Shown here: in pieces, positions 1 through 64,000 of the stretch
Layout: each line of letters begins with the position of its first letter
How positions within the stretch are numbered: the stretch's first letter is position 1
Origin: Acephala macrosclerotiorum
Taxonomy: Eukaryota; Ascomycota; Leotiomycetes; Helotiales; Mollisiaceae
DNA length: 64,000 bases
Direction: 5' to 3'
Assembly (NCBI GenBank): GCA_014904845.1
Contig: MU119370.1
Coordinates: 1-64,000, forward strand
Made by a program: the position numbers and the translations under genes
The notes under the pieces: generated by a model
Databases searched by the model: none
Told to the model about the DNA's origin: nothing
Seen by the model: the letters and a program-made list of their open reading frames with translations, nothing else

Positions 1-779
1 TTGGGCCTTTTTGCTTTGTGCTCCATTGCCCTTCTACAATAGTATCTAAAAAAAATCCTAGTAATATTAGTACTATCGCTACTTTCTCTAATCTAGCGCC
101 AGAATCATCTACTACTGTTTTTAGTCCAGCGCCAAAGAACTTTTCTACGAAACTAAAAATACGAATATTATAAATCTTTAATCATATATCAAATAAAAAC
201 AAATAAACACAATATTATAATAATTTTAATCGCGAAAAATAGCGTTATTATTATTACTTGAAACGATATAAAACTTTAAACAATAATAGTAATCTAACAA
301 ACTATTTCATCGACTTCTATTATCTAAAAATTGAATTTAAACGCAATATCAAAACTTAAAACGTACAAATCTCACTCGAAAAAACCATCGCTCAAACAAT
401 AACTACTTTTCAAAAACGACGATAATACAATACAAAAACAATAAAATAAAACGTATTAAAAACACTATAAATACAATGTCTAATCTTTAATAATTTATTT
501 TTTCGATTAATTGAAAACAACGAATTTCGAGTTTTTTTAAAGTATTTTAATAAAAACGCGAAAAAACTTCTAACAAAAAATTATTTACAAATTCACAAAT
601 AAGTCCTTCGACAGCACAAAAACTTAAAAAAAACTCTAATCAAAATTACATTAAACAAAACAAAAACGAAAATCTATATTTCTTACAATTTTTAAACTTT
701 TCTCAATTCGATCGCGATTCTCGATATTACAATACAATTTATCGATAAAACTAATACACTTAAAAGTTTAATTTTAAAA

Positions 780-2171
780 ATGAAAAAATTGATTAAAAAG
801 TATAACGAAAAGAACATATTAAAACTAGTACTAGAAATTATCAAAAAATACAATATCAAAAAAAATCTTAATTATTTTACAATAAACAACACAAGAAACA
901 ACAATACTCTTATATTACATCTTTTTAGCGCTTTTCGACGCGAATTCCGATTATCATATAATTCTATTTACTATCGCATACACTATCAAAAACACGTTAT
1001 CAATCTCACTATCAAATCTTTTTTATTTATTACTAACAAAAAAAATATCGAAAAAAATAACACTATTAACGTTTACACGATTACATTAAAAAAAATTGAA
1101 AAATAGAGAAGAAAAAAGCCTTTAAATAAACTCTATAATTTCATAGTTTAATTAATTGAAAATATACAACGATTTTACAACTTCCTAGAAATAACGAATC
1201 AATATATCACTCGAAACAATACAACGCATTGAAATTTATAATTTATAATAATTCAAGCAATATAGAATTTGCGCGATTTAATCGACGAATTTATTACAAT
1301 CTATACAACTATACAACTAAAAAACGATCGATTGAATAATAAAAAATAAACCATAATTTTTACCGTCAAAGACTTTCTACAAAAACTCTCGATAAATACC
1401 AAAACCTGCGAATCTAAACAATCAACTCTCGACTTCGTTCTCTCTTGTACCGATTATATACTCAATCAATTCGAAAAACATAAAACTCAATTCAAAAACG
1501 ATTCTATCTTCAAACCAATATTCAATTCAAAGTAAACGAAAATAAACAAATATTACGATCTCAATAATAAAACGCCTATTTATATTACTACTCTAATTTT
1601 ACACTTTTTACACAAATAGAAATATCTCGAAAAACATTAAAAATCAATATAAATAAAATCTATTAAAATATCTATCAAAAATTTTTAAATAAAAAAATAC
1701 AAAATTTACTTTTCGACCACTACACCGATTCCTACTATTATCGTAAAACCAGCGAAATAAAAAAACGAATTCCTCGAATAATTCATCGAGCAAAAAAATA
1801 TCTCTTTCAACGACGAATACAAACGATACTACAATATAAAACAAATACTAAGCATTAAAAATAGCTACAAATAGTAACTTAAAGAAACACAACAAAAGCG
1901 ATTCTTTTTACTGTCAAGAATAGCTTTAGACATGCTCTCTATCCCAGCTATATCTACTAATTCAAAACGTCTCTTTTTAAGCGCAAAGATCACTATTTCC
2001 GATCGTCGCAATCGTCTTAAGATTGAAACAATTGAAGCCCTTGAGTATTTGAAATCGTGGTTAAATATCGTAGAGACTTTAAACGACGATCTCGAAAATT
2101 TAAACGAATTGGCAAAAGTATTCACTGAAAAAGTGATTACTACAACAATCGATTTAACAAATCTTAATTAA
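780..2171 (+). pseudogene. hAT transposase remnant
   Basis: This is the part of the hAT element where homology can still be read. The longest open pieces are 780-1106 (108 aa, internal transposase region including the conserved N-N-T and H-x-I-N-L motifs) and 1932-2171 (79 aa, C-terminal dimerisation domain ending in a natural stop). Between them, around 1600-1860, fragments such as a D-E-Y motif are visible only across stops and frame changes. No functional protein can be made. The mutation pattern (stops from C-to-T-type changes) fits RIP rather than random decay. The N-terminal zinc-finger part is not recognisable. Confidence 0.75.
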
Positions 2172-2322
2172 ATTGAGACTTTTTTTGACTCGATATATTT
2201 ATATTGGCAATATATTTCTTAAGAAATATAATATAGCAATTCTATATTTCGACGATACGATATAAATAGCTTCATATCGCGATTATATTTCGACCCTCCA
2301 TATTACCCAATATATATTACTT

Positions 2323-2341
2323 CATATTGTGACCCACACTG
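2323..2341 (-). repeat. Probable right terminal inverted repeat of the hAT element
   Basis: Read on the minus strand this end starts CAGTGTGGGTCACAATATG. hAT termini usually begin with CAG(T/G)G. It coincides with the composition boundary between AT-rich element DNA and normal gene DNA. The partner repeat lies outside the window, so this rests on one end only. Confidence 0.45.
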
Positions 2342-2581
2342 TGTTTGACCACTCTTGTATTGATTCAATCCTCCTCAGCAGAACCTAGAGCTATGCCACT
2401 TGAGTATTAAGTAGTAAAATGCAATATTGTATATGAATGCCATGATGAATAACCGCGCGGCAGCAACCTTGACAGATTCTCAGACCCAGACCCAGACCAC
2501 ACAGTACCAAAGCCAGCAAAGTCACCGTCGCCATCACCACCATCGTCATCACGAAGCAATCGCAAACGAAAGCTCCATCCA

Positions 2582-2616
2582 GGCTTCTCCGGCTCCCCGG
2601 AGGGGCATAGTGAAGC
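2582..2616. repeat. Palindromic element, degenerate copy D (35 bp)
   Basis: The left arm GGCTTCTCCGGCTCC matches the left arm of copy C at 14 of 15 positions. The right arm GGGCATAGTGAAGC matches the common right arm at 11 of 14. The centre is 6 bp instead of 10. Near the tips the C-to-T change on the left (GCTTC) is matched by a G-to-A change on the right (GAAGC), so pairing is kept. On the coding (minus) strand the copy begins at the last base of the zinc-finger gene's TAG stop, so it lies in the 3' untranslated region. Confidence 0.65.
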
Positions 2617-4500
2617 TACGCAACTCTTCTCTTTGATCCAGGGGAACCAAAGTTGTATCTGCACTCTGTTTTTTCAATGTGCAGCTCTTTCGACCGAGAG
2701 CTACCCCAACTCTCACCACATTGATGGCAGACATATCCTTTCAACTGATTCTTCTGATGATCGTCGACGTTCAGGTGATGAAATCGATTAAGATGGTTGA
2801 GGTAATGCTTCACAACAGGGAAGGACTGCATGCATTGAGAGAAAGGACATTGATACGGTCTGAAGTCGATAGGAAGGTAATTGCCATTTTCGCGGAAGTA
2901 CTGATCGGCGAATCGATCGACACCGTTGACTACCGACTTCCAAACCCCATTAGGCATTGAGCGGTTATGCCCGGAGGGAGGGAGATGTGGTTCAGCATAG
3001 TCTTCAGACTCTGAAAGAAGTTCATTTGAAGCACGCTCCTTGGTATTGTCTGGGGATGGGCGGAAGGAAGAAGAAGCATCATCAGCAGCAGCATGCCGAC
3101 CTTTGCCGGCTCCGCCGGCTCCCCCCGAAGAGGGGCCTGGTGGAGCATGGTTCTTGTCGAAAAATTGGCCGAGATCGTTGAGATGGAACTCGGTGAGGTA
3201 GATGTTGACTTGCGACCGAATCTTGCCTGGGACGGTGCCTGATGACGGCTCGCATAGTGGAAAGTGAGAGCATTCAGGATCCTCGCCGGCAAGCAGCAGG
3301 AGCGTGCATCCATTCCGCTCACTATTGACGTTTGGAGATTCGGGTACGACGTGCGCAGGCGTGAGGCAGTGTACACCACATGTATGCGATCCCTCAGCAT
3401 GCTTTCTGAGAAATGCAAGGATGTTACTGCGGCCAGAGATCTTCCCTGTGGCAATCATCAGGAGACGGGAGAAAGCAGTGCGGTACGTATGTTGATGAGG
3501 GTGAGAGCTATCGCAGCAGTGCCATCTGAGCTCAACAGTGCAAGTCTGAACATTGACGCAACCTTGAGGATCATCGATTGTCTTGTTCTGCATGATCACG
3601 GCAATCTGCGAGAGAAGCTGCTGTGCGAGAGGGGTACAGAGTGCGTCAGCCAGACATTCGGAATAAGGGCAATCGTTGACTCGAGGATTGATGCCTAGTT
3701 GCGAGATATCTTGACCTGGCAAAGATGTGGAGTTGAAGAGGTCGAGAATTGTGTCTGAATTTTCGAACCAGGAGTCCTCACAGAACCACGGCGCCGTAGA
3801 CGAGGTTGGGCCAGGTGGCGTTGTGGCGAACCCCGAAGACGAGGCTCCGCCGGCTCCTACAATTGTAGGGCCTGGTGGAGCTGGGCTGAACATCGAGGAG
3901 CTTCCAGATGAAGTATGGGGAGGTCTTGAGGGGAAGCCCGAAGTATTTTGCATGTATCGGGAAGGAATATACAGCCCACCCGAAGGAACGGCGGATGATC
4001 TAGTTGAAGAATCTTGCTACAAAGTTGTCAGAGGCGAAGTCTACAAGAGGAGGAGATGTGGGATTAACTGACCGTAGAGTACCACGCAGCCGCAAATGTA
4101 TTGTAGAGGAAGCGGGTGGCTTGGCAAATATCAGGGATTTTGGCGGCTTCTTCCTCGAGTGCAACAAGTGGTGCCCCATCGAAGCAATGGTTCAAAGCCT
4201 TAGAGAAATGGCTGTATACCCACATGGCGAAGAGTCCTCCAACCCTATTATGCATGTTGCCAGCCGTGAATTGTTGTAGGACTTTCAACAAGACGACGTT
4301 GAAGTCTTCGAACGGAGCATGATCTGAAGACGGCGAGGTAGAGGAGGAGGAAGGCGCGGAGTCTTCAAGGGTCGCAGTAGACTGGGTTCGAGAACGAGAG
4401 AGTCCCGCATTACTTCCTAGAACCACAAGTTAGCTGATGTCTGGGAACTCGGAACGTAGACTGATAGTTTACCAGAGAGATTGACAGACGGCGGAGGCAT
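2616..4500 (-). CDS. C2H2 zinc-finger protein carrying two in-frame palindromic elements
   Basis: I join three exons: 4500-4473, 4416-4073 and 4016-2616, with 56-bp introns at 4417-4472 and 4017-4072 (branch-like CTAAC and CTGAC before the acceptors). This gives 590 aa in one frame. The C-terminal 80 residues hold C2H2-type finger patterns (CPFSQC...H..H and CHQCGESW...H), so a nucleic-acid-binding or regulatory nuclear role is likely. Earlier parts have Cys/His-rich stretches (residues about 200-330) that I cannot assign. Residues 170-182 and 415-427 are the 13-residue products of the 39-bp palindromes: APPGPTIVGAGGA and APPGPSSGGAGGA. A related half copy (PPGPTS) follows the first. The tail ends in a basic GSKRRVA. 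The target is unknown. The second intron border was chosen because it alone keeps the frame open. Confidence 0.75.
3108..3146. repeat. Palindromic element, copy A (39 bp, in-frame in zinc-finger gene)
   Basis: Plus strand: left arm GGCTCCGCCGGCTCC, 10-bp centre CCCCGAAGAG, right arm GGGCCTGGTGGAGC. The arms can pair and the centre extends the stem (CCCC with GGGG around a CGAAGA loop). On the coding minus strand it is exactly 13 codons, APPGPSSGGAGGA, at residues 415-427 of the zinc-finger protein. Confidence 0.85.
3801..3821. repeat. Possible half copy of the palindromic element
   Basis: The coding-strand segment resembles the first 21 bases of copy C (about 16 of 21 identical) and encodes TPPGPTS. 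It lies 21 bp from copy B. Only one arm and part of the centre are present. Chance similarity through Pro/Gly-rich coding is possible. Confidence 0.35.
3843..3881. repeat. Palindromic element, copy B (39 bp, in-frame in zinc-finger gene)
   Basis: Left arm GGCTCCGCCGGCTCC and right arm GGGCCTGGTGGAGC are identical to copy A, but the 10-bp centre is TACAATTGTA, itself a perfect palindrome. On the minus strand it reads as 13 codons, APPGPTIVGAGGA, residues 170-182 of the zinc-finger protein. Confidence 0.85.
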
Positions 4501-4583
4501 GGCAGACGAAGAGGAACCAGAAACAGGGTGCTTGGACGTGGGAGCTTTGACGATATGTCAGCTGCGTCCACAGCGAAGGCTAG

Positions 4584-5057
4584 CTAGAAAGGATTGGACC
4601 GCTCACTTCTTGGAACGCCACGCAGACCGGCTCCTCCGGCTCCTAGCGAAGTAGGGCCTGGTGGAGCAAAAGGTGCAGCATCTGGGGAGAGCTTGGCCTT
4701 CTTCTTCGGTTTGTCGACTGGAGAATCGCTGTGCAGGAAGTTAGCCTAACGTGGTTCAACCCTCAGAATGCTGATGAGTACTGCAGTGGATAGAGCTAAG
4801 ATGAGTCACCAACCTCGACGCGTCGAGATCAGTGCTACTTGAGCTCCATCCACGCCAGCGACAAGCCAGTAGGAAGCAGGCATCGCGAAGATGGGCATAT
4901 CAGGAGTCGCAAGAAGAGATTAAGGTCAGGAAACTTACGGTGATGGCCGCTTGCCGTTCCTGTTGACGACTCGCGGTGTATTGAAGAAGGCAGCGTACAA
5001 GCCGTAGGCGCTGCCGAGAGAGGTGATAGATAGAACAACCCACAGAAAGGACTCCAT
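4584..5057 (-). CDS. Small membrane-anchored protein with an in-frame palindromic element
   Basis: Two exons, 5057-4939 and 4728-4584, are joined across a 210-bp intron (GTAAG donor, GCTAAC branch site close to a CACAG acceptor), giving 87 aa. The start MESFLWVVLSITSLGSAYGL is a hydrophobic segment, a signal anchor or single transmembrane helix. It is followed by a basic stretch (KPKKKAKL) and then APPGPTSLGAGGA at residues 61-73, the translated palindromic element (copy C). The end is RSERSNPF and a TAG stop. I do not recognise the family. The gene lies 83 bp upstream of the zinc-finger gene on the same strand, yet the two proteins share nothing except the 13-residue module. The intron is longer than its neighbours, so another internal exon cannot be excluded. 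Confidence 0.65.
4629..4667. repeat. Palindromic element, copy C (39 bp, in-frame in small membrane-protein gene)
   Basis: Left arm GGCTCCTCCGGCTCC differs at one base from copies A and B, the centre is TAGCGAAGTA, and the right arm GGGCCTGGTGGAGC is identical. The coding strand gives 13 codons, APPGPTSLGAGGA, in the same phase as in the neighbouring gene. Confidence 0.85.
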
Positions 5058-6120
5058 GGCTAGAAAAACGATAAGGGAAGTAGTTTGGGGTGTTTTTTGG
5101 ATAAGTCTACATGAAATAGTGATTGATAAGAAGAAATTGATGGGAGTGATGAGGTGCTGATGGAGATGAAGGAAGGAAGAAGCAAGAGGAGCCAAAGACG
5201 AAAACAAATACCTCGCGACCGCGCTAAAATCGGAGGTGCAAGCGAGCACCACTTACAGCAACAACTATGTACGTCAGCCCTCTCTTCCTTAATGACTTTA
5301 GTCAACAAGCCCAAGGCCGAAAGGACGACCAATCGGATTTTCGAGCATCAATTTTGAGCATATGCGGCACCGGAACAGCAAACAAAGCCCAGCATCTGTG
5401 ACCATGCCATTAACTCCAGCCAGGCAACTTCATCTACGATCCAGAGTGCAAACTTAAATGGCAAAGAAGAGCTGTTAAGAGAGCACTTACCTCGCTAAGT
5501 AAAGAAACGTCTACTACTGGCGTCCCCTTTGGCTTATTGCGAGCTGACGACAAGGAAAAGGGGACGCTTAGTACAACGAACCACGAGATGGATGTAGGAC
5601 TTCTGCTTCTCGTTGGCCAGCGATTGATGTTGGAAATAATTCGACGTTGTAATAAAAACTTCGCTTCATGCGGCTGAAAAGACGGTGCACGACCGTTGGT
5701 GCTCGGCGCGAGCCGTACAGTGGCGCAACTCCACAACTTTCGTGCTGCGGATGGTGAGCCGTCTGTGCTCTTTGCTTCAGCGTCCGAAGTGGGTGGACGA
5801 TACCAGGCCGGCCTCGGTACCGCAGGTTCGTTGAAGCCGGACTGGGCACATCGCGGGAGCAGGGGTGGCGGGGAATTTATCCATATTCTGGAGAGGAAGA
5901 CCTGCGGAAGGCTGCTTCCGAGGACTGCAACAAGGATTCTCCGGGCAATCCGCGACGGCCAGGAACAGTATTCTTGTCACATCAGCACATCGAAGTAGAG
6001 CAGTTGCCCATAATCTTTCCCAGTGGTGACCTTTACTTTTCCAATCCAGCAGACTCATTCGTGGGGATTATGAAAAGCAGGACAAACAAAAGGGATTGAA
6101 ATGGAAAAGATTTTGAATTG
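5058..6120. other. No supported gene
   Basis: This region lies upstream of the small membrane-protein gene. Open frames of about 90-100 codons occur on both strands (for example 5568-5849 and 5777-6058 on the minus strand), but none shows a recognisable domain, signal peptide or clean splice structure. The first few hundred bases probably hold the promoter of the 87-aa gene. Confidence 0.4.
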
Positions 6121-6435
6121 CTATATTGGAGTGGAGACCTTGATACTCTCAAAAATAATCAAAAAGTAGTTGAAACGCGCAATGATATCTGCCTGACCAT
6201 CTCCTTTTGATCCAATGTACTCCCGCCGCAGAACCAAAAGATGCCCTTCCAAGCCATCTCCAAGAATATCCAGCTTCGTGTCCAAAGTCCACCCTCGTAA
6301 GAAGTACCTCTCTAGACTCTTGACCTGCCGCTCCCCCTCTAGTGCTTGATCCAAAACCACCAAGTTTCGGTCTCCTAGACGCTTTGCCCAGCTTGTTAAA
6401 TCACAACCGCTCTTGGATCTGTACCCCAAATCCAT
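6121..6435 (-). CDS. Unrecognised protein-like ORF (possible terminal exon)
   Basis: A minus-strand open frame of about 100 codons ends at 6121. Its composition (charged, amphipathic, with LTSWAKRLGDRNLVVLDQAL and a C-terminal FNYFLIIFESIKV) looks like real protein rather than noise. It may be the last exon of a longer minus-strand gene, since another open stretch with a hydrophobic N-terminus lies at 6688-6930, but I could not build a convincing exon chain between them. No family is recognised. It could also be a gene relic. Confidence 0.3.
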   Translation of the reverse strand: MDLGYRSKSGCDLTSWAKRLGDRNLVVLDQALEGERQVKSLERYFLRGWTLDTKLDILGDGLEGHLLVLRREYIGSKGDGQADIIARFNYFLIIFESIKVSTPI

Positions 6436-7349
6436 GCTCGAAACGCATTGACTCGAAGGCTTTAACTTGTGTTCTCGTAGAAGACTGTAACTGGAGGCGT
6501 GTCGGACAGCGAGCTAACTTGAATGCTCAAATATTACTATATAATGCTGAGAACGTGAAAAAGGCTGCGCTGGAAACCCTCCTCGCCAATTCAACTATCC
6601 TGCCTACGGAGGTTGCCGGAAAACAAAGAGCAAGGGAGCCGATTCAAACACAAAGATCTAGAGTAATCGTAGTATGATAATCAAAAGTTAAGACCGAAAA
6701 GTCCACTTACTTTGACTCTGGTTGGGTTGGAATTTATGGTCCGGCGCCAAGAGTCCAAGATCGAGTCCTTTACCACCGCGGCAGGTGAGAAACTGTGCAA
6801 TCAAACATAAGAAAACGAAATGGAATAGTATGGAACAAATGGGAGCTACCAATAACTGACAGAATCTCATCCCAAATGATTTCAATAGCAAAATCAGATA
6901 AATTTTAGACGTTCCGACCCAAACATACACATCAACCCCGAGCTAATTAATGAGGAATAGCGTCAAATATTAGCGCCAAACTTTTTTCGTGGGAATTGAT
7001 CTCCTCCCCTCTTTCTTTTCCTCTTTATTACGAAGTCAAAGTTTTCGAATTATCAACGCGCCAACTTCTCAACCTTCGATTGTGTCCTGCGATTCCTTCT
7101 CCATCTTCTCAGATACCTCTTAAACTCGTAAGTAACGTTCTATTTCTCTGCAAGTCTTCAATTCCATCCAGTCGCTGTTGTCGCGTCACGCACCGAAGTC
7201 GATCTGAGCACAGTCATTTCAGCCCCTCCCCCTTCAGCCTCTCCTCCAGGCCCTATTACCTCTCCATCCCATGGCAGTCATACCAGACCTTCCTTAAATC
7301 TGTTGTTCAAGGGCCTTGCTAACTTATTGACAATTGACAGACCGCAATC

Positions 7350-8368
7350 ATGCCCAAGTCCAATCGTCGCGTACGTCCTTCCTGGGCCTTTGACTATTCT
7401 GCTTCTATATACTCACCTTCGAACATAGCCTCGTCGCCTTACCGAACCCAGTGCCAAGCAGAAGGCTGCCGGCGTGCGTTCCATCTACCAGACATTTGTT
7501 TATGCGAGGCTAACAATTCCAGGTCTCCTCCATCTCTCGTACGACCAAACCTGCCAAGTCCAACGCATGTTTCACCCTTCCTCTATGTTGTACCTCAACT
7601 AACACTATTCAGAAAGGTGGCAGAAGATCCGTTGGTGTTGCGCGTCACAATCTCACGGGCGCCGAGCGCCGTCGTCGCAGGAAAGAAAAGGAAGCCCAAG
7701 CTGCTAGTACACAAGATCATGATAATGATGATGAGGATGAAGACGATGATGCGGAGATGGACCTCGCTCTTCCAAGCCCAGCACCAGCTGGGGCTAGTCG
7801 AGCCAATGCCTTTCCAGTTCTCACAAAAGAGGACGGTCCCGAGATGGATGGAGAGTATACCTCGCCATTTCCTGATGTTACAATTCCACGTATAGGCTAA
7901 CACATTTAGGGCTACTTGCCAAGGTCCTTGCGGTTTGAAGTATCGTCGAGGTGGTCGTGATGCGCATGGTGTGGATGGCAAGTACGGAAAAGTCGGTCAA
8001 AATCCCAGATACTTCTCCAAAGCTTCGCTTGATCATGGTGGCAAGGGAGTAAGTTCTCCCTATCATCCTTCCTCTTTTGTTAGTGCTGATATCATCGAAG
8101 TTCTGCAAGAGCTGCGAATTCTGGGTGGCTTCAGGCATGAATGGTCCGTGTCCAAACGCAGGTCATCTCACCAAGGCACAGATGGATGCATGGGTTGATG
8201 CTTTGAAGCGAGTAAGTTCCTCTCTCATGAAATTCTTTGATGCATAGCATCGCTAACAAGCCGTAGGGTCTATGGTCGGTGCCAGAGGAGGACCTAGGCG
8301 TGGCGAGCGACATGGCATATCTTTCGGATCCAGAGAACGGGTACTACTCGAATGATGATGACAACTAG
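7350..8368 (+). CDS. Hypothetical basic protein with a C-terminal cysteine motif (7 exons)
   Basis: Seven exons are joined in frame: 7350-7370, 7429-7473, 7523-7564, 7613-7854, 7910-8048, 8101-8211 and 8267-8368, giving 233 aa. The third intron (7565-7612) must use a GC donor to keep the frame; the others are GT-AG with good branch sites. The N-terminus is very basic (MPKSNRR, GAERRRRRKEKE) and is followed by an acidic run (DNDDEDEDDDAE). The second half holds paired cysteines, CQGPC near residue 118 and FCKSCEFW...GPCPNAGH near residue 163-185, which could bind a metal. Basic plus acidic low-complexity segments suggest a nuclear or nucleolar protein. The family is not recognised. A pyrimidine-rich promoter stretch lies at about 7000-7340. 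Confidence 0.7.
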
Positions 8369-8742
8369 GCAGGATCAGCTTGCTTGACTCGACCCCCGCC
8401 AGGGGCGTCTGGACAAGCCACTGCTGCGTCTTGGCCATACCATGTCTTCGGGTTGTCTCGTGTTTTGCTTCCAGCTCGGTGCTTGCGTGTTCTTCGGTTT
8501 GCGGTTCTGGTAATGGCCGACATGCTTCTCAGATTCCCTAAGTAGCTTTGCGATAATCGCATCAGTAATGAACTACTACACACAGCCATATGCGCTATCG
8601 TGAAATGTCAAAGTGAATAATTGCAAGTTGCAGCTGTGAGGCATTACAGAAGGTAAAGTACATAGAGATCAATAGATTGCAACAAGATCAGGTACTGGCG
8701 CTGTCCGAGAAAGGCGACGTTCATAATCTCCTGGATTTTGAA

Positions 8743-9048
8743 ATGGCCATAAATGAGTTCACCAAGGCGGAGGAAAAGAAAAAGAGGAAAGCTTCGAAGG
8801 CGCAAGGCTCACGCGCACCGAAGGTTCCCAATGCCAACGCACCCGCCCGCCCAACTCGTGCTCAACCGCTGATCGACAAGGAACTGCCAAAGCCCAGGAG
8901 TCAAAATAAAGGTTCTCTCAAGCCAAGTTCTCGAAATAAGACGCAAGCCAAGGTCGCTTCTACTCCTAAGCCAGCTACCCCGGTTCGAGTCCAGCCATCG
9001 AGAAAGCGCACTCATGATACCGCGGCAGGTGAAAGAGCAACTTCTTAA
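8743..9048 (+). CDS. Hypothetical Lys/Pro-rich small protein
   Basis: The first ATG of this open frame gives about 101 aa: a short helical start (MAINEFTKAEEKKKRKASKA) and then a basic, proline-rich disordered tail. The codon after ATS is TAA, but the frame stays open beyond it for KKPRRENQGPSGTQG before a second stop, so the original end may have been further on. No domain is visible. It could be a real disordered nuclear protein, an exon of a larger gene, or chance. Confidence 0.3.
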   Translation: MAINEFTKAEEKKKRKASKAQGSRAPKVPNANAPARPTRAQPLIDKELPKPRSQNKGSLKPSSRNKTQAKVASTPKPATPVRVQPSRKRTHDTAAGERATS

Positions 9049-9900
9049 AAGAAACCCCGAAGAGAAAATCAAGGACCATCTGGAACCCAAGGATGAATTT
9101 GCCGCTTTCTTTTGGTTCTTCTACGAGAAATTCTTTGCGTGGAGTTTTCTTAGTAAAGCAGCAAGTTCTAGTTGTTTTTTGTCTTCTGGGACATCAACAA
9201 CATCAAAAGTTATTTGTTTCCCGTTTTCTACCTTCGACTAGAGTTCCTCGAGTTGCTTCCGGGCTGGTTCTACCTCCCCTTCCTCTTTCTTTCACGATCG
9301 AGATCAGAAGCGCTCACACGTACTTGAATTTCTTTTCCCATTGCTCTGAGTTAACAATGGCGAAGCTTTGCTTTGTGGTTGTCATTCTCGTTCTTTGATG
9401 CATTCATTTACGAATGAAGATTCCAGAGAGCACATCCACCTGAACCTGGCACCTGCTCCTCGAGAACAATTAGCTAGTGCCAGCGGCAACTAGAATATAA
9501 AAAGATTCGTAATATCTTAGTTTGATTATCACACTGGATCTAGATTGTTAGGATCCTTGGAATCGGGGTAGCTTATTATCTAAATATATTCTCTAGAAAG
9601 CGAGAATGCCTGGTGGCGTCTCGTTGATGTTCCCATGCAAATGGGGCTTTTAGTGCGATCGAAATATTGAAATAAGCAGTCAATGATGGCCTTGGCAATA
9701 CTCGATGTTTGATATCATCTTTTAAAGAGGTGGTCCATACTAATCTGGGTATCCTGTTTCGAAGTTGCAGCTATTTATAGATTGAGGACAGAGCTCGACA
9801 ATCGTTGAAAATGTGCTAGTATCGCCGGGGGTTCCTTCAATCTTGAAGTATATCTCCTACCCCAAGCCTTTTCAATATTAAGAAGAAGCTCATCCTATTC
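9049..9900. other. Intergenic, nothing recognised
   Basis: No protein family, RNA gene or repeat is visible. The last 500 bases before 9901 are moderately AT-rich and form the downstream region of the ankyrin NLR on the minus strand. Confidence 0.5.
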
Positions 9901-12900
9901 CTAACTAGGCTCGTCAACTTTCGCTCCTCGTGAAAGAAGAAGTTCTGCAATTTGTAATTCATCTTCTGCCACAGCTGCCTGCAATGCGTTTCCAAAATAT
10001 CCTCCCTTGGCATTTATCTCAGCACCGTGATTTAAGAGAAGCTGGACAATGGCCTTCTCTCCTTTCTCAGCTGCTGCTAGGAGCGCGTTTTTATACTCTC
10101 CACCTTGTGCATTAATATCAGCACCGTGATCTAGAAGAAGCTGGACAATGGCTTTCTCTCCTGTCAAGACTGCTTCTTGGAGCGCATTTCCATACTTCCC
10201 ACCTTGTGCGTTGATATCAGCACCGTGATCTAGGAGAAGCTGGACAATGGCCTTCTCTTTTGTCAAGGCTGCTGCTTGGAGTGCGTTTCCATATACTCCA
10301 CCTTGTGCATTGATATCAGCACCGTGGTCTAAGAGAAGCTGGACAATGGCCTTCTCTTCTGTCAAGACTGCTGCTTGGAGTGCGTTTCCAAACTCTCCAC
10401 CTTGTGCGTTAATATCAGCACCGTGATCTAAAAGAAGCTGGACAATAGCTTTCTCTCCTATCGTAGCTGCTGCTTGGAGCGCATTTCCATACTCTCCACC
10501 TTGTGCATTGATATTAGCACTGTGATCTAGGAGAAGCCGGACAATACCTTGCCATTCTCTATATGCTGCTGCTTGGAGTGCGTTTCCATACACACCACCT
10601 TGTGCATTGACATCAACACCGTGAGCCAGAAGCAGTCTAACTATGTCTTCATGTCCATTATATGCTGCGGTTTGTAGAGCAGTTTTGTAAAGTGCACTGG
10701 GGGATATTTTGTTTACGGCGGCTCCATCACGGATAAGGAGCGATAAAAGTTGGGTTAAGCCACGGGATGCAGTGTAATACAGCGGTGTTGGAAGTGATTC
10801 GGGTGTTGTTTTAAAGCTAGTCCAATTCCTATCAGGCGCATTGATTCGAACCATGTTGAGCAGACTTTGAGAAGTAGTTGACAGTGCTTGCATAGCTTGA
10901 CTTGTGACAGAAGGCGCCCAAGATTCTTGAACAATTCTTTCCAAATGGAATGTCCATTTCCATGCCGCATATTCCCAAAGGGCATATCGCTCGAGTGTGT
11001 CTTTAGTCGCTAGAATACTCTTACTTAGATGTAAGTGATACGTGACACAAGATTCTGCTATATGCGTATGAGAAGTCTGCTCTGCTGTAGAGAACTCTTC
11101 CAGGGCTATTCGAGAGGAGCATAAGTATTCCTTAATGGAGAAGTGAACAAATCTTATCTGTACAACATCCTTGTCCCACCGGGAAGGATAGTCGTTGCTG
11201 TATTTTGCGATATGGATTGGGACTTTGACAACAAGCCCAGAAAGATAGTTGAGAACTTCTTCGGGAGAAAAGAGCCGCTTATCTTCATCAAAAGGTATGC
11301 TTCCTCCGGGGTCGAGAATGAAAGCTTCCGCAAGCTCTTCAAGAAGAAGAGGTCGAAGCGAGAATGCAAGCCATTTCAAAACACCTGCAACTTGTTTCTC
11401 ATATCCAATAGGTATGCTTTTCAGGATTCTGTTATACGTGGCATCGAGCCCCTTGGGAAGGTCACGCAGTGCCTTCTGGATGCTGGCTTTGGATCGATGG
11501 TCTCGGAGAACGTCGAATTGGCAGGCCACATATTGAAACCTAGGATTGTTCAATACCGGAACAGACATTTAAAACCTCGATAAGGGGAGAAATTTTACGG
11601 AATGGGGTACCCACATTCCATCAGAATTCTCGATCAATGCAGACCTAGCTTCCTCCTTCACTTCCTTCGGCCAGGAGCGGAAAGGTTCGGTATTGAACTT
11701 TTTGTCAATGTGCAACCCAATATCAGCTTCCACGGCCTTGCTCAAGGCCGATAGATTGATATCTAGTCTCGAAGATTCTGCAGTGCTAAAGGATATAAGG
11801 GGCTTGAGGGCCGTTTCGATGTCGGTCTCTCTTCGACTTGTCACCAGAAGATGGAGGTTGTCTGAACCTTTTTCGACAATCCGGTTAATGGTTTCCAGTA
11901 ATGTCTCTCGCGAACCACTTCCGACAGGGCATTCGTCAAGAGCATCCAAGACCAAGTGAACATGTGAGAATCCGCGTGTTGCCGCCAATAGTATGTTAAG
12001 AAGAGTCTTTTCATCAGGTCGCTGCCCCATCTTTTGGTATTGGCTTAATGATGCGACATAGGGGGGAGTATCTGGACGACGACAACATAGTTGTTTGATA
12101 ATGGAGCTCAACATCTCGATCACATTCTGCTTTTTGCTGTCGGTAAAGCTGAAGTAGAAGAAGACCAAGGCCATTTCAGGATTTGAGTCGTAGGTTTCTC
12201 GTAAGTTTTCGATGATAGATGCACTATACTTTATCAATGACTCGAATTTTTAAGTTATTGGGAACAATATACCTTAATACGGACTTTCCTGATCCAGCTG
12301 CGGAGATTGCCAATATTAGAGACAGTATATATAATGGAAGCATCACGGGTGAAGAAACACACCTTTTCCATTCAGCCACAAAACAGAGTTGGGTCCAGTC
12401 TTCCAAGCTTCAAAGTCATCGTTCCCTCGAAGTAGCCATTCTCCTGTGCCAGCTTGGCGTGCATGCAGCGCAGTATTGTAGTTCTCTGAGGGATCGGAGG
12501 ACGACAACCAGCTGAGGAGCTCTCTTCTTTCAGAATTCCTTTGAATGTCCTCAACGGCTTTCTGCAGAGCTACAACATTGCAAGAAATGGTTCCCATAGC
12601 CTCGACCTTCTCGCGGTGTTGTTGAAAAACTTCCTCGCAAATCTCCTGCTCTCGGATATCTTTCCAGATTTCATACACCTGGCAGAACGCATTTTCTCGC
12701 TTCTGAATATCACTCAATGAAGAACCCCAGTCATTCCACTTGACGACATCTAACCCGAGCCGAAAAGCACCGTTCTTTGAGAGATAGCAAACGCTTTTCG
12801 CTTGAAACTTCAAAATTTGAACATAAAGGCATTTCAGGGTATCTTGGTACCCCTTGTGCGAAGACAAGGCAATCTCTTGCTCCTTATCCATGCCTTTGTA

Positions 12901-14119
12901 TCCATACCGGCGCTCGTATAAGGCTTCTCGCATGGTACTGCGTACAATGAGATCGGAAATATATTCGAGGCCCTTGGCTAAGGAAGCCGCTTGCTCTGAA
13001 GGATTCAAGGTCAACTACACATGCTTAGCTAATGTCCCAGAAAGTTCGCTCCGACAATCAAGAAACCCGTTCGAATATAACTACTATGAGAGTCTAAAAT
13101 TTTGAAGAACTTTCATGAATAAAGAGCACCGCCAGAAGTTCGGATCTCGTGATTATATAAAACGGTGGATATCAGGCCTCGTTGCATGAATTCTGGGAGA
13201 CTCTCGCGGTGCCAAATGCTGTCTGATCAGACGGAATCACTTACTGGAAGAAGCAAGCTTACACCAGCCCATGCGACGGACGCATATGGATTAGCTTGGA
13301 GTGCACCGGATATATAGTCGTCAGCCCATCGGATGACACCAAGGATAGGCTTAGCCAAGTCCTTAAAAGGAATCTCTTGCCCGCTGAACTTCAGCTTCCA
13401 AGTGTTATCTTTGACCTCTTGGGCTTTCCTGATAAGCAACCCCCTCATCAGATCTTTTCTCTCAACTTCAGATCCCGAGAAGACTACCGTCGCACCGAGC
13501 ATAGTAGTTAGGTCTCCACGAAGCTGTTATTCAAAATCTTGGAGTCAGTACGCATCATTCATATGTATCAAATTCGAGGGTGATGTCTTATAGCTGGCGA
13601 GAAATTCAGAATATGTCGGGAAAGATGACTTACAATTTGCTCGTAATCTGTGATGAGATGCTCCTCTTCTTGTTTCAACTCGTCATAGGCGACATTCCAG
13701 AGTTCTTTCATTGAAGATAAATCTGGTTGGAGAGTAGTTTGGATGTTTGGAACCGGTAGAATGGAAGTGGCAGCAGTCGGATCTGGTGCAGGGGCAACAG
13801 AGGTATTCAAATCAGGTATGTTGACAGCGGTAGCATTTTCGTGAATTGAAAGGCTCGAAACCTGACTTTTCAAGAGGCCCGTGATGCTCTGATTATCGCA
13901 AGGTGGCGTAGAATGGGCAACGGCGATCTCAAGCCTGCTAGGGTCGGCCTTCTGACTATCAAACGGCAACTTAGGCTCCGGAGTTGAAGAAGTGAGGTGC
14001 AGCCGGGCCTCCGTTTTCTTCGGGGTAGGTTTGAGCTTGGCTTTCACTCTGGAGAACACCGAGTCTTTCTTATCGGTTGCCGGAGTTCGCGAGCCTGATC
14101 CTCCTTCCGAGTCGACCAT
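9901..14119 (-). CDS. NLR-like protein: N-terminal NWD domain, NACHT NTPase, ankyrin repeats
   Basis: Six exons are joined: 14119-13634, 13523-13245, 13014-12363, 12297-12273, 12223-11615 and 11539-9901 (3690 nt, 1229 aa). After a disordered start (residues 1-145, SRTPATDKKDSVFSRVKAKL) comes the NWD NACHT-NTPase N-terminal domain (about 150-460; WNVAYDELKQEE, ANPYASVAWAGVSLLLP). The NACHT has Walker A GKAGSGKS at 471-478 and Walker B LVLDALDEC at 571-579, and the GMFQYVACQFDVLR motif spans the last splice junction. Nine ankyrin units fill the C-terminus from about residue 935. Such STAND proteins act as signal-sensing switches in non-self recognition and programmed cell death. The Walker A sits in a 25-nt exon. 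Start: an upstream TTG extends the frame, but the first ATG is 14119. The gene appears intact. Confidence 0.88.
9904..10740 (-). repeat. Tandem ankyrin repeats with high internal conservation
   Basis: About nine 99-bp (33-aa) units encode the ligand-sensing end of the NLR. Five central units are nearly identical, built on EKAIVQLLLDHGADINAQGG followed by YGNALQAA. The outer units have diverged (HEDIVRLLLAHGVDVNAQ at one end, LQIAELLLSRGAKVDEPS at the other). Such uniform repeats in fungal NLRs are a sign of recent unit exchange. Confidence 0.85.
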
Positions 14120-15641
14120 CTTTCCGCGCAGCTGGCTTCTTTCCAAATTAGCGTGACAGCTCCCCTGGGCAAGGCTGCGGCTAGGAGATTAGAAGTGTTG
14201 ACTGACAACAATCGTAGGATAGAGGAATGCGACCAGTTCGATAACGCTGAAGCCTGAAATGGCACCGCAATAAGGCTATGTTTAAAGAAGCATAGCATAG
14301 GGCATCAAAAATATCTCCAGCGCAGAGTGTACAACTCAGCGGCGCCTCGGCGGCTACTCCAACAAATCGGTATCCTGGGAATTTCAGCCACCAAATCTCG
14401 CATCTTTTCGAGGTAAAGCCTGATTTGATCGGCGTTGGACGTAGTCAAGACGTCTTCGAGGCAATAATATGTAAAACGTTGGGTCACTCTCCGATCTCAC
14501 CTAAGGAGGTCGGTAGGTAAGGTGTGTCGAGGGGTATGTCATGTGATCACTTGTGGAGATAACACGTGAATTCATATCTCGTTTCAAGACCGCTATTGTA
14601 GAGACTATAAAGGCCTCAGAATAAGTCTAGTCAATTGTAAAATAAAAATAAAAAGAATCTTCTCTAAGAGGCACGAAAGAACAGTTCAACTTGGATCCAT
14701 CACGCGGTGTCAGGTTTCTCGAGGACGCTAACCTGATAAAGAATACGAGATAGACTAGCCGCATTTAGAATACGAACCTCACCTCCTTCTCAAACACTCC
14801 GCCACACGGGTCATTATCAATATCAAACACTCCACAGCTCGTCGCCCCCAAAATGACACTCAATATAAAAACAGCCATGGCACACTGTACGCCCTCTGCA
14901 TTAGGGATACCGCATGACGACTCCAAGCTTCTCGTTCTTCGTGCTGGGGGATGAGCCGACACGTCTGTACGATTTGAAGGTTGATGCGAACGGCGAGCCG
15001 ATTCTGAGGAGATAGCAGCATCGAAAGTCGAGGTATGAATGCGTAATGTGCAAAAAGAAGAAGGTGAAGGTTGGTAATTAAGAGACTGTGATGCGCGACT
15101 GGGAAGAAGTGATTGCTGTAATTGACACGTGACTAGTGCGATGAGAGTCGCCCTTCCTGCCTAAGTTGCAGGAAACAGGGTCTCGAATGCAGCCTTTTCA
15201 AAATCGACAAGCCACGTGGTAGAAGCTTAGAGAAGGGGCTTACTTTCAGAGACGCTTTTCAATAGTATTCTCTCTTTAGAGAGCCTTCCCATTCGCTTTC
15301 TCTATCGCCTACGACTTGCACGAGCGCTATCAGCGACGATAGTCAAGATCGCATCACTATATCAACCATTCCAAGCAATGTCGAGCTAATATTGAAACGC
15401 AGTGCCGCTAATAGAGAGCCAATTCAACGCTTTGAAAGGTTTACGTCAAAGGCTCTAGCTCTATTTCCAACAGCATGGTATTCAGAAGTTCTCAGCGTTG
15501 CACTTCACAATAACTACTCGATGAACACCGTCATTCTTGTCGCCGCATCTCATATCAACTTTTACCTACCAAAGTACGATCCTATTAACTTTTAGTAATT
15601 TTTTTTTTTGGAGTTATTAAACCCACAAAATAATAAACACT
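14120..15641. other. Intergenic between ankyrin NLR and secreted-protein pseudogene
   Basis: The part next to 14119 should hold the NLR promoter. A minus-strand frame at about 14765-14880 starts MAVFILSVILGATSCGVFDI, which resembles a short signal peptide and could be the first exon of a small secreted protein, but no second exon was found. A 67-codon plus-strand frame at 15392-15595 shows no family. Nothing else is supported. Confidence 0.4.
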
Positions 15642-16861
15642 TAGGTGATTAATGCCATGCCTGATACATGAAGACCCAAGTTTTGCTGGCCAGCATTACC
15701 GGTAAACGCAATGCCGTTATACAAGCCATTTCCGTTATACTGAACCCAGGACAATGTTGCTGTAATTTGCTCTCCAAACCCGCCAATTGTTATGATGACC
15801 CCGCCTATACTACTTACCGTCGTTTAACTTAATCCAATAAGTGCCTCTGTCTTATTCCAACAACAATATATGATCCTTCAGCGTTGAGGTTTACTTTGGT
15901 GTTGAGATCGTAACCGCAGATCCACCAGCCTGCAGTATCTGCGAACCAACTTGATACTCTGTTGCAACAGTTAGGTTTGAACTAATAAAGTTATTTAGCG
16001 CCTCCGTTTTTGTGTTTACCACAACACTTGACCCTGCGTGCTCAAAACTCACGAACGTGCCCGAGACCATGATAGCAGGACCACCTGCTCTAACACATGT
16101 GACCCAAGGAGATATCTAGCAGTGCCTTGAGCTTGTGCTTGCGTAGCCAAGCCTAGGTTTTCAAGTGGGACTGTCAGCTGAACGAGCACTTGCGTGCTGG
16201 TTCCATCGAAAAAGACAGAATACCCATCTGCTGCCATTGATAGGGTTGTGCCTAAAAATGTGATTTGGCCTCCAGGCCTTAGTGTTTGTGAGGCTATAAC
16301 CAAAGCTGAATTAGAGTTAAGTGTGATGGTCGTCCCATCGAGATTGAGCTCCGCTGGCGGGTCATCGTTCGTCAATGTTTGAGCAGGCTGGTTATTTTCT
16401 AGAGTCTGCGCTAGGTCTACACTTGTCGCGCTCGTTGAAATTGCTGTTGTTGGAGCGATTGTGGGTCTAACAATCCTAGGATTCGATGTAGTGGTCAGTG
16501 TTGGCTTGACTTTACTGGGGTTATGGGTAATGGAAAGTTTCGTAAGGCTGTTGGCTGGATTCAGCACGTAAAGTGGATCGTAAAACGCGGATTTTCCTGG
16601 AACACAAGTTTTCCATAGAGGATTCAATTTGTATAGCTCTGTTAGAACGGAGAGCATAGGTGAACATAGATTATACGTGATTGTATAGTGGACCGCATGC
16701 ATAGCGTACGTTTCCAAACGCGATGATCCTCCGTGTGGCTGTAGCTCTAAATAAGTTCTTGTGTAATTACTGCCGAGTATAGTAGTGCTTTGAAGAGGAT
16801 TTATTTTGTAGCAGATTTTGACAATGTCCGTGCTAACAGAAGTTAGTCTACTGTCAAACAT
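15642..16861 (-). pseudogene. Decayed Ser/Thr-rich secreted (cell-surface) protein gene
   Basis: Open stretches read as a fungal secreted protein with a C-P-G...FYDPLYVL motif, a Ser/Thr/Pro linker, and repeated segments of the type IASQTLRPGGQITFLGTTLS (two are recognisable: about 16190-16310 and 15890-16010). Proteins like this often end in a GPI anchor and coat the cell surface. The frame is lost near 16050 and again near 15890, and an in-frame TAA follows ALIGLS near 15830. The 5' end is missing: its first codons run straight into the remains of the upstream protease-like gene. I therefore call it a pseudogene. A mis-spliced but live gene is less likely. Confidence 0.7.
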
Positions 16862-18068
16862 GCCTCTTGAAGAAAAGTTCTTCCTAAAGTAGACTGTGTT
16901 TCATTCGCAGCTCGTTGAAGAGAGAAGTATCGTGAAGAGTTTCCACCCACCAGCGGATATGTTGCCTGGAGATCAAAGCTTGCGTATGAAAGCGTAATAT
17001 CTGTGGATGGTCCACCAGAGACCGTGTTCCCAATAGTGAAAATCACTGTCGGATTTCGAGAGACCAGATCATTGTGTAGTGTATCGTCGACCGGATACAA
17101 GCCGGTGGGGTGGTCGTATATTAATCCGAAGGCAGCCTCGATACTTGGCAAACAGATATAGGAAGATAGAGTTGAGCGAGGGATGAGTCGATGAAGATAT
17201 AGATCCCACTATCCAAAAGATTTGTAGTATCTCCTGTAGCATTGGTGGTAATGGCTCGCAATCCAACAGTCAAATCACGAGTCTGATTACTAGCGAAGCC
17301 AAAGGACAGATTCGACGGAGCAATCTGGAGTTGTCATATCCTCCGAAGACTAAACTGCCGAGAGCGCGCTTCAGACGGTATGGTGCCCCAGCGATAAACT
17401 TGGTATTTGATTGTGTTCTCAGCAACGTCATCAAGCTTGCTTGCGGCTCATCAAAACTCGTGAAGTTGGTCGGTCGTGGATTCAGTCCTAGTAACCCGAT
17501 CCAGAAATTTGTCCCTGCACCAGCTACTACTGACTTGTTCACAGTCGGGGCCCCACTTCCTTGGTAACCCAGCCCAACTATGCCATGTTAGCCAACCTGC
17601 ACATGGTCAAACTACTTCCGGACGACTTGCCTATTTCTAATCCAAATTCTGCGGAGTTAGTATAGCCAAGGTTTTGCTCGAATTCCAATCCATACATGTT
17701 AATAGAGTCCCAAGTAGTTGACGAATTGGGAGTGAAAATACCCCCTTTCACGTTTACACAGTCACTCCCCTGGCCTTAACAGCCCTCTAGCACAACAACC
17801 ACAGTCGAGGTCGACGACGAGCCCAGGAAGAAGCGTACATTTTGAGCGAGTGTGCCAACTCTCAATTCGAAAGAGGGCCAGGGACCACCAATCCCTTCAC
17901 TATAGTACAATGAGTCGCCTGGAAATTCTATTTTTGCAGCACTTACAAATATTGACTCGGGGATACTACGATGGGAGCTGGCACAGTAGCCGTACGTTCA
18001 AGAAGCCCTTGAATCCCATGACAGAGAGACAGGATGCAAAGAAGCAAGGTGACAATAAGGGTACCCAT
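16843..18068 (-). pseudogene. Broken pepsin-fold (peptidase A1-like) secreted protein gene
   Basis: The start at 18068 encodes a signal peptide (MGTLIVTLLLCILSLCHG) and VPAPIVVSPSQYF, and a normal 47-bp intron leads into EGIGGPWPSFELRVGT. Later segments LGLNPRPTNFTSFDEP, GSLVFGGYDNSR and ALGRTFLQEA-like sequence are typical of fungal peptidase A1 proteins. The usual DTG of active enzymes is replaced by SSSTST, so even the parent may have lacked protease activity. It is broken by a TAA at 17776-17778, a one-base loss near 17321 and another near 17143. It stops at TFLQEACLTVD, where the next remnant begins. One intron (acceptor near 17580) uses a GC donor (GCAAGT). Confidence 0.8.
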
Positions 18069-19049
18069 AACTGCTCAGGCAAAGTAAAACAGTGTGTATC
18101 ATGAGGCAAAAGTCTCGGGCGCAAGCGGGGAGTAGGTACTGTACATGGCAGTGGCAGTGGCTTGTCAAATGGAGCCCGCGCGACTTGACGCTCGATACGC
18201 CGGCTAGGCAGTACGTGGGATCCCTCATCTTATGATGAAGGCGTGGGAGCACTCGATCTCACCTCTGGTGCATGCTCTTGCCCAAACTATGGACAAAAGC
18301 ACGCGGCACTATATTAATGACCCTTTGGGAATCGACGTGCCTTAGCCATACAAACCAGGGGCCGCTTTATCCAAGTGGGCGAGGAACCTCAAATGTAGCC
18401 CGTATTCGCTAGCTTTTAACAGCTATCTCTAGAATAATCTTACTTGGTCCAAGGCTAATCCATCAACCCACGGCCTCAACTAGTTAAGTTTGTCCAAGTT
18501 GAGCGATCGCAAATCGTATAATGGTTCTTGGACAATAGAAAAACAATATTGTGTAGTTTAAACCCATTTGATCGCAATTCAAAACTTCGAAGTTTTGATC
18601 GGAACATTACTTTTACAACAATTCTAAATAACCCAATGGGACCATTAGAGAAAATGAGCGTGAACCGTGTCCTGCCATCAAAGACTCGATTGGAGGATGC
18701 ACAACTTACTACAATCAAGCTTGTTGAAAGAATGAGGATTCATCGCTCCTAGATAGCAAATGCTCAAAGAATTCACGTAAAATTGGAGACTCGAAAGCGG
18801 GGTTGTGTTGGTGACAGTCGGAGAGACGTTGAAAAAACGTATCGAACAGGTCGCAGAGTTAAAGATTGCCAATACACCCAAAACAAGTTACCACAAGGAC
18901 AAATAGAGAATTTCATGAGGCACAATTCTATTGATATCTATGAGGGATCGAGGGCTAGATCATTGGATCCAATCTATAAAGACATCCTTAAGCTGATTAT
19001 AGTGACACGCCCTATATTCCAAGCTCCTTCTTCTCCCCCTCAGCTTTTA
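18069..19049. other. Intergenic, nothing recognised
   Basis: Short open frames only. The 5' flank of the broken protease-like gene is at the left and the 3' flank of the NACHT gene at the right. No RNA gene or repeat could be identified. Confidence 0.45.
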
Positions 19050-22000
19050 CTAACTGCGACTATGTTTTTTCCTTCCAAACTTGGTGTTCGCAAATAGCAT
19101 CGAGAGCTGACGAATTCCCTTACCCGTTCTTACCTGGGGATCAGAAGCTGTGCCGCTAAATGATTGAATTTCTTCCTTTTCGGGATGAATAGAAGCTGTC
19201 GAGTGGCTTTCAAGAACGGGAGAATATTCTCCAGCTACCAAAGTCTCTTGCAATTTCAGCCAGGCTAGTATACGCCGAAATGCCGAATACAAGTCAACGT
19301 TGCATCGTTCTATAATGGGAATTCGAAGGACCAAAAAATCCTCGAAGTTTCGTGGTGAGATTGCCCAGCGCCAGCGTGGGGAGTGGTTGGTGTGATTATC
19401 GCACTTGCCAAGAAAGTCCATAACAATCCTCTCTAGCTTCTTGCATCGGTCTGAACTTAAACGGTCGAGCTCTCTACAAGAAAAAAGCTCGGAAAGAAAA
19501 ATGTTCCACATAGTAAGCGCATCACTATCTCCGATTTGCTCATTGGCACTTGATCCAGCCTCGAGCAGAAACTCACAAAATCTTACATTTGCGGGCATCC
19601 TCAGCCGCAAAGGAAAAGTCGAGTTGAATAGATAGAGCCAAAAACGCAATAAAGCGTTGACCCAGTCGTTCTGTTGGTGATCTCGAGCGATTCGTGCTTT
19701 GATATAAGACCCAAGAGTATACACAATTGCGACACGAGAAAAGCCCAGGAGGTCGCTTTCTTGTAACAAAGAACTATGATCGTACTCCGATACAAGACCT
19801 CTAAATTCGTTGTCGCAGGTTTTGGTTTCCTCGTTCCAATCTACTATTTCTCCCCATCGACGATTCCAGAAGATAATCGTTGACCAATGACCATGTATCT
19901 GTGTGGAAGATCTCTCTAAGCCAAGATGAAAAGGGTCTGTGACCGGGTATGGTCGAACATACATCCTGGCGAAATCCCAGTGACTGCTGAGAGTTTTATC
20001 GAGCTCATCGAAATAGTCTATAGGAAGCGAGTCATTTCTTCTCTCAGTGATTTGTGCATAGCGTAACCCCGCATACATGCTATCCCATACCAGGTTTTGC
20101 CGAGGATGTACGACCTGTGTTGGTGGGAAACTCTTCGCCATCATTATGCATGATCGAAAGAGGGAAAAACAAGGGTTGAACTGCGTCCAGCTTTTGATCA
20201 TGTCCCATATCTTCTCATCTCGTAGGAATTCGATGGCGGTTTTGTGGATGAATTCCACATGAGGCCGGATAACTAAATGTCCAAGTCTTCTACGGCTTTT
20301 TCGTTCCTGGAGTTCTAAAAGCCCACAACACCGGCTTCTAATGCGGCTGTTTATCTCTTCGGACCTTCTAGTCTCTTCTTTCCTGGGTATTCTCTTTAGG
20401 GGGGTGCTGAGAACAGCGTCCCAACCTTCTTCTGCAAAGGACAATTGAATTGCAAGAAGGGGGTGTCCACGCACATCTTGCTCCACATCTTGACTCTTTA
20501 AGAAGATTTGGAAAAGCTCAGAAGCTTGTTGCCGATATTTTTGGGGAATCCTTTTGATCATGTGTGCATATAAATCTGCTAGATCTGTTGGCAACTCTTC
20601 CAGTCGTGCACGCAACTCGCTGGATTTGTCGCCGTCTTGTAAACCTTGCAAGAGAGACCTCGTTACAAGCACGACCCACAGGAAAACACCGGAAGATTTA
20701 TCGACGAGCTCATCAATTAGACTTAGCCATTCTGAGCCACCTCTTCTATTCAGTTTCTTTCCGAGGAGATCTTCACAGTAACCCCTCACGTCATTCCGTG
20801 TAAGGTCGTGTAATTGCAGGAACGGTAGGGCGCAGAAGGCTTCGGTACATGCTGTAGTAGGTCTGCTAGATATCAAAAACTTGACATTGACAGACGCCGT
20901 TGTCACGATCAGGTCTATCAACTCCTGGCAGTCTCCCTCGTATTCATCAATGCCATCGATAAGGAAGAATATTCGAAAGCGAGAACCGGCCTGCTGAGCA
21001 AGTCTCTTGAACCAACGCTTAAGCTCGGGCAGAGTTGGTTCCTCTAGCTCTCGTCCATATCCAAAAGGTTTGGTGGCTTCTTCGCAGAGTTCTGGCATGA
21101 TCATTGGAATGATTCTGGGATGTTGTTCCAGGATATCATGAAACAAGGAACGTAGAAGTCCGGTTTGAGACTTTTGCATCTGGGATCCTAGATTCCAGAA
21201 GAAAAACGATGCGTGGATCAATGGTCCACCTTTCGCCCATTCTCTCAGATACGTCCATGTTCTTTGATCTTCCCAAATATATTTCATGAGAGTGGATTTT
21301 CCAGACCCTGCCTTCCCCATAATCCAGTAACAACCATGGCCACTTTCAAGCCATTTGGGGAAATCAGACCATGGCTTGTTTGTTGCGTCTGGCTGCCGAA
21401 AGATCCATTTGAAGGTCGCATGGTGAGCATCGTTCAGATTATCCACCCGATCGTTGATTTGGCGGAAGTGCAAGCAATTCATAATCTTTCTCTGAAATCC
21501 ATAGAAGCTAAACTCTCCCAGGGATGCTTGCGTTTGTTCCTCTTCCGAGCAGGCGCTCATTCTCAGGACACTCTGTTCGAACCTCCCAGACGCGATAGCA
21601 TTAGCACCTTTCGAGCAATTTTTAGGAAGGATTGATCGCGTCTGTCCGTTGCTTAAAGTTAGGATAGCAGCAATCACCTCGCCATGATGTCTCTTGATAG
21701 CATCTATACTCTCGCCGACTTCGTCTTTCAACTTCTTTAGCTCTCCTTGATTGAAAGCGAGGACCTCGACGATTCGGGCATCATTACCCTCCAACGTGTC
21801 AAAGCGATCTGATTGTTGTGAACCATATACGTCGACTTTCGAGTCCAGACAAGCAAGAATCCGGAGAACCAGTTGGTCTTGGTAAATGGCCAGTCGAGAT
21901 TTGAGGCCTTGAATTTGTTCGGCTTTCCATACTGTCTGTAGCGCCTGAAGAAAGCCTGTCCACTTGCACGACTCCACCTTCTTGCCGTTCCTCGCTCGTT

Positions 22001-22379
22001 CCTCCGCCTCAGCCGGATCCACTTTCTTTGGCCGCAAAGCTGTCAACGTATCAATCAACTGCTGGGCAATTTGACTACATTCGGCCAAAATTTTATCGAG
22101 GGCCTAGAACCATTTAGTATATACCTAAGTCTGATACCAAGAAAGATTGCTAACTAGCTCGTGTTCTGCCAACGGACTTCTTGTATCTTTCGCAAGCTTT
22201 GTTCTGCTCTTCATGGTTGCGTTAAGCTTAAGGAGGTCATTCGTGACCTAAGTGAAAGCCTCGAATGTCAGAGGCTGGCCCGTTTGGCGTATCTCCCTGT
22301 AGTCTTTGAGCAGACCCGTCGCGAAATCGACGAACTGGACAACCGATGCGGCAACGCTCAAGGCACTTAATGGGTCCAT
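19050..22379 (-). pseudogene. NACHT/STAND NTPase gene with an internal stop in exon 1 (possible pseudogene)
   Basis: Exons 22379-22155 and 22103-19050 (51-bp intron) make 1092 codons. Exon 1 starts MDPLSALSVAASVVQFVDFA, the standard N-terminal domain of many fungal STAND proteins. The NACHT follows at about residue 345 (Walker A MGKAGSGKSTL; FFLIDGIDEYEG as Walker B; FLISSRP). After it comes the RPHVEFIHKTAIEFLRD segment typical of the DUF7791-type region, and a long C-terminus without ankyrin, WD or TPR repeats. Codon 44 is TAG (22248-22250) where relatives have Gln (EAFT-Q-VTNDLL). The frame is otherwise open and the homology continues on both sides. The 1000-residue remainder is intact, so either the mutation is recent, a polymorphism or assembly error, or translation begins at the ATG at 22214. 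That shorter product would keep the NACHT but lose the N-terminal domain. Confidence 0.8.
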
Positions 22380-23814
22380 TATTAGGATCGAAGTGGCGAT
22401 GTTTAACCCTGGGAATCCATTTTGTGAAATTGAGGTCTGGTCTGGATATTTTGCGCGGTTATGTGGGGGAAAACCCTGTGGCTGTGCCCAAAATATGGCG
22501 CGATGCTCAGCCGCCACCAACACTCGAAGAATCAGCCTTACCGCTCGTCATCGAGCGATAAGACATACCAAAAAGTGTAGTGTCCAGGTCAGGGGCACCA
22601 TTCGTATGACTGATCGCTAAGGCAAATTGAGATGAAGAATAAAAGAGGACGCGTTACGAGAGAAGTTGATGCACTACCGTGTACGAAGTATATACCGAAA
22701 TGCCTTTAATGACTATCGCCCAACTGAAAACTAGAGATAAGATGGGGTTCAGAAAGCCTTGAAATATGGTAAAGATCAAGAGGACGCAGCCTCATCTCCT
22801 ACCTTGGCTTCAAATCAACCAGAAAAACTCCTCCACATTTGACAACCCCGCATCTCAATGGCACCTACCTCCTCGGTCAGACCAGCCTTTCATCTATCGA
22901 GGATAGAATAATTCAGCAGCACATGAAATTCTAGTCCACTAGCGACTGCGGAGGAGCTGTGCTGAACAGTGGATGATGAAAAGAAAAAGGACGGATAACG
23001 GACGTTGTTGAGGTTTGAAATGAGGCACGTGTGTCGCGGATGTCAAAATGATCACTTTTAGGGGGCAAAAGAATGCAGAAAGTCCTTGATTCTACCAGAG
23101 ATCTAGAGGACACCTTTTAATCATAGACACTTAAAACACTAAGTGTTCCACGCCAATTCACGTGATTTAGGGCATCCCAGACCAACATTTTGACAGCGGA
23201 GAGAAATTTTTCAACCTCCCGTCTCACGCTTCCTTTCTTCCATCCTTCTCGATCATGTATATCTTATCGTATGTAATCCTCGTATTTGAGTTTAACGAAA
23301 CAGAAGATGGCGAGTGTCATATCATGCAAAGGGTTGAGTGGATGTCCTGGTAGACGGGGAACGCGTTTGCTGCAGCACTCGGCCTTGTCCGACGATTAGG
23401 CAGGTGTCGCAGAAGTTCGTGGACGACATTCGCGCATCGCTCTTTTTCCTCAGCCTTGTTTTCATCTCCTGGAGTTGCGGTATTCTGAAGTTCGCAAGTA
23501 AGGAAAGATCGTGATAACGGGCGCGGATTTGCTATCAAGGAAGTTTCAACCAGCATCAATTCCGGTATTTTGATTGTGGATCATCAAGATCTAATCAATC
23601 ACACGCGGGTAAAGACATCCTCATACATATGAAGATACCAATACCACGCCGAGTTCATGTTGTTCACATTGAATTGGTCTGCGCTGCATTGAGAAGCGGG
23701 GTAGAGCTCGAGTATTCGTCATGGAAATGCTATCAGTCGTGAACACAAAAGTGCATAATAGTCTCACGATACTGCGCTCTGTTGTTGATACCTCCATGTT
23801 GCTCAATTTTCAAC
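22380..23814. other. Intergenic between NACHT gene and MFS transporter (divergent promoters)
   Basis: The two flanking genes are transcribed away from each other. No conserved ORF is visible. The pyrimidine-rich stretch near 23200-23260 could be part of a promoter, but no defined site can be named. Confidence 0.45.
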
Positions 23815-25610
23815 ATGCCTTCAAATCCCCTGGCTGCAGTATCAGAATCAATCGCTCATCAGCAGGAGCCGTTAATCGTAAACGGCGATGTTGAAGCACA
23901 GCCAAGAGCGAAGGAGAAAGTCTCCTATGCGAGTCTGGCAAACAAAAAACAGCTTGCCCTTTTATGCATTGCTCGACTGGCAGATCCCCTTGCTGCATCT
24001 TCCATCCAGGTACGTACGCAGGATTAAGGAAGAATGATTTTGACCTTCCAGACCTACATGTTCTACCAACTCAAATATTTCAATCCATCTGCCTCGGAAT
24101 CATTGATATCGACTCAGGCAGGAATCATTGTGGGGTCGAAGACAGCTGCTCAAGTCTGCACCGGTATGCTTTGGGGCCGACTCGCAGACTCAGAATGGGG
24201 TGGAAGAAAGACTGTTTTGATGATCGGACTGTTGAGTTCCGGTAATTGGTATCATTCTAGTAGCTCCCAGTGCTTCGCTGATGTCGAATAGGTCTGGCTT
24301 GCATTGGATACGGTTTTTCGACGACTTTTGTGTCAGCAGTGGCATGGCAGGTGTTTGGCGGCGCCATGAGTAGCAACGTCGGCATTGTGAGATGTGTTGT
24401 GGCGGAGTTAAATCCAGAGAAACGGTGAGCCTAACGTCCTAGATCGCGAAGTCTGTTGACAAGAAGTAGCTTTCGAACACGAGCTCTCCTCCTTCTGCCA
24501 CTGTTCGCGAATGCTGGGATGCTTCTGGGTCCTCTCATTGGTGGACTGCTAAGCTCTCAAAATGCGACTGGACCCTTCAAAGCATACCCTTACGCACCCC
24601 CAAATATTTTCGCAGCTGCGATATACGCTATTGCATCCATCGGAGTGTTCTTTGGCTTGGAGGAAACACTCGAAAGTCTCCAGCATACGGAGGGAAGTCT
24701 GGCCAGACGACTTTGGACCAAGTTTACAACGAGAAACACGTCAATGGATCACGGCTATTCTACCATTGACTCGGACGAGCCTGATTCTCCCGTCAAGATG
24801 TCCCAACTTTCTCAGCACATCGAAAACCAAGTACCCCCGCCAAAGAAGAAAGTCAAACTTCCATTCTCCCGCATCTGGACCTGGAATGTTTTCTGCACGA
24901 TGCTTGCCCACTTTATCATCGCCGGCCATATCGCGACCTTTACGAATCTCTGGGCAATCTTCCTAAGCACACCGGTGGAAAACTCGAAGCACCAACATCC
25001 ACCTTTCTTCTTCAGTGGTGGTCTCGGGATGCAGCCGCGTGATGTTGGATTCGCGATGTCCACTTTGGGCGCAGTAGGTGTCACTTTACAGCTCGTCATC
25101 TATCCCAGGTTGAATGACAAGTTCGGAACTGTGAACATATGGAGAACAGCATTATTTGTGTTTCCATTCGCCTACGCATTGGCTCCATACCCAGCCCTCG
25201 TGGGATCAGCAAATTTTACGAGCGGAAAGACTGTCCTCGTATGGCTTTCAGTAGGCTTCATCCTCCTGTTATTCATTATTGGGAGGACCGGTGTCACTCC
25301 AGCAACGACTCTGCTTATCAATGATTGCACTCCACATCCTTCCGTTCGAGGAACTATTCATACAGCTGGGACCGTAATCGGAAACCTGAGCAGATCAGTC
25401 TTCCCAATAGTAGCGTTTGCTATCTTCGGCAAAGGTTTAGACATTGGGGTGGTCGGGCTGGGATTCTGGTGCCTTGCCTGTCTTGGTTTGTTGGCATGTG
25501 TTGCTAGTCGTTGGGTGACTGAAGGCACCAATGGCAAGGAGATTGTGTTAGAGGGAGAAGAACTAGCTGCTGCAGATGCAACACCTTCAGCGAAGACTTC
25601 AAGCAAATAG
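23815..25610 (+). CDS. Major facilitator superfamily transporter (ZIFL1/YCR023C-like)
   Basis: Four exons, 23815-24009, 24052-24241, 24292-24424 and 24470-25610, give 552 aa with short GT-AG introns. Residues 45-200 hold the first transmembrane bundle with the MFS loop motif GRLADSEWGGRKTVLMIG. A long cytoplasmic loop (about residues 235-300) with Lys-rich KKKVKLPFSRIW separates it from the second bundle (VFFCTM-type helices, ending ASRWVTEG). Length and layout match fungal proteins related to plant zinc-induced facilitators and yeast YCR023C, membrane carriers of small molecules. The substrate cannot be read from the sequence. Start: the first ATG in frame (MPSNPLAAV), preceded by stops. It lies convergent to the HET gene. 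Confidence 0.88.
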
Positions 25611-26020
25611 ACTTAGGCATATTTCCTTTCGCCAGGAGGGGATATTGGCTCATTCTCTCGTCAGATAGGTCATCAAGCGCAAAATTATGGTGATAGCCGT
25701 ACTGCACTTGGATAGAGATCGTGGAGGCTTTTATTTCACGTTCATCGACCCTGCCAGGATATGAGACAAGATATTGTGTTTTGAATTTGGAGTCTTGGGT
25801 GAAAGAGCCGTTTAATGTTGTTTGATGAGATGAGACGTTCGTTATAGATCGTTTGTTTCCCTTCTTAGGCGTTTCCTATCTGGCAGCGACTTGCCCTGCG
25901 TCGACATCGACGTATATGGTACCAGGTTGGTAAGTATTCACGGGCTTGTACTTGAGAACTTGTACCTCTTTTAAAATGTTGAAACAGTCCCACTGTTCTG
26001 AGAATAAACAAAACGAGCGT
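25611..26020. other. Convergent 3' region
   Basis: Shared downstream region of the MFS gene (plus strand) and the HET gene (minus strand). No gene is seen. Confidence 0.5.
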
Positions 26021-28104
26021 TCAAACAATAGTGATATTCCGATATTCTGTTTCTCCGAGGTATTTCTTCCAGTCCCACGAATCTTCACGTAAGAACGATA
26101 TCAAACCCAATCTTTCGTATGTTATCGGCTCATTCGAGGACACCCCAAGAACCAGGCAATATTGCACATACCATGTTTCTTCTTCGTCTCGGTAAATCAG
26201 ATGTCCGAGGCTCAGTACACAAACAGTTGCGCTCTCAAACCGGCGACCAGTCTCTGTCGCCGCTCGGCGAATCAAATGCACATTCTCTTCAGAGGTACAC
26301 TGCTGGAGCTGAACATCTGCCAGAAACTCGTGCTTTTCTCCAACAGGATCAAAAAGATCATAATAAGGCAATGAATCGATCAGTATATCCTGCCTGCTGC
26401 TCAAAGTAGCTGAAAAGATTGGTCCTCGCAAGTTGATGGACGCATCATCTACCTGTCCAAATCTGTCCTTTCCGGAGAGTCTGATTGATATGTCCAGAAT
26501 TATTGCATGTCCTGTCCAATCTGGTGAAAGGCAATCCTCGTTATAAAATACTGCACCGTCCACCGAAGCCCAGGAGAAGGAAGGAGCACGATATGAAGGC
26601 GGAATGACCCATGAAGGCCTCCTTCTCTCAGCTTCGCCCACATCCACTCGTTCCCAGCAAAGATCATTTACTAGATTCCTCGTCCATACGCCTGCAATGT
26701 ATTCAGAACCCGTTACTCGGTGAAGTACACTTGCTATCCCTGAAATCGCTGGAAGCTTGTCTGGAGCACATGTCAATCGACGCCTAGTATACTCAACAAC
26801 CTGCCCATGCCAAAACAGATAAGCATCTCTGGCGTTGTCCAGCTGAAATATGGACTTTAAATATCTGGTCGAATTGCTGGGAACTCCCCTTTCACACTCA
26901 CACGCATTCATGGTCTTACAAATCCACTGGATCTCTTCTCCCGAGTATGAAACCAATCTCGTCGACAGTATCTTCTCTTGCATTGTCCAAGAGCGCATAT
27001 CCCAAACGTCTGGGAGACCTCCTGACCAATCATGCAGTCCTGTTCTAGGCAACTTCCTTGCTTTCACAATCGTTGGCTGCCCGTTATCATTCAGGCATTC
27101 CACAGTAAGTGAGGATCTGTCTCGTTTCACCAGAAATGGTTGGTCGCACGCAGGTGACGATGCTCCACAAACAGTGACATAGGCTTGTTCGTAAATGCTT
27201 GCCATTTTCGCTGATTCGATCTCCCAATCCTCTTTAGAATCTTGGATGATACAAAGCGCATCTATCCAAAGGTAGCGTACGCCTAGTCTTCGTGTCCACG
27301 TTACCGCATCACGCAAAGCCTTGGGCAGGGACAAAATTTCGATGCCGAACTTCCTCTCATCAAGGGAAGAAAGCGTTGTAGTAAAGTTCGGGTTGGGGCC
27401 CCAGCAATAACTTAGAGCGACATATGGTTCCATGGAGTTTGGTTCGGTTTCTACGAGCTTGATAACATTGGGAGAGTGTTCAACATCTAGGACTCGTTTT
27501 GGCAAGAAGGGAGATGATCTTTTGCACAGGTCATGCTTCTCGTTGCAATTGACCAAGAGAGATTTCACGAGGTCGAAGGACTCATCAGAGGCCGGATCCG
27601 GGTTAATATCCTTGAGTATCGGAAGATTCTGCCACGCAAGAGGAAACCCTTTCATCGCATCAACATCCGTATCCCTCGTAGGTGAATATTCGGTAGCTGC
27701 AGGGCAGGCAGCTTTAACTGACCTTTTGGGGAGTATATCTCGATGTCAAGCCTTGGAGCTTGTAAGGACACCTCGGTGTGTCCTCCCCACAGTCGAACGG
27801 TAAAGGAAGTAGAGTCTGATAGATCATCTGAGAAATATTCAACAATATGGAGCAATATGGAACAAAAGCGACATTGAGACTCGCAGGACTTCTTTAGATC
27901 GTCCAAACTACGGAGAAACTGTAATCCATCAGGCCTGATATGGTCCTTTCGAAAAGGGAAGCGCGAACTTTCATCCAGATGTCGACAGATCTTGCATGTT
28001 TTCAACTGAGAAAGTTCGAGATTGTCAGAGTTTCCCTGTATATGCTCGTGCGAGAACTCGGCTGTTTCTTTCGAAGGCCCAGAGCTCTCCGCAAGTCGAG
28101 ACAT
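26021..28104 (-). CDS. Heterokaryon incompatibility (HET) domain protein, with a reading-frame break
   Basis: The N-terminal part (28104 down to about 27700; MSRLAESSGPSKE, CKICRHLDESSRF) has the cysteine-containing lead often found before HET domains. The HET domain itself lies in the second frame: YVALSYCWGPNPNF, LPKALRDAVTWTRRLGVRYL, WIDALCIIQDSKEDW. The protein ends EETWYVQYCLVLGV. HET proteins trigger cell death when incompatible hyphae fuse. The two parts are in different frames, meeting at 27652-27655. The only intron I can draw that joins them (GTCAGT to CTGCAG, near 27701-27726) is about 26 nt, too short for a normal intron. So either there is a one-base frameshift, or translation uses the ATG at 27655, which would keep the whole HET domain (544 aa). 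Confidence 0.8.
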
Positions 28105-29246
28105 GGCGAGCCCTCTGATGAAGTTTCCAGTGCCAGAAGCCGATAGAGAAGAGGAAAGAACTTGAAGACTTATATTTGCAACACTTCAGTAGAATTGATG
28201 TGCTGTCAATTCCAAGGCAGCTGACTAACATGCGCATGGCGCTAATGCAACCTTACCACACACATCCAATGAATAAAAATGACCCTCCTCTCAATAACAA
28301 GTAGCTGAAACCATCGCAGCAAAGGCAGCATGAGTCAACAATATAGAAACGAACTGAAAACCAGCCTTATCTCAGACTACTTCCTCCTGTTCAAGGCAAA
28401 GAAATTGAAACTACTCCTCCAGCTTCCTCAACGCAGGTATGAACTAGGAGCAGTGAATGCTCATATTTTGTCCCCACATAAGCCTTCACTTCAACTTCAA
28501 CCACAACCAACACTCCAAAAACAAGCTCTTGACCCCAACACCTGTCAAGACCGGTCTGTGGTCTGGCTTGAAATACTTCTTCATCGCCTCACCAACTCTG
28601 CCAAAGTCTCGTCTGATAATCCTCCTACTGCATAGATCCTCATTGCATAGACATATCCTCACCCCTAATCAGCACTAAGCGACGAATGAAAGCAGTGACT
28701 ACAGAATACAAAAGTACAGGGGATACATCATGAAGCCGCAGTCTTGACTCAGAAGCTGCAGACCAAGAGAAACATCTCTTAGCAAACGGAAGCATGAAGA
28801 AGATCACGCACCTTGTGGGGACAGCGCACGTTCGTCCTAGCAGCCTTGCAGGCCCCAATTTCTAAGACGGCAGGAGGAAATGTTGAGCGCAGTACATTTT
28901 CAGGTACATGGAAATCTAAATCCTTATCGCATGGCTTCAATACAGTGCTTGCTTCCTCCAACTGCGCCATATCGAGTCTCAGGGCGTCCTCTCCAAGTCT
29001 ATGGTCGTTCCTCGCTTTGAATCTGGCCGAACGGATGGACCATCTTCAATACCAATCCCGTCCCGAACATTCCCAAAGCTACCACAGTCTTGCCAGCAAG
29101 GTGTCGGGATCACTAAGCTAGAGGGATGTCCATATTCTGAACTGAAGCCTACTCAAGAAAGGTTTTGGCACTCGGATGTCCCTCATTCTTTGAGTACTAC
29201 TGTGAGGAGATAAACAATGACTTCCTCTTGAACACCTCTTCAATCT
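28105..29246. other. Intergenic, possible small ORF
   Basis: A minus-strand frame at 28779-28970 (MAQLEEASTVLKPCDKDLDF, then GACKAARTNVRCP) ends at a GT-type donor and might be an exon of a small protein, but no continuation was found. Otherwise nothing is supported. The left side should contain the promoter of the HET gene. Confidence 0.35.
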
Positions 29247-30707
29247 TCAAATCTTCCTTCTGTAACACTTCAAGCATTCACCTTCCAGCCATCTAGCAAA
29301 CCGGACACTTGGAGCATCGACCCATCTCTCAACCCTTGCGGCCAATGCAAAGACCGGGAACGTGAACAAAAGATACCAGACCCCGCAAATCAGCCAATAT
29401 CTAAACGTATATGCATGCTCCTCTGAGTCAAGGAGATGCAGCAGGAATCTTTGGAGCCCCAAGCCGAAGAGGACAATGCTAAATTCGTGTACCAAGTAAA
29501 GCGAGAAGGCGATCTTCCCAAGATACTGGCAAAAGTTGGCCTCAAAGACTTTTTGAAGTCGAGGAAGTTGCGAGATCGAGAGGAGGAGTGAGACTCCAGA
29601 GATGGTCCACCAGAATCGAGCATGGTCTTCCATATTCAGGCTCATCGGAATGAGTGAGAGTAGGGCCTCAAAGCCAGGCATCGGAGTGATCCCTGACAGG
29701 AGGGTTGGAAAGCCTGCCGCATACAAGGCAAGAGCGAATACCATTGACCAAAGAATTCCCTGCTTGAGCGATGACATCTTGTCGTTGTGCTCCTGGCCGA
29801 GGTTGAGATCCGCGATCAGCATACCGGCTGAAAAGCAGAACATATTCCAGCTTCCTAGACACATGCAAGAGACCGCAAAGACTGCAACGAGACTCATCCT
29901 CACACCGTTGCTTGGTATCCACACCAAGAGCAAAAGCAAGATGTAACACACAAATGAGCCATAAAACTCCAGCGGAATTGTCCACACCACGGCATCATAC
30001 TTGGTATGAGTAATGAATCCTTGTATTCCTCGTTGGAATGTATAAATTGGGTTGACGAAACGATTGGTTTCCCCAAGCCAATCCAAGAACTGGGCGAGAA
30101 GACTGGATTCGGGAATGAAGGTGAAGTTCAGTGGCGGTCCAAAGCCAAACCGAGTTGCGAGCATTTCGCAGAATGTCAGGAGGATTGGTGGTAGATACAA
30201 TCTGAACCCGCGGCGGAACATGGAGGAGGCGACGGCAGGGTACACTTGATGCTTTTGACCTTCTCTTATCCGGTGAAGAGATTTGTGCGTGAGTACATAG
30301 CCGGACAGAACGAAGAATAGGCATACAGATGCGCCTCCGGAGACGAAGAAAGTTCGTATGATAGGAAACTGCATGATGTTGGTTTGGTGTTCGTCGGATT
30401 GCCAAGCAGGAACAATGTTTGCCCAGCATCCCATCGCATGGAAGATATAAACTTCCAGAGCGGCAACTCCTCGAACTCCGTCTAGCCATGATGTTGACTT
30501 CAACTTCAAGGAATCATAGGCTGGGTAACACAATATTTTCTGTATTATGAAGGACTCCTTTAGCCTTTCAATCAAGGATTGCGAATTGTCGAAGGTACGT
30601 TTGGGTACGAGATCTGGGTCAGTTCGTGTCATGGCTTCGAGCTCGATGAACTCTTCATAGCTGGAAGGATCTCGACCGATGTCTGAGCGAACGTTTCTCA
30701 AGTTCAT
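29247..30707 (-). CDS. Acyltransferase 3 family integral membrane protein
   Basis: A single-exon frame of 486 aa from the ATG at 30707 (MNLRNVRSDIGRD). The upstream extension only starts at a TTG. The hallmark LDGVRGVAALEVYIFHA follows a short cytoplasmic lead, and about ten hydrophobic segments follow (for example TFFVSGGASVCLFFVLSGYV, YGSFVCYILLLLLVW, IAFSLYLVHEFSIVLFGLGL). This matches the acyltransferase 3 family, which moves acyl groups onto sugars or other acceptors at membranes. In fungi these enzymes are often linked to secondary metabolism or surface glycans, and the substrate here is unknown. The conserved His of the family is the one in the first motif. Confidence 0.88.
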   Translation of the reverse strand: MNLRNVRSDIGRDPSSYEEFIELEAMTRTDPDLVPKRTFDNSQSLIERLKESFIIQKILCYPAYDSLKLKSTSWLDGVRGVAALEVYIFHAMGCWANIVPAWQSDEHQTNIMQFPIIRTFFVSGGASVCLFFVLSGYVLTHKSLHRIREGQKHQVYPAVASSMFRRGFRLYLPPILLTFCEMLATRFGFGPPLNFTFIPESSLLAQFLDWLGETNRFVNPIYTFQRGIQGFITHTKYDAVVWTIPLEFYGSFVCYILLLLLVWIPSNGVRMSLVAVFAVSCMCLGSWNMFCFSAGMLIADLNLGQEHNDKMSSLKQGILWSMVFALALYAAGFPTLLSGITPMPGFEALLSLIPMSLNMEDHARFWWTISGVSLLLSISQLPRLQKVFEANFCQYLGKIAFSLYLVHEFSIVLFGLGLQRFLLHLLDSEEHAYTFRYWLICGVWYLLFTFPVFALAARVERWVDAPSVRFARWLEGECLKCYRRKI

Positions 30708-31125
30708 ATTGTAGTCGTATCCAGTCTTGTTCAGTGAGTGGGAAAGTTGATGCAGTTCCGGGTCCCACTTGTATCTCAAGACCAAGATTTCGTCCAAAAG
30801 CAGCAACTGAAAAACTTCGAGCTGTGTAATGGCCTTGGAGGTTTGCAAATGGTATCTGCTCGAGCTCGATGTGAAGTTGCTGAATCTGCGTTTCAATATA
30901 TTAGTTTTTGTTTCAGTAGAACAACGGTCAACCCTGCTTTAAGTTTCCGGGATGTCGGTAGGTCAATGTCGGTGCGCACAGCGGGACGCGGAAGCGATGA
31001 AAGATCTTCAACCATATCATACAACGAGTTAAAATGCGTGGGATTTTGAGGATTTCAGTGAAGATGGATGATAAAATTCTCGCTATGAATTGGATAAGCT
31101 GAAATTGCTCGTCAGTCTCACAGGT
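30708..31125. other. Intergenic between acyltransferase and aldolase genes
   Basis: Both neighbours are on the minus strand. This holds the acyltransferase promoter and the 3' end of the aldolase gene. No other feature is seen. Confidence 0.5.
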
Positions 31126-32206
31126 TTACAACGGCTCAACCCCTCGCCCCAAGAAAGTTCGCTCTCCCAACTCGTGCTCCACGGTCTGAAACAGCGGTAA
31201 CCCCTGGACTCCGCAAGGTCAGTTTGGTCTCAAAATCACACAGACCCCACTCACAGTATCCGTTCTCCTTCGTCCCCACAGCCTGCCATGTTGAAACAGC
31301 TTCCTCGTGTCCAATCATCACAAGCGGGTTTCCACTGCCAGCAGCACTCGCATCTGCAGCCAGTTGAACTTCACAGCACTTATCCAACAACACAAAATAT
31401 GCAACAGTCTCTTCGATACTTCTCGCTGCTGTCAGCAGACCGTGGTTTCCAAGCAAGATGGCTTTTTTGTTGCCCAAGGCTGCAGCAATTTGTTTGCCTT
31501 CATCTGAGGCCAGGACGACGCCCGCGAATGTTCTGTTACATGTCAGACAATGGAGAGCCAGTAAGACGTTTATACTGACGGGTAGAGAACATGATCGTTG
31601 TGAAATACGCAAGAATCTTGCGTGATGGGATCCAATGTCCTTCCGGTAGCACAAAACGCTCTGCCAAAGGTGCTATGCGAATGAGCAGCACACACAACAT
31701 CGGGCCTAGCAGTATGAATCTCGGAATGGATGGCGAACGCAGCGTAGTTCAAGAATCGATTTCGTCCTCCATCAATGACCTTCCCATCATGACTTACAAG
31801 GATCAAATCCTCGGGAGTGATCAAGGAGAAGTGAAGTCCTAGAAGATGTGAACGAAATCCCGTTCGAAGAGCAGGTGACTCACCAAACGGATTTACCCAG
31901 AAGTTCTGGGGATCAACGGGGTCTCTAAGGGTGATATGTCCAGCGACACCCTATGTCCAGTCACCTACTGTTCGTCGAATCGCCTTTCGTGCATGTGCGA
32001 AGACTCACTTCGCAGAAACCAAACTTGGCAAAGATTCTAAATGCAAGTGCCAGTCGATGCTTCAGATACTCTCTCTCCTCGTACTTGTCTGTGAAGGTCG
32101 GCGGACCTGTTGGGACGTCTTCCGGTAGCGTCAAGCTGGGATCCCCACTCTTGTATGTCAGCTTGGTAGGTGGGAGAGAGGAGACACCGGTCGCGGCTGG
32201 AGCCAT
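31126..32206 (-). CDS. Class II aldolase/adducin-domain protein
   Basis: Five exons are joined: 32206-32009, 31950-31884, 31838-31580, 31532-31255 and 31208-31126, giving 294 aa. The class II aldolase/adducin fold spans residues about 40-270: GVAGHITLRDP, NPFGLHFSLITPEDLILV, the metal-site HSHSTFGRAF, the third metal His in LLGNHGLLT, and GYFQGLPLFQTVEHE at the end. The last exon was fixed by the acceptor that restores GYFQGLPLF. Enzymes of this fold are zinc-dependent aldolases, epimerases or decarboxylases acting on small sugars. Fungal cytosolic members are mostly uncharacterised. All three metal-binding histidines seem to be present, so it is probably active. Confidence 0.88.
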
Positions 32207-32521
32207 GGTTTGTCTAGATTCCGTGCAGGTCGAAGTCTAGAAAGCGTTCAGGTTGATGTGAACGAGTCGCGGTTTCCAAAAACGAAGGCGTTGGTTGAAC
32301 TGGGTTCATCTAGCGTTACATCCCACTTTCAGTTGCCACCCGATCGCTCCTGCCCAGCGCAGTGTCCCATGTTCAATCAGTAGCCGACACATTTTTCAAG
32401 TATAAAAACTTATGTCCTTGGTGTAGGACTTCAAGGAGTCCACGATAAAAAATTCTTCGAGCTGAGTCTACCCACGAGCACCAAGCCATCTCGCCGAGCC
32501 ATCTCACCCAATCTCCCCTTC
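32207..32521. other. Intergenic promoter region of the aldolase gene
   Basis: Only 315 bp between two minus-strand genes. A TATA-like stretch (tataaaaactt) near 32401 lies about 195 bp upstream of the aldolase start but is on the plus strand. No ORF is supported. Confidence 0.4.
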
Positions 32522-33471
32522 TCAGCTTGGTGCATCCCAATGCTCCCCTTCAGGAAAGTCAATCACTGCATCTTCCATCCTGATCCCCATCCTCCACCTG
32601 CCAAGTCCAGGCCAGAAGTTCCCGTACCCTTCACTTCCTGATCCCTGATCGCCGCGTCCATTACCTCCCAATAGCGGCTCTCGTTCGTCAGCTTTGCGCC
32701 TCTGTCTCAGATCAAACCACCCCAGGGAAGTCTTTCTACTGGACTCTACCGCAGCGATCTTGCACCATTTGTCTGTTCCTTCGAGTTCTGCTCCCTCGCC
32801 TGCTGGCAATGGCGGCTGCACGAGGCCAAGATCCCAACGTAGGTACTTTGACCAATCCGTCGAACATGCAAAGCTCGGAAAGTACGAGACGGGCTGGAAA
32901 GTCGTGGTGAAGAAAGGTGTGGTACCTTTGATTCGTTCTTGTCCCGTAGCGTCTGGTAGCAATGGATGAACGGCGATTTGAGTGCTACCATTCGGGAGGT
33001 CCACGAATTCAAAATTTGCAAGATGCTTCGGAATATTCCAGTCTGAAAGTCTGTTAACATGACATACCTTGAATGAGATGAGTACTTACTTTTGCGACCG
33101 TTCCAACACGTCTTTTCTTGACTGACAAAGACTCTCGTGCATCTCAGATTCTTCCTTTTCTCAGTCTTGATCTTGCCATCCCTACCTTTGACCTCAATCT
33201 CATATTCAAAGTATCCTGGTATCACGACCATCTCGTCGTAGGGTCCTACAGGTGATTCGGAGTATCTGATCAGTTGAACCATGCTGAGGCCTCCTACTAG
33301 TTTGTCTTTCGAGAAGGCGGAGTTTGCCTCAAGTGGCGAGTAGATGAATTCGGGGTTCGCGGACAGTGTTGCAGCATCCTTAGAAGTCATGTACATCATG
33401 AAGATGTACACTGTGCCTTTGAGTGCCCATGGTGCAGGTTCCACGGGAATTGATTCGTGAATTGATGCCAT
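32522..33471 (-). CDS. Acetoacetate decarboxylase (ADC)-like fold protein
   Basis: Two exons, 33471-33090 and 33042-32522 (47-bp intron), give 300 aa. The N-terminal half has APWALKGTVYIFMM, GLSMVQLIRYSESPVGPYDE, MVVIPGYFEYEI and CTRVFVSQE, a pattern typical of the ADC-like family in filamentous fungi. The second half contains PFFTTTFQPVSYFPSF and ends in a Gly/Arg-rich tail. True acetoacetate decarboxylases use a lysine in the pocket. I cannot locate it securely, so enzymatic activity is not claimed. Neighbours give no pathway clue. Confidence 0.72.
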
Positions 33472-33980
33472 CTTCTATACTGGTAATGAGAAATGGGAGA
33501 TGCTCAAAGACTGAATGTATTCATTCCATAAGGGAAGGAAGGACTGAAGGTGACGACCAGCTAGCTGAAAGGCAATCGCCACGCATTCCATTCCCGACTT
33601 CCCGTCTGTCTTACCTTAACCCCTAGTCAAAACTCAAAAGACAACTACGATGGCGGATTTGGCGATCTCGTTGGTCGGGAAGCTGCAATGCGACGCACAC
33701 TTCCCGTTTTCGGAACCAGCCACCATCTCAGCACTTGCTGACAGGTCGCTTGTGACAGGGGACTGGTTACTAAACCACAGGCGAGTGCTACCTGGAAAAG
33801 CAGTAAGTTTAAATTTTTGAGGCATTGCCTGCGCATGATTTGCAGAGATTAATGTAAGATTACAATTGGAAGAGACATTATACAAGGCAATAATGGCACT
33901 CGCCAAAGCGCATTCTCCCAGCGCCTCAGACGCCAATTCCTTTTCCCATCCTGCCAGCATGCAAGGGACCCATCGTGCGG
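33472..33980. other. Intergenic, nothing recognised
   Basis: Between two minus-strand genes: promoter of the ADC-like gene and 3' end of the membrane-protein gene. No ORF with domain similarity. Confidence 0.45.
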
Positions 33981-35054
33981 CTACGGACTGCGATCCGGGG
34001 GCGGCAGGTCTGGTAATTGCTTCGTCTTCGTGATTGGTAATCCAGTCCCACCATCCATCTCATACACAACAGGCTGCTTTGCCTCCATCTCATGATACGC
34101 CTTCCCATCATACCGATTGACTTGTCCTCTATCATTCCCCTTATAATATTCCGTCATCACCCGCGGCGGCTGCGACAAATAAACCATTGGCGTCGGACTC
34201 GCGTTCTGAAGACGAAGATGTGAAGCATAATCTGGGAACTGTCCACCTTGGTTCTGTCCCGACATTCGTTTCCTTCTGTAGTTGATCATCAAGTACACCG
34301 CTCCTGTGAGAAGAAGTGCTGCGAGTATGCTTCCAATGATTGCTCCTGCCACGGCGCCTGTATTGCTCTTCGACGAGATGATCCCTGCTTCTGATGAATC
34401 CGAGGAGGCGGTGGCAGATGAGCTCGTCGAGGTACCAGTTGCTTGAGATCCACTTGTTGGTGTCGTGCTTGCTACCACCGCTACTCCCAAGGCGAAACCT
34501 TCGTATGGGAAGGCGAATGCTTGAGCCTGTGAGTCAGTCGCCGTGAAAATGGAGGACGCCTCGATGCTTTCGGTGTTGTATGATGTGATTCGGATTGGAA
34601 CGTTGAAGATATTCGAGAAACATGTTCCGCCAAAGGCAGGGCGATTGGAGGGGGGATTTGACGCAACAGCCAGATCCCAGCCACTATTTTCTGTCAGCTC
34701 TGCACGAGAACATCCACAGACCCCGACTGACCTCGGACAGCAAGCAATATAGTTGGATGTATACGGTCCTTGGGTTGTGTAGCCATCGGGACAGACCAGT
34801 GGGCTGAACGCCGCTTGAGATACCCCACCCGTCTGAAGAAGAAAACTCGACGCAAATTCGTCAGGATAACATGAAGTGATCGTCGTGCCAGGTACAGGAA
34901 GTGGATGATTCAACCAAATTCGAAATTGGTCATCCTGCAGCATTGTCAATCCACCAACTGATTGCGCACATGCTGTTGGCGCTGTGAACGTCGTCGTAAT
35001 CGCGAAAGGAACAACTGATTGCGTAGAAGTAGCCATGGCGGTAGCTGGTGCCAT
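33981..35054 (-). CDS. Single-pass membrane protein with Ser/Thr-rich stalk (Mid2/WSC-type layout)
   Basis: A 357-aa frame from the ATG at 35054. The extracellular part has Cys residues (CYPDEF, CPDGY, YIACCPRS, CGCSR, GGTCFSN). It is followed by a Ser/Thr-rich stalk (about residues 195-225), one clear transmembrane helix (AGAIIGSILAALLLTGAVYL), a basic stop-transfer (YRRKRM), and a cytoplasmic tail of about 95 residues rich in Pro, Gln and Tyr. This layout is that of fungal wall-stress sensors or receptor-like proteins, although no canonical WSC domain is visible. A clear N-terminal signal peptide is also lacking, so the 5' end may be wrong. A 32-nt GT-AG segment near 34690-34725 reads through in frame and is treated as coding. 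Confidence 0.72.
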   Translation of the reverse strand: MAPATAMATSTQSVVPFAITTTFTAPTACAQSVGGLTMLQDDQFRIWLNHPLPVPGTTITSCYPDEFASSFLLQTGGVSQAAFSPLVCPDGYTTQGPYTSNYIACCPRSVGVCGCSRAELTENSGWDLAVASNPPSNRPAFGGTCFSNIFNVPIRITSYNTESIEASSIFTATDSQAQAFAFPYEGFALGVAVVASTTPTSGSQATGTSTSSSATASSDSSEAGIISSKSNTGAVAGAIIGSILAALLLTGAVYLMINYRRKRMSGQNQGGQFPDYASHLRLQNASPTPMVYLSQPPRVMTEYYKGNDRGQVNRYDGKAYHEMEAKQPVVYEMDGGTGLPITKTKQLPDLPPPDRSP

Positions 35055-35605
35055 TAAAAGTGCTCTCAGAGCGTAAGGAACTCAATGAAGATTAATTAAA
35101 GAATGTACAGACGAAATTTCATCAAGAAATCCGGTCCTCAAGAGTGGCGAGGTACAAAAGAGGAAAGGGAGAGGCAAAGAGAGGAACAAGATACAATGCA
35201 TACCGTTACATGCCTGCCATGGCTAGGGATGAAACTACATCATGGTGGGGGTACTCGGCTTCACCAGTCCCATGTCATCGGGATGAACGATGATAAAGCG
35301 TTGACTGTAAGGGAGCGGCGGTGAGTGTAAGCGCCTCGATGAGCCGAATACACGCGCAGGTACAAAGGTACAGCGCGCTTCTCTCCTGATTCTCCACCAA
35401 TCACCATGATCTCTTCCACGAGTTCGCAGCAGGCACCGTTTCATAGTTTCATGGTTAAGATGACGTCCAAACACAGGGCAGCCGGGAATCACAACTGGTG
35501 CACGACTTGTGTCACATCGTCATAAGCGAGGTCTGATCTCCTCGATCCTGCATCCAAACTTAATATCCCGGGAGTCTTGATTCCGAATGGGCAAAGTGAA
35601 TAAAA
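35055..35605. other. Intergenic, nothing recognised
   Basis: Holds the promoter of the membrane-protein gene and the 3' end of the next gene. ORFs here (for example 35235-35492) show no family. Confidence 0.45.
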
Positions 35606-36764
35606 TCACCAGCCCTCCTTCATTGCTACCTGGAACTTGCGAGCCTGCTTGCATGTCAGTAAAGTGCAAACGTTTCCCCAGGAAGCATACCCAAGTTGTA
35701 AATTCATCCTCTTTGCCCTTCCAATTCTCCATCAACAACTCGACACCACCAAAGCTAGTGAGGAAGCAATCATCCATCTTCTTGTCAATCTCGGACCCAT
35801 TCAACTCGTAGAAAGCACTTGCCAGATCATCAGTAATATCCAGCAACCTTTTCATCACATTCAGCACCTCATCCACGCAGCTGACTGTCCCTAGGTCTTC
35901 GTCTTCTGCCTTTCCTTTTAACTCTGGTGGTGGCTCTAGATATGGCAATTGTGGGAGAGTCTTGAACCTTCGCTTTACCACTGCTTGATACATCAGTATC
36001 AAGAGCCGCAGTCGCTTCAACGAAGACTCGAGCCTGGGTCGAATCTTGTCCGGATCGTCCTTTGGGATGTGCCTTTCCGAGAACATATTATCCACCGCAG
36101 CCTGAGCATCATCCAGATCTTCATCTCCACTGGCATCCTGCTCTTCATCGTCATCGTCCTCCTCTCCCCACTCCTGCAGCTCCTGTAAAGCATCCTTGAG
36201 CAAGTCTCTGTATTGCTCTGCTTGCTTAATCGCTAGTCCAGCAACGCCTAGCTTCTTCAGCTCAATGACACGGTCACAAGCTTCCCAGATGGTTCCTGTG
36301 ATTGCCAAACTCCCGTTCCCTTCCACAGTCCCAGTTCCGTTTCTCGCATCGTCGCTGAGAACCTTTCCATCCAGTGGAATTGCCTTGACCAGTGTGCCCA
36401 AGTTCACAAATACACCTCCAGCCCAGTGTTCCAAATCAAAGCTCATCGCCCTTGTGTATTTCTCCGCAGTGCATAGCTCAACTGCAGACGCAAGGCCTGG
36501 GAGCGGACCCGCCACGAGCTCTCGCAAGATCTTCGTGATTGCAGATGGCGTAAATGGCTTGTTGATGATCAGGAGGGAGAGTTTCGTAGTATGCGCTCGT
36601 ACAAGGGAGGCAGTATCGTGAGCTAAATCGAGGGCATTCACTAAACTGTCGTTCGAGTCTATGCCAGGCTTCGCAGATGCTTCAAGTTTCGTGATCAGAT
36701 CCAAGGCCATAGACACAGTGGATTTCAAGATCTCGAGATCTTCATTGGCCTTGCTGCTCGACAT
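35606..36764 (-). CDS. Cyclin-D1-binding protein 1-like (CCNDBP1/GCIP family)
   Basis: Two exons, 36764-35691 and 35644-35606, give 370 aa. The final intron (46 bp, GTATGC donor, CTGAC branch, GCAG acceptor) replaces an unconvincing read-through tail with the short ending WARKFQVAMKEGW. The protein is helical throughout, with LDLITKLEASAKPG near the start, an acidic block (EEDDDDEEQDASGDED) at about 205-220 and ESSLKRLRLLILMYQAVVKR after it, as in fungal members of the cyclin-D1-binding protein family. The animal relatives are nuclear/cytoplasmic regulators of cell-cycle transcription; the fungal role is unknown. It is divergent from ARP6 with only 136 bp between starts. Confidence 0.75.
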
Positions 36765-36900
36765 CTTGGCATGTACAGTGGATATTCGAAATATTGGTAA
36801 AGTTTCGTGTTGAAAGAATTTCGAATTTCAAATTTCGGTGGCGGAAGGACCCCGCGTTTTTCGGCGATGCCTCCAAAAATCTCCAGCGCAGCCCGGAACA
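36765..36900. promoter_or_regulatory. Short bidirectional promoter between CCNDBP1-like gene and ARP6
   Basis: The two start codons face away from each other and are 136 bp apart, so both promoters and 5' leaders must lie here or overlap the genes. No motif is assigned. Confidence 0.5.
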
Positions 36901-38347
36901 ATGTCAACACCATCAACAACCTCAAACCCAACAACGCAGACCACTACGATGTCCCCGACGCATCGTCGCACAAAATCATCTGGTCCTGCACCCCCAGCTA
37001 AAACCCTCGTCCTAGACAATGGCGCCTACACGATCAAAGCTGGCTTCTCTGGCCTGGGGATCGATACACAAACGCCTTTGATAATACCAAATTGCCTGGC
37101 CCGCGATCGCGACAAGAAAGTATACATTGGATCTTCACTTTCCTCATGTAAAGACTTCAGCGAAATTGTATTTAGGAGACCAGTGGAGAAAGGGTACTTA
37201 GTGAACTGGGAAGCAGAGAAAGAAATCTGGGAGCACGAATTTTTCGATGCGAGAGCCCCTCTACATTGCGACCCCAAGGAGACTGGATTGATCTTGACGG
37301 AAGCTCCAAATTCATTGCCAGCCTTGCAGACTTTCTGCGATCAGGTTGTGTTCGAGGAATTTGGGTTTGCAAGATATCTCCGGTGTCTAGGTATTTGCCC
37401 CTCTAACGACCATTGTACAGCATGCTAACAACACAGGACCCCAACTAAATGCTTACAATGATATCCAATCCATTTACAAGCCTCCTTCCACTCGCCCAGC
37501 AGACGTCTCCTCAATACCTCCCGCCGAGATCATGATGCTCATCGACAGCTCTTACTCCCACACCACCATCACACCCCTCCTCCTCGGCCGTCCCATACAA
37601 CCTGCCATCCGAAGACTTGATGTCGGTGGAAAACTCCTCACAAACTACCTCACTCGCCTCCTCTCTCTCCGGCAATACGACATGCGAAATGACGCCTACC
37701 TTGTCAACGAAATCAAGGAGGCAACATGCTACACCACAACAGACTTCAAAGCAGATATGGAAAAGGCATGGAAAGGTCCTAAAGGCGATCGCAGAGCAAT
37801 ATACGAAACGAGCGGCGGTATAGCGAAGGACTACGTTCTACCAGATTATCATTCCCTCACCAAGGGATTCGTACGAGATCACGATCCAGATGCTGCCACA
37901 AAGCTCAAAGAGATGACGAAGGGCAAACCGATTGCAGCATCAGAAGATGTATTGACATTGAGGAATGAGCGCTTTACAGTGCCAGAACTATTGTTCAGTC
38001 CATCTGACATTGGACTTCGGCAAAGTGGCATCGCACAACAAATCCTGGATAGTCTCTCGAAGCTACCGATGGGATTATGGCCCGGATTCCTAGCAAATAT
38101 CATCGTTGTCGGTGGAAATGCGAACATTGAAGGCTTCATCCCAAGGTTGCAGATGGAAATGAGAGCGCTGGCACCAGCTGAATGCATAGTCCGGGTTGCC
38201 AAACCAAGCAATCCTATTGTCGCTACATGGCAAGGCGGGGCAGCTCTTGCCAGAGACGAAGATCGATTGGCAGCTTTAAGTGTCACGAAGGAAGATTACG
38301 ATGAGTATGGAAGTGCTTGGGCTGCCAAGAAGTTTGGCGGAAGATAA
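36901..38347 (+). CDS. ARP6: Actin-related protein 6 (SWR1 complex subunit)
   Basis: Two exons, 36901-37390 and 37437-38347 (46-bp intron), give 466 aa. After a short Ser/Thr-rich lead, KTLVLDNGAYTIKAGFSG opens the actin fold. MLIDSSYSHTTITPLLLGRP is the second phosphate-binding region, LDVGGKLLTNYLTRLLSLRQ follows, and NIIVVGGNANIEGFIPRLQ is the late nucleotide-binding segment. The C-terminus ends SAWAAKKFGGR. These features and the length fit ARP6, the actin-related subunit of SWR1 that helps place histone H2A.Z in chromatin. The start at 36901 was chosen over an upstream frame opening because translation from the MSTPS methionine matches relatives in length. Confidence 0.9.
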
Positions 38348-39142
38348 GGGAATTCCGAGAGGCCCTGTTCCGATCTTGCTTACAGTTATGATACCCCAAA
38401 AGCTACTACCATTCCAAGAACCGAACTAAATCTCGATGAATCACATTGATGACTGTCACTTCTTACGTGAATATGGTTGGTGGCCAGCACTTTCGAGATT
38501 CATACTTTCACGTTCTAGAAACTTTTTGCTGGTGGCATCAGCCTTATGGACATCAGCGTTCTGAGCGGGGCTTTAGCCCGAACGGACACCAGAGGCTTCC
38601 GGCTCAGACTTTCTCTTGGTATTTTCGTTCACTGAAGCAGGGCCGAGCTTTACTCCCTGATCATTCGTTTTCTCAATCCTCTAGGCGTTCTTCTGCTACT
38701 CATTTCACCCCATTCCACTGTCTTTTGACACCCTCCCTGCTAGCAGTTCTAGCAGGCTCAAAGGCCAAGTCTAATGATCTTCGCCAGGTTTTGACATTGA
38801 TATTGCATGAAATAGCAAGCAAGCGTTCAGCATTTCGTTCCAAGCTAACTCATTGGCCGTTGAAACGGAAATTCACACTAGTTTGGAACTGTCAAGTGCC
38901 TCGACATTCAGGATAGTTAGCATGGATTATCTCTTGTCTAAAATACCAAACTCCAAAACATTAAACTTGCTTGGCGTGGGCTTTGAGACCCAAAAACATG
39001 TGCCTTGAATTACAAAATTGGCGAAACATCATATCAAAATTAATCATTCAAAGCAACGGCTCCGCACCCTTCAAGAAGAAATCTTAAAATTCCAGAATGA
39101 TGTAGGAATAAACTTCGAAGCTTAGTAGTATGGGCCCATTAA
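38348..39142. other. Intergenic, unassigned open frame
   Basis: A 156-codon plus-strand frame (38446-38916) has no recognisable domain and unusual composition (many Ser, His, Trp). I treat it as probable chance. No repeats or RNA genes were seen. Confidence 0.35.
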
Positions 39143-40860
39143 TTAAAACTTCTTTGCCCTCGCTAGGCATGGCCGGTTGTACTCGCAGAACCCGAGAGTA
39201 ACATCCAGCATTTCATCTATATGCTTGGGTAACAGTCGTGGGTGGTCTTCGTCGCTCGCAGCCAAATTTCCTGCCATCAAGATGATGTTCCAGAGTTGTC
39301 GTGCGTTGATTTCCTCCGCTGACCAACGATCCACTTCATTCATCAAAGTTTTCTTATACGCTGAAAGCATTGTTATTTTCTCGATGAAGTTGGACCAAAT
39401 TTTACGGCGGTCATCACGGCTAAGGTCGCGGAATTGTATCAGATAACTGATGCAAGACTCAAACCCCTCGTCCATACAATGTACCAAATCTGTCGTCAGA
39501 ATCAAGATGCCCTTGTAGTATTCCAGCTTACGAAGGAATACTTGAAAAGGTTAGCACTCATTCTTCATTTTTGAAGCATACTACGTAGTAGATTTTGCCT
39601 GAAATTCAGGAATTCTGAGTCATCCTTTCAAACGCCCTCTTTTCTAGGACTATTTCGGCCTCGTCAATTAATAGGATTGCTTTCTAGTCTTCTACATTTG
39701 AGAATATTTGCTCAAGAGCCTGTTCCAATTTCTCATGGGTTGCAACTTTTCCAAGATTGACTTTCAAAAACGGTCGTTGGGGTGTTCAGCCAGCACTTCT
39801 GCTGTCAACTGGTGGAATATGAGCCCGTGAGAAATTTCATGGCAATGGCAAAATTACAGTCTTTCCAACCCCAGGAGGACCGTGTAGTAGCGGGACGATA
39901 CCCTTTCCTTTCCCCTCGATTATGTCTTTCGATTTACTGCTTTGCACCAGCCAAGAGTTGTTCTTGGCAAGACGAAGGGGTTTTTCTTTGTTATCCTCGT
40001 CGAGCACAAGTCTGTCGAAAGATTCTGACTTCCAATCTTTGGGTTTTAAACCAGCGATTTCCACATGATACCAGCCCTGATTATCAAGACTGGAGACGTC
40101 CAAAGTTGATAGGCAAATCATGAACTCCTCTATTGTAAATTTGGTGACCTCTGAATCCGAATCATAATATCCTGGGGAATAAAGAAAAGCTTGTCGTCGA
40201 TGCTTGCTTGCATTGCAGCTTTACTCGCCGAACCACCGTCTACAATGGCCGTGGATGATAACTAGGGCTTGTCAGAACAAAATTTTATTAGGCGCAAGGA
40301 GTTTTACTTGCATTGAAGGGTTGTGCATCCCTTTTGACAGGACTGCCAGGAGGAGCGTTGTCGCTTCGGTCTCAGTCAAAGAGAGCGGACAATGCGGGGC
40401 CTTAGTAACTCATCACTATTGAGTCACTTTCACAGCACTGCTTCCACTTTTTGCCTCTCTGAATGGCCGCCTCTCTCACCTCGTCTCCTGACTGGTGAAA
40501 AGACAAAAGATACAACTCAAGATCAGTGATTCTTTTCGTTCCATCAAAACTCGTCAACAGCCTTCGTGATGGTATTTCCTTAAATTGAGAACCTACCCAA
40601 GCAACAAAACGCGATGTGATGACTCACATATCACACTGGGGGGGGGGGGGGGGGGTCCTGGTGGAGAGGGTTGTCTTTCTAGCTTCACAGAGGATGCCTT
40701 AGAAATTGCATAGTGCCCGAGGGGGTCTTCACGAACAGCAAAGTCTTCCGGTTTAAAGAGGGCCCCAAGCTCACGATCCGTGATGTGACCTTGGGGGATG
40801 TTGTTTCTCATATCCACGTGCTTTTTTGCTAACCATCCAACCATGCAAAACTAGTACAGT
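39143..40860 (-). pseudogene. Decayed AAA-type ATPase gene
   Basis: Pieces of the common fungal AAA ATPase family are present in order on the minus strand: GIVPLLHGPPGVGKT (Walker A, about 39850), a segment with FLKVNLGKVATHEKLEQAL, AILLIDEAEIVLEKR (Walker B, about 39660), and the C-terminal ATPase part YYKGILILTTDLVHCMDEGF...RDLSRDDRRKIWSNF ending at 39143. They are not joined: a one-base frame change sits near 39775-39782, a TAG at 39684-39686 replaces the usual Trp before KAILLIDEA, and further stops follow RMTQNS. An upstream open piece at 40593-40844 (IPQGHITDRELGALFKPEDF) may be its N-terminal part. It once coded for a protein-remodelling ATPase. Confidence 0.75.
40638..40655 (+). repeat. 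Poly-G run (18 G)
   Basis: Eighteen consecutive G residues on the plus strand. On the minus strand they read as a poly-proline codon run. The run may be inexact in the assembly. Confidence 0.8.
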
Positions 40861-42067
40861 GCGTCCATATGAGCGCGCTGTAATGGGCTGGCTTCACTAT
40901 CTGCTGCGACGTTGAACTTTATGTCGTTGATATCGTGGTAGAGAGGTATAAAATCTCCAGTGAGAAGGATTCCGGAGGCGGAAAGGGCGTCATGGTAATT
41001 TTCAATTTTAACCACTTTCCGGAACTGTTCTTGTTGTGGAAGAAATCGTATCCTTTAACTAGCCCAGAGAACTCAGAGAATCAGTCCGATCATGATGAAA
41101 AACTTCTCAGATGCAAGCGACACCTCCGCGGGTGGGGAGGGGGCCGCGTTTCGAGGGGCAGCGCTGTATGAATTTAGAAACTACGGCATTGGAAAGCTGA
41201 GAGGTATCATAATTCAAAGAAGTTTCCATTAGGGGTAGGGGCGGTTTTCTTCTTCTTGGATCTTAAGAAGTTACTCGCGGTATGCCGATACTAAGCTCAT
41301 AGCAGACTCTCGCCCAAGTTTGAGGCTGGTTTCTCCCTTACACTGCGACGCGGTACGGAGGTACGCGCCTAGGCAACCAGGCAGCTTTTGCCAAGCGAGC
41401 CACTTGGACTGCTATCTGCATAGTGCTGTGTGAGGTGTATCGCAGTTTACGGAGGTACAGCCCCAGCCCATAAGTATTAGACCATGCTAACTTTAGTGTG
41501 CGCCACGGCGTCTTACCCTTAACCTCCGTAAGTAAGGGATGCGTATGGTTCCCACACTCTGACGCCCCTTCTCCACCGGAGAAAAAGGTGGCCGGCTTTG
41601 GCACGCGAGAACACTAAAATCGAAAGTACTTAATACTTGGTAATATTGCAGATTTGTCGCATTTGCGCACTTGGACAAAATCGTCCACTTTTTTCTCCGG
41701 TGGGGAGCGCCCGTAAGGTTAACCCTGTCGGGAACCTGCACAGCCACTCCCATACCGGACCGGCGGAGCATTTCCAGCTGAACACATTGCTTGGCAGCCT
41801 CGTAAAGCCAATTGGACCGTCTAATGGCTATCTCAGCCCTGTAACCTACGTTGACCGCAATTGCACACAGGTGCTCAGCCTTGCCAGGTGGCCGTGCATG
41901 TTGCTGCTGATGATGACAAAGAGCCCTCCATAAGAGACGCTCATGACCTATATATCATATTAGAGTCGCTTGGAACCATTGTTGCAACTCTTTGGAGACA
42001 TCCTCGAGCTTCGCTAGCCTCTATTCGCTGGATTGTGCTCACAGCCCGGTGGCTATTCTTCAGCAGC
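40861..42067. other. Intergenic with inverted repeat, upstream of the third NLR
   Basis: No protein family is visible. The sequence acggaggtac occurs twice, at about 41354 and 41450, and an inverted repeat lies at 41562-41711. The open frame leading into the NLR gene has no upstream ATG. The left part is flanked by the AAA remnant and a GC-rich region of uncertain origin. Confidence 0.45.
41562..41711. repeat. Imperfect inverted repeat, possible small transposon remnant
   Basis: The left arm 41562-41591 (core CTCCACCGGAGAAAAA) is matched in reverse by 41685-41711 (core TTTTTTCTCCGGTGGGGAG), with about 93 bp between them. The arms are about 27-30 bp with a few mismatches. It could be a MITE or a long RNA hairpin. 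No target-site duplication is evident. Confidence 0.5.
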
Positions 42068-45000
42068 ATGTCAGCACCCCCAATTCGTACACGCGATAAA
42101 TGGCGGCGGAGGTTGAAAATTGGCGGTTCTGGTTCTCCAAATCACTCGCAGACTTCCGATAGTGGATCTACCAGCTCTCCTCCACCAGCTCAATCTCGAA
42201 CGTTTATGCCCTATTCCACAACCCGAGCGTCCTCCTCGCGAGCAACTCTTACCCCTGATCTCTGGTCCGATGCCTTGCAAACACTCTCAGAAAGTGACCA
42301 GAGGGTAATTCGGACGATGCAAGACACAATAAGCGATGTTCAGCCCTTGTCGAAGACGATGGACGAGCTGGTGAAGGTGACAAAGGCAAAGCAAGATGAA
42401 TGTAGGAAGAAGTCCTACAAGTTTCGCTTTCGAGGGAAAGATATAATTCTCGGAGATGTTGCAGAGAAGATAGTAATCTGGCTGCATAAGTTCAAAGACA
42501 TTGGGGATATTGCAGTGAACTTTGACCCGGTTCACGCTAGCTTGCCGTGGGCAGGCGTCAGATTCCTACTGCAGGTATGTTTGAACCTGTCCTAGAACCG
42601 AACTGCTCCTAAAAGTCATCAAAGGCAGCCGTAGTAGGATATGATCAAATGGGATCCGTGCTCATCAGCATCGAAAGAATTGCCTACCTGACCAACCGGT
42701 GTAGGATCTACGAGGGTCTCTATACTTCCGACAACACACCAAAGGAAATACTGAACAGTTTTCATGAAGCGTTAGTAGCACTATATACTGTTATTTTGCA
42801 GCTAATGGCCCTCGTCTATCGTTTGCTTGACAAGACTACTATAATGCGAAATATGCACGCCCTTGTTAGTCCTGACCAGGTATCCGCTCTTGTAGAAAAA
42901 TGTCGCGACATGGAAACTCGGGTCGACATTGAGGCTCAAAACTGCCATCGTAAGCTCACCCAAGAAGCGGATATTAAAACTTACGAGCTGCTCGAGAGCT
43001 TGAGTAAGCCAATTCTTCGCACCGACGCAAATGTCTGTTCTCTTCTGGAAGCGACGGGCTACACAGAACGCCTGAGAATCTTGAATTGGATCTCAGAGCT
43101 CCTATACACAAAACATCATAAGACTGTCAGCGACCAGCGGACAGAGGATACAGGTGAATGGCTACTGAGGCATGATCAATATAAGGAGTGGCAAGATGAA
43201 AGCTCCTCTGTGATTCTCTGGTTGCATGGAACTGGTAGGCTGCATCTGTTTGACTATAGAAACGAAGCTAATCAACTCTTGTAGCTGGAACTGGCAAGAC
43301 ATACCTCGCATCCCGGGTCATTGATGACATTCAATATGCTCTTGCAAATAACCCGAATCATGAAGGCCTGGCGTTTTTCTATTGCAATAGAAATGAGGCC
43401 GAGCGTCAAGAGCCGTTGTCGGTACTACGCAGTTTTGTTCGGCAATTGTCAACTACGAGCAACGACGACCATTCTATATCCACGCGTCTCAAGGAACGGT
43501 GTATCCAGGCCCAATTAAAAGCTTCTGAACTCACCATGAACGACTGTAAGGAGCTTGTTCTCGAGTTCCTAAACCTTTATCCGAAGACAACGCTTATTCT
43601 AGATGCCTTGGATGAATGTAAGAAGGAGAAACGAAGAGACCTTATCGAAATATTCGACTACTTTCTCGCTCATGCCTCAAGACCCGTTAAGATCTTCATT
43701 TCAAGTCGACCTGATGGAGACATTCGGGAAAGATTTAAGAACCTGGCTAATATAGAGATTCAAGCCACAGACAATCATGGCGACATCTCCAGATTTGTAG
43801 AGACTGAGATCATGAAACACAGAAGGTGGAAGAATATGTCTCCCGAGCTTCAGGGGGAGATTATCGAGACATTACAAGTCCGCAGCCAGGGAATGTAAGT
43901 GAAACATCTTGCAATTTAATTTTCTCTAACCAAAATCCAGGTTCCAATGGGCATACTTGCAGATCGTGCAGCTCTTGGAGTTGAGTCAAGTCAAAGATAT
44001 TCGGAAGCGCCTAGGGAAGCTTCCAAATGGCCTCAAGGCCACGTATGATGAAATCCGCAAATCGATGATTGAAAGCGAAAAGCGAATCGCGGATCGAGCT
44101 TTTCAGTGGGTTATGTGCTCTATTGCGCCGCTTTCCACAGAGGAACTGCTCCAGGCGGTTTCCCAAGACGAAGGGGATGATGAAGTGAAACTTGTGGAGG
44201 ACCTTGATGAGGATCTTCTTCTCGAATATTGTCACAATCTTTTGGTCATTGATCGTGAGCGGAATGTCTGGGTACCCTCGCATCTCTCCGTAATCGAATA
44301 CTTCGAGAATCATTTCTGGGATCACAAGCAAGCAAACTATCTTGTTGCAACTGTGTGCATTTTAACGCTCATGGATCCTACCGCTGGCATCATGGAAGAA
44401 GATTCAGAACAAGCTTCGGAAAATGCTTCGGAAAGTGCTTCGAAGGCTGAGAGTGTGCCAAATGATTCATTTGACAGGCGGGACCTTCATCGCCTAAAGC
44501 TTTATGCAGAACACCACTGGATGAACCATGTCCGAATATGTCAAGATGATAGTGACCCTCGACTTTCAGCTCTTGTCAAAAAGTTCCTTGGTTCCCCTAC
44601 ATCCAGCAGTACTGCATACCGGAATTGGTATAATTCAGTGGAGAGGGTAGGTTGGCGCAAGCCACAATCTTCATTTTTTGAATCCTCAAGAATTGATCTC
44701 GATTATCTTGAACCAGATTCTTCAGCTGCTCCTGCGATTTGTGCTTTCGGGTTGTATGCGTGTCTATCAGACTGGTGGGAAAGTCCTTGGACGGGACTTG
44801 AATATAAATCAAAGATTGGCAGATCATTGTTACAACTTGCGGCGATGGCAGACTCACTTCCAATTTGCAAACGATTGATTGTTTTGGGAGTTGATTTAAA
44901 TGAGCAACTAGAGGGTGGGGGGTTTGAGTATGGCAGTGCGCTGGCAGCGGCAGCAGAGGGAGGCAATAAAGAAATAGTAAAGCTGCTAATTGAGTCTGGG

Positions 45001-45716
45001 GCAGAGGTTAATATGCAATTGCAAACTGGGAAGTATGGTAGTGCGCTGGCAGCAGCGGCATGGGNNNNNNNNNNNNNNNNNNNNNNNNNNNNNNNNNNNN
45101 NNNNNNNNNNNNNNNNNNNNNNNNNNNNNNNNNNNNNNNAGGGGATAAAGAGATAGTAAAGCTGCTGATTGAGTTTGGGGCAGAAGCTAATATGCAATTG
45201 CAAGCTGGAGAATATGGCAGCGCGCTGGCAGCAGCGGCATGGGGAGGGGATAAAGAGATAGTAAAGCTGTTAATCGAGTCTGGGGCACAAGTTAATATGC
45301 AATTGCAAGCTGGAAAATATGGTAGTGCGCTAGCAGCAGCAGTAGTAGCGACATGGGGAGGGGATAAAGAGGTAGTAAAGCTGCTGATTGAGTTTGGGGC
45401 AGAGGTCAATATGCAATTGCAAGCTGGAGAATATGGTAGTGCGCTAGCAGCAGCAGCAGCGACATGGGGAAAGGAGAAAGAAATAGTTAAGCTGCTGATC
45501 GAGTCTGGCGCAGAGGTCAATATGCAATTGCAAGCTGGATATTATGGTAGTGCGCTGGCAGTAGCATCAAACCGAGGCAATAAAGAGATAGTAGAGCTGC
45601 TAATTGAGTCTGGGGCAGAGATCAATATGCAATTGCAAGCTGGACCCTTTGCTAGCGCACTGGAAGCAGCCGAGAATAGCATAAGACAGCTTTTGGTTGA
45701 ACATGGTGCTAAATAG
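42068..45716 (+). CDS. NLR-like protein: N-terminal NWD-like domain, NACHT NTPase, ankyrin repeats (with N gap)
   Basis: Exons 42068-42574, 42625-43234, 43285-43894 and 43941-45716. The first ATG (MSAPPIRTRDKWRRRLKIGG) was chosen; the upstream open frame has only a TTG. Residues 60-330 are the N-terminal STAND domain (YKFRFRGKDIILGDVAEK, SLPWAGVRFLLQ, QMGSVLISIERIAYL). NACHT: Walker A AGTGKT at 373-378 and TLILDALDECKKE as Walker B, with GMFQWAYLQIVQLLELSQ at the last junction. The ankyrin array begins at about 44890 with near-identical units (KEIVKLLIESGAEVNMQLQ). A 75-N gap (45065-45139) interrupts it, and as drawn the frame changes across it. A true gap of length 1 modulo 3 would restore one open frame. 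Role: recognition of non-self and cell-death signalling, as for other fungal NLRs. Confidence 0.82.
44940..45660 (+). repeat. Near-identical ankyrin repeat array of the third NLR
   Basis: Repeats of about 105 bp encode units of the form KEIVKLLIESGAEVNMQLQ followed by AGxYGSALAAAA. Neighbouring units differ at only a few codons; an occasional insertion (AAAVVATWGGDKEV, AAAAATWGKEKEI) changes the Ala run. The array includes the N gap. Confidence 0.85.
45065..45139. other. Assembly gap (75 N)
   Basis: A run of N inside the ankyrin array. The flanks read ...GCATGGG and AGGGGATAAAG, which together rebuild one ordinary repeat boundary with one missing base, so the gap may hide zero or several whole units. 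Confidence 0.98.
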
Positions 45717-46377
45717 CTTTTTCATTTCAATATCATCGTGCACAGTCGATAAATCTTCATGGGTCGTTAGTGCAGATGGATCGTGCATTAATTGTCAATC
45801 TTACTTTTGAACTTGGAGGTTTATCGGGCCATAAAAATATATGAACAGGATTGTAAGTGTAAATTGATAGAGTTATTATGCGGCGCGAGCTTAGCTGTTA
45901 GAAAAGTCTACTGGATAAGTAAAGGCTAGTATTAGGATAATAAAAATAATATGCAATAATGTATACTTGTACCTTCGTACTATTTTATCAAGTGAAGCAA
46001 ATAAAGTCGAGTAGTAATAATCACCAAAAAATGGGAGACGCTGCTGACGAGCAACATCCTATCGGTGTCCAGTCGCAGTAGGAAAGGGAGTGGTTAATGC
46101 TGAAATCTCCAAGATATGATCAACGAAGCAACACCCTGTGGATGAATTGCGCTTGTATATAGTAATGATACGATTTGACTGATTATCAAGACTATGCGCG
46201 AGCGAATCATTATACCTTAATGTTTTCATCGCTGTTCATCCATGTTAATCCCTAGTTCCATCGCTGATACTCCTAGAAATTGAAGATATTGGGCTTAAAG
46301 TTGCATATCTTTCAAGGTATTTCGCACAATTTTGCTGTATCCTTCAATCTTCAACCAGCATGGGCGTCTCATGGAAT
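45717..46377. other. Intergenic, nothing recognised
   Basis: Downstream flank of the third NLR: AT-rich sequence with no supported feature. Confidence 0.45.
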
Positions 46378-46887
46378 TCAGAAGCGCTCCCCAAAGATAC
46401 GCGCTAGTAAGTCAGGAAGAGCAAGACCCAAACTCTTGGAGATATCTGCCGACTGAGCTGACTGGAGACTAAGATTGTCGCGGTTGGATTCATCGAGCCC
46501 AGGGGAATCTGTCAGTCTATTCCGATCCTCTGATATATATGTAAGATCTCGCATCTTGATCTTAGGGAGACTCTTTTGAAGCCCAATTCCTGGTAAGTAC
46601 GTTAGCCTCTGCCCGTGTTCTTGCGCTGTATGTTTAATTATAACGCCACAGGATGGGCGCGTGTGCGAAAATAGCCCTACCAGTTGAGAGGGTTCGCCGC
46701 TTATCCCAATACAACTCAAACTTGTCTCTCGATACAAGAGATCTCGTTGAACGCTCCAGAAAATATTGCCAACTCGAGGACAACGTTGAGTGTAGAAGGC
46801 CGTAGAAAGTAGTATACCCCCTGTTTTCCTCCACTCTGGCCTCTTTGAAGAAACAGGACGCGAAGTTAATTGCAGCTTAGTGGACAC
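46378..46887 (-). CDS. Unrecognised ORF (169 codons)
   Basis: A minus-strand open frame starting from a TTG, with no ATG-led full version. It contains stretches such as LQKSLPKIKMRDLTYISED. No domain, signal peptide or homology is recognised. It could be a remnant like its neighbours or a chance frame. Confidence 0.2.
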   Translation of the reverse strand: MSTKLQLTSRPVSSKRPEWRKTGGILLSTAFYTQRCPRVGNIFWSVQRDLLYRETSLSCIGISGEPSQLVGLFSHTRPSCGVIIKHTAQEHGQRLTYLPGIGLQKSLPKIKMRDLTYISEDRNRLTDSPGLDESNRDNLSLQSAQSADISKSLGLALPDLLARIFGERF

Positions 46888-47219
46888 AAGATTCTCTGTA
46901 ATCTAATATGTACAAAGTTTGTGCGCTATACTCCTCCCAAATCTACCCTCTCTGAAGTGAGCAATTGCCTTCATTCGGCAACAGGAGACGCTACTCGCCA
47001 CACGAGAACTCTGGGATTCTAATATCCGAGCTTCAAGAACCAAGATAGTTAACCTGGTCTCCTCGTCCCATTCTCTGGATCGGTGGACGACAGAATAAGC
47101 GGGGTGTGAGTTAAGTCTCCGGCTTCTCGCTGGATCTTGTAGAAGTATTGGAGATGGAGCGTGCTGTTCAGGTAATTTTCACGTTGTGTGATAATGGACA
47201 AGAAGGTGCTATCCAAGGG

Positions 47220-48400
47220 CCACTTGATATGTTTAAGTAGATAGTACTACAGCTGCTCAGGTCATGCCCAGAAGTTGTGCTTCAACCCCAGAATCTGGAG
47301 AAGCTATTTCTAGAACGATTCCAGGCCCCTGGGCAGTCACCAGAGGACGCGTACAAGGTCTTAGCGGATATTCTAAAGATAGTCGATGCCCAGTGTCAGA
47401 GAGAAGCGAAAGAGTTGTTCTTGCTGATTGATCGAGTGAATATGTTGCTAACGAAAATGAACCTATAGGATAAGCAGAGATTTTTTTTAAGGCATTCTGG
47501 CGGTTGATTGAGGTACAAGGCTTTGAGGATTTTGGTAACGAGTCAGCTTCATATTGAGGAGGTGGATATTGAAAAGAGGATGAAAGAAGGGTTAATGGAA
47601 AATTGGCTCGATACGACCAAGCCTCTTCCGATGCATTCAAGTCAGTACAAAGGGAGGATTATGTAGCCTAGCTCTATATTCACCAGAAAGAAGTTGCATC
47701 ATCACACACAAGGAATTTCTAGTTTTCAAAGTGTAGATCCATCCTGTGACTCGGATAAGGCTATTTAGCAGCTAAACCCTTAAAGTAAGATCAATACCGG
47801 AGTCCAGGATTCCTTCCGCCTTCAAATTCCAGTCCACCCCAACGACGATTGGCAGAAGATCCAAAAACTCCAACGTGACATCTGGGAAATACGCGCCGAG
47901 CTCCGGGGACTACGGAAGTAGCTCCGAGAAAAGCAATGCGCCAATATGCTGCTAATTGTAGTTAGGATACAGCTTAGGTCACAGCAGCAACTGCTCGGAT
48001 CTAAAGGTGGGAGTGGAAAACGCTCATGCCGAGATTTTGGTGTGGGATTAGCTACTATCACATTGGCGGTAAGTCCATAAACAGCCTCCCATCCAACGAT
48101 CGGGTTTTTCATCTTTCGCCCTGTAGCGAAAGTCGAGAAGTTCTTCCTCGGAAAGGCCAATATGGGGACGAGAATTTTAAAGCAACCCCGGGACATTGGG
48201 AGCGCTCATGTTCCAGAGTTACTCCTCCTAAGTAATGCTTGTCCAATTCGTCTACTTCTTCATCGCATCTCATCATCAGTCTTAGAGTGGCTTTACTAAC
48301 TATTATAGATAATACTGGCGCTGGTGCAACGTTGTCTTCTAGTGTTTGGTTACTCGCCGTCATTACTTTGTCTATTATCATTGCCCTGATTATTCAGTAC
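47220..48400 (+). pseudogene. Remnants of STAND-type (and possibly a second) gene
   Basis: Plus-strand fragments in different frames look like one or two decayed proteins. From 47262 there is QLLRSCPEVVLQPQNLEKLF, then LADILKIVDAQCQREAKELF and LLIDRVNMLLTKMNL. After a frame break ALRILVTSQLHIEEVDIEKR follows. The arrangement recalls the NTPase region of fungal STAND proteins (a D-x-x-D/E-like LLIDR near a phosphate site), but the Walker A is not visible. From 47822 a coiled-coil-like piece (QKIQKLQRDIWEIRAELRGL) is interrupted by TAG at 47919-47921, then QLREK-type sequence resumes. A hydrophobic tail (SSVWLLAVITLSIIIALIIQ) ends near 48407. I see no intact reading frame. Confidence 0.6.
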
Positions 48401-48769
48401 ATCCCCTGACCTTCGACATGGCACCGCTGGCAGAAGCAAGGCAGCTAGTGCAATGTCTACGAATGGCTAGGAGATTCTGCTCAGCGTTCGAATTTGAGGC
48501 CGGGTTGAACATCGGGCTTGGAATTGAAGAGAAGAAAGACTTCATTGACACAAGACCACGTATATTCGAGTGTATGAAGAAGCGAAGGTCAATTGGAAAC
48601 TCTAATGTTTTTTTACTGATACAAGTTGTAACGAACGACAGTCATCCCACCTATCTAAACACCTAATTCTAAAGAACTTTTCTAATCAACATTCATCACC
48701 CTCTTAGTTGCGGAAGTGCGAAGGAGGGGTTCCAGGAGGAGCAGCTCCACCACCAGATCCACCACTGCT

Positions 48770-49852
48770 CTAATTCTCAACACCACCACTGGCATACAAA
48801 CTCGCAGCCGGAGTAACGGTCTCTTCAGTCGTAAGATCAATGCCGAACGCAATCCATCCGAAGATACCAGATGAGACATCATCGCCTAGTAGAGAGTACT
48901 CGACAACAGGATCCGAGCTCGCAGCTTCCTCGGCGAAGATGGTGTCTGCTGAGTTCAAAGTGAGGTCTTGTGTGTTGGTCGAGTATGGCGAGGTAGCTTC
49001 AACGAGAGTGATGAGATCTTGATCGAAAAAGAGCTGTCCTACATGGGACACGTAGCCGCCGCCATAAGTACCATTCTCGTATGTTGTGCCGTTGAAGTGT
49101 GCCAGGACATGGATGTGGTTTGCCCTGCTGGTGTAGTGACCTGGGAACAGAGTTGTGAACTGTGCCACACCTTCAGCATCGGTGGGCTGGAGACCACGGA
49201 GGAAGGTGGCGTTGATGTTTGCCGTATCGGAGGAGTCGCCGTTGCCGGAAGCCACGATGCCGGAGTAGACACCGGTGGAGTTACAATGCCAGATCTCGAT
49301 CACGGCATCAGTGACAGGGTCGCAGGTTGCCATGTCGATAACTTGTGTGTCGAGGATTAGTTCTACACCCTCTTGGTCTTCGACGATGTTCTTGCGAACG
49401 TATTCGCCAGAGACATAGTATGGGCCTTGGGTAACTTCGGGGGACAGAACACATGAGTTGTTGCCGGCAAAGAGGATGGCCTCGTCGGTAGCATTGGAAT
49501 AGGCGGTGCTTGACAAGTGGGTAGTGTTGAGGATGGAATCGGCATCGCGGACTCTGAGGTATGGTGTGTCTGATTAGGGATTAGTGAGGGCACCTTCTTA
49601 GAGAACGAACATCATACCGGCGACAATACTTCGCTTCTTGCGAGCATCCTTAGCAATAGCAGCTCGACGAGCAATGTCGCGCTTGTCCATACCACGAGCC
49701 TTCATCTTTGCAGCACAGTGACTGAGGTCGCGCTTGCTGGTTTGCATGAAAGCAGCGCGCTCTGCCATTTCGGCGCGGATATCATGACCTGGATGTGCGA
49801 GGGCAGTCGAAGCCAAAGCAGAAGCTGCAAGGAAGGAGGTGATGAACTGCAT
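48770..49852 (-). CDS. Extracellular intradiol-type dioxygenase
   Basis: Two exons, 49852-49618 and 49569-48770 (48-bp intron), give 344 aa. MQFITSFLAASALASTALA is a signal peptide; a Lys/Arg-rich pro-region (residues 20-75, several KR sites) precedes the catalytic part. Residues 120-330 resemble fungal extracellular catechol dioxygenase-like proteins: QGPYYVSGEY (Fe-ligand Tyr), AVIEIWHCNSTGVYSG, and HYTSRANHIHVLAHF (H-x-H Fe ligands). It probably cleaves aromatic rings outside the cell, for example from lignin or plant phenolics. The protein stops at EN with TAG (48770). In the same frame a Gly/Ser/Pro-rich stretch (SSGGSGGGAAPPGTPPS) continues to a TAA at 48704-48706, which suggests a shortened low-complexity tail. 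Confidence 0.88.
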
Positions 49853-51274
49853 GGTGACGACTGGAAATTGATAAAGGATGAAAATTGCTGATTGGAATGA
49901 AAGAGAATGTAGGAGATGAGGATGAGTGAGAGCAGGATGATGGTGAAGAAATCCAGACCGAGAGCAGACTGGCTGTTATATACAGGTGCTCCATGTGGAC
50001 GATTATCACAACATATCGCCAAGAACAGACGACGTTCGTGGCTGCGTACTTGAAGATCCTTCCATCTGATTGTCCCTAATGATCTGAGTGCCGTGAATAG
50101 GGTAGAGCAGTGACGTTTCGTCCGAAATAATTTAGAAGATGAGGCGTTCAGAGGCTCTGTTACCCCACAGTCCACCTCCCCACTCAGTAAGCTTGGCGAT
50201 GTTTGACCAATTCGGGCACTCCTATTGGCCACCAGCTCAAAAGATTTCTGGCGAGAAACTTTGATCGGCAGGCTGATGGCAATAACCTCAAGGAAAGAAA
50301 ATTACTCGTTTGTTTATGCTTGCGGCAGACGCGTAGTCCTTCCGTGGTTGTTGAGGGAGGTTTTTTTTTGGGTCGGTAAAAGACAACGCGCGTTCCCGAA
50401 GTGGACAGGTCTTGGCGAGCTTCAATATGCATAAACTGAAAACATCAGGAGAAGGCGCAGCAAATCATGCGGATGGCATTTGCATGACGAACAGATGTTT
50501 CAAAATCCAAAAGATCTTCGTTCGGCTAGCCAAAAATACACAAATTGACATGGTGTGGCCACTCTCGCCTGGACGAAGCTGGCACAACATGTACCGAAGA
50601 GAGTCGTCGACCGTGAGTCCTTCTTCCTCCCAAAGAAACATCTGACTGGACAAAAGATGGAGTAGACAATTCTCGAAGTTCTTGGTATGAACGTCCCCCT
50701 TTCCAGGAGACAGCTCCACAGTCTTGCGAAGACCCCTTTGCTGCGAACCACTCATCGGGATTTCACACCCATGAGTCAAGCCGGCCGTGTGGTCGCCATC
50801 ATTCATAACCTCGAGTCCAATTTGATTGAGTGGTGAGTTTGTGCGTTGCGGTCGTCGTTCAGTACATTCTTCTCGATCGGCGTCCGCTTCTCGCACACCC
50901 TAAGGACCAGTTAGCATCATAATCGGGACCAATTCGCAAAGGCTGAACTCTTCATACAGTCGCACTAGAGATCATTAGTCAACATCGACATTCATCGATT
51001 GCATGGCGACCTGCATTTTTTAGCGTTGACCCCTCATTATGTATGAGGCAATATCCGCCCCCGCAAACTCTACACATGAGCTGAGTTCGTTTGATACATT
51101 CGTGGCACTAGTAATGTCAGCAATACTACTGGAAATTGAGGTAGATACTTACATTCGGACCACACTCGAAGCAGCTTCTGTGAACTCCTGGCTAGGGATC
51201 AGTCAGCATTGTCCACGCCACGCAAGACACAAAGAAATCAAGTCTATCCCATACGTTTCCTCTGTGAAGTTGTT
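49853..51274. other. Intergenic, unassigned minus-strand ORF at 50465-50896
   Basis: Includes the dioxygenase promoter. The minus-strand frame at 50465-50896 (KDGDVHTKNFENCLLHLLSS-like segment and WEEEGLTVDDSLRYMLCQLR) has protein-like character but no family and no confident start. It might be a gene fragment. Nothing else is supported. Confidence 0.3.
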
Positions 51275-52783
51275 TCAACCCCACATCCCGTTGCTGCCCG
51301 CCCCGGACGTCATTTCCGCGACAAGACAGTCTTCAACACAGAGACCCATATGTACCTTGACATGCTTCTCAGGATGTCCGCCGATAGTACCAGGCACGGT
51401 TTCCCATGGTTCTGGCGAGCCCTGCGGTTGGGCGTTGTCCGGAATCTCATAACAATCTTCACACCACCACTTATGGCAATTCTCGCAGAATCGACCTTTC
51501 AGACAATCCATACATCTCACCAGCAGGCGATCATCCTGAGGTAAAAATGGCACCTTGGCAGATTTCGACGTCGACGAATGCAGTGGTGGGGGAGCGAGTA
51601 GGGGAAAGTGGGACAGAGGAGAGGTCCCAAACTTGGAGAACCCTTCTGGTGCTTTTCCACACCCTACACATCCACTAAGAGCATGTGTTGCAACTCGAGA
51701 CGAGAGATGGGAGCATCTGCTGTGATACCAAGGGGCTTTCGCGTGTGGTTCGCTCTCGAAAGTGGCAGTAGAATGGCGGGGACCACGGCACAGCACTGCG
51801 TCAAAGCTAATGATCCCTTGGCAATAGAATATGGCGTGGGCCCATTCCTGGGACGGCACCTTGCCAATGACTTTCCCACTGGCTTGATACCATTTGTCAC
51901 TACCACTCTCCAACTCGTCAGCAAGTGTCTCGCCGGACTTCTGGTTCCCACGTGCCCCAATCTGAGCGCCATGAGAGCGTATAACTCCGCCATATGATGA
52001 ATCAATACCCGCAGGATATGTGCTGACTTTCCGAGCTAGGCGACGAACTGGAGAGGCATCTTTGGCGCCAAAGATATACAGTCCCTGAAGTTTCGGTGTA
52101 TTCGTAGGTCTCGAGGGGCGAACAGCATAGATAAGTGCTTGCTGCAACTTGCGTTCGTTGAGGTTTTGGACTTCCCTAATTGACAATAGTCGAACATTGT
52201 AATCTTCGAGCAGAAGAATCTCGCAGACCAGATCGGAGGTCACCGAAAGTCCATCTAGGACGAGAGTCTGGACATCTCGGAGGATGTGTCGTCGTTTGAG
52301 GGTGTTTAAGATACCACGAAGTGGTCCCCCATAGAAGCTGTGACTTTATTAACAGATGCTAAGGTATGCTGGTACTGATTCTCACTCGTCCTCAGTGACG
52401 TTCTCGTCTAGTTGAACATTCCGCCACACTTCGCCACCATGGTCAATGGCTGCTATCTCAAATTGCGCCTGCCTGACTCTTGTCAAGTCAACATGTCTAA
52501 AGACATTCGGGGTGTCGTGCACAAGCTCCTTGAAAGAATTCGAGGTGGCTCCAAGAGCAAGGAGCGAGGCTACCGGTAAGTACGGTGTGGTTTGATATAG
52601 AACCAGCGAATTGGAAAGTAGTTGAAGCAGAGTTATCGGCAGATCAGAATCGTGTGGTTGAGTTGAAGGGCTTGACTCCATGTCACTCATAGATATATTC
52701 GTGTCGTTGGTCGTGCCTTCGTTAACGTCGTTGATGTTGTTGTTGAGAAGATGCGTTGGCCGTGTTGAGAAGGAACGCATCAT
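51275..52783 (-). CDS. Conserved fungal F-box-like / ubiquitin-pathway protein
   Basis: Two exons, 52783-52386 and 52337-51275 (48-bp intron), give 486 aa. An F-box-like helix pair near residues 60-95 (LPVASLLALGATSNSFKELV) is followed by DTPNVFRHVDLTRVRQAQFE. The middle has leucine-rich-like and basic segments (FYGGPLRGILNTLKRRHILR, VRLLSIREVQNLNERKLQQA). The C-terminus has zinc-binding CVGCGKAPEGF and a cluster CMDCLKGRFCENCHKWWCED. This order matches a strongly conserved fungal family often annotated as F-box or ubiquitin-fusion-degradation protein. It would choose substrates for an SCF-type ubiquitin ligase, though this is not shown by the sequence. It shares its upstream region with the UFD1-like gene. 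Confidence 0.82.
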
Positions 52784-53032
52784 GGTTCGAGACTAGTGCA
52801 CGTGCCCTCAGAGTTTCCCGCTAACTTTAAGCTTAATCCTTATCAGCTTATCAGGAATTAATGCCTGAGGTTCTAGTGGCATCTTCTCGAAGTTCTGACA
52901 AACTCGACCTCCCAGTCCAGTTTCTTATTCACCAGACCACTTATTATCTGTCTTTTAGAATTCCTATTTCTTATCCCCTTGATTTTCAAACCGTCTGCGC
53001 AAATTTCTACTCTAGATCTACCATATTTCATC
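52784..53032. promoter_or_regulatory. Shared divergent promoter region of F-box and UFD1-like genes
   Basis: 249 bp separates the two start codons, which point away from each other, so the region should hold both promoters. No conserved motif was identified by eye. Confidence 0.5.
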
Positions 53033-55342
53033 ATGGCAACGCCGCAGGACATCTCCCTGTCGTGGACTGGAGTATTTACAGTGGCGGCGCAGAACAAAAC
53101 ACTCCCGGGAGACAAGATTCTTCTTCCACAATCTGCTCTCGAACAGCTCTTAGCTGCATCCACAGTCATAGTACCTGCTGCAAACCGACCAAATGCCCCA
53201 GCATTCGACCCTTTCAACCCATACTCCCTCGCAGCAGCACGTGCCGAACAGTCGCAGTGGAGAGACACACAACAGCTCCCACATCCGCTTACATTTCGAT
53301 TGGTGAACACGAAGAATGGGAATGTGGTACATGCGGGTATTCGAGAGTTCTCTGCAGAGGAAGGCGAGGTAGTGCTGAGCCCGTTTCTGCTCGAGGCATT
53401 GGGGATCAGTAAGAATGCACTCAAGTCGAAGAACACGACTCGGGCAGGATCACCATCTGCGCCGATAGATCTCACGAAGGAGGAAATGATAGACCTTACG
53501 AATGATGAACCAGAAGATGAAACCCCTCGAATGACCATTCATGCGAAGCAGTTGCCAAAGGGTACCTATGTTCGACTGCGACCACTGGAGGCTGGATACA
53601 ACCCAGAAGATTGGAAGTCATTGTTGGAAAGATATCTGCGGGAAAATTTCACTACACTTACGAAGGACGAGATATTGACTGTGCGAGGATCGAAGTTAGA
53701 AGAGTTCCGCTTCCTCATCGACAAGTTTGCGCCCGAAGGAGATGGAATCTGCGTGGTCGATACAGACTTGGAGGTGGACATTGAGGCTCTGAACGAAGAG
53801 CAGGCGAGGGAGACCCTGAAGCAGATCATGGCCAAGTCCCAGAAGGCACCGGGTACCGCTGAGGGAAGTTCTGCTGGAGGAGACTTGAGTATATGGAAAC
53901 CAAGCACTGGGCAGGTTCTCGACGGAGGCTACGTAGACTACCGGCTACCGTCCTGGGACCGAAGTCAGGCTATAAATATCGAATTATCGACGGAAGATGG
54001 AGAAGACCTTGAACTGTTTGTCAGTCCATACTCTTCACGCCAACGAGCCAAACCACGCGACGACGAACACGTCTTTGGGGACTTCGGGAACGATTCTGCG
54101 AAGACCATCACAATTTCGTCAACCAATATTGAATTGGAGAACGCGGAGGCCTTGTACATCTCTGTGTATGCGAGAGGAGAGTGCTCGGGGTCTTCGCCAC
54201 ATAAGTTCTCCCTGGCAGTTAACTTGGGTGCGCAACAGAATCGCTCTGCAAAGAACCCAGTATCACTCGATGAAGACATCCAGATGCACGGTCCCGACGA
54301 GGAGCAGTGTAAGAACTGCCACCAATGGGTGCCAAAGCGAACAATGATGCTGCACGAGAATTTCTGCTTGCGAAACAACATTCTCTGTCCCAGTTGCCAG
54401 AATGTGTTCCAGAAGAAGTCTGCAGAATGGGAGAATCACTGGCACTGCGAGCATGACTCTGCACACGGAAACTCTGCAGTCAGCAAGGCACAGCACGACT
54501 CGATCGTACACACATCTCGAAAATGCCCAAATTGTCCCTACGAGGCTACGAATCTCCGAGATCTTGCTTCACACCGCACCTCAACCTGTCCAGGAAAGCT
54601 GATCTTGTGCCAGTTCTGCCATCTCGAAGTTCCGCAGGAAGGTGATCCATTCGATCCTTCCCCAGAGGCTCTGATTTCGGGTCTTACAGAACACGAACTT
54701 GCAGATGGTGCACGAACTACTGACTGCCATCTCTGCTCCAAGATCATCCGTCTAAGAGACATGGCTACCCACTTGAAGCACCACGAACTCGAGAAGGCAA
54801 CCAAGTCTAAGCCTGAGATTTGTCGAAATATCAACTGTGGTAGGACCTTACATGGTGTTGGCAAGAACGGGGAGATTGGAGCTGGCAGCAGAATGGGCCA
54901 GGGACCTGGCAACGACCTTGGTTTGTGTAGCATCTGTTTCGGACCTCTCTATGTGAGTATGCACGACCCTGAAGGAAAGGCAATGAGACGACGCATTGAA
55001 CGGCGATATGCGTCACAACTGATCACCGGGTGTGGCAAGAAATGGTGCCAGAACGAGTACTGCAAGACCGCTGCGAAGAACACTGGCAGAGGAGTTTCGG
55101 CTGCGACGGCCCAAGAGGCTCTCCCAAAGATCAAACCTTTGATCAACAACCTCCCCTACAAGGATGAACCGATGTATTTCTGTGTTGATGAGGGGAGCCA
55201 GAAGAGGCGTGGGTTTGCGGAACTGATCGCCGCTGAGAAGGTGTACGATTTAGAATGGTGTATTGCTGCATGCGAGGCAGAGACCGGCAACCTCGATTCA
55301 GCTCGCACATGGCTGCAGAATTGGGCACCAAAGAAGAAGTGA
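53033..55342 (+). CDS. UFD1-like ubiquitin-fusion-degradation protein with zinc fingers and AZUL-like domain
   Basis: A single exon of 769 aa from MATPQDISLSWTG. Residues 1-200 form the double-psi-barrel UFD1 region (LPGDKILLPQSALEQLL, AKQLPKGTYVRLRPLE, KGTYVRLRPLEAGY). Residues about 425-600 hold Cys/His-rich zinc fingers (CKNCHQWVPKR, CPSCQNVFQ, CPNCPYEATNLRDLASH). A segment near 660-710 resembles the AZUL zinc finger of Ube3a (TGCGKKWCQNEYCK). The tail from about 725 (RGFAELIAAEKVYDLEWCIA) is UBA-like. UFD1 works with Cdc48 and Npl4 in drawing ubiquitylated proteins to the proteasome; this fused architecture is the usual long form in filamentous fungi. It is probably cytosolic/nuclear. The upstream in-frame extension from 52979 begins at TTG or an intergenic ATG and was not used. 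Confidence 0.88.
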   Translation: MATPQDISLSWTGVFTVAAQNKTLPGDKILLPQSALEQLLAASTVIVPAANRPNAPAFDPFNPYSLAAARAEQSQWRDTQQLPHPLTFRLVNTKNGNVVHAGIREFSAEEGEVVLSPFLLEALGISKNALKSKNTTRAGSPSAPIDLTKEEMIDLTNDEPEDETPRMTIHAKQLPKGTYVRLRPLEAGYNPEDWKSLLERYLRENFTTLTKDEILTVRGSKLEEFRFLIDKFAPEGDGICVVDTDLEVDIEALNEEQARETLKQIMAKSQKAPGTAEGSSAGGDLSIWKPSTGQVLDGGYVDYRLPSWDRSQAINIELSTEDGEDLELFVSPYSSRQRAKPRDDEHVFGDFGNDSAKTITISSTNIELENAEALYISVYARGECSGSSPHKFSLAVNLGAQQNRSAKNPVSLDEDIQMHGPDEEQCKNCHQWVPKRTMMLHENFCLRNNILCPSCQNVFQKKSAEWENHWHCEHDSAHGNSAVSKAQHDSIVHTSRKCPNCPYEATNLRDLASHRTSTCPGKLILCQFCHLEVPQEGDPFDPSPEALISGLTEHELADGARTTDCHLCSKIIRLRDMATHLKHHELEKATKSKPEICRNINCGRTLHGVGKNGEIGAGSRMGQGPGNDLGLCSICFGPLYVSMHDPEGKAMRRRIERRYASQLITGCGKKWCQNEYCKTAAKNTGRGVSAATAQEALPKIKPLINNLPYKDEPMYFCVDEGSQKRRGFAELIAAEKVYDLEWCIAACEAETGNLDSARTWLQNWAPKKK

Positions 55343-55788
55343 TGGGCAGGTTTGGGACGACCTGGTTCTTTTGGGTTGCATAGCGACGGCGTACTGCATA
55401 ACGATGGCTGCATTTGCATGGTAAATGGATAATAGATACCACGGTAGACATGACAATAGACATTTACGACTTGATGACAGAAACGTTGCATGGTATCACC
55501 AAGTGAACCTTGCACAACTTCGAGATGGCTTGGTCCACCTTTCAGGCCATTCGTATTAATTATTATTCTTGTTCAGGAAAGCAAATAACAACAGTGACTA
55601 CTTCCCCCGTCCTACTCTTGGGAACACTGCTAAAAACCCGGGAGAGTTGCCAACCCTTTGAGACTACCCCGCGAAAGGGGGTCTGCCACGTGATCCGAAC
55701 CTCGGCTATTGTCCAACCATCTTTCACTTTGCTCCTTCCACCTCCATCTTCCAACCGTTCTCTTCCCGTCCATCAGTCGCGCACAACA
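55343..55788. other. Intergenic, nothing recognised
   Basis: Contains the UFD1 gene's downstream region and the esterase promoter with a pyrimidine-rich stretch before 55789. Confidence 0.45.
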
Positions 55789-57422
55789 ATGAAAGTCACC
55801 ATTCCTGGCAAGGGCATTATTGAAGGTGCTACCCTATTCATCAAAAGAACAAAGGCCCCAAAATGCTACCGCTTCTCACGCGTCCCCTACGCCCGCCCGC
55901 CAACAGGCCACCTGCGCTGGAGAAAACCCCAGCCTCTGCCCTCAACATTCTCATATAGCTCCGATGACCCTGAACAATACGCAAAGCCGTCTTCAGTATG
56001 TCCTCAGCCACGCATTTTTGGGCGCCAAACTGAGAGACATGATGAAGATTGTCTACAGAATAACATTTGGGTTCCTCTCGGAAATCCCCCTGAAGGAGGA
56101 TGGCCTGTGTTTTTCTACATTCGTGAGTGATTATGGAAATTTTGGAATTGATGTGGGGCTTACTGACACTTCCAGACGGCGGCTTTCTTCAATTTGGCTC
56201 AAACAATTACGATAACCCCTCAGCACTCCTCGCAGAAACAGACGTGAAATGTATCATCGTCTCTCCCGGCTACCGGCTCGGACTCTTCGGGTTCCTAGCC
56301 TCTAGAGAACTCCAGGACCATGGATTACCAGCCGCAAACTTCGGATTTTGGGACCAACGATTAGCTCTCGAATGGACGTACGAAAACATCAAGTATTTTG
56401 GTGGCAATCCCGAAAACATCACAGTCGGCGGTCTTTCGGCGGGGTCTTATGCTACATTTCATCAGCTGGCTTATGATGTTGGTCCGAAGGCAAACAAGCA
56501 GATTATTCGAAGAGTGTTTCAATGGTCTAATGGATGCGGTGTGCAGCCTAAGGTTCTTTCCGAGGTACAAGAACAGTTTGACGACTTGTGTCGGGTTCTT
56601 GGAGTCCCTGCGGTGTACAGTCGGAATCAGAAGCTGGAGATGCTGAGAAGATTCTCAGCAAATGAATTAACTACTGCTGTTGATTCAATGAGGCAGAAGT
56701 TCTTCCGTCCCATTCTGGACGGGGACTTCATGTCTGAGGACCTATTCCCCAGCATTTTCGATGGGCGGTTCAGTAAATGTCTGAAAGACCTCGGAATACA
56801 AACCATCATCGGAGACCTTACACAAGAATTCTACCTTTACAAGAACGTATACCCACCAACATCTTACGATAGCTTGGTTGAGAGACTCAGCTGGGACTAT
56901 CCTCGCCATGTTGCCGTCGCGATCACCGCTCCTTACAAGTCATCGCCGTCTTCAGAATCAAGGTCCACGGAGTATTGGAAAGATGTCTTCGGGAAACTGT
57001 ATGCGGATATGCAAATACACTCCAGCATGCGTGGATATCTCAACTCGATCTCAGGAACTCTACCACTTTCCAACATCCATCGATACCGAATCGATTGGCG
57101 GACAGTGAGTGTCAACAAGCGATTGCCAAAGCAATTGGGGGCAGCTCACGGAACGGACATGTCGATCTGGTTCTTCGGAAATGGCGATGGACTCACTCAA
57201 GCTGAGAAAGTTCTTATCAAAGAATGGTTGGAGCCTGTAGCTGCTTTCATTCAGGGCAAGCCTATCGACTGGGGAACAACAACCTTGCAGCAGGTCAGGT
57301 CTATTACCAAAGACGGAGAGATTAAGATCGGAGACGACGATTCTTGGGAAGATAAACTGCCGCTGTGGGAGTTGACTAAGCAGGTGACGAAGACAGTACA
57401 ACTATCGAAACCCAAACTCTGA
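55789..57422 (+). CDS. Type B carboxylesterase (alpha/beta hydrolase)
   Basis: Two exons, 55789-56122 and 56176-57422, give 526 aa. Oxyanion-hole motif HGG at 112-114 (split by the intron), then YRLGLFGFLA and NFGFWDQRLALEW as in the esterase family. The nucleophile elbow GLSAGS places Ser at residue 199, and the catalytic His is likely in AAHGTDMSIWF. No signal peptide is evident, so the protein is probably intracellular. It would hydrolyse carboxylic esters, and the natural substrate is not known. The downstream methyltransferase pseudogene is convergent, with 22 bp between ends. Confidence 0.88.
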
Positions 57423-57444
57423 AATATTCAATGTACAGTTCCCA

Positions 57445-58332
57445 CTATTTCTGGACGATGATCTCTCCCTGCAGCATGCCCAGAGTCGCCTCGTTATTCT
57501 CTTGCCACTCCTCCCAAGCTTTGGCCATCTCCTCAAGTCCATCTTCCATGGCTAGACCCTTTGCAAGCGCTCCGTCACGCATGCGACCACCTCGAACCAG
57601 TTTCACCATCGCTTGGTCTGAAGTCATTGTCAGCTCCCGTGAGCATCCATATCCCCAGTCAGGAACAATGGAACTTACCCCATACTTCCTTATCCTCTCG
57701 GGCACTATAGCACCAAGTACCAAAGCTTGCTGTGACCTGACCCCGCTCTGCACCTGTCTTCAGAGCCCATGACAACAGCTGTCGACCCGCGTTAGAGCTT
57801 CCTCCCGCACTTCTCATGAGCCGGACAGTAAAGTCATGGAACTTCAGCGCCCAGGAGTTGCAGGCCAGACACACTCCGTCTCGAGATCTCCCTCCCTTGC
57901 AGCAACGACACCTCCAGGCTTCGTTACCCTCAGCATCTCACGCAAAGCCTCCAACGGCCCTTTCAAATGGCAAGGCATCTAATGACAGTGCGTGACATCG
58001 AACATCCCATCAGCAAAAGGCAGTCTGTAAGCATCCTCTTGCTGGAACTCGATGTTCTTGATTCCTTCTGCATTGGCGATTGACGCTGCTCGTGGTAAGA
58101 TGTCTGGGTTTATGTCTGCAGCGGTGACTTTGCCGTCTGGGATGGTCTTTGCGGATGTGATTGAGATTGTGCCTGAACCGGCGCCGACATCTAGGAGGGT
58201 TATGCTGGGGTTCTTTTCTTTCATAGACTGGAGTTTGGGGAGGAAGTAAGCGGCGCTGTTCTCGGCGTTTCGCCATTCGTGGTGGATTGCTTGAGGAGGG
58301 GGTTCATCCTGCTTCTGGCTCGCTTGCTCCAT
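57445..58332 (-). pseudogene. Broken SAM-dependent methyltransferase gene (class I fold)
   Basis: The start MEQASQKQDEPPPQAIHHEW leads into LLDVGAGSGTISI (SAM-binding GxGxG) and VTAADINPDILPRA. After NIEFQQEDAYRLPFADGMFD the frame ends at TAG (57979-57981), where relatives have Gln (THCH-Q-x-x-CHL). The homology goes on in the same frame (REMLRVTKPGGVVAAREGDL), then shifts by one base near 57850, continues as ALKFHDFTVRLMRS, and after a normal intron runs to MLQGEIIVQK at 57445. Two breaks in a well-conserved core make it non-functional as it stands. Confidence 0.82.
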
Positions 58333-58785
58333 TTTGATGATACTTAAGAGAGAATTTTAACCAGATTTGATTATTTGGTTTCCTGGACTGATATTTATAC
58401 AGACCACTATTGGATGGTTGTCCTGGGGGCAGGAGTTCGGATGAAAACAAAAGCCGGTCAGCTCGAGCTCGAATGTGCTGCTGCGCGGTTCCAGCTGACG
58501 TACGTGACTTCTCATCTTTCTGGGTGATCAGCATCACTGTTGGTCATCGACTTGAACATCGTCAAGATAGACAGCGAAATCTATCCAGACGGTGTTGTCT
58601 TTCCTCGATAGATAAATCAGAGCCCTCTGATTATTGACAAAAGTGGGGTGTAAGTTCTAGACTCGAGCCAATCTTATCTCTCATGCATTCTGAATCTCAA
58701 TTTCTTATCGACTATCAATTGACTTCCTTCAAACTTTCATTTTCAAGAAAGGTTAGACAGTCCAAAAGCACGTCAATCATCGAAA
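58333..58785. promoter_or_regulatory. Divergent promoter region of methyltransferase and TauD-like genes
   Basis: 453 bp between divergent starts at 58332 (broken methyltransferase) and 58786 (TauD-like). No specific motif is assigned. Confidence 0.45.
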
Positions 58786-60128
58786 ATGCCATCAGCAACT
58801 CTCCCCACTTCCCCGCTCTTCACCATCCAACCCCTCTCTCCATACCTCCGCAAAGACACCCTCATCGGCGCCGAAGTCCTCCTCAACAATCACACTGGCC
58901 CTATCGACCCATCAAGCTTCACACCAGAAGACGTATCCATCCTCCGCCAAGCTCTGTACGATAATTCCGTTCTTGTCATCAAGAAGCAAATGGGAATCAA
59001 CCCCCTCGCCCTCGAAAAACTAGCCTCAATATGGGACCCAGACATGATCAACGTCCATTCCGCAGGCAAAGACCAAGTACGAGATCCTAGAAGTATTTTG
59101 AGCAGAAATAATGGAGCGAGGTTGCCGGCGGCGCCGAATGTGCAGGTGATTGGGAATGGGGAGTTTAAGAATTACGAGAGGATTGAGAGGATGGATTTGA
59201 GGCATGTTGTGAGTCTCCTATCTCTTTGACATCTGAAGACTATAACTGACAAGTTGATCAGGACTCAGCGGAATTTCATGCCCAACCATTGACAGAAGAA
59301 GAGTTAAAAGATGGACAAACTAGGTTTTACAGGTGGCATCAAGATGCACCATTGTACGAGAACCTGCCCGGAAAAGTGACTCTCATCCATGCAGTGGTCG
59401 TCCCAAAACTCCCTGATCAGAAGATCAAATTCGAGGATGGGCGAGAGATGACTCTCCAAGCTGGATCCACAGCTTGTCAGCTTTTTCCTATCCCAGCTCC
59501 AAATCAACGTACTAACAGAAACAGTCATCTCCGGAGCAAAAGCGTTCCAACTCCTCACTCCCTCCGAACAAGAATTCGCACTCAACACCATAGTTCAATA
59601 CGCTCCTAGAGCATACGAATGGATCCGCAACGCGAAAGCGACATCTGATGGGCTTGGGATAGCGAAAGTTGGAGATGAGGCGAAAGAGGAGGATTTACCG
59701 GCTTGGAGTTGGGATAAAGTTCAAGCTTTTCCCGTCCGTTCCCCGTTTCTCTCTTCCTCAAACCCAAAACTGATGAATGACAGATGGCGTGGCAAAACCT
59801 AGGTCGTCCTGAGCAACCACACCTCCAAATTCTAGGCTGTTGCGTGCACTCCCTTCGGACCACTGATCTCCAAACCGGCGAAGTGACAACAATCTCAGAC
59901 CTTGTCGAGACAAGGAGAATCTGCTATGAAATGCAAAGGAAGGTTGTGAAGCCAGAGCATGTATATGCTCATCACTGGGAAGAGGGCGATTTAGTTATCT
60001 TTCATAACTATGGAGTTTGGCATAGTATTACGGGACAGTTAGGAAAGACGCAGAGATTGATGTGGCAGGTTACTATGAGGAGCGGGAAGGAGCCTGAGCC
60101 GGCGAGGGCTATTCCGGTGAAGGTTTGA
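58786..60128 (+). CDS. xanA-like: Alpha-ketoglutarate-dependent dioxygenase, xanthine-dioxygenase (XanA)-like
   Basis: Four exons: 58786-59208, 59262-59475, 59525-59733 and 59784-60128 (396 aa). The TauD fold has the facial triad His167-x-Asp169 (FYRWHQDAPLYE) and a distal His362 (FHNYGVWHSITG), with an Arg near 373 (KTQRLMWQ) for the ketoglutarate carboxylate. The N-terminal part (DNSVLVIKKQMGINPLALEK) and the layout STAFISG and QLLTPSEQEF resemble Aspergillus XanA, which turns xanthine into uric acid using iron and alpha-ketoglutarate. The substrate assignment is by family resemblance only. A TauD relative with another substrate is possible. Confidence 0.82.
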
Positions 60129-60307
60129 TGTGATATGTAAGGTTAAGTAACTCATGAGTTTGACACAGTAGCGTGCACTAGCACTGTGCATCTCAAGCAC
60201 ATGATAGGATCCCGCGAAAGGGTTGTGATGATGTTTCTCTGAATATGGCGAGGTAATCATAACTCCGCCTTAGTGAAAATCTTCTCAAACGTGACCACCA
60301 TGTTAAC

Positions 60308-62159
60308 CTACAACGTCTCCTTGATTATGTCCGAAGCCTTCTCCGCAATCGCATAAATCGTGCTCGAGAGATGTCCACTCACTTGAAATGGCATCACGGA
60401 AGCATCAATAATCCTCACATTCTCCGTCCCATACACCCTCAACTTCTCATCCACAACTCCTCCCAGATCCTTTGGCATCATCGCGCACGTACCAAGAGGA
60501 TGAGAATTCGCCGTCACTGCAGTCTTGATCCACTGCGCCCACTCAGCATCAGTAGCATTCTGCGATAAGACTTCATACCCAGGCGAAATCTCCGCCGTAA
60601 TTAAACTCTTCATCGGCTCCGTGGCCCAAAATTTGCGCGTCCATTTCGCGATCGCGAGTTGAACATCGAGATCAAAATCTATAAGGAAGAAGTTGGGATT
60701 GATTGATGGGTATGTTTTTGGATCTGCGGAGTCGATGTGAACACTTCCTCTTGAGAAGGGCATCAGGAGCCAAAATGCTGAAAGTAGAAGGCCGCTTGGT
60801 CCGAGTCCGAGGTTCAGGGTTGTTTCCATTATCGTTTCTGCGTTGGGAACGCCTTGCTTGAGTAGATCATATTGAATGTTAAACAGGTACTCAAGCGATT
60901 CTGTGGGGATAGTGTTATTGTTTGCTATGGCGACAATCTCGGCGTAGGAGGTGGTGTTGATCCTTGCATCCCATCCTTGGAAGAAATCAGTCATTGCCCC
61001 GAATGCGACATATACGATCGAGCCATTGAAAGTCGAATTGGTTGAGAAGACGAAGCTGAGATTGGGTTGGTCTTGGAGGTTCTCGCCTACTGCTGGGAGG
61101 TCGACTTTCACTTCGATGCCATACTTCTCGAGAATGCTGAAAATCTTAGCAGGGTTTGCATGAGATTATGAAGACATACCTCGGGTTGCCCACACCTGAA
61201 AGTTCGAGAATGGCTGGAGATCTGAGCGATCCAGCCGACAAGATCACCTCACGACTACAGTTCAAGATACTGACGGTACCATCCGAAGCAGTTACCTCAA
61301 CTCCTGCCGCAACAGCATCTCCCTCTGTATGCTCCCAGATGATCCTGTTTGCGGTCGTGTTCAAGAACACATGCAGGTTCGGCCTTCTTTCGACAGGATA
61401 GTAGTATGCCCTCGCAGCATCTTCTCTTACATTTGCCTCCATATCCAACGTGCTCTGCCAGATCGTGAAGCCACGGACACTGCCACCGTTGACATCTTGA
61501 TTGTGGGGAAGATTGAGAGCTTCCCATGTATCTTCCACGACGGTGTGAAACGAGCCATTGAGAAGTCCGTAAGGATATCCGACTTTGAGGGGCCCAAATT
61601 CACCATGATCACCTGGAACATACGAAACGCCGGATGAAAGCTGGGCTGCGATTGGATGTGTAAAGTCTTCGCTCTTCAAGTAGTATGGAAACAATTCATC
61701 CCAACTCCACCCACCGTTCCCAATCTCGCCCCAAGAGTCAATCTGTGATTTCTCGGCACGCACGTAGGTCATTCCTGCGCAATGTTAGACACGTATGTGA
61801 ACAAGAGAAACACACTTGCCGTTGATGGTAGTCGTCCCACCCAATGCCTTGCCAGAATGATAGGCAATTGTCTGTCCTGCGGCATGAGATTGGTTCGTTG
61901 ACGCGTATTGCCAGTCTATCGCTGTGCCCAGTGCAGTGGTAAACCCATCTACGCTTGTCACATTGGGGTTGTCGGAAACATCTCCACCAGCCTCAATCAC
62001 AGCAACAGTGATACGAGGAAGTTCAGAAAGACGATTTGCCACAGTCAGTCCTGCTGGACCTCCGCCTACAATGATGAAGTCGTACTCATCGAGATAGGGT
62101 GGAGTACTGCTGGTAACTGCAGAGGCGAAGAAGGGAATCACCCATGTCCTGGTTAACAT
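60308..62159 (-). CDS. GMC oxidoreductase (secreted, FAD-dependent)
   Basis: Three exons: 62159-61820, 61774-61180 and 61136-60308 (587 aa). A short hydrophobic lead (MLTRTWVIPFFASAV) precedes the FAD dinucleotide-binding DFIIVGGGPAGLTVANRLSE at residues about 27-46. Further marks are KALGGTTTINGMTYVRAE, PAILELSGVGNPSIL and LPAVGENLQDQ. The two active-site His segments are SHPLGTCAMMP and VSGHLSSTIYAIAEKA at the C-terminus. Such enzymes oxidise alcohols, sugars or aryl alcohols and often feed H2O2 to peroxidases. The first intron has a GC donor (GCAAGT), needed to rebuild the conserved INGMTYVRA. Intact. Confidence 0.88.
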
Positions 62160-62644
62160 TCTGAAAGTAGCTTTTCTATGATGCTCGATGAGGAATCAAG
62201 TAGAAGGACAAGAAGCAATGAAGCAGGAACTTTGATAGCCTTGTAGAGGCGCGCATGATCGGTAGCACTTGCACCGAGGACGGAACGATGGCCAAAAGTA
62301 GGAAATTTTCGTAGAAGATGAACAGGAGACTCCGCCGAATTGATACCCAGAAAAGCATCAAGTTCCGAGTTAGTAGGTACATGACGCCGAGAGAGCCGCC
62401 GACACTTTTCCCCGCACCCCGCATATCACCCCGTCGTGCCTTGCAGACCGCCAACCATTCAATACGACCAGAAACGCTACATCCGTGTATCCGCAGAACA
62501 AAAATGACCAGGTAAAACCGCAGTATAAGCAAACAGCATACGCAAATGGTATACGCAAACAGTAATACCAAAGAGTACAACCAACACGTCCCCGAGGAGC
62601 CACGTCTACCCAAACTCCAGGTATTGTACAGTCGCCCGAGTCGA
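62160..62644. other. Intergenic region between GMC and DUF7726-like genes
   Basis: Minus-strand ORFs here continue from antisense reading of neighbours and show no domain. It should hold the GMC promoter and the 3' end of the next gene. Confidence 0.45.
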
Positions 62645-63590
62645 TCAAAACTTGCCCGCAATGTGGATCTTCCCGTACTTGTCTTCATATGGCCGCTCTC
62701 CTTGCAGGCACCAGACACCACCATCGAGTCTGTGCTTTGTGTCAATTCCGCGCTCGCCCGAGTATTCCTTCTCCATTTCCTGGCGATGCTTGGACTTTGG
62801 CTTGCCATCCCGAATGCGCTGCTTCTCGAAGAAGACGTATGAACCGTAGAAGACAGAGCTTGTGTTTCCCGCTGTGGCACCTCTCTTGCCCAAGAAGTCG
62901 TTGAGAACCTTCGACTGGATCTTCTTGCCTTCTGGCCATGCCTTTGCAATCTCGCGGAGGAATCCAGCTTGTGTGATGCCAGGCTCGGCCAAGTATGCCC
63001 TGATCTTCCGGCGGATCTCGTCGCAGGAATCGAATACAGGGACAGACTGGTCCTCCTCACCCTCGAGGTGGATTGCAGAGACGTCATTCTTCTTGGCCTC
63101 CTCTGCTGGCTTGGCTTTCTTCTTCGGAATCTTAATACCCTGCAGCTCCCTCTTCTTGAAGAACTTGAACGCGTTGAAGTATACATCCGACCCACTACCT
63201 TTGTCCGGCCCATTCTGCCCCATGAATCGGGAGTATGCATTGCTGGAGCTGCCGATTGCCTTTTGGAACTCGGTAACTTTCATCTCGCCCGAGTTGATGA
63301 AATTTCGAATCATGGTGCGGACTTGATTGCAGTTCTTATCGATCATGTAGAGTCGTTCATCGTCGCTGTCGATTTCTTCGATTTCGTCAGCCTTGCGTTT
63401 GGCTGGTTGGGCGGGTGGGAGGATAGGCTGTACATGATTAGTTGTGGTTCAGGTTGAACTCGGTCTGTCTTACTGCAGCCGGCTTCTCTTGGAGGGGTTT
63501 CTGGAGTAGAGAAGCGATGCTCAATCGATTGCTGATGTTTGCATTTGTGGTGGTAGATGCTAATGGCTGTCGTACTGGAGCGTTCGGCAT
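62645..63590 (-). CDS. DUF7726-like conserved fungal protein
   Basis: Two exons, 63590-63474 and 63427-62645 (46-bp intron), give 299 aa. After a disordered start (MPNAPVRQPLASTTTNANIS) and an acidic patch (EEIDSDDERL), two related segments follow. Each has a charged helix and a helix-turn-helix-like core with FxxxxG/S pattern: VRTMIRNFINSGEMKVTEFQ...SRFMGQ and IRRKIRAYLAEPGITQAGFL...LNDFLG. The second is followed by GNTSSVFYGSYVFFEKQRI and KSKHRQEMEKEY, a pattern I know from fungal proteins with a duplicated DUF7726 domain, often thought to bind nucleic acid. Function unknown. Confidence 0.72.
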
Positions 63591-64000
63591 GATGTTGCTG
63601 TCCGGTCGAGTAAGGGTGTATTGTGGTGAGAGGGAGCGAAGTGTGAAATTGTTGTTGTGAATGAAGTTCAGACGCGTCAAGGAAATCAACACCCAAAACG
63701 CGTCGAAACTAGCGGCACCTGATTCAACCCCACATCTCAATGCTCTTCTCTTTTCTTCCCTTCCACCTCTTCTTCGCATCAACATATTCTCAGATGATAT
63801 CAACCTCGTGGGCATTTTTTGGCACTGGGTGTCAGAGACGTTGTCTACAAAGCAAGCTACGCCGCGACCGCCCGACTGTCCTTGCGATTCGTGGGACATT
63901 GATTCATACTGACCTCGGGTTGAAGCCCTCATCAACGACCTCGACTCAGACTAGAAAGCTCGCGGGATGTTTTAGCCATACGAATAACGCCATATCTGCC
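63591..64000. other. Intergenic, promoter region of the DUF7726-like gene
   Basis: 410 bp to the window end. Short open frames only; no feature supported. Confidence 0.45.

Follow-up and report, generated by a model that had tools for sequence, protein, structure and literature searches.

At least four copies of a palindromic 39-bp unit lie within 2.1 kb of the Acephala macrosclerotiorum contig MU119370.1, of which a stretch of 64 kb (the window) was analysed. With a probability of about one half, these copies (c1 to c4) represent a hairpin-prone unit of one locus that was copied locally by templated synthesis and has been tolerated as a bland linker. The unit resembles a local copying product more than a spreading mobile element, because no convincing copy was found elsewhere. 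A contig size of 120 kb, the presence of predicted introns and a dispersed AT-rich repeat next to the locus suggest a nuclear rather than mitochondrial location.

Copy c1 (3108 to 3146, minus strand, 39 bp) lies in frame in a nuclease-like gene, where it encodes the peptide APPGPSSGGAGGA, residues 270-282 of a 445-aa ORF (2619 to 3953, minus strand), between the His-Cys-box domain and a C-terminal part bearing a weak C2H2-like match. The same gene carries, near its N terminus, c2 (3843 to 3881, minus strand, 39 bp, in frame), which encodes APPGPTIVGAGGA (residues 25-37) and has a perfect 12-bp palindrome as its centre. Copy c3 (4629 to 4667, minus strand, 39 bp, peptide APPGPTSLGAGGA) falls within the second predicted exon of the gene for an 87-aa membrane-like protein, and its in-frame reading depends on one predicted 210-nt intron. 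On the plus strand c1-c3 have the layout GGCTCC[G/T]CCGGCTCC-N10-GGGCCTGGTGGAGC. On the minus, coding strand each begins at a codon boundary, in the same sense and the same phase, and the Pro/Gly/Ala peptides follow the pattern APPGP[TS]xxGAGGA, with T or S as the first centre residue in all three. The three 39-bp coordinates in a preliminary description of this DNA were exact, and the common sense and codon phase were confirmed, as was a fourth, decayed copy that overlaps the 445-aa ORF's stop codon. This copy, c4 (2582 to 2616, minus strand, 35 bp), differs in phase from c1-c3 and starts, on the coding strand, with the final base of the TAG stop. It has mismatches at 5 of 29 arm positions, while the best arm match in 200 simulated sequences of the same dinucleotide make-up had at least 7. 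All four copies exceed chance.

The arms and the centres of the unit differ strongly in their conservation. Pairwise comparison of c1-c3 gives 0, 1 and 1 differences over the 29 arm positions, against 8, 5 and 5 over the 10 centre positions (Fisher p 7e-7, 0.002 and 0.002, arms versus centres). Both ends are common to all four copies, whereas the flanks are unrelated and the centre is variable. Eight of the ten arm codons are identical across c1-c3, where 0.78 would be expected (P about 5e-8). Therefore c1-c3 are DNA-level copies and not a shared protein domain, in line with the earlier statement that common descent of a domain does not explain them.

The palindrome itself is weaker evidence than it appears, because the Ala/Pro codons are complementary to the subsequent Gly/Ala codons. 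By folding stability, copies c1-c3 rank within the top four of 20,554 windows (39 nt, step 3), and both of their strands fold well. Nevertheless, random synonymous coding of the same peptides folds nearly as well (p 0.10, 0.15 and 0.31), so that the hairpin is mostly expected from the peptide APPGPxxxGAGGA and might have a protein-level cause. The arms are indeed palindromic, as had been described, but the peptide alone predicts most of the fold. A selected protein linker or motif, duplicated within and between neighbouring genes with the palindrome as a by-product of its codons, would account for these foldings and also for the common sense and phase of the three coding copies and their shared T/S residue. 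We nonetheless regard it as distinctly unlikely, as synonymous positions are conserved too and c4, which begins in a stop codon and has another phase, retains its arms, including one pair in which both bases have changed.

Aligned on one hairpin, c1-c4 pair in 95% of cells, with a few compensatory changes. The covariation score was reached by 3 of 500 shuffles, on a thin base of four sequences, a structure drawn from those same sequences and 9 invariant pairs out of 15. Of the 500 shuffles, 83 also reached the observed number of pairs changed on both sides, and 403 that of further pair types; together with the similar folding of synonymous recodings, this led us to downgrade covariation as proof of a hairpin element. 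The differences are concentrated at the hairpin tip and the stems are conserved, among c1-c3 and also with c4 included, though in few sequences. For c4, one coding-strand prediction gave a best fold near the common hairpin; another prediction and the plus strand gave a different one. An RNA hairpin that regulates the two genes from within their mRNAs, through a bound protein or at translation, might be suggested by the strong folds, by the unpaired positions 6, 9 and 27, which are A in all four copies in this alignment, and by UNCG loops in three copies (UUCG, UUCG and UCCG, the last depending on manual gap placement). However, three copies are coding and share one phase, something a regulator would not need; the full copies fold well on either strand; MAFFT puts the c4 gap into the loop; and Rfam searches gave no match at gathering thresholds (neither these nor tRNA searches found anything in the 64-kb window). 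Such a role is very unlikely.

The 445-aa ORF had been described as a zinc-finger protein. A sub-threshold C2H2 match is present, but the protein also carries a putative I-PpoI-type His-Cys-box nuclease domain (PF05551; 3219 to 3674, minus strand, 27.9 bits, cut-off 27). The domain alone scores 27.3-27.9 bits against this curated cut-off, and the whole protein 23.9. The genome contains two PF05551 matches, of which the 445-aa ORF is one; the other protein matches I-PpoI with E 0.0025, and the two have S-H-x-C-G, C-L-x-P-x-H, N-x-x-R-N-x-C and C-x-H-x-P-x-C in common. With its score above the cut-off and the His/Cys/Asn positions conserved, the 445-aa ORF is placed in the His-Cys-box family. 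Its gene is single copy in the genome. The protein had no match in the PDB by sequence up to E 10, nor did a protein search of a plasmid collection return one, and one single-sequence structure prediction of the nuclease was uninformative (mean pLDDT 34). The host of c3 (4584 to 5057, minus strand) is predicted to have two exons and an N-terminal hydrophobic stretch; its intron (4729-4938) was predicted by eye from GTAAGT...CTAAC...CAG. The 87-aa protein has no Pfam match, and the two host proteins share none, in keeping with their being unrelated. They are not strictly adjacent as had been thought, since a small predicted gene without a copy (about 4064 to 4500, minus strand, 126 aa, one intron; no Pfam match) separates them.

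One of the two PF05551 matches found in the genome has the cluster within and around it, and it is tempting to speculate that the palindromes are sites or by-products of the His-Cys-box nuclease or a relative, which would cut at the palindrome, and that break repair copied the unit around the nuclease's own gene, in analogy to the REP palindromes near RAYT genes. In the cited part of PMC9587614, I-PpoI is described as recognising a 15-bp semi-palindromic site as a homodimer, and REPs are often close to RAYT genes (PMC3733652, in the part cited). Yet the coincidence concerns a single locus and was noticed post hoc, the nuclease gene does not include c3, and the other PF05551 locus (C40; L035, L039) has no copy in the 10 kb examined, which makes such an origin extremely unlikely. 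The same holds for a more specific nuclear eukaryotic pairing of palindrome and nuclease, in which the putative enzyme would recognise 39-bp palindromes in its own gene and neighbours and repair of the breaks would copy them in frame into nearby coding sequence as harmless linker, so that a nuclease would seed protein-coding hairpins locally.

A bipartite search of the genome allowing up to 3 mismatches over 23 bases found only the places of c1, c2 and c3 in 69.66 Mb (control 0), as did a search for the exact core with a 2-20 base gap (control 0); bipartite searches are blind to copies more diverged than the pattern allows. The left arm occurs exactly elsewhere at C95 and C494, in both cases without the right arm. 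With at most 1 mismatch, the right arm was found at 25 places (control 13), 22 of which are non-copies with no left arm beside them by eye, and the other arm at 33 (control 51). Six of these 33 are exact, four of them being c1-c4, and 3 came without a locus, among which C494 (as L005) was inspected. A relaxed 17-base pattern gave 15 places (control 0): four exact (c1, c2, c3 and the candidate c5 discussed below), none at 1 mismatch and 11 at 2. The zero control argues against pure chance for these 11, but their pairing is no better than expected (a mean of 1.9 of 6 free pairs formed, against 2.25 expected; c1-c3 form 5-6). A two-armed scan of 281,496 bases gave 36 places with at most 9 of 29 mismatches. 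Beyond c1-c4 and a shifted view of c1, the best was L032 (C374:25261) with 6, which we take as chance, as the locus had been picked for its arm match and the arm resembles a splice acceptor. In the same 281,496 bases, 64 local pairs of 39-nt repeats were found. If cases with two copies, a pair of tandem arrays of protein type and the low-complexity sequence of L059, L032 and L071 are set aside, c1-c4 is the only such cluster. Two DNA searches did not return c2 and c3 as separate matches and were uninformative on further copies. The exact bipartite pattern had no match in viral or in prokaryotic contig collections (0 and 0).

A candidate fifth copy, c5 (7766 to 7804, plus strand, 39 bp, ALPSPAPAGASRA), lies on the opposite DNA strand to c1-c4 but is sense to its own likely exon in a third gene, in the same phase as c1-c3. 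It scored 22.9 bits (E 0.013 over 281 kb) with a model built without it, and forms 13 of 15 pairs. Its exact match to the 17-base pattern is circular, as c5 had guided the design of that pattern. It has 8 of 29 arm mismatches and is not above background by plain alignment; arm matches as good occurred in 30 of 200 simulations and at other places in the scanned 281,496 bases. We therefore consider it doubtful that c5 is a copy. A hairpin at 8382-8419 (15.9 bits) was rejected, since unrelated loci reach 15-18 bits by chance.

The preliminary description proposed a small non-autonomous element. A true selfish palindromic element, like the rickettsial palindromic elements or the yeast mitochondrial GC clusters, might have entered this nuclear genome or originated in it, and have settled only here so far or be dying out; it would move via a hairpin with trans-acting help and be tolerated in genes if in frame. 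The fixed ends, the palindrome, the in-phase residence in unrelated genes and the gathering of changes at the hairpin tip, as in GC42, would all fit, as would c5, in phase on the other strand in a third gene. Against it, pattern searches of the genome found no second locus, c5 is not above background by plain alignment, and no copy has a shared base at its two edges that could be a target-site duplication. A dispersed family was not found at the sensitivity used (bipartite, single-arm and relaxed patterns). The proposal is weakened by the lack of a further convincing copy in 69.66 Mb and of a target-site duplication, and the absence of other copies, named beforehand as speaking against it, is what we observed at the available sensitivity. 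We consider a selfish element unlikely.

Under local copying, the favoured reading, the unit would have been copied a few times over steps of 0.5-0.8 kb. The most likely route would be templated DNA synthesis in repair or replication, by fold-back and template switching at the hairpin, with no transposase acting genome-wide; we infer this route, and likewise the order of the copies. Coding copies would have survived in low-complexity, linker-like and presumably disordered protein stretches, in the frame that gives a bland Pro/Gly/Ala peptide that may be neutral. The similarity of the arms would reflect the fairly recent age of the copies and the ability of inverted arms to correct one another, and the hairpin tip would be free to change or be rewritten in blocks. 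In yeast genes, short inverted repeats undergo template switching that makes their arms alike and inverts the spacers (PMC8604942, in the part cited); by eye, no centre among c1-c4 is the inversion of another. Local templated copying would also be expected to give varied end points, yet all four copies have the same two ends.

Several known systems share features with the unit; the comparisons refer to the cited portions of each paper. Rickettsia palindromic elements are about 150 bp long, in ten families, with 44 integrations in R. conorii as first reported (PMC10969869), and, like the present unit, are palindromic, sit in frame in protein genes that are unrelated and encode a peptide that recurs. 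Unlike these many dispersed copies, the present unit is one 39-bp family of four copies at one locus of a nuclear fungal genome, as read here. The 42-nt yeast mitochondrial GC42 had 367 changes at 12 loop sites and 174 at 30 other sites (PMC4478555). GC42 and the repetitive hairpin-forming elements of sponges are, like our unit, short GC-rich hairpins with conserved stems and variable loops (PMC4478555, PMC2800124). These elements, however, are mitochondrial and dispersed in many copies, with AG target nucleotides for GC42 (PMC4478555, PMC2800124), whereas the 39-bp unit lies in coding sequence at one locus with no target duplication. REP/RAYT systems likewise combine 20-40 bp palindromes with the nearby gene of a DNA-processing enzyme, but RAYTs are HUH-type tyrosine transposases and REPs are GTAG-tagged, prokaryotic and high in copy number (PMC3733652). 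Here a His-Cys-box protein is found, with no tag seen and no dispersal, and the association is absent in the 10 kb examined at the second PF05551 locus. Quasi-palindrome mutagenesis likewise keeps inverted arms in coding DNA alike and makes multi-base spacer changes; it alters an existing palindrome in place, whereas here the whole unit is also present at several sites (PMC8604942). The system of PMC9587614 similarly links a eukaryotic nuclear His-Cys-box nuclease gene to inverted repeats, but the gene is single copy here and, among the repeats listed for the window, no long direct ones flank it.

Addition of the same peptide to proteins by palindromic DNA has been described for Rickettsia (PMC10969869, in the part cited). 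For a fungal nuclear counterpart, no paper was found among the matches listed from the open-licence literature. Since the unit is confined to one locus, it is unlikely to represent a general mobile family, and its wider importance is modest. Should it truly have been copied into two unrelated genes, it would be a natural case of very short palindromic DNA adding the same peptide to nuclear-encoded proteins and would show one route by which protein linkers may arise from hairpin copying.

The 39-bp unit is present in three full copies on the coding minus strand, at 3108-3146 (c1), 3843-3881 (c2) and 4629-4667 (c3), and in a fourth copy of 35 bp at 2582-2616 (c4, same strand). On the coding strand c1-c3 read GCT CCA CCA GGC CCN ... 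GGA GCC GGM GGA GCC. Pairwise comparison of these three gives 0, 1 and 1 differences over the 29 arm sites and 8, 5 and 5 over the ten bases of the centre, in agreement with the like arms and variable 10-bp centre of the preliminary description. The diverged copy noted there at the stop codon of the zinc-finger protein was also recovered: c4 has 5/29 arm mismatches, whereas the best arm match in 200 simulated sequences of the window's dinucleotide make-up had at least 7, and this match exceeds chance. On the coding strand c4 begins with the final G of the TAG stop of the 445-aa ORF (2619-3953, minus strand), and so is out of phase with c1-c3. First and last bases are identical across c1-c4, the flanks are unrelated, and in none of the copies is a base shared across both edges as a target-site repeat.

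Eight of ten arm codons are the same in c1, c2 and c3; judged by the codon usage of 18 long window ORFs, 0.78 would be expected (P about 5e-8). Peptide convergence does not yield such codon identity, and c1-c3 are therefore DNA-level copies; common descent of a protein domain, already doubted as a sufficient cause of the likeness, does not account for it. As previously described, c1-c3 share sense and phase, an agreement with a probability of 1/36 were each of the six frames equally permitted. Stop codons interrupt some of the alternative frames of c2 and c3, so the shared phase is partly a filter. Translated from the opposite strand, starting one base later, c1 and c2 give peptides of a comparable type (APPAPPEEGPGG, APPAPTIVGPGG), so that the palindrome yields a similar linker in either orientation. 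A few residues past c2 in the nuclease-like protein, TTPPGPTSSTAPW at 3796-3835 resembles half a unit (GGGCCAGGTGG, plus strand), and is possibly a half copy or just Pro-rich sequence.

The 445-aa protein carries c2 near its N terminus and c1 past a nuclease domain (3219-3674), for which the PF05551 score is 27.9 bits (cut-off 27; whole protein 23.9 bits). It was first described as a zinc-finger protein, but C2H2 matches in its C-terminal part are sub-threshold only. A protein search found no other match to this ORF in the genome. A second His-Cys-box (PF05551) protein on contig C40 (63698-63871, locus L035, open for 633 codons) reaches 41.6 bits and has matches to I-PpoI structures (E 0.0025); at least two PF05551 proteins are present in this genome. 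Both domains share a His/Cys/Asn pattern, at positions which we take to serve catalysis or zinc binding in I-PpoI. PMC9587614 mentions two zinc-binding motifs made up of eight conserved His and Cys residues. A site linked to the nuclease is one rival explanation of the unit, with two of the copies in this ORF and c3 in a different gene. The single-sequence structure model was too poor to judge disorder around c1 and c2. The second host, a predicted 87-aa protein (4584-5057, minus strand), exists if a predicted 210-nt intron is accepted. Both hosts are neighbours in one locus, as proposed, but with a predicted 126-aa gene between them they are not strictly adjacent. Window positions 1-2341 are very AT-rich and RIP-like, ending about 240 bp from c4; the terminal 41-49 bp (starting at 2300) have 27 further occurrences in the genome, at 87-100% identity, as would the end of a dispersed repeat. 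The reading of the contig as fungal and nuclear rests on predicted gene structure and this putative AT-rich repeat.

The coding strands of c1-c3 fold into one hairpin (5 pairs, mismatch, 2 pairs, bulged A, 3 pairs, inner stem with a bulged A on the 3' side, short loop), onto which c4 can be aligned. The best fold of c4 is near this hairpin in one coding-strand folding and different in a window-wide scan and on the plus strand. The tips vary (UUCG, AAUU, UUCG, UCCG), the UCCG of c4 depending on manual gap placement; in the MAFFT alternative the c4 gap falls in the loop. In the MAFFT alignment of c1-c4, 95% of cells pair, and its covariation score was reached by 3/500 shuffles. Nine of 15 pairs are invariant, three changed on both sides (reached by 83/500 shuffles; one, pair 4-35, belongs to c4), and four further pair types were seen (403/500). 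Three of the four top ranks for stability among 39-nt segments fall to c1-c3 (20,554 windows, step 3). An RNA signal is a rival explanation of the unit. However, the first two positions of Ala/Pro codons complement those of the Gly/Ala codons that follow them, and much of the palindrome thus comes with the peptide: random synonymous codings averaged -20.1, -20.1 and -18.6 kcal/mol and reached the observed energies with p 0.10, 0.15 and 0.31. Shuffling only the centres gave p 0.06, 0.005 and 0.12. The hairpin is real, yet just partly independent as evidence.

The window belongs to contig C169 of a genome of 69,661,192 bases. In the whole genome, a bipartite pattern of 23 specified bases, of which up to 3 were allowed to mismatch, matched c1-c3 and nowhere else (control 0). 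The exact core, its gap set at 2-20 bases, likewise matched c1-c3 only (five overlapping hits; control 0). The exact left arm occurs at five places (control 1), the two outside the cluster lacking a right arm. With up to one mismatch the right arm occurs at 25 places (control 13), the other 22 showing no left arm by eye, and the other arm at 33 (control 51), six of them exact, including c1-c4. A relaxed 17-base pattern gave four exact places (c1, c2, c3 and the candidate c5), none at one mismatch and 11 at two (control 0); in these 11, free pairs were not formed above expectation. DNA similarity searches were not counted as negatives, as c2 and c3 themselves were not returned. A two-armed scan of 281,496 bases gave, after c1-c4, one place at 6/29 mismatches and 12, c5 included, at 7 or 8, which we take as noise level in stretches largely chosen for arm match. 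The nearest (L032 1501-1540, contig C374 near 25261, gap 11) is probably a chance match, its locus having been picked for an arm that resembles a splice acceptor. Confinement to one locus holds at the sensitivity used; strongly diverged copies could escape. The lack of copies elsewhere, named at the outset as a refuting outcome, weakens the mobile-element reading first proposed.

A covariance model trained on c1-c4 gave the candidate c5 (7766-7804, plus strand) 22.9 bits (E 0.013) in a search of the 281,496 bases. The best unrelated hit reached 18 bits and the reverse strand of c2 22.6, indicating that a strong GC hairpin alone scores high. c5 is exactly 39 bp, with 13/15 pairs and 8/29 arm mismatches, a combination that ranks first among 548,584 positions outside the cluster, and reads ALPSPAPAGASRA in the phase of c1-c3 in what is probably an acidic exon of a gene on the plus strand. 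Arm matches with at most 8 mismatches occurred in 30/200 simulations and elsewhere in the 281,496 bases, and by plain alignment c5 was not above background. We consider it rather doubtful as a true copy. Just past the stop codon of the same predicted gene, a strong, weakly c4-like hairpin (8382-8419) scored 15.9 bits, which is chance level, and was rejected as a further copy.

Pairs of 39-nt repeats (at least 29 matches, 120-3000 bases apart) numbered 64 in the 281,496 bases: two tandem protein-type arrays account for 42, low-complexity stretches of L059, L032 and L071 for 14, two-copy cases (L043, L040, L067, L009) for five and the present cluster for three. Isolated local three-copy repeats are thus rare in these bases. 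The identical 39-nt direct repeats at L043 4041 and 4884 (843 bp apart, contig C169 near 118-119 kb) are probably part of a longer two-copy duplication. Tandem repeats at 9872-10666 and 44859-45670 of the window (unit about 99-114 bp; bases 45065-45139 masked) are probably ankyrin-type protein repeats, and an inverted repeat at 41559-41717 has 42-nt arms (76% complementary) around 75 nt.

Rickettsial palindromic elements are, in the excerpt of PMC10969869, likewise palindromic and in frame in unrelated genes, but their dispersal through the genome is not shared by the 39-bp unit. A conserved stem with a changing loop is described for yeast GC42 (PMC4478555, in part) and sponge hairpin elements (PMC2800124, in part), whereas the target duplication of GC clusters is absent here. 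In Volvox, palindromes occur in each of the three genomes, and those in the nucleus were judged inert (PMC2670323); a Fusarium mitochondrial case is of a different type (PMC7218506). No nuclear fungal counterpart was found among the open-licence literature matches listed. That every copy has the same ends speaks to some extent for a true selfish element rather than for simple copying in repair; the lack of copies at other loci argues against such an element and for local copying. A precedent comes from yeast coding DNA, where template switching between short inverted repeats homogenises arms and inverts spacers (PMC8604942). The most likely reading is a unit prone to hairpin formation and constant in its ends, which gave rise to a few nearby copies through templated synthesis, these being tolerated where the frame yields a bland linker. 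The copying route, the order of copies and the neutrality of the peptide we infer; a selected peptide is a further rival explanation of the unit. In summary, this local, in-phase palindromic repeat is unusual; the observation is sound, and its interpretation is reduced from that of a mobile element.
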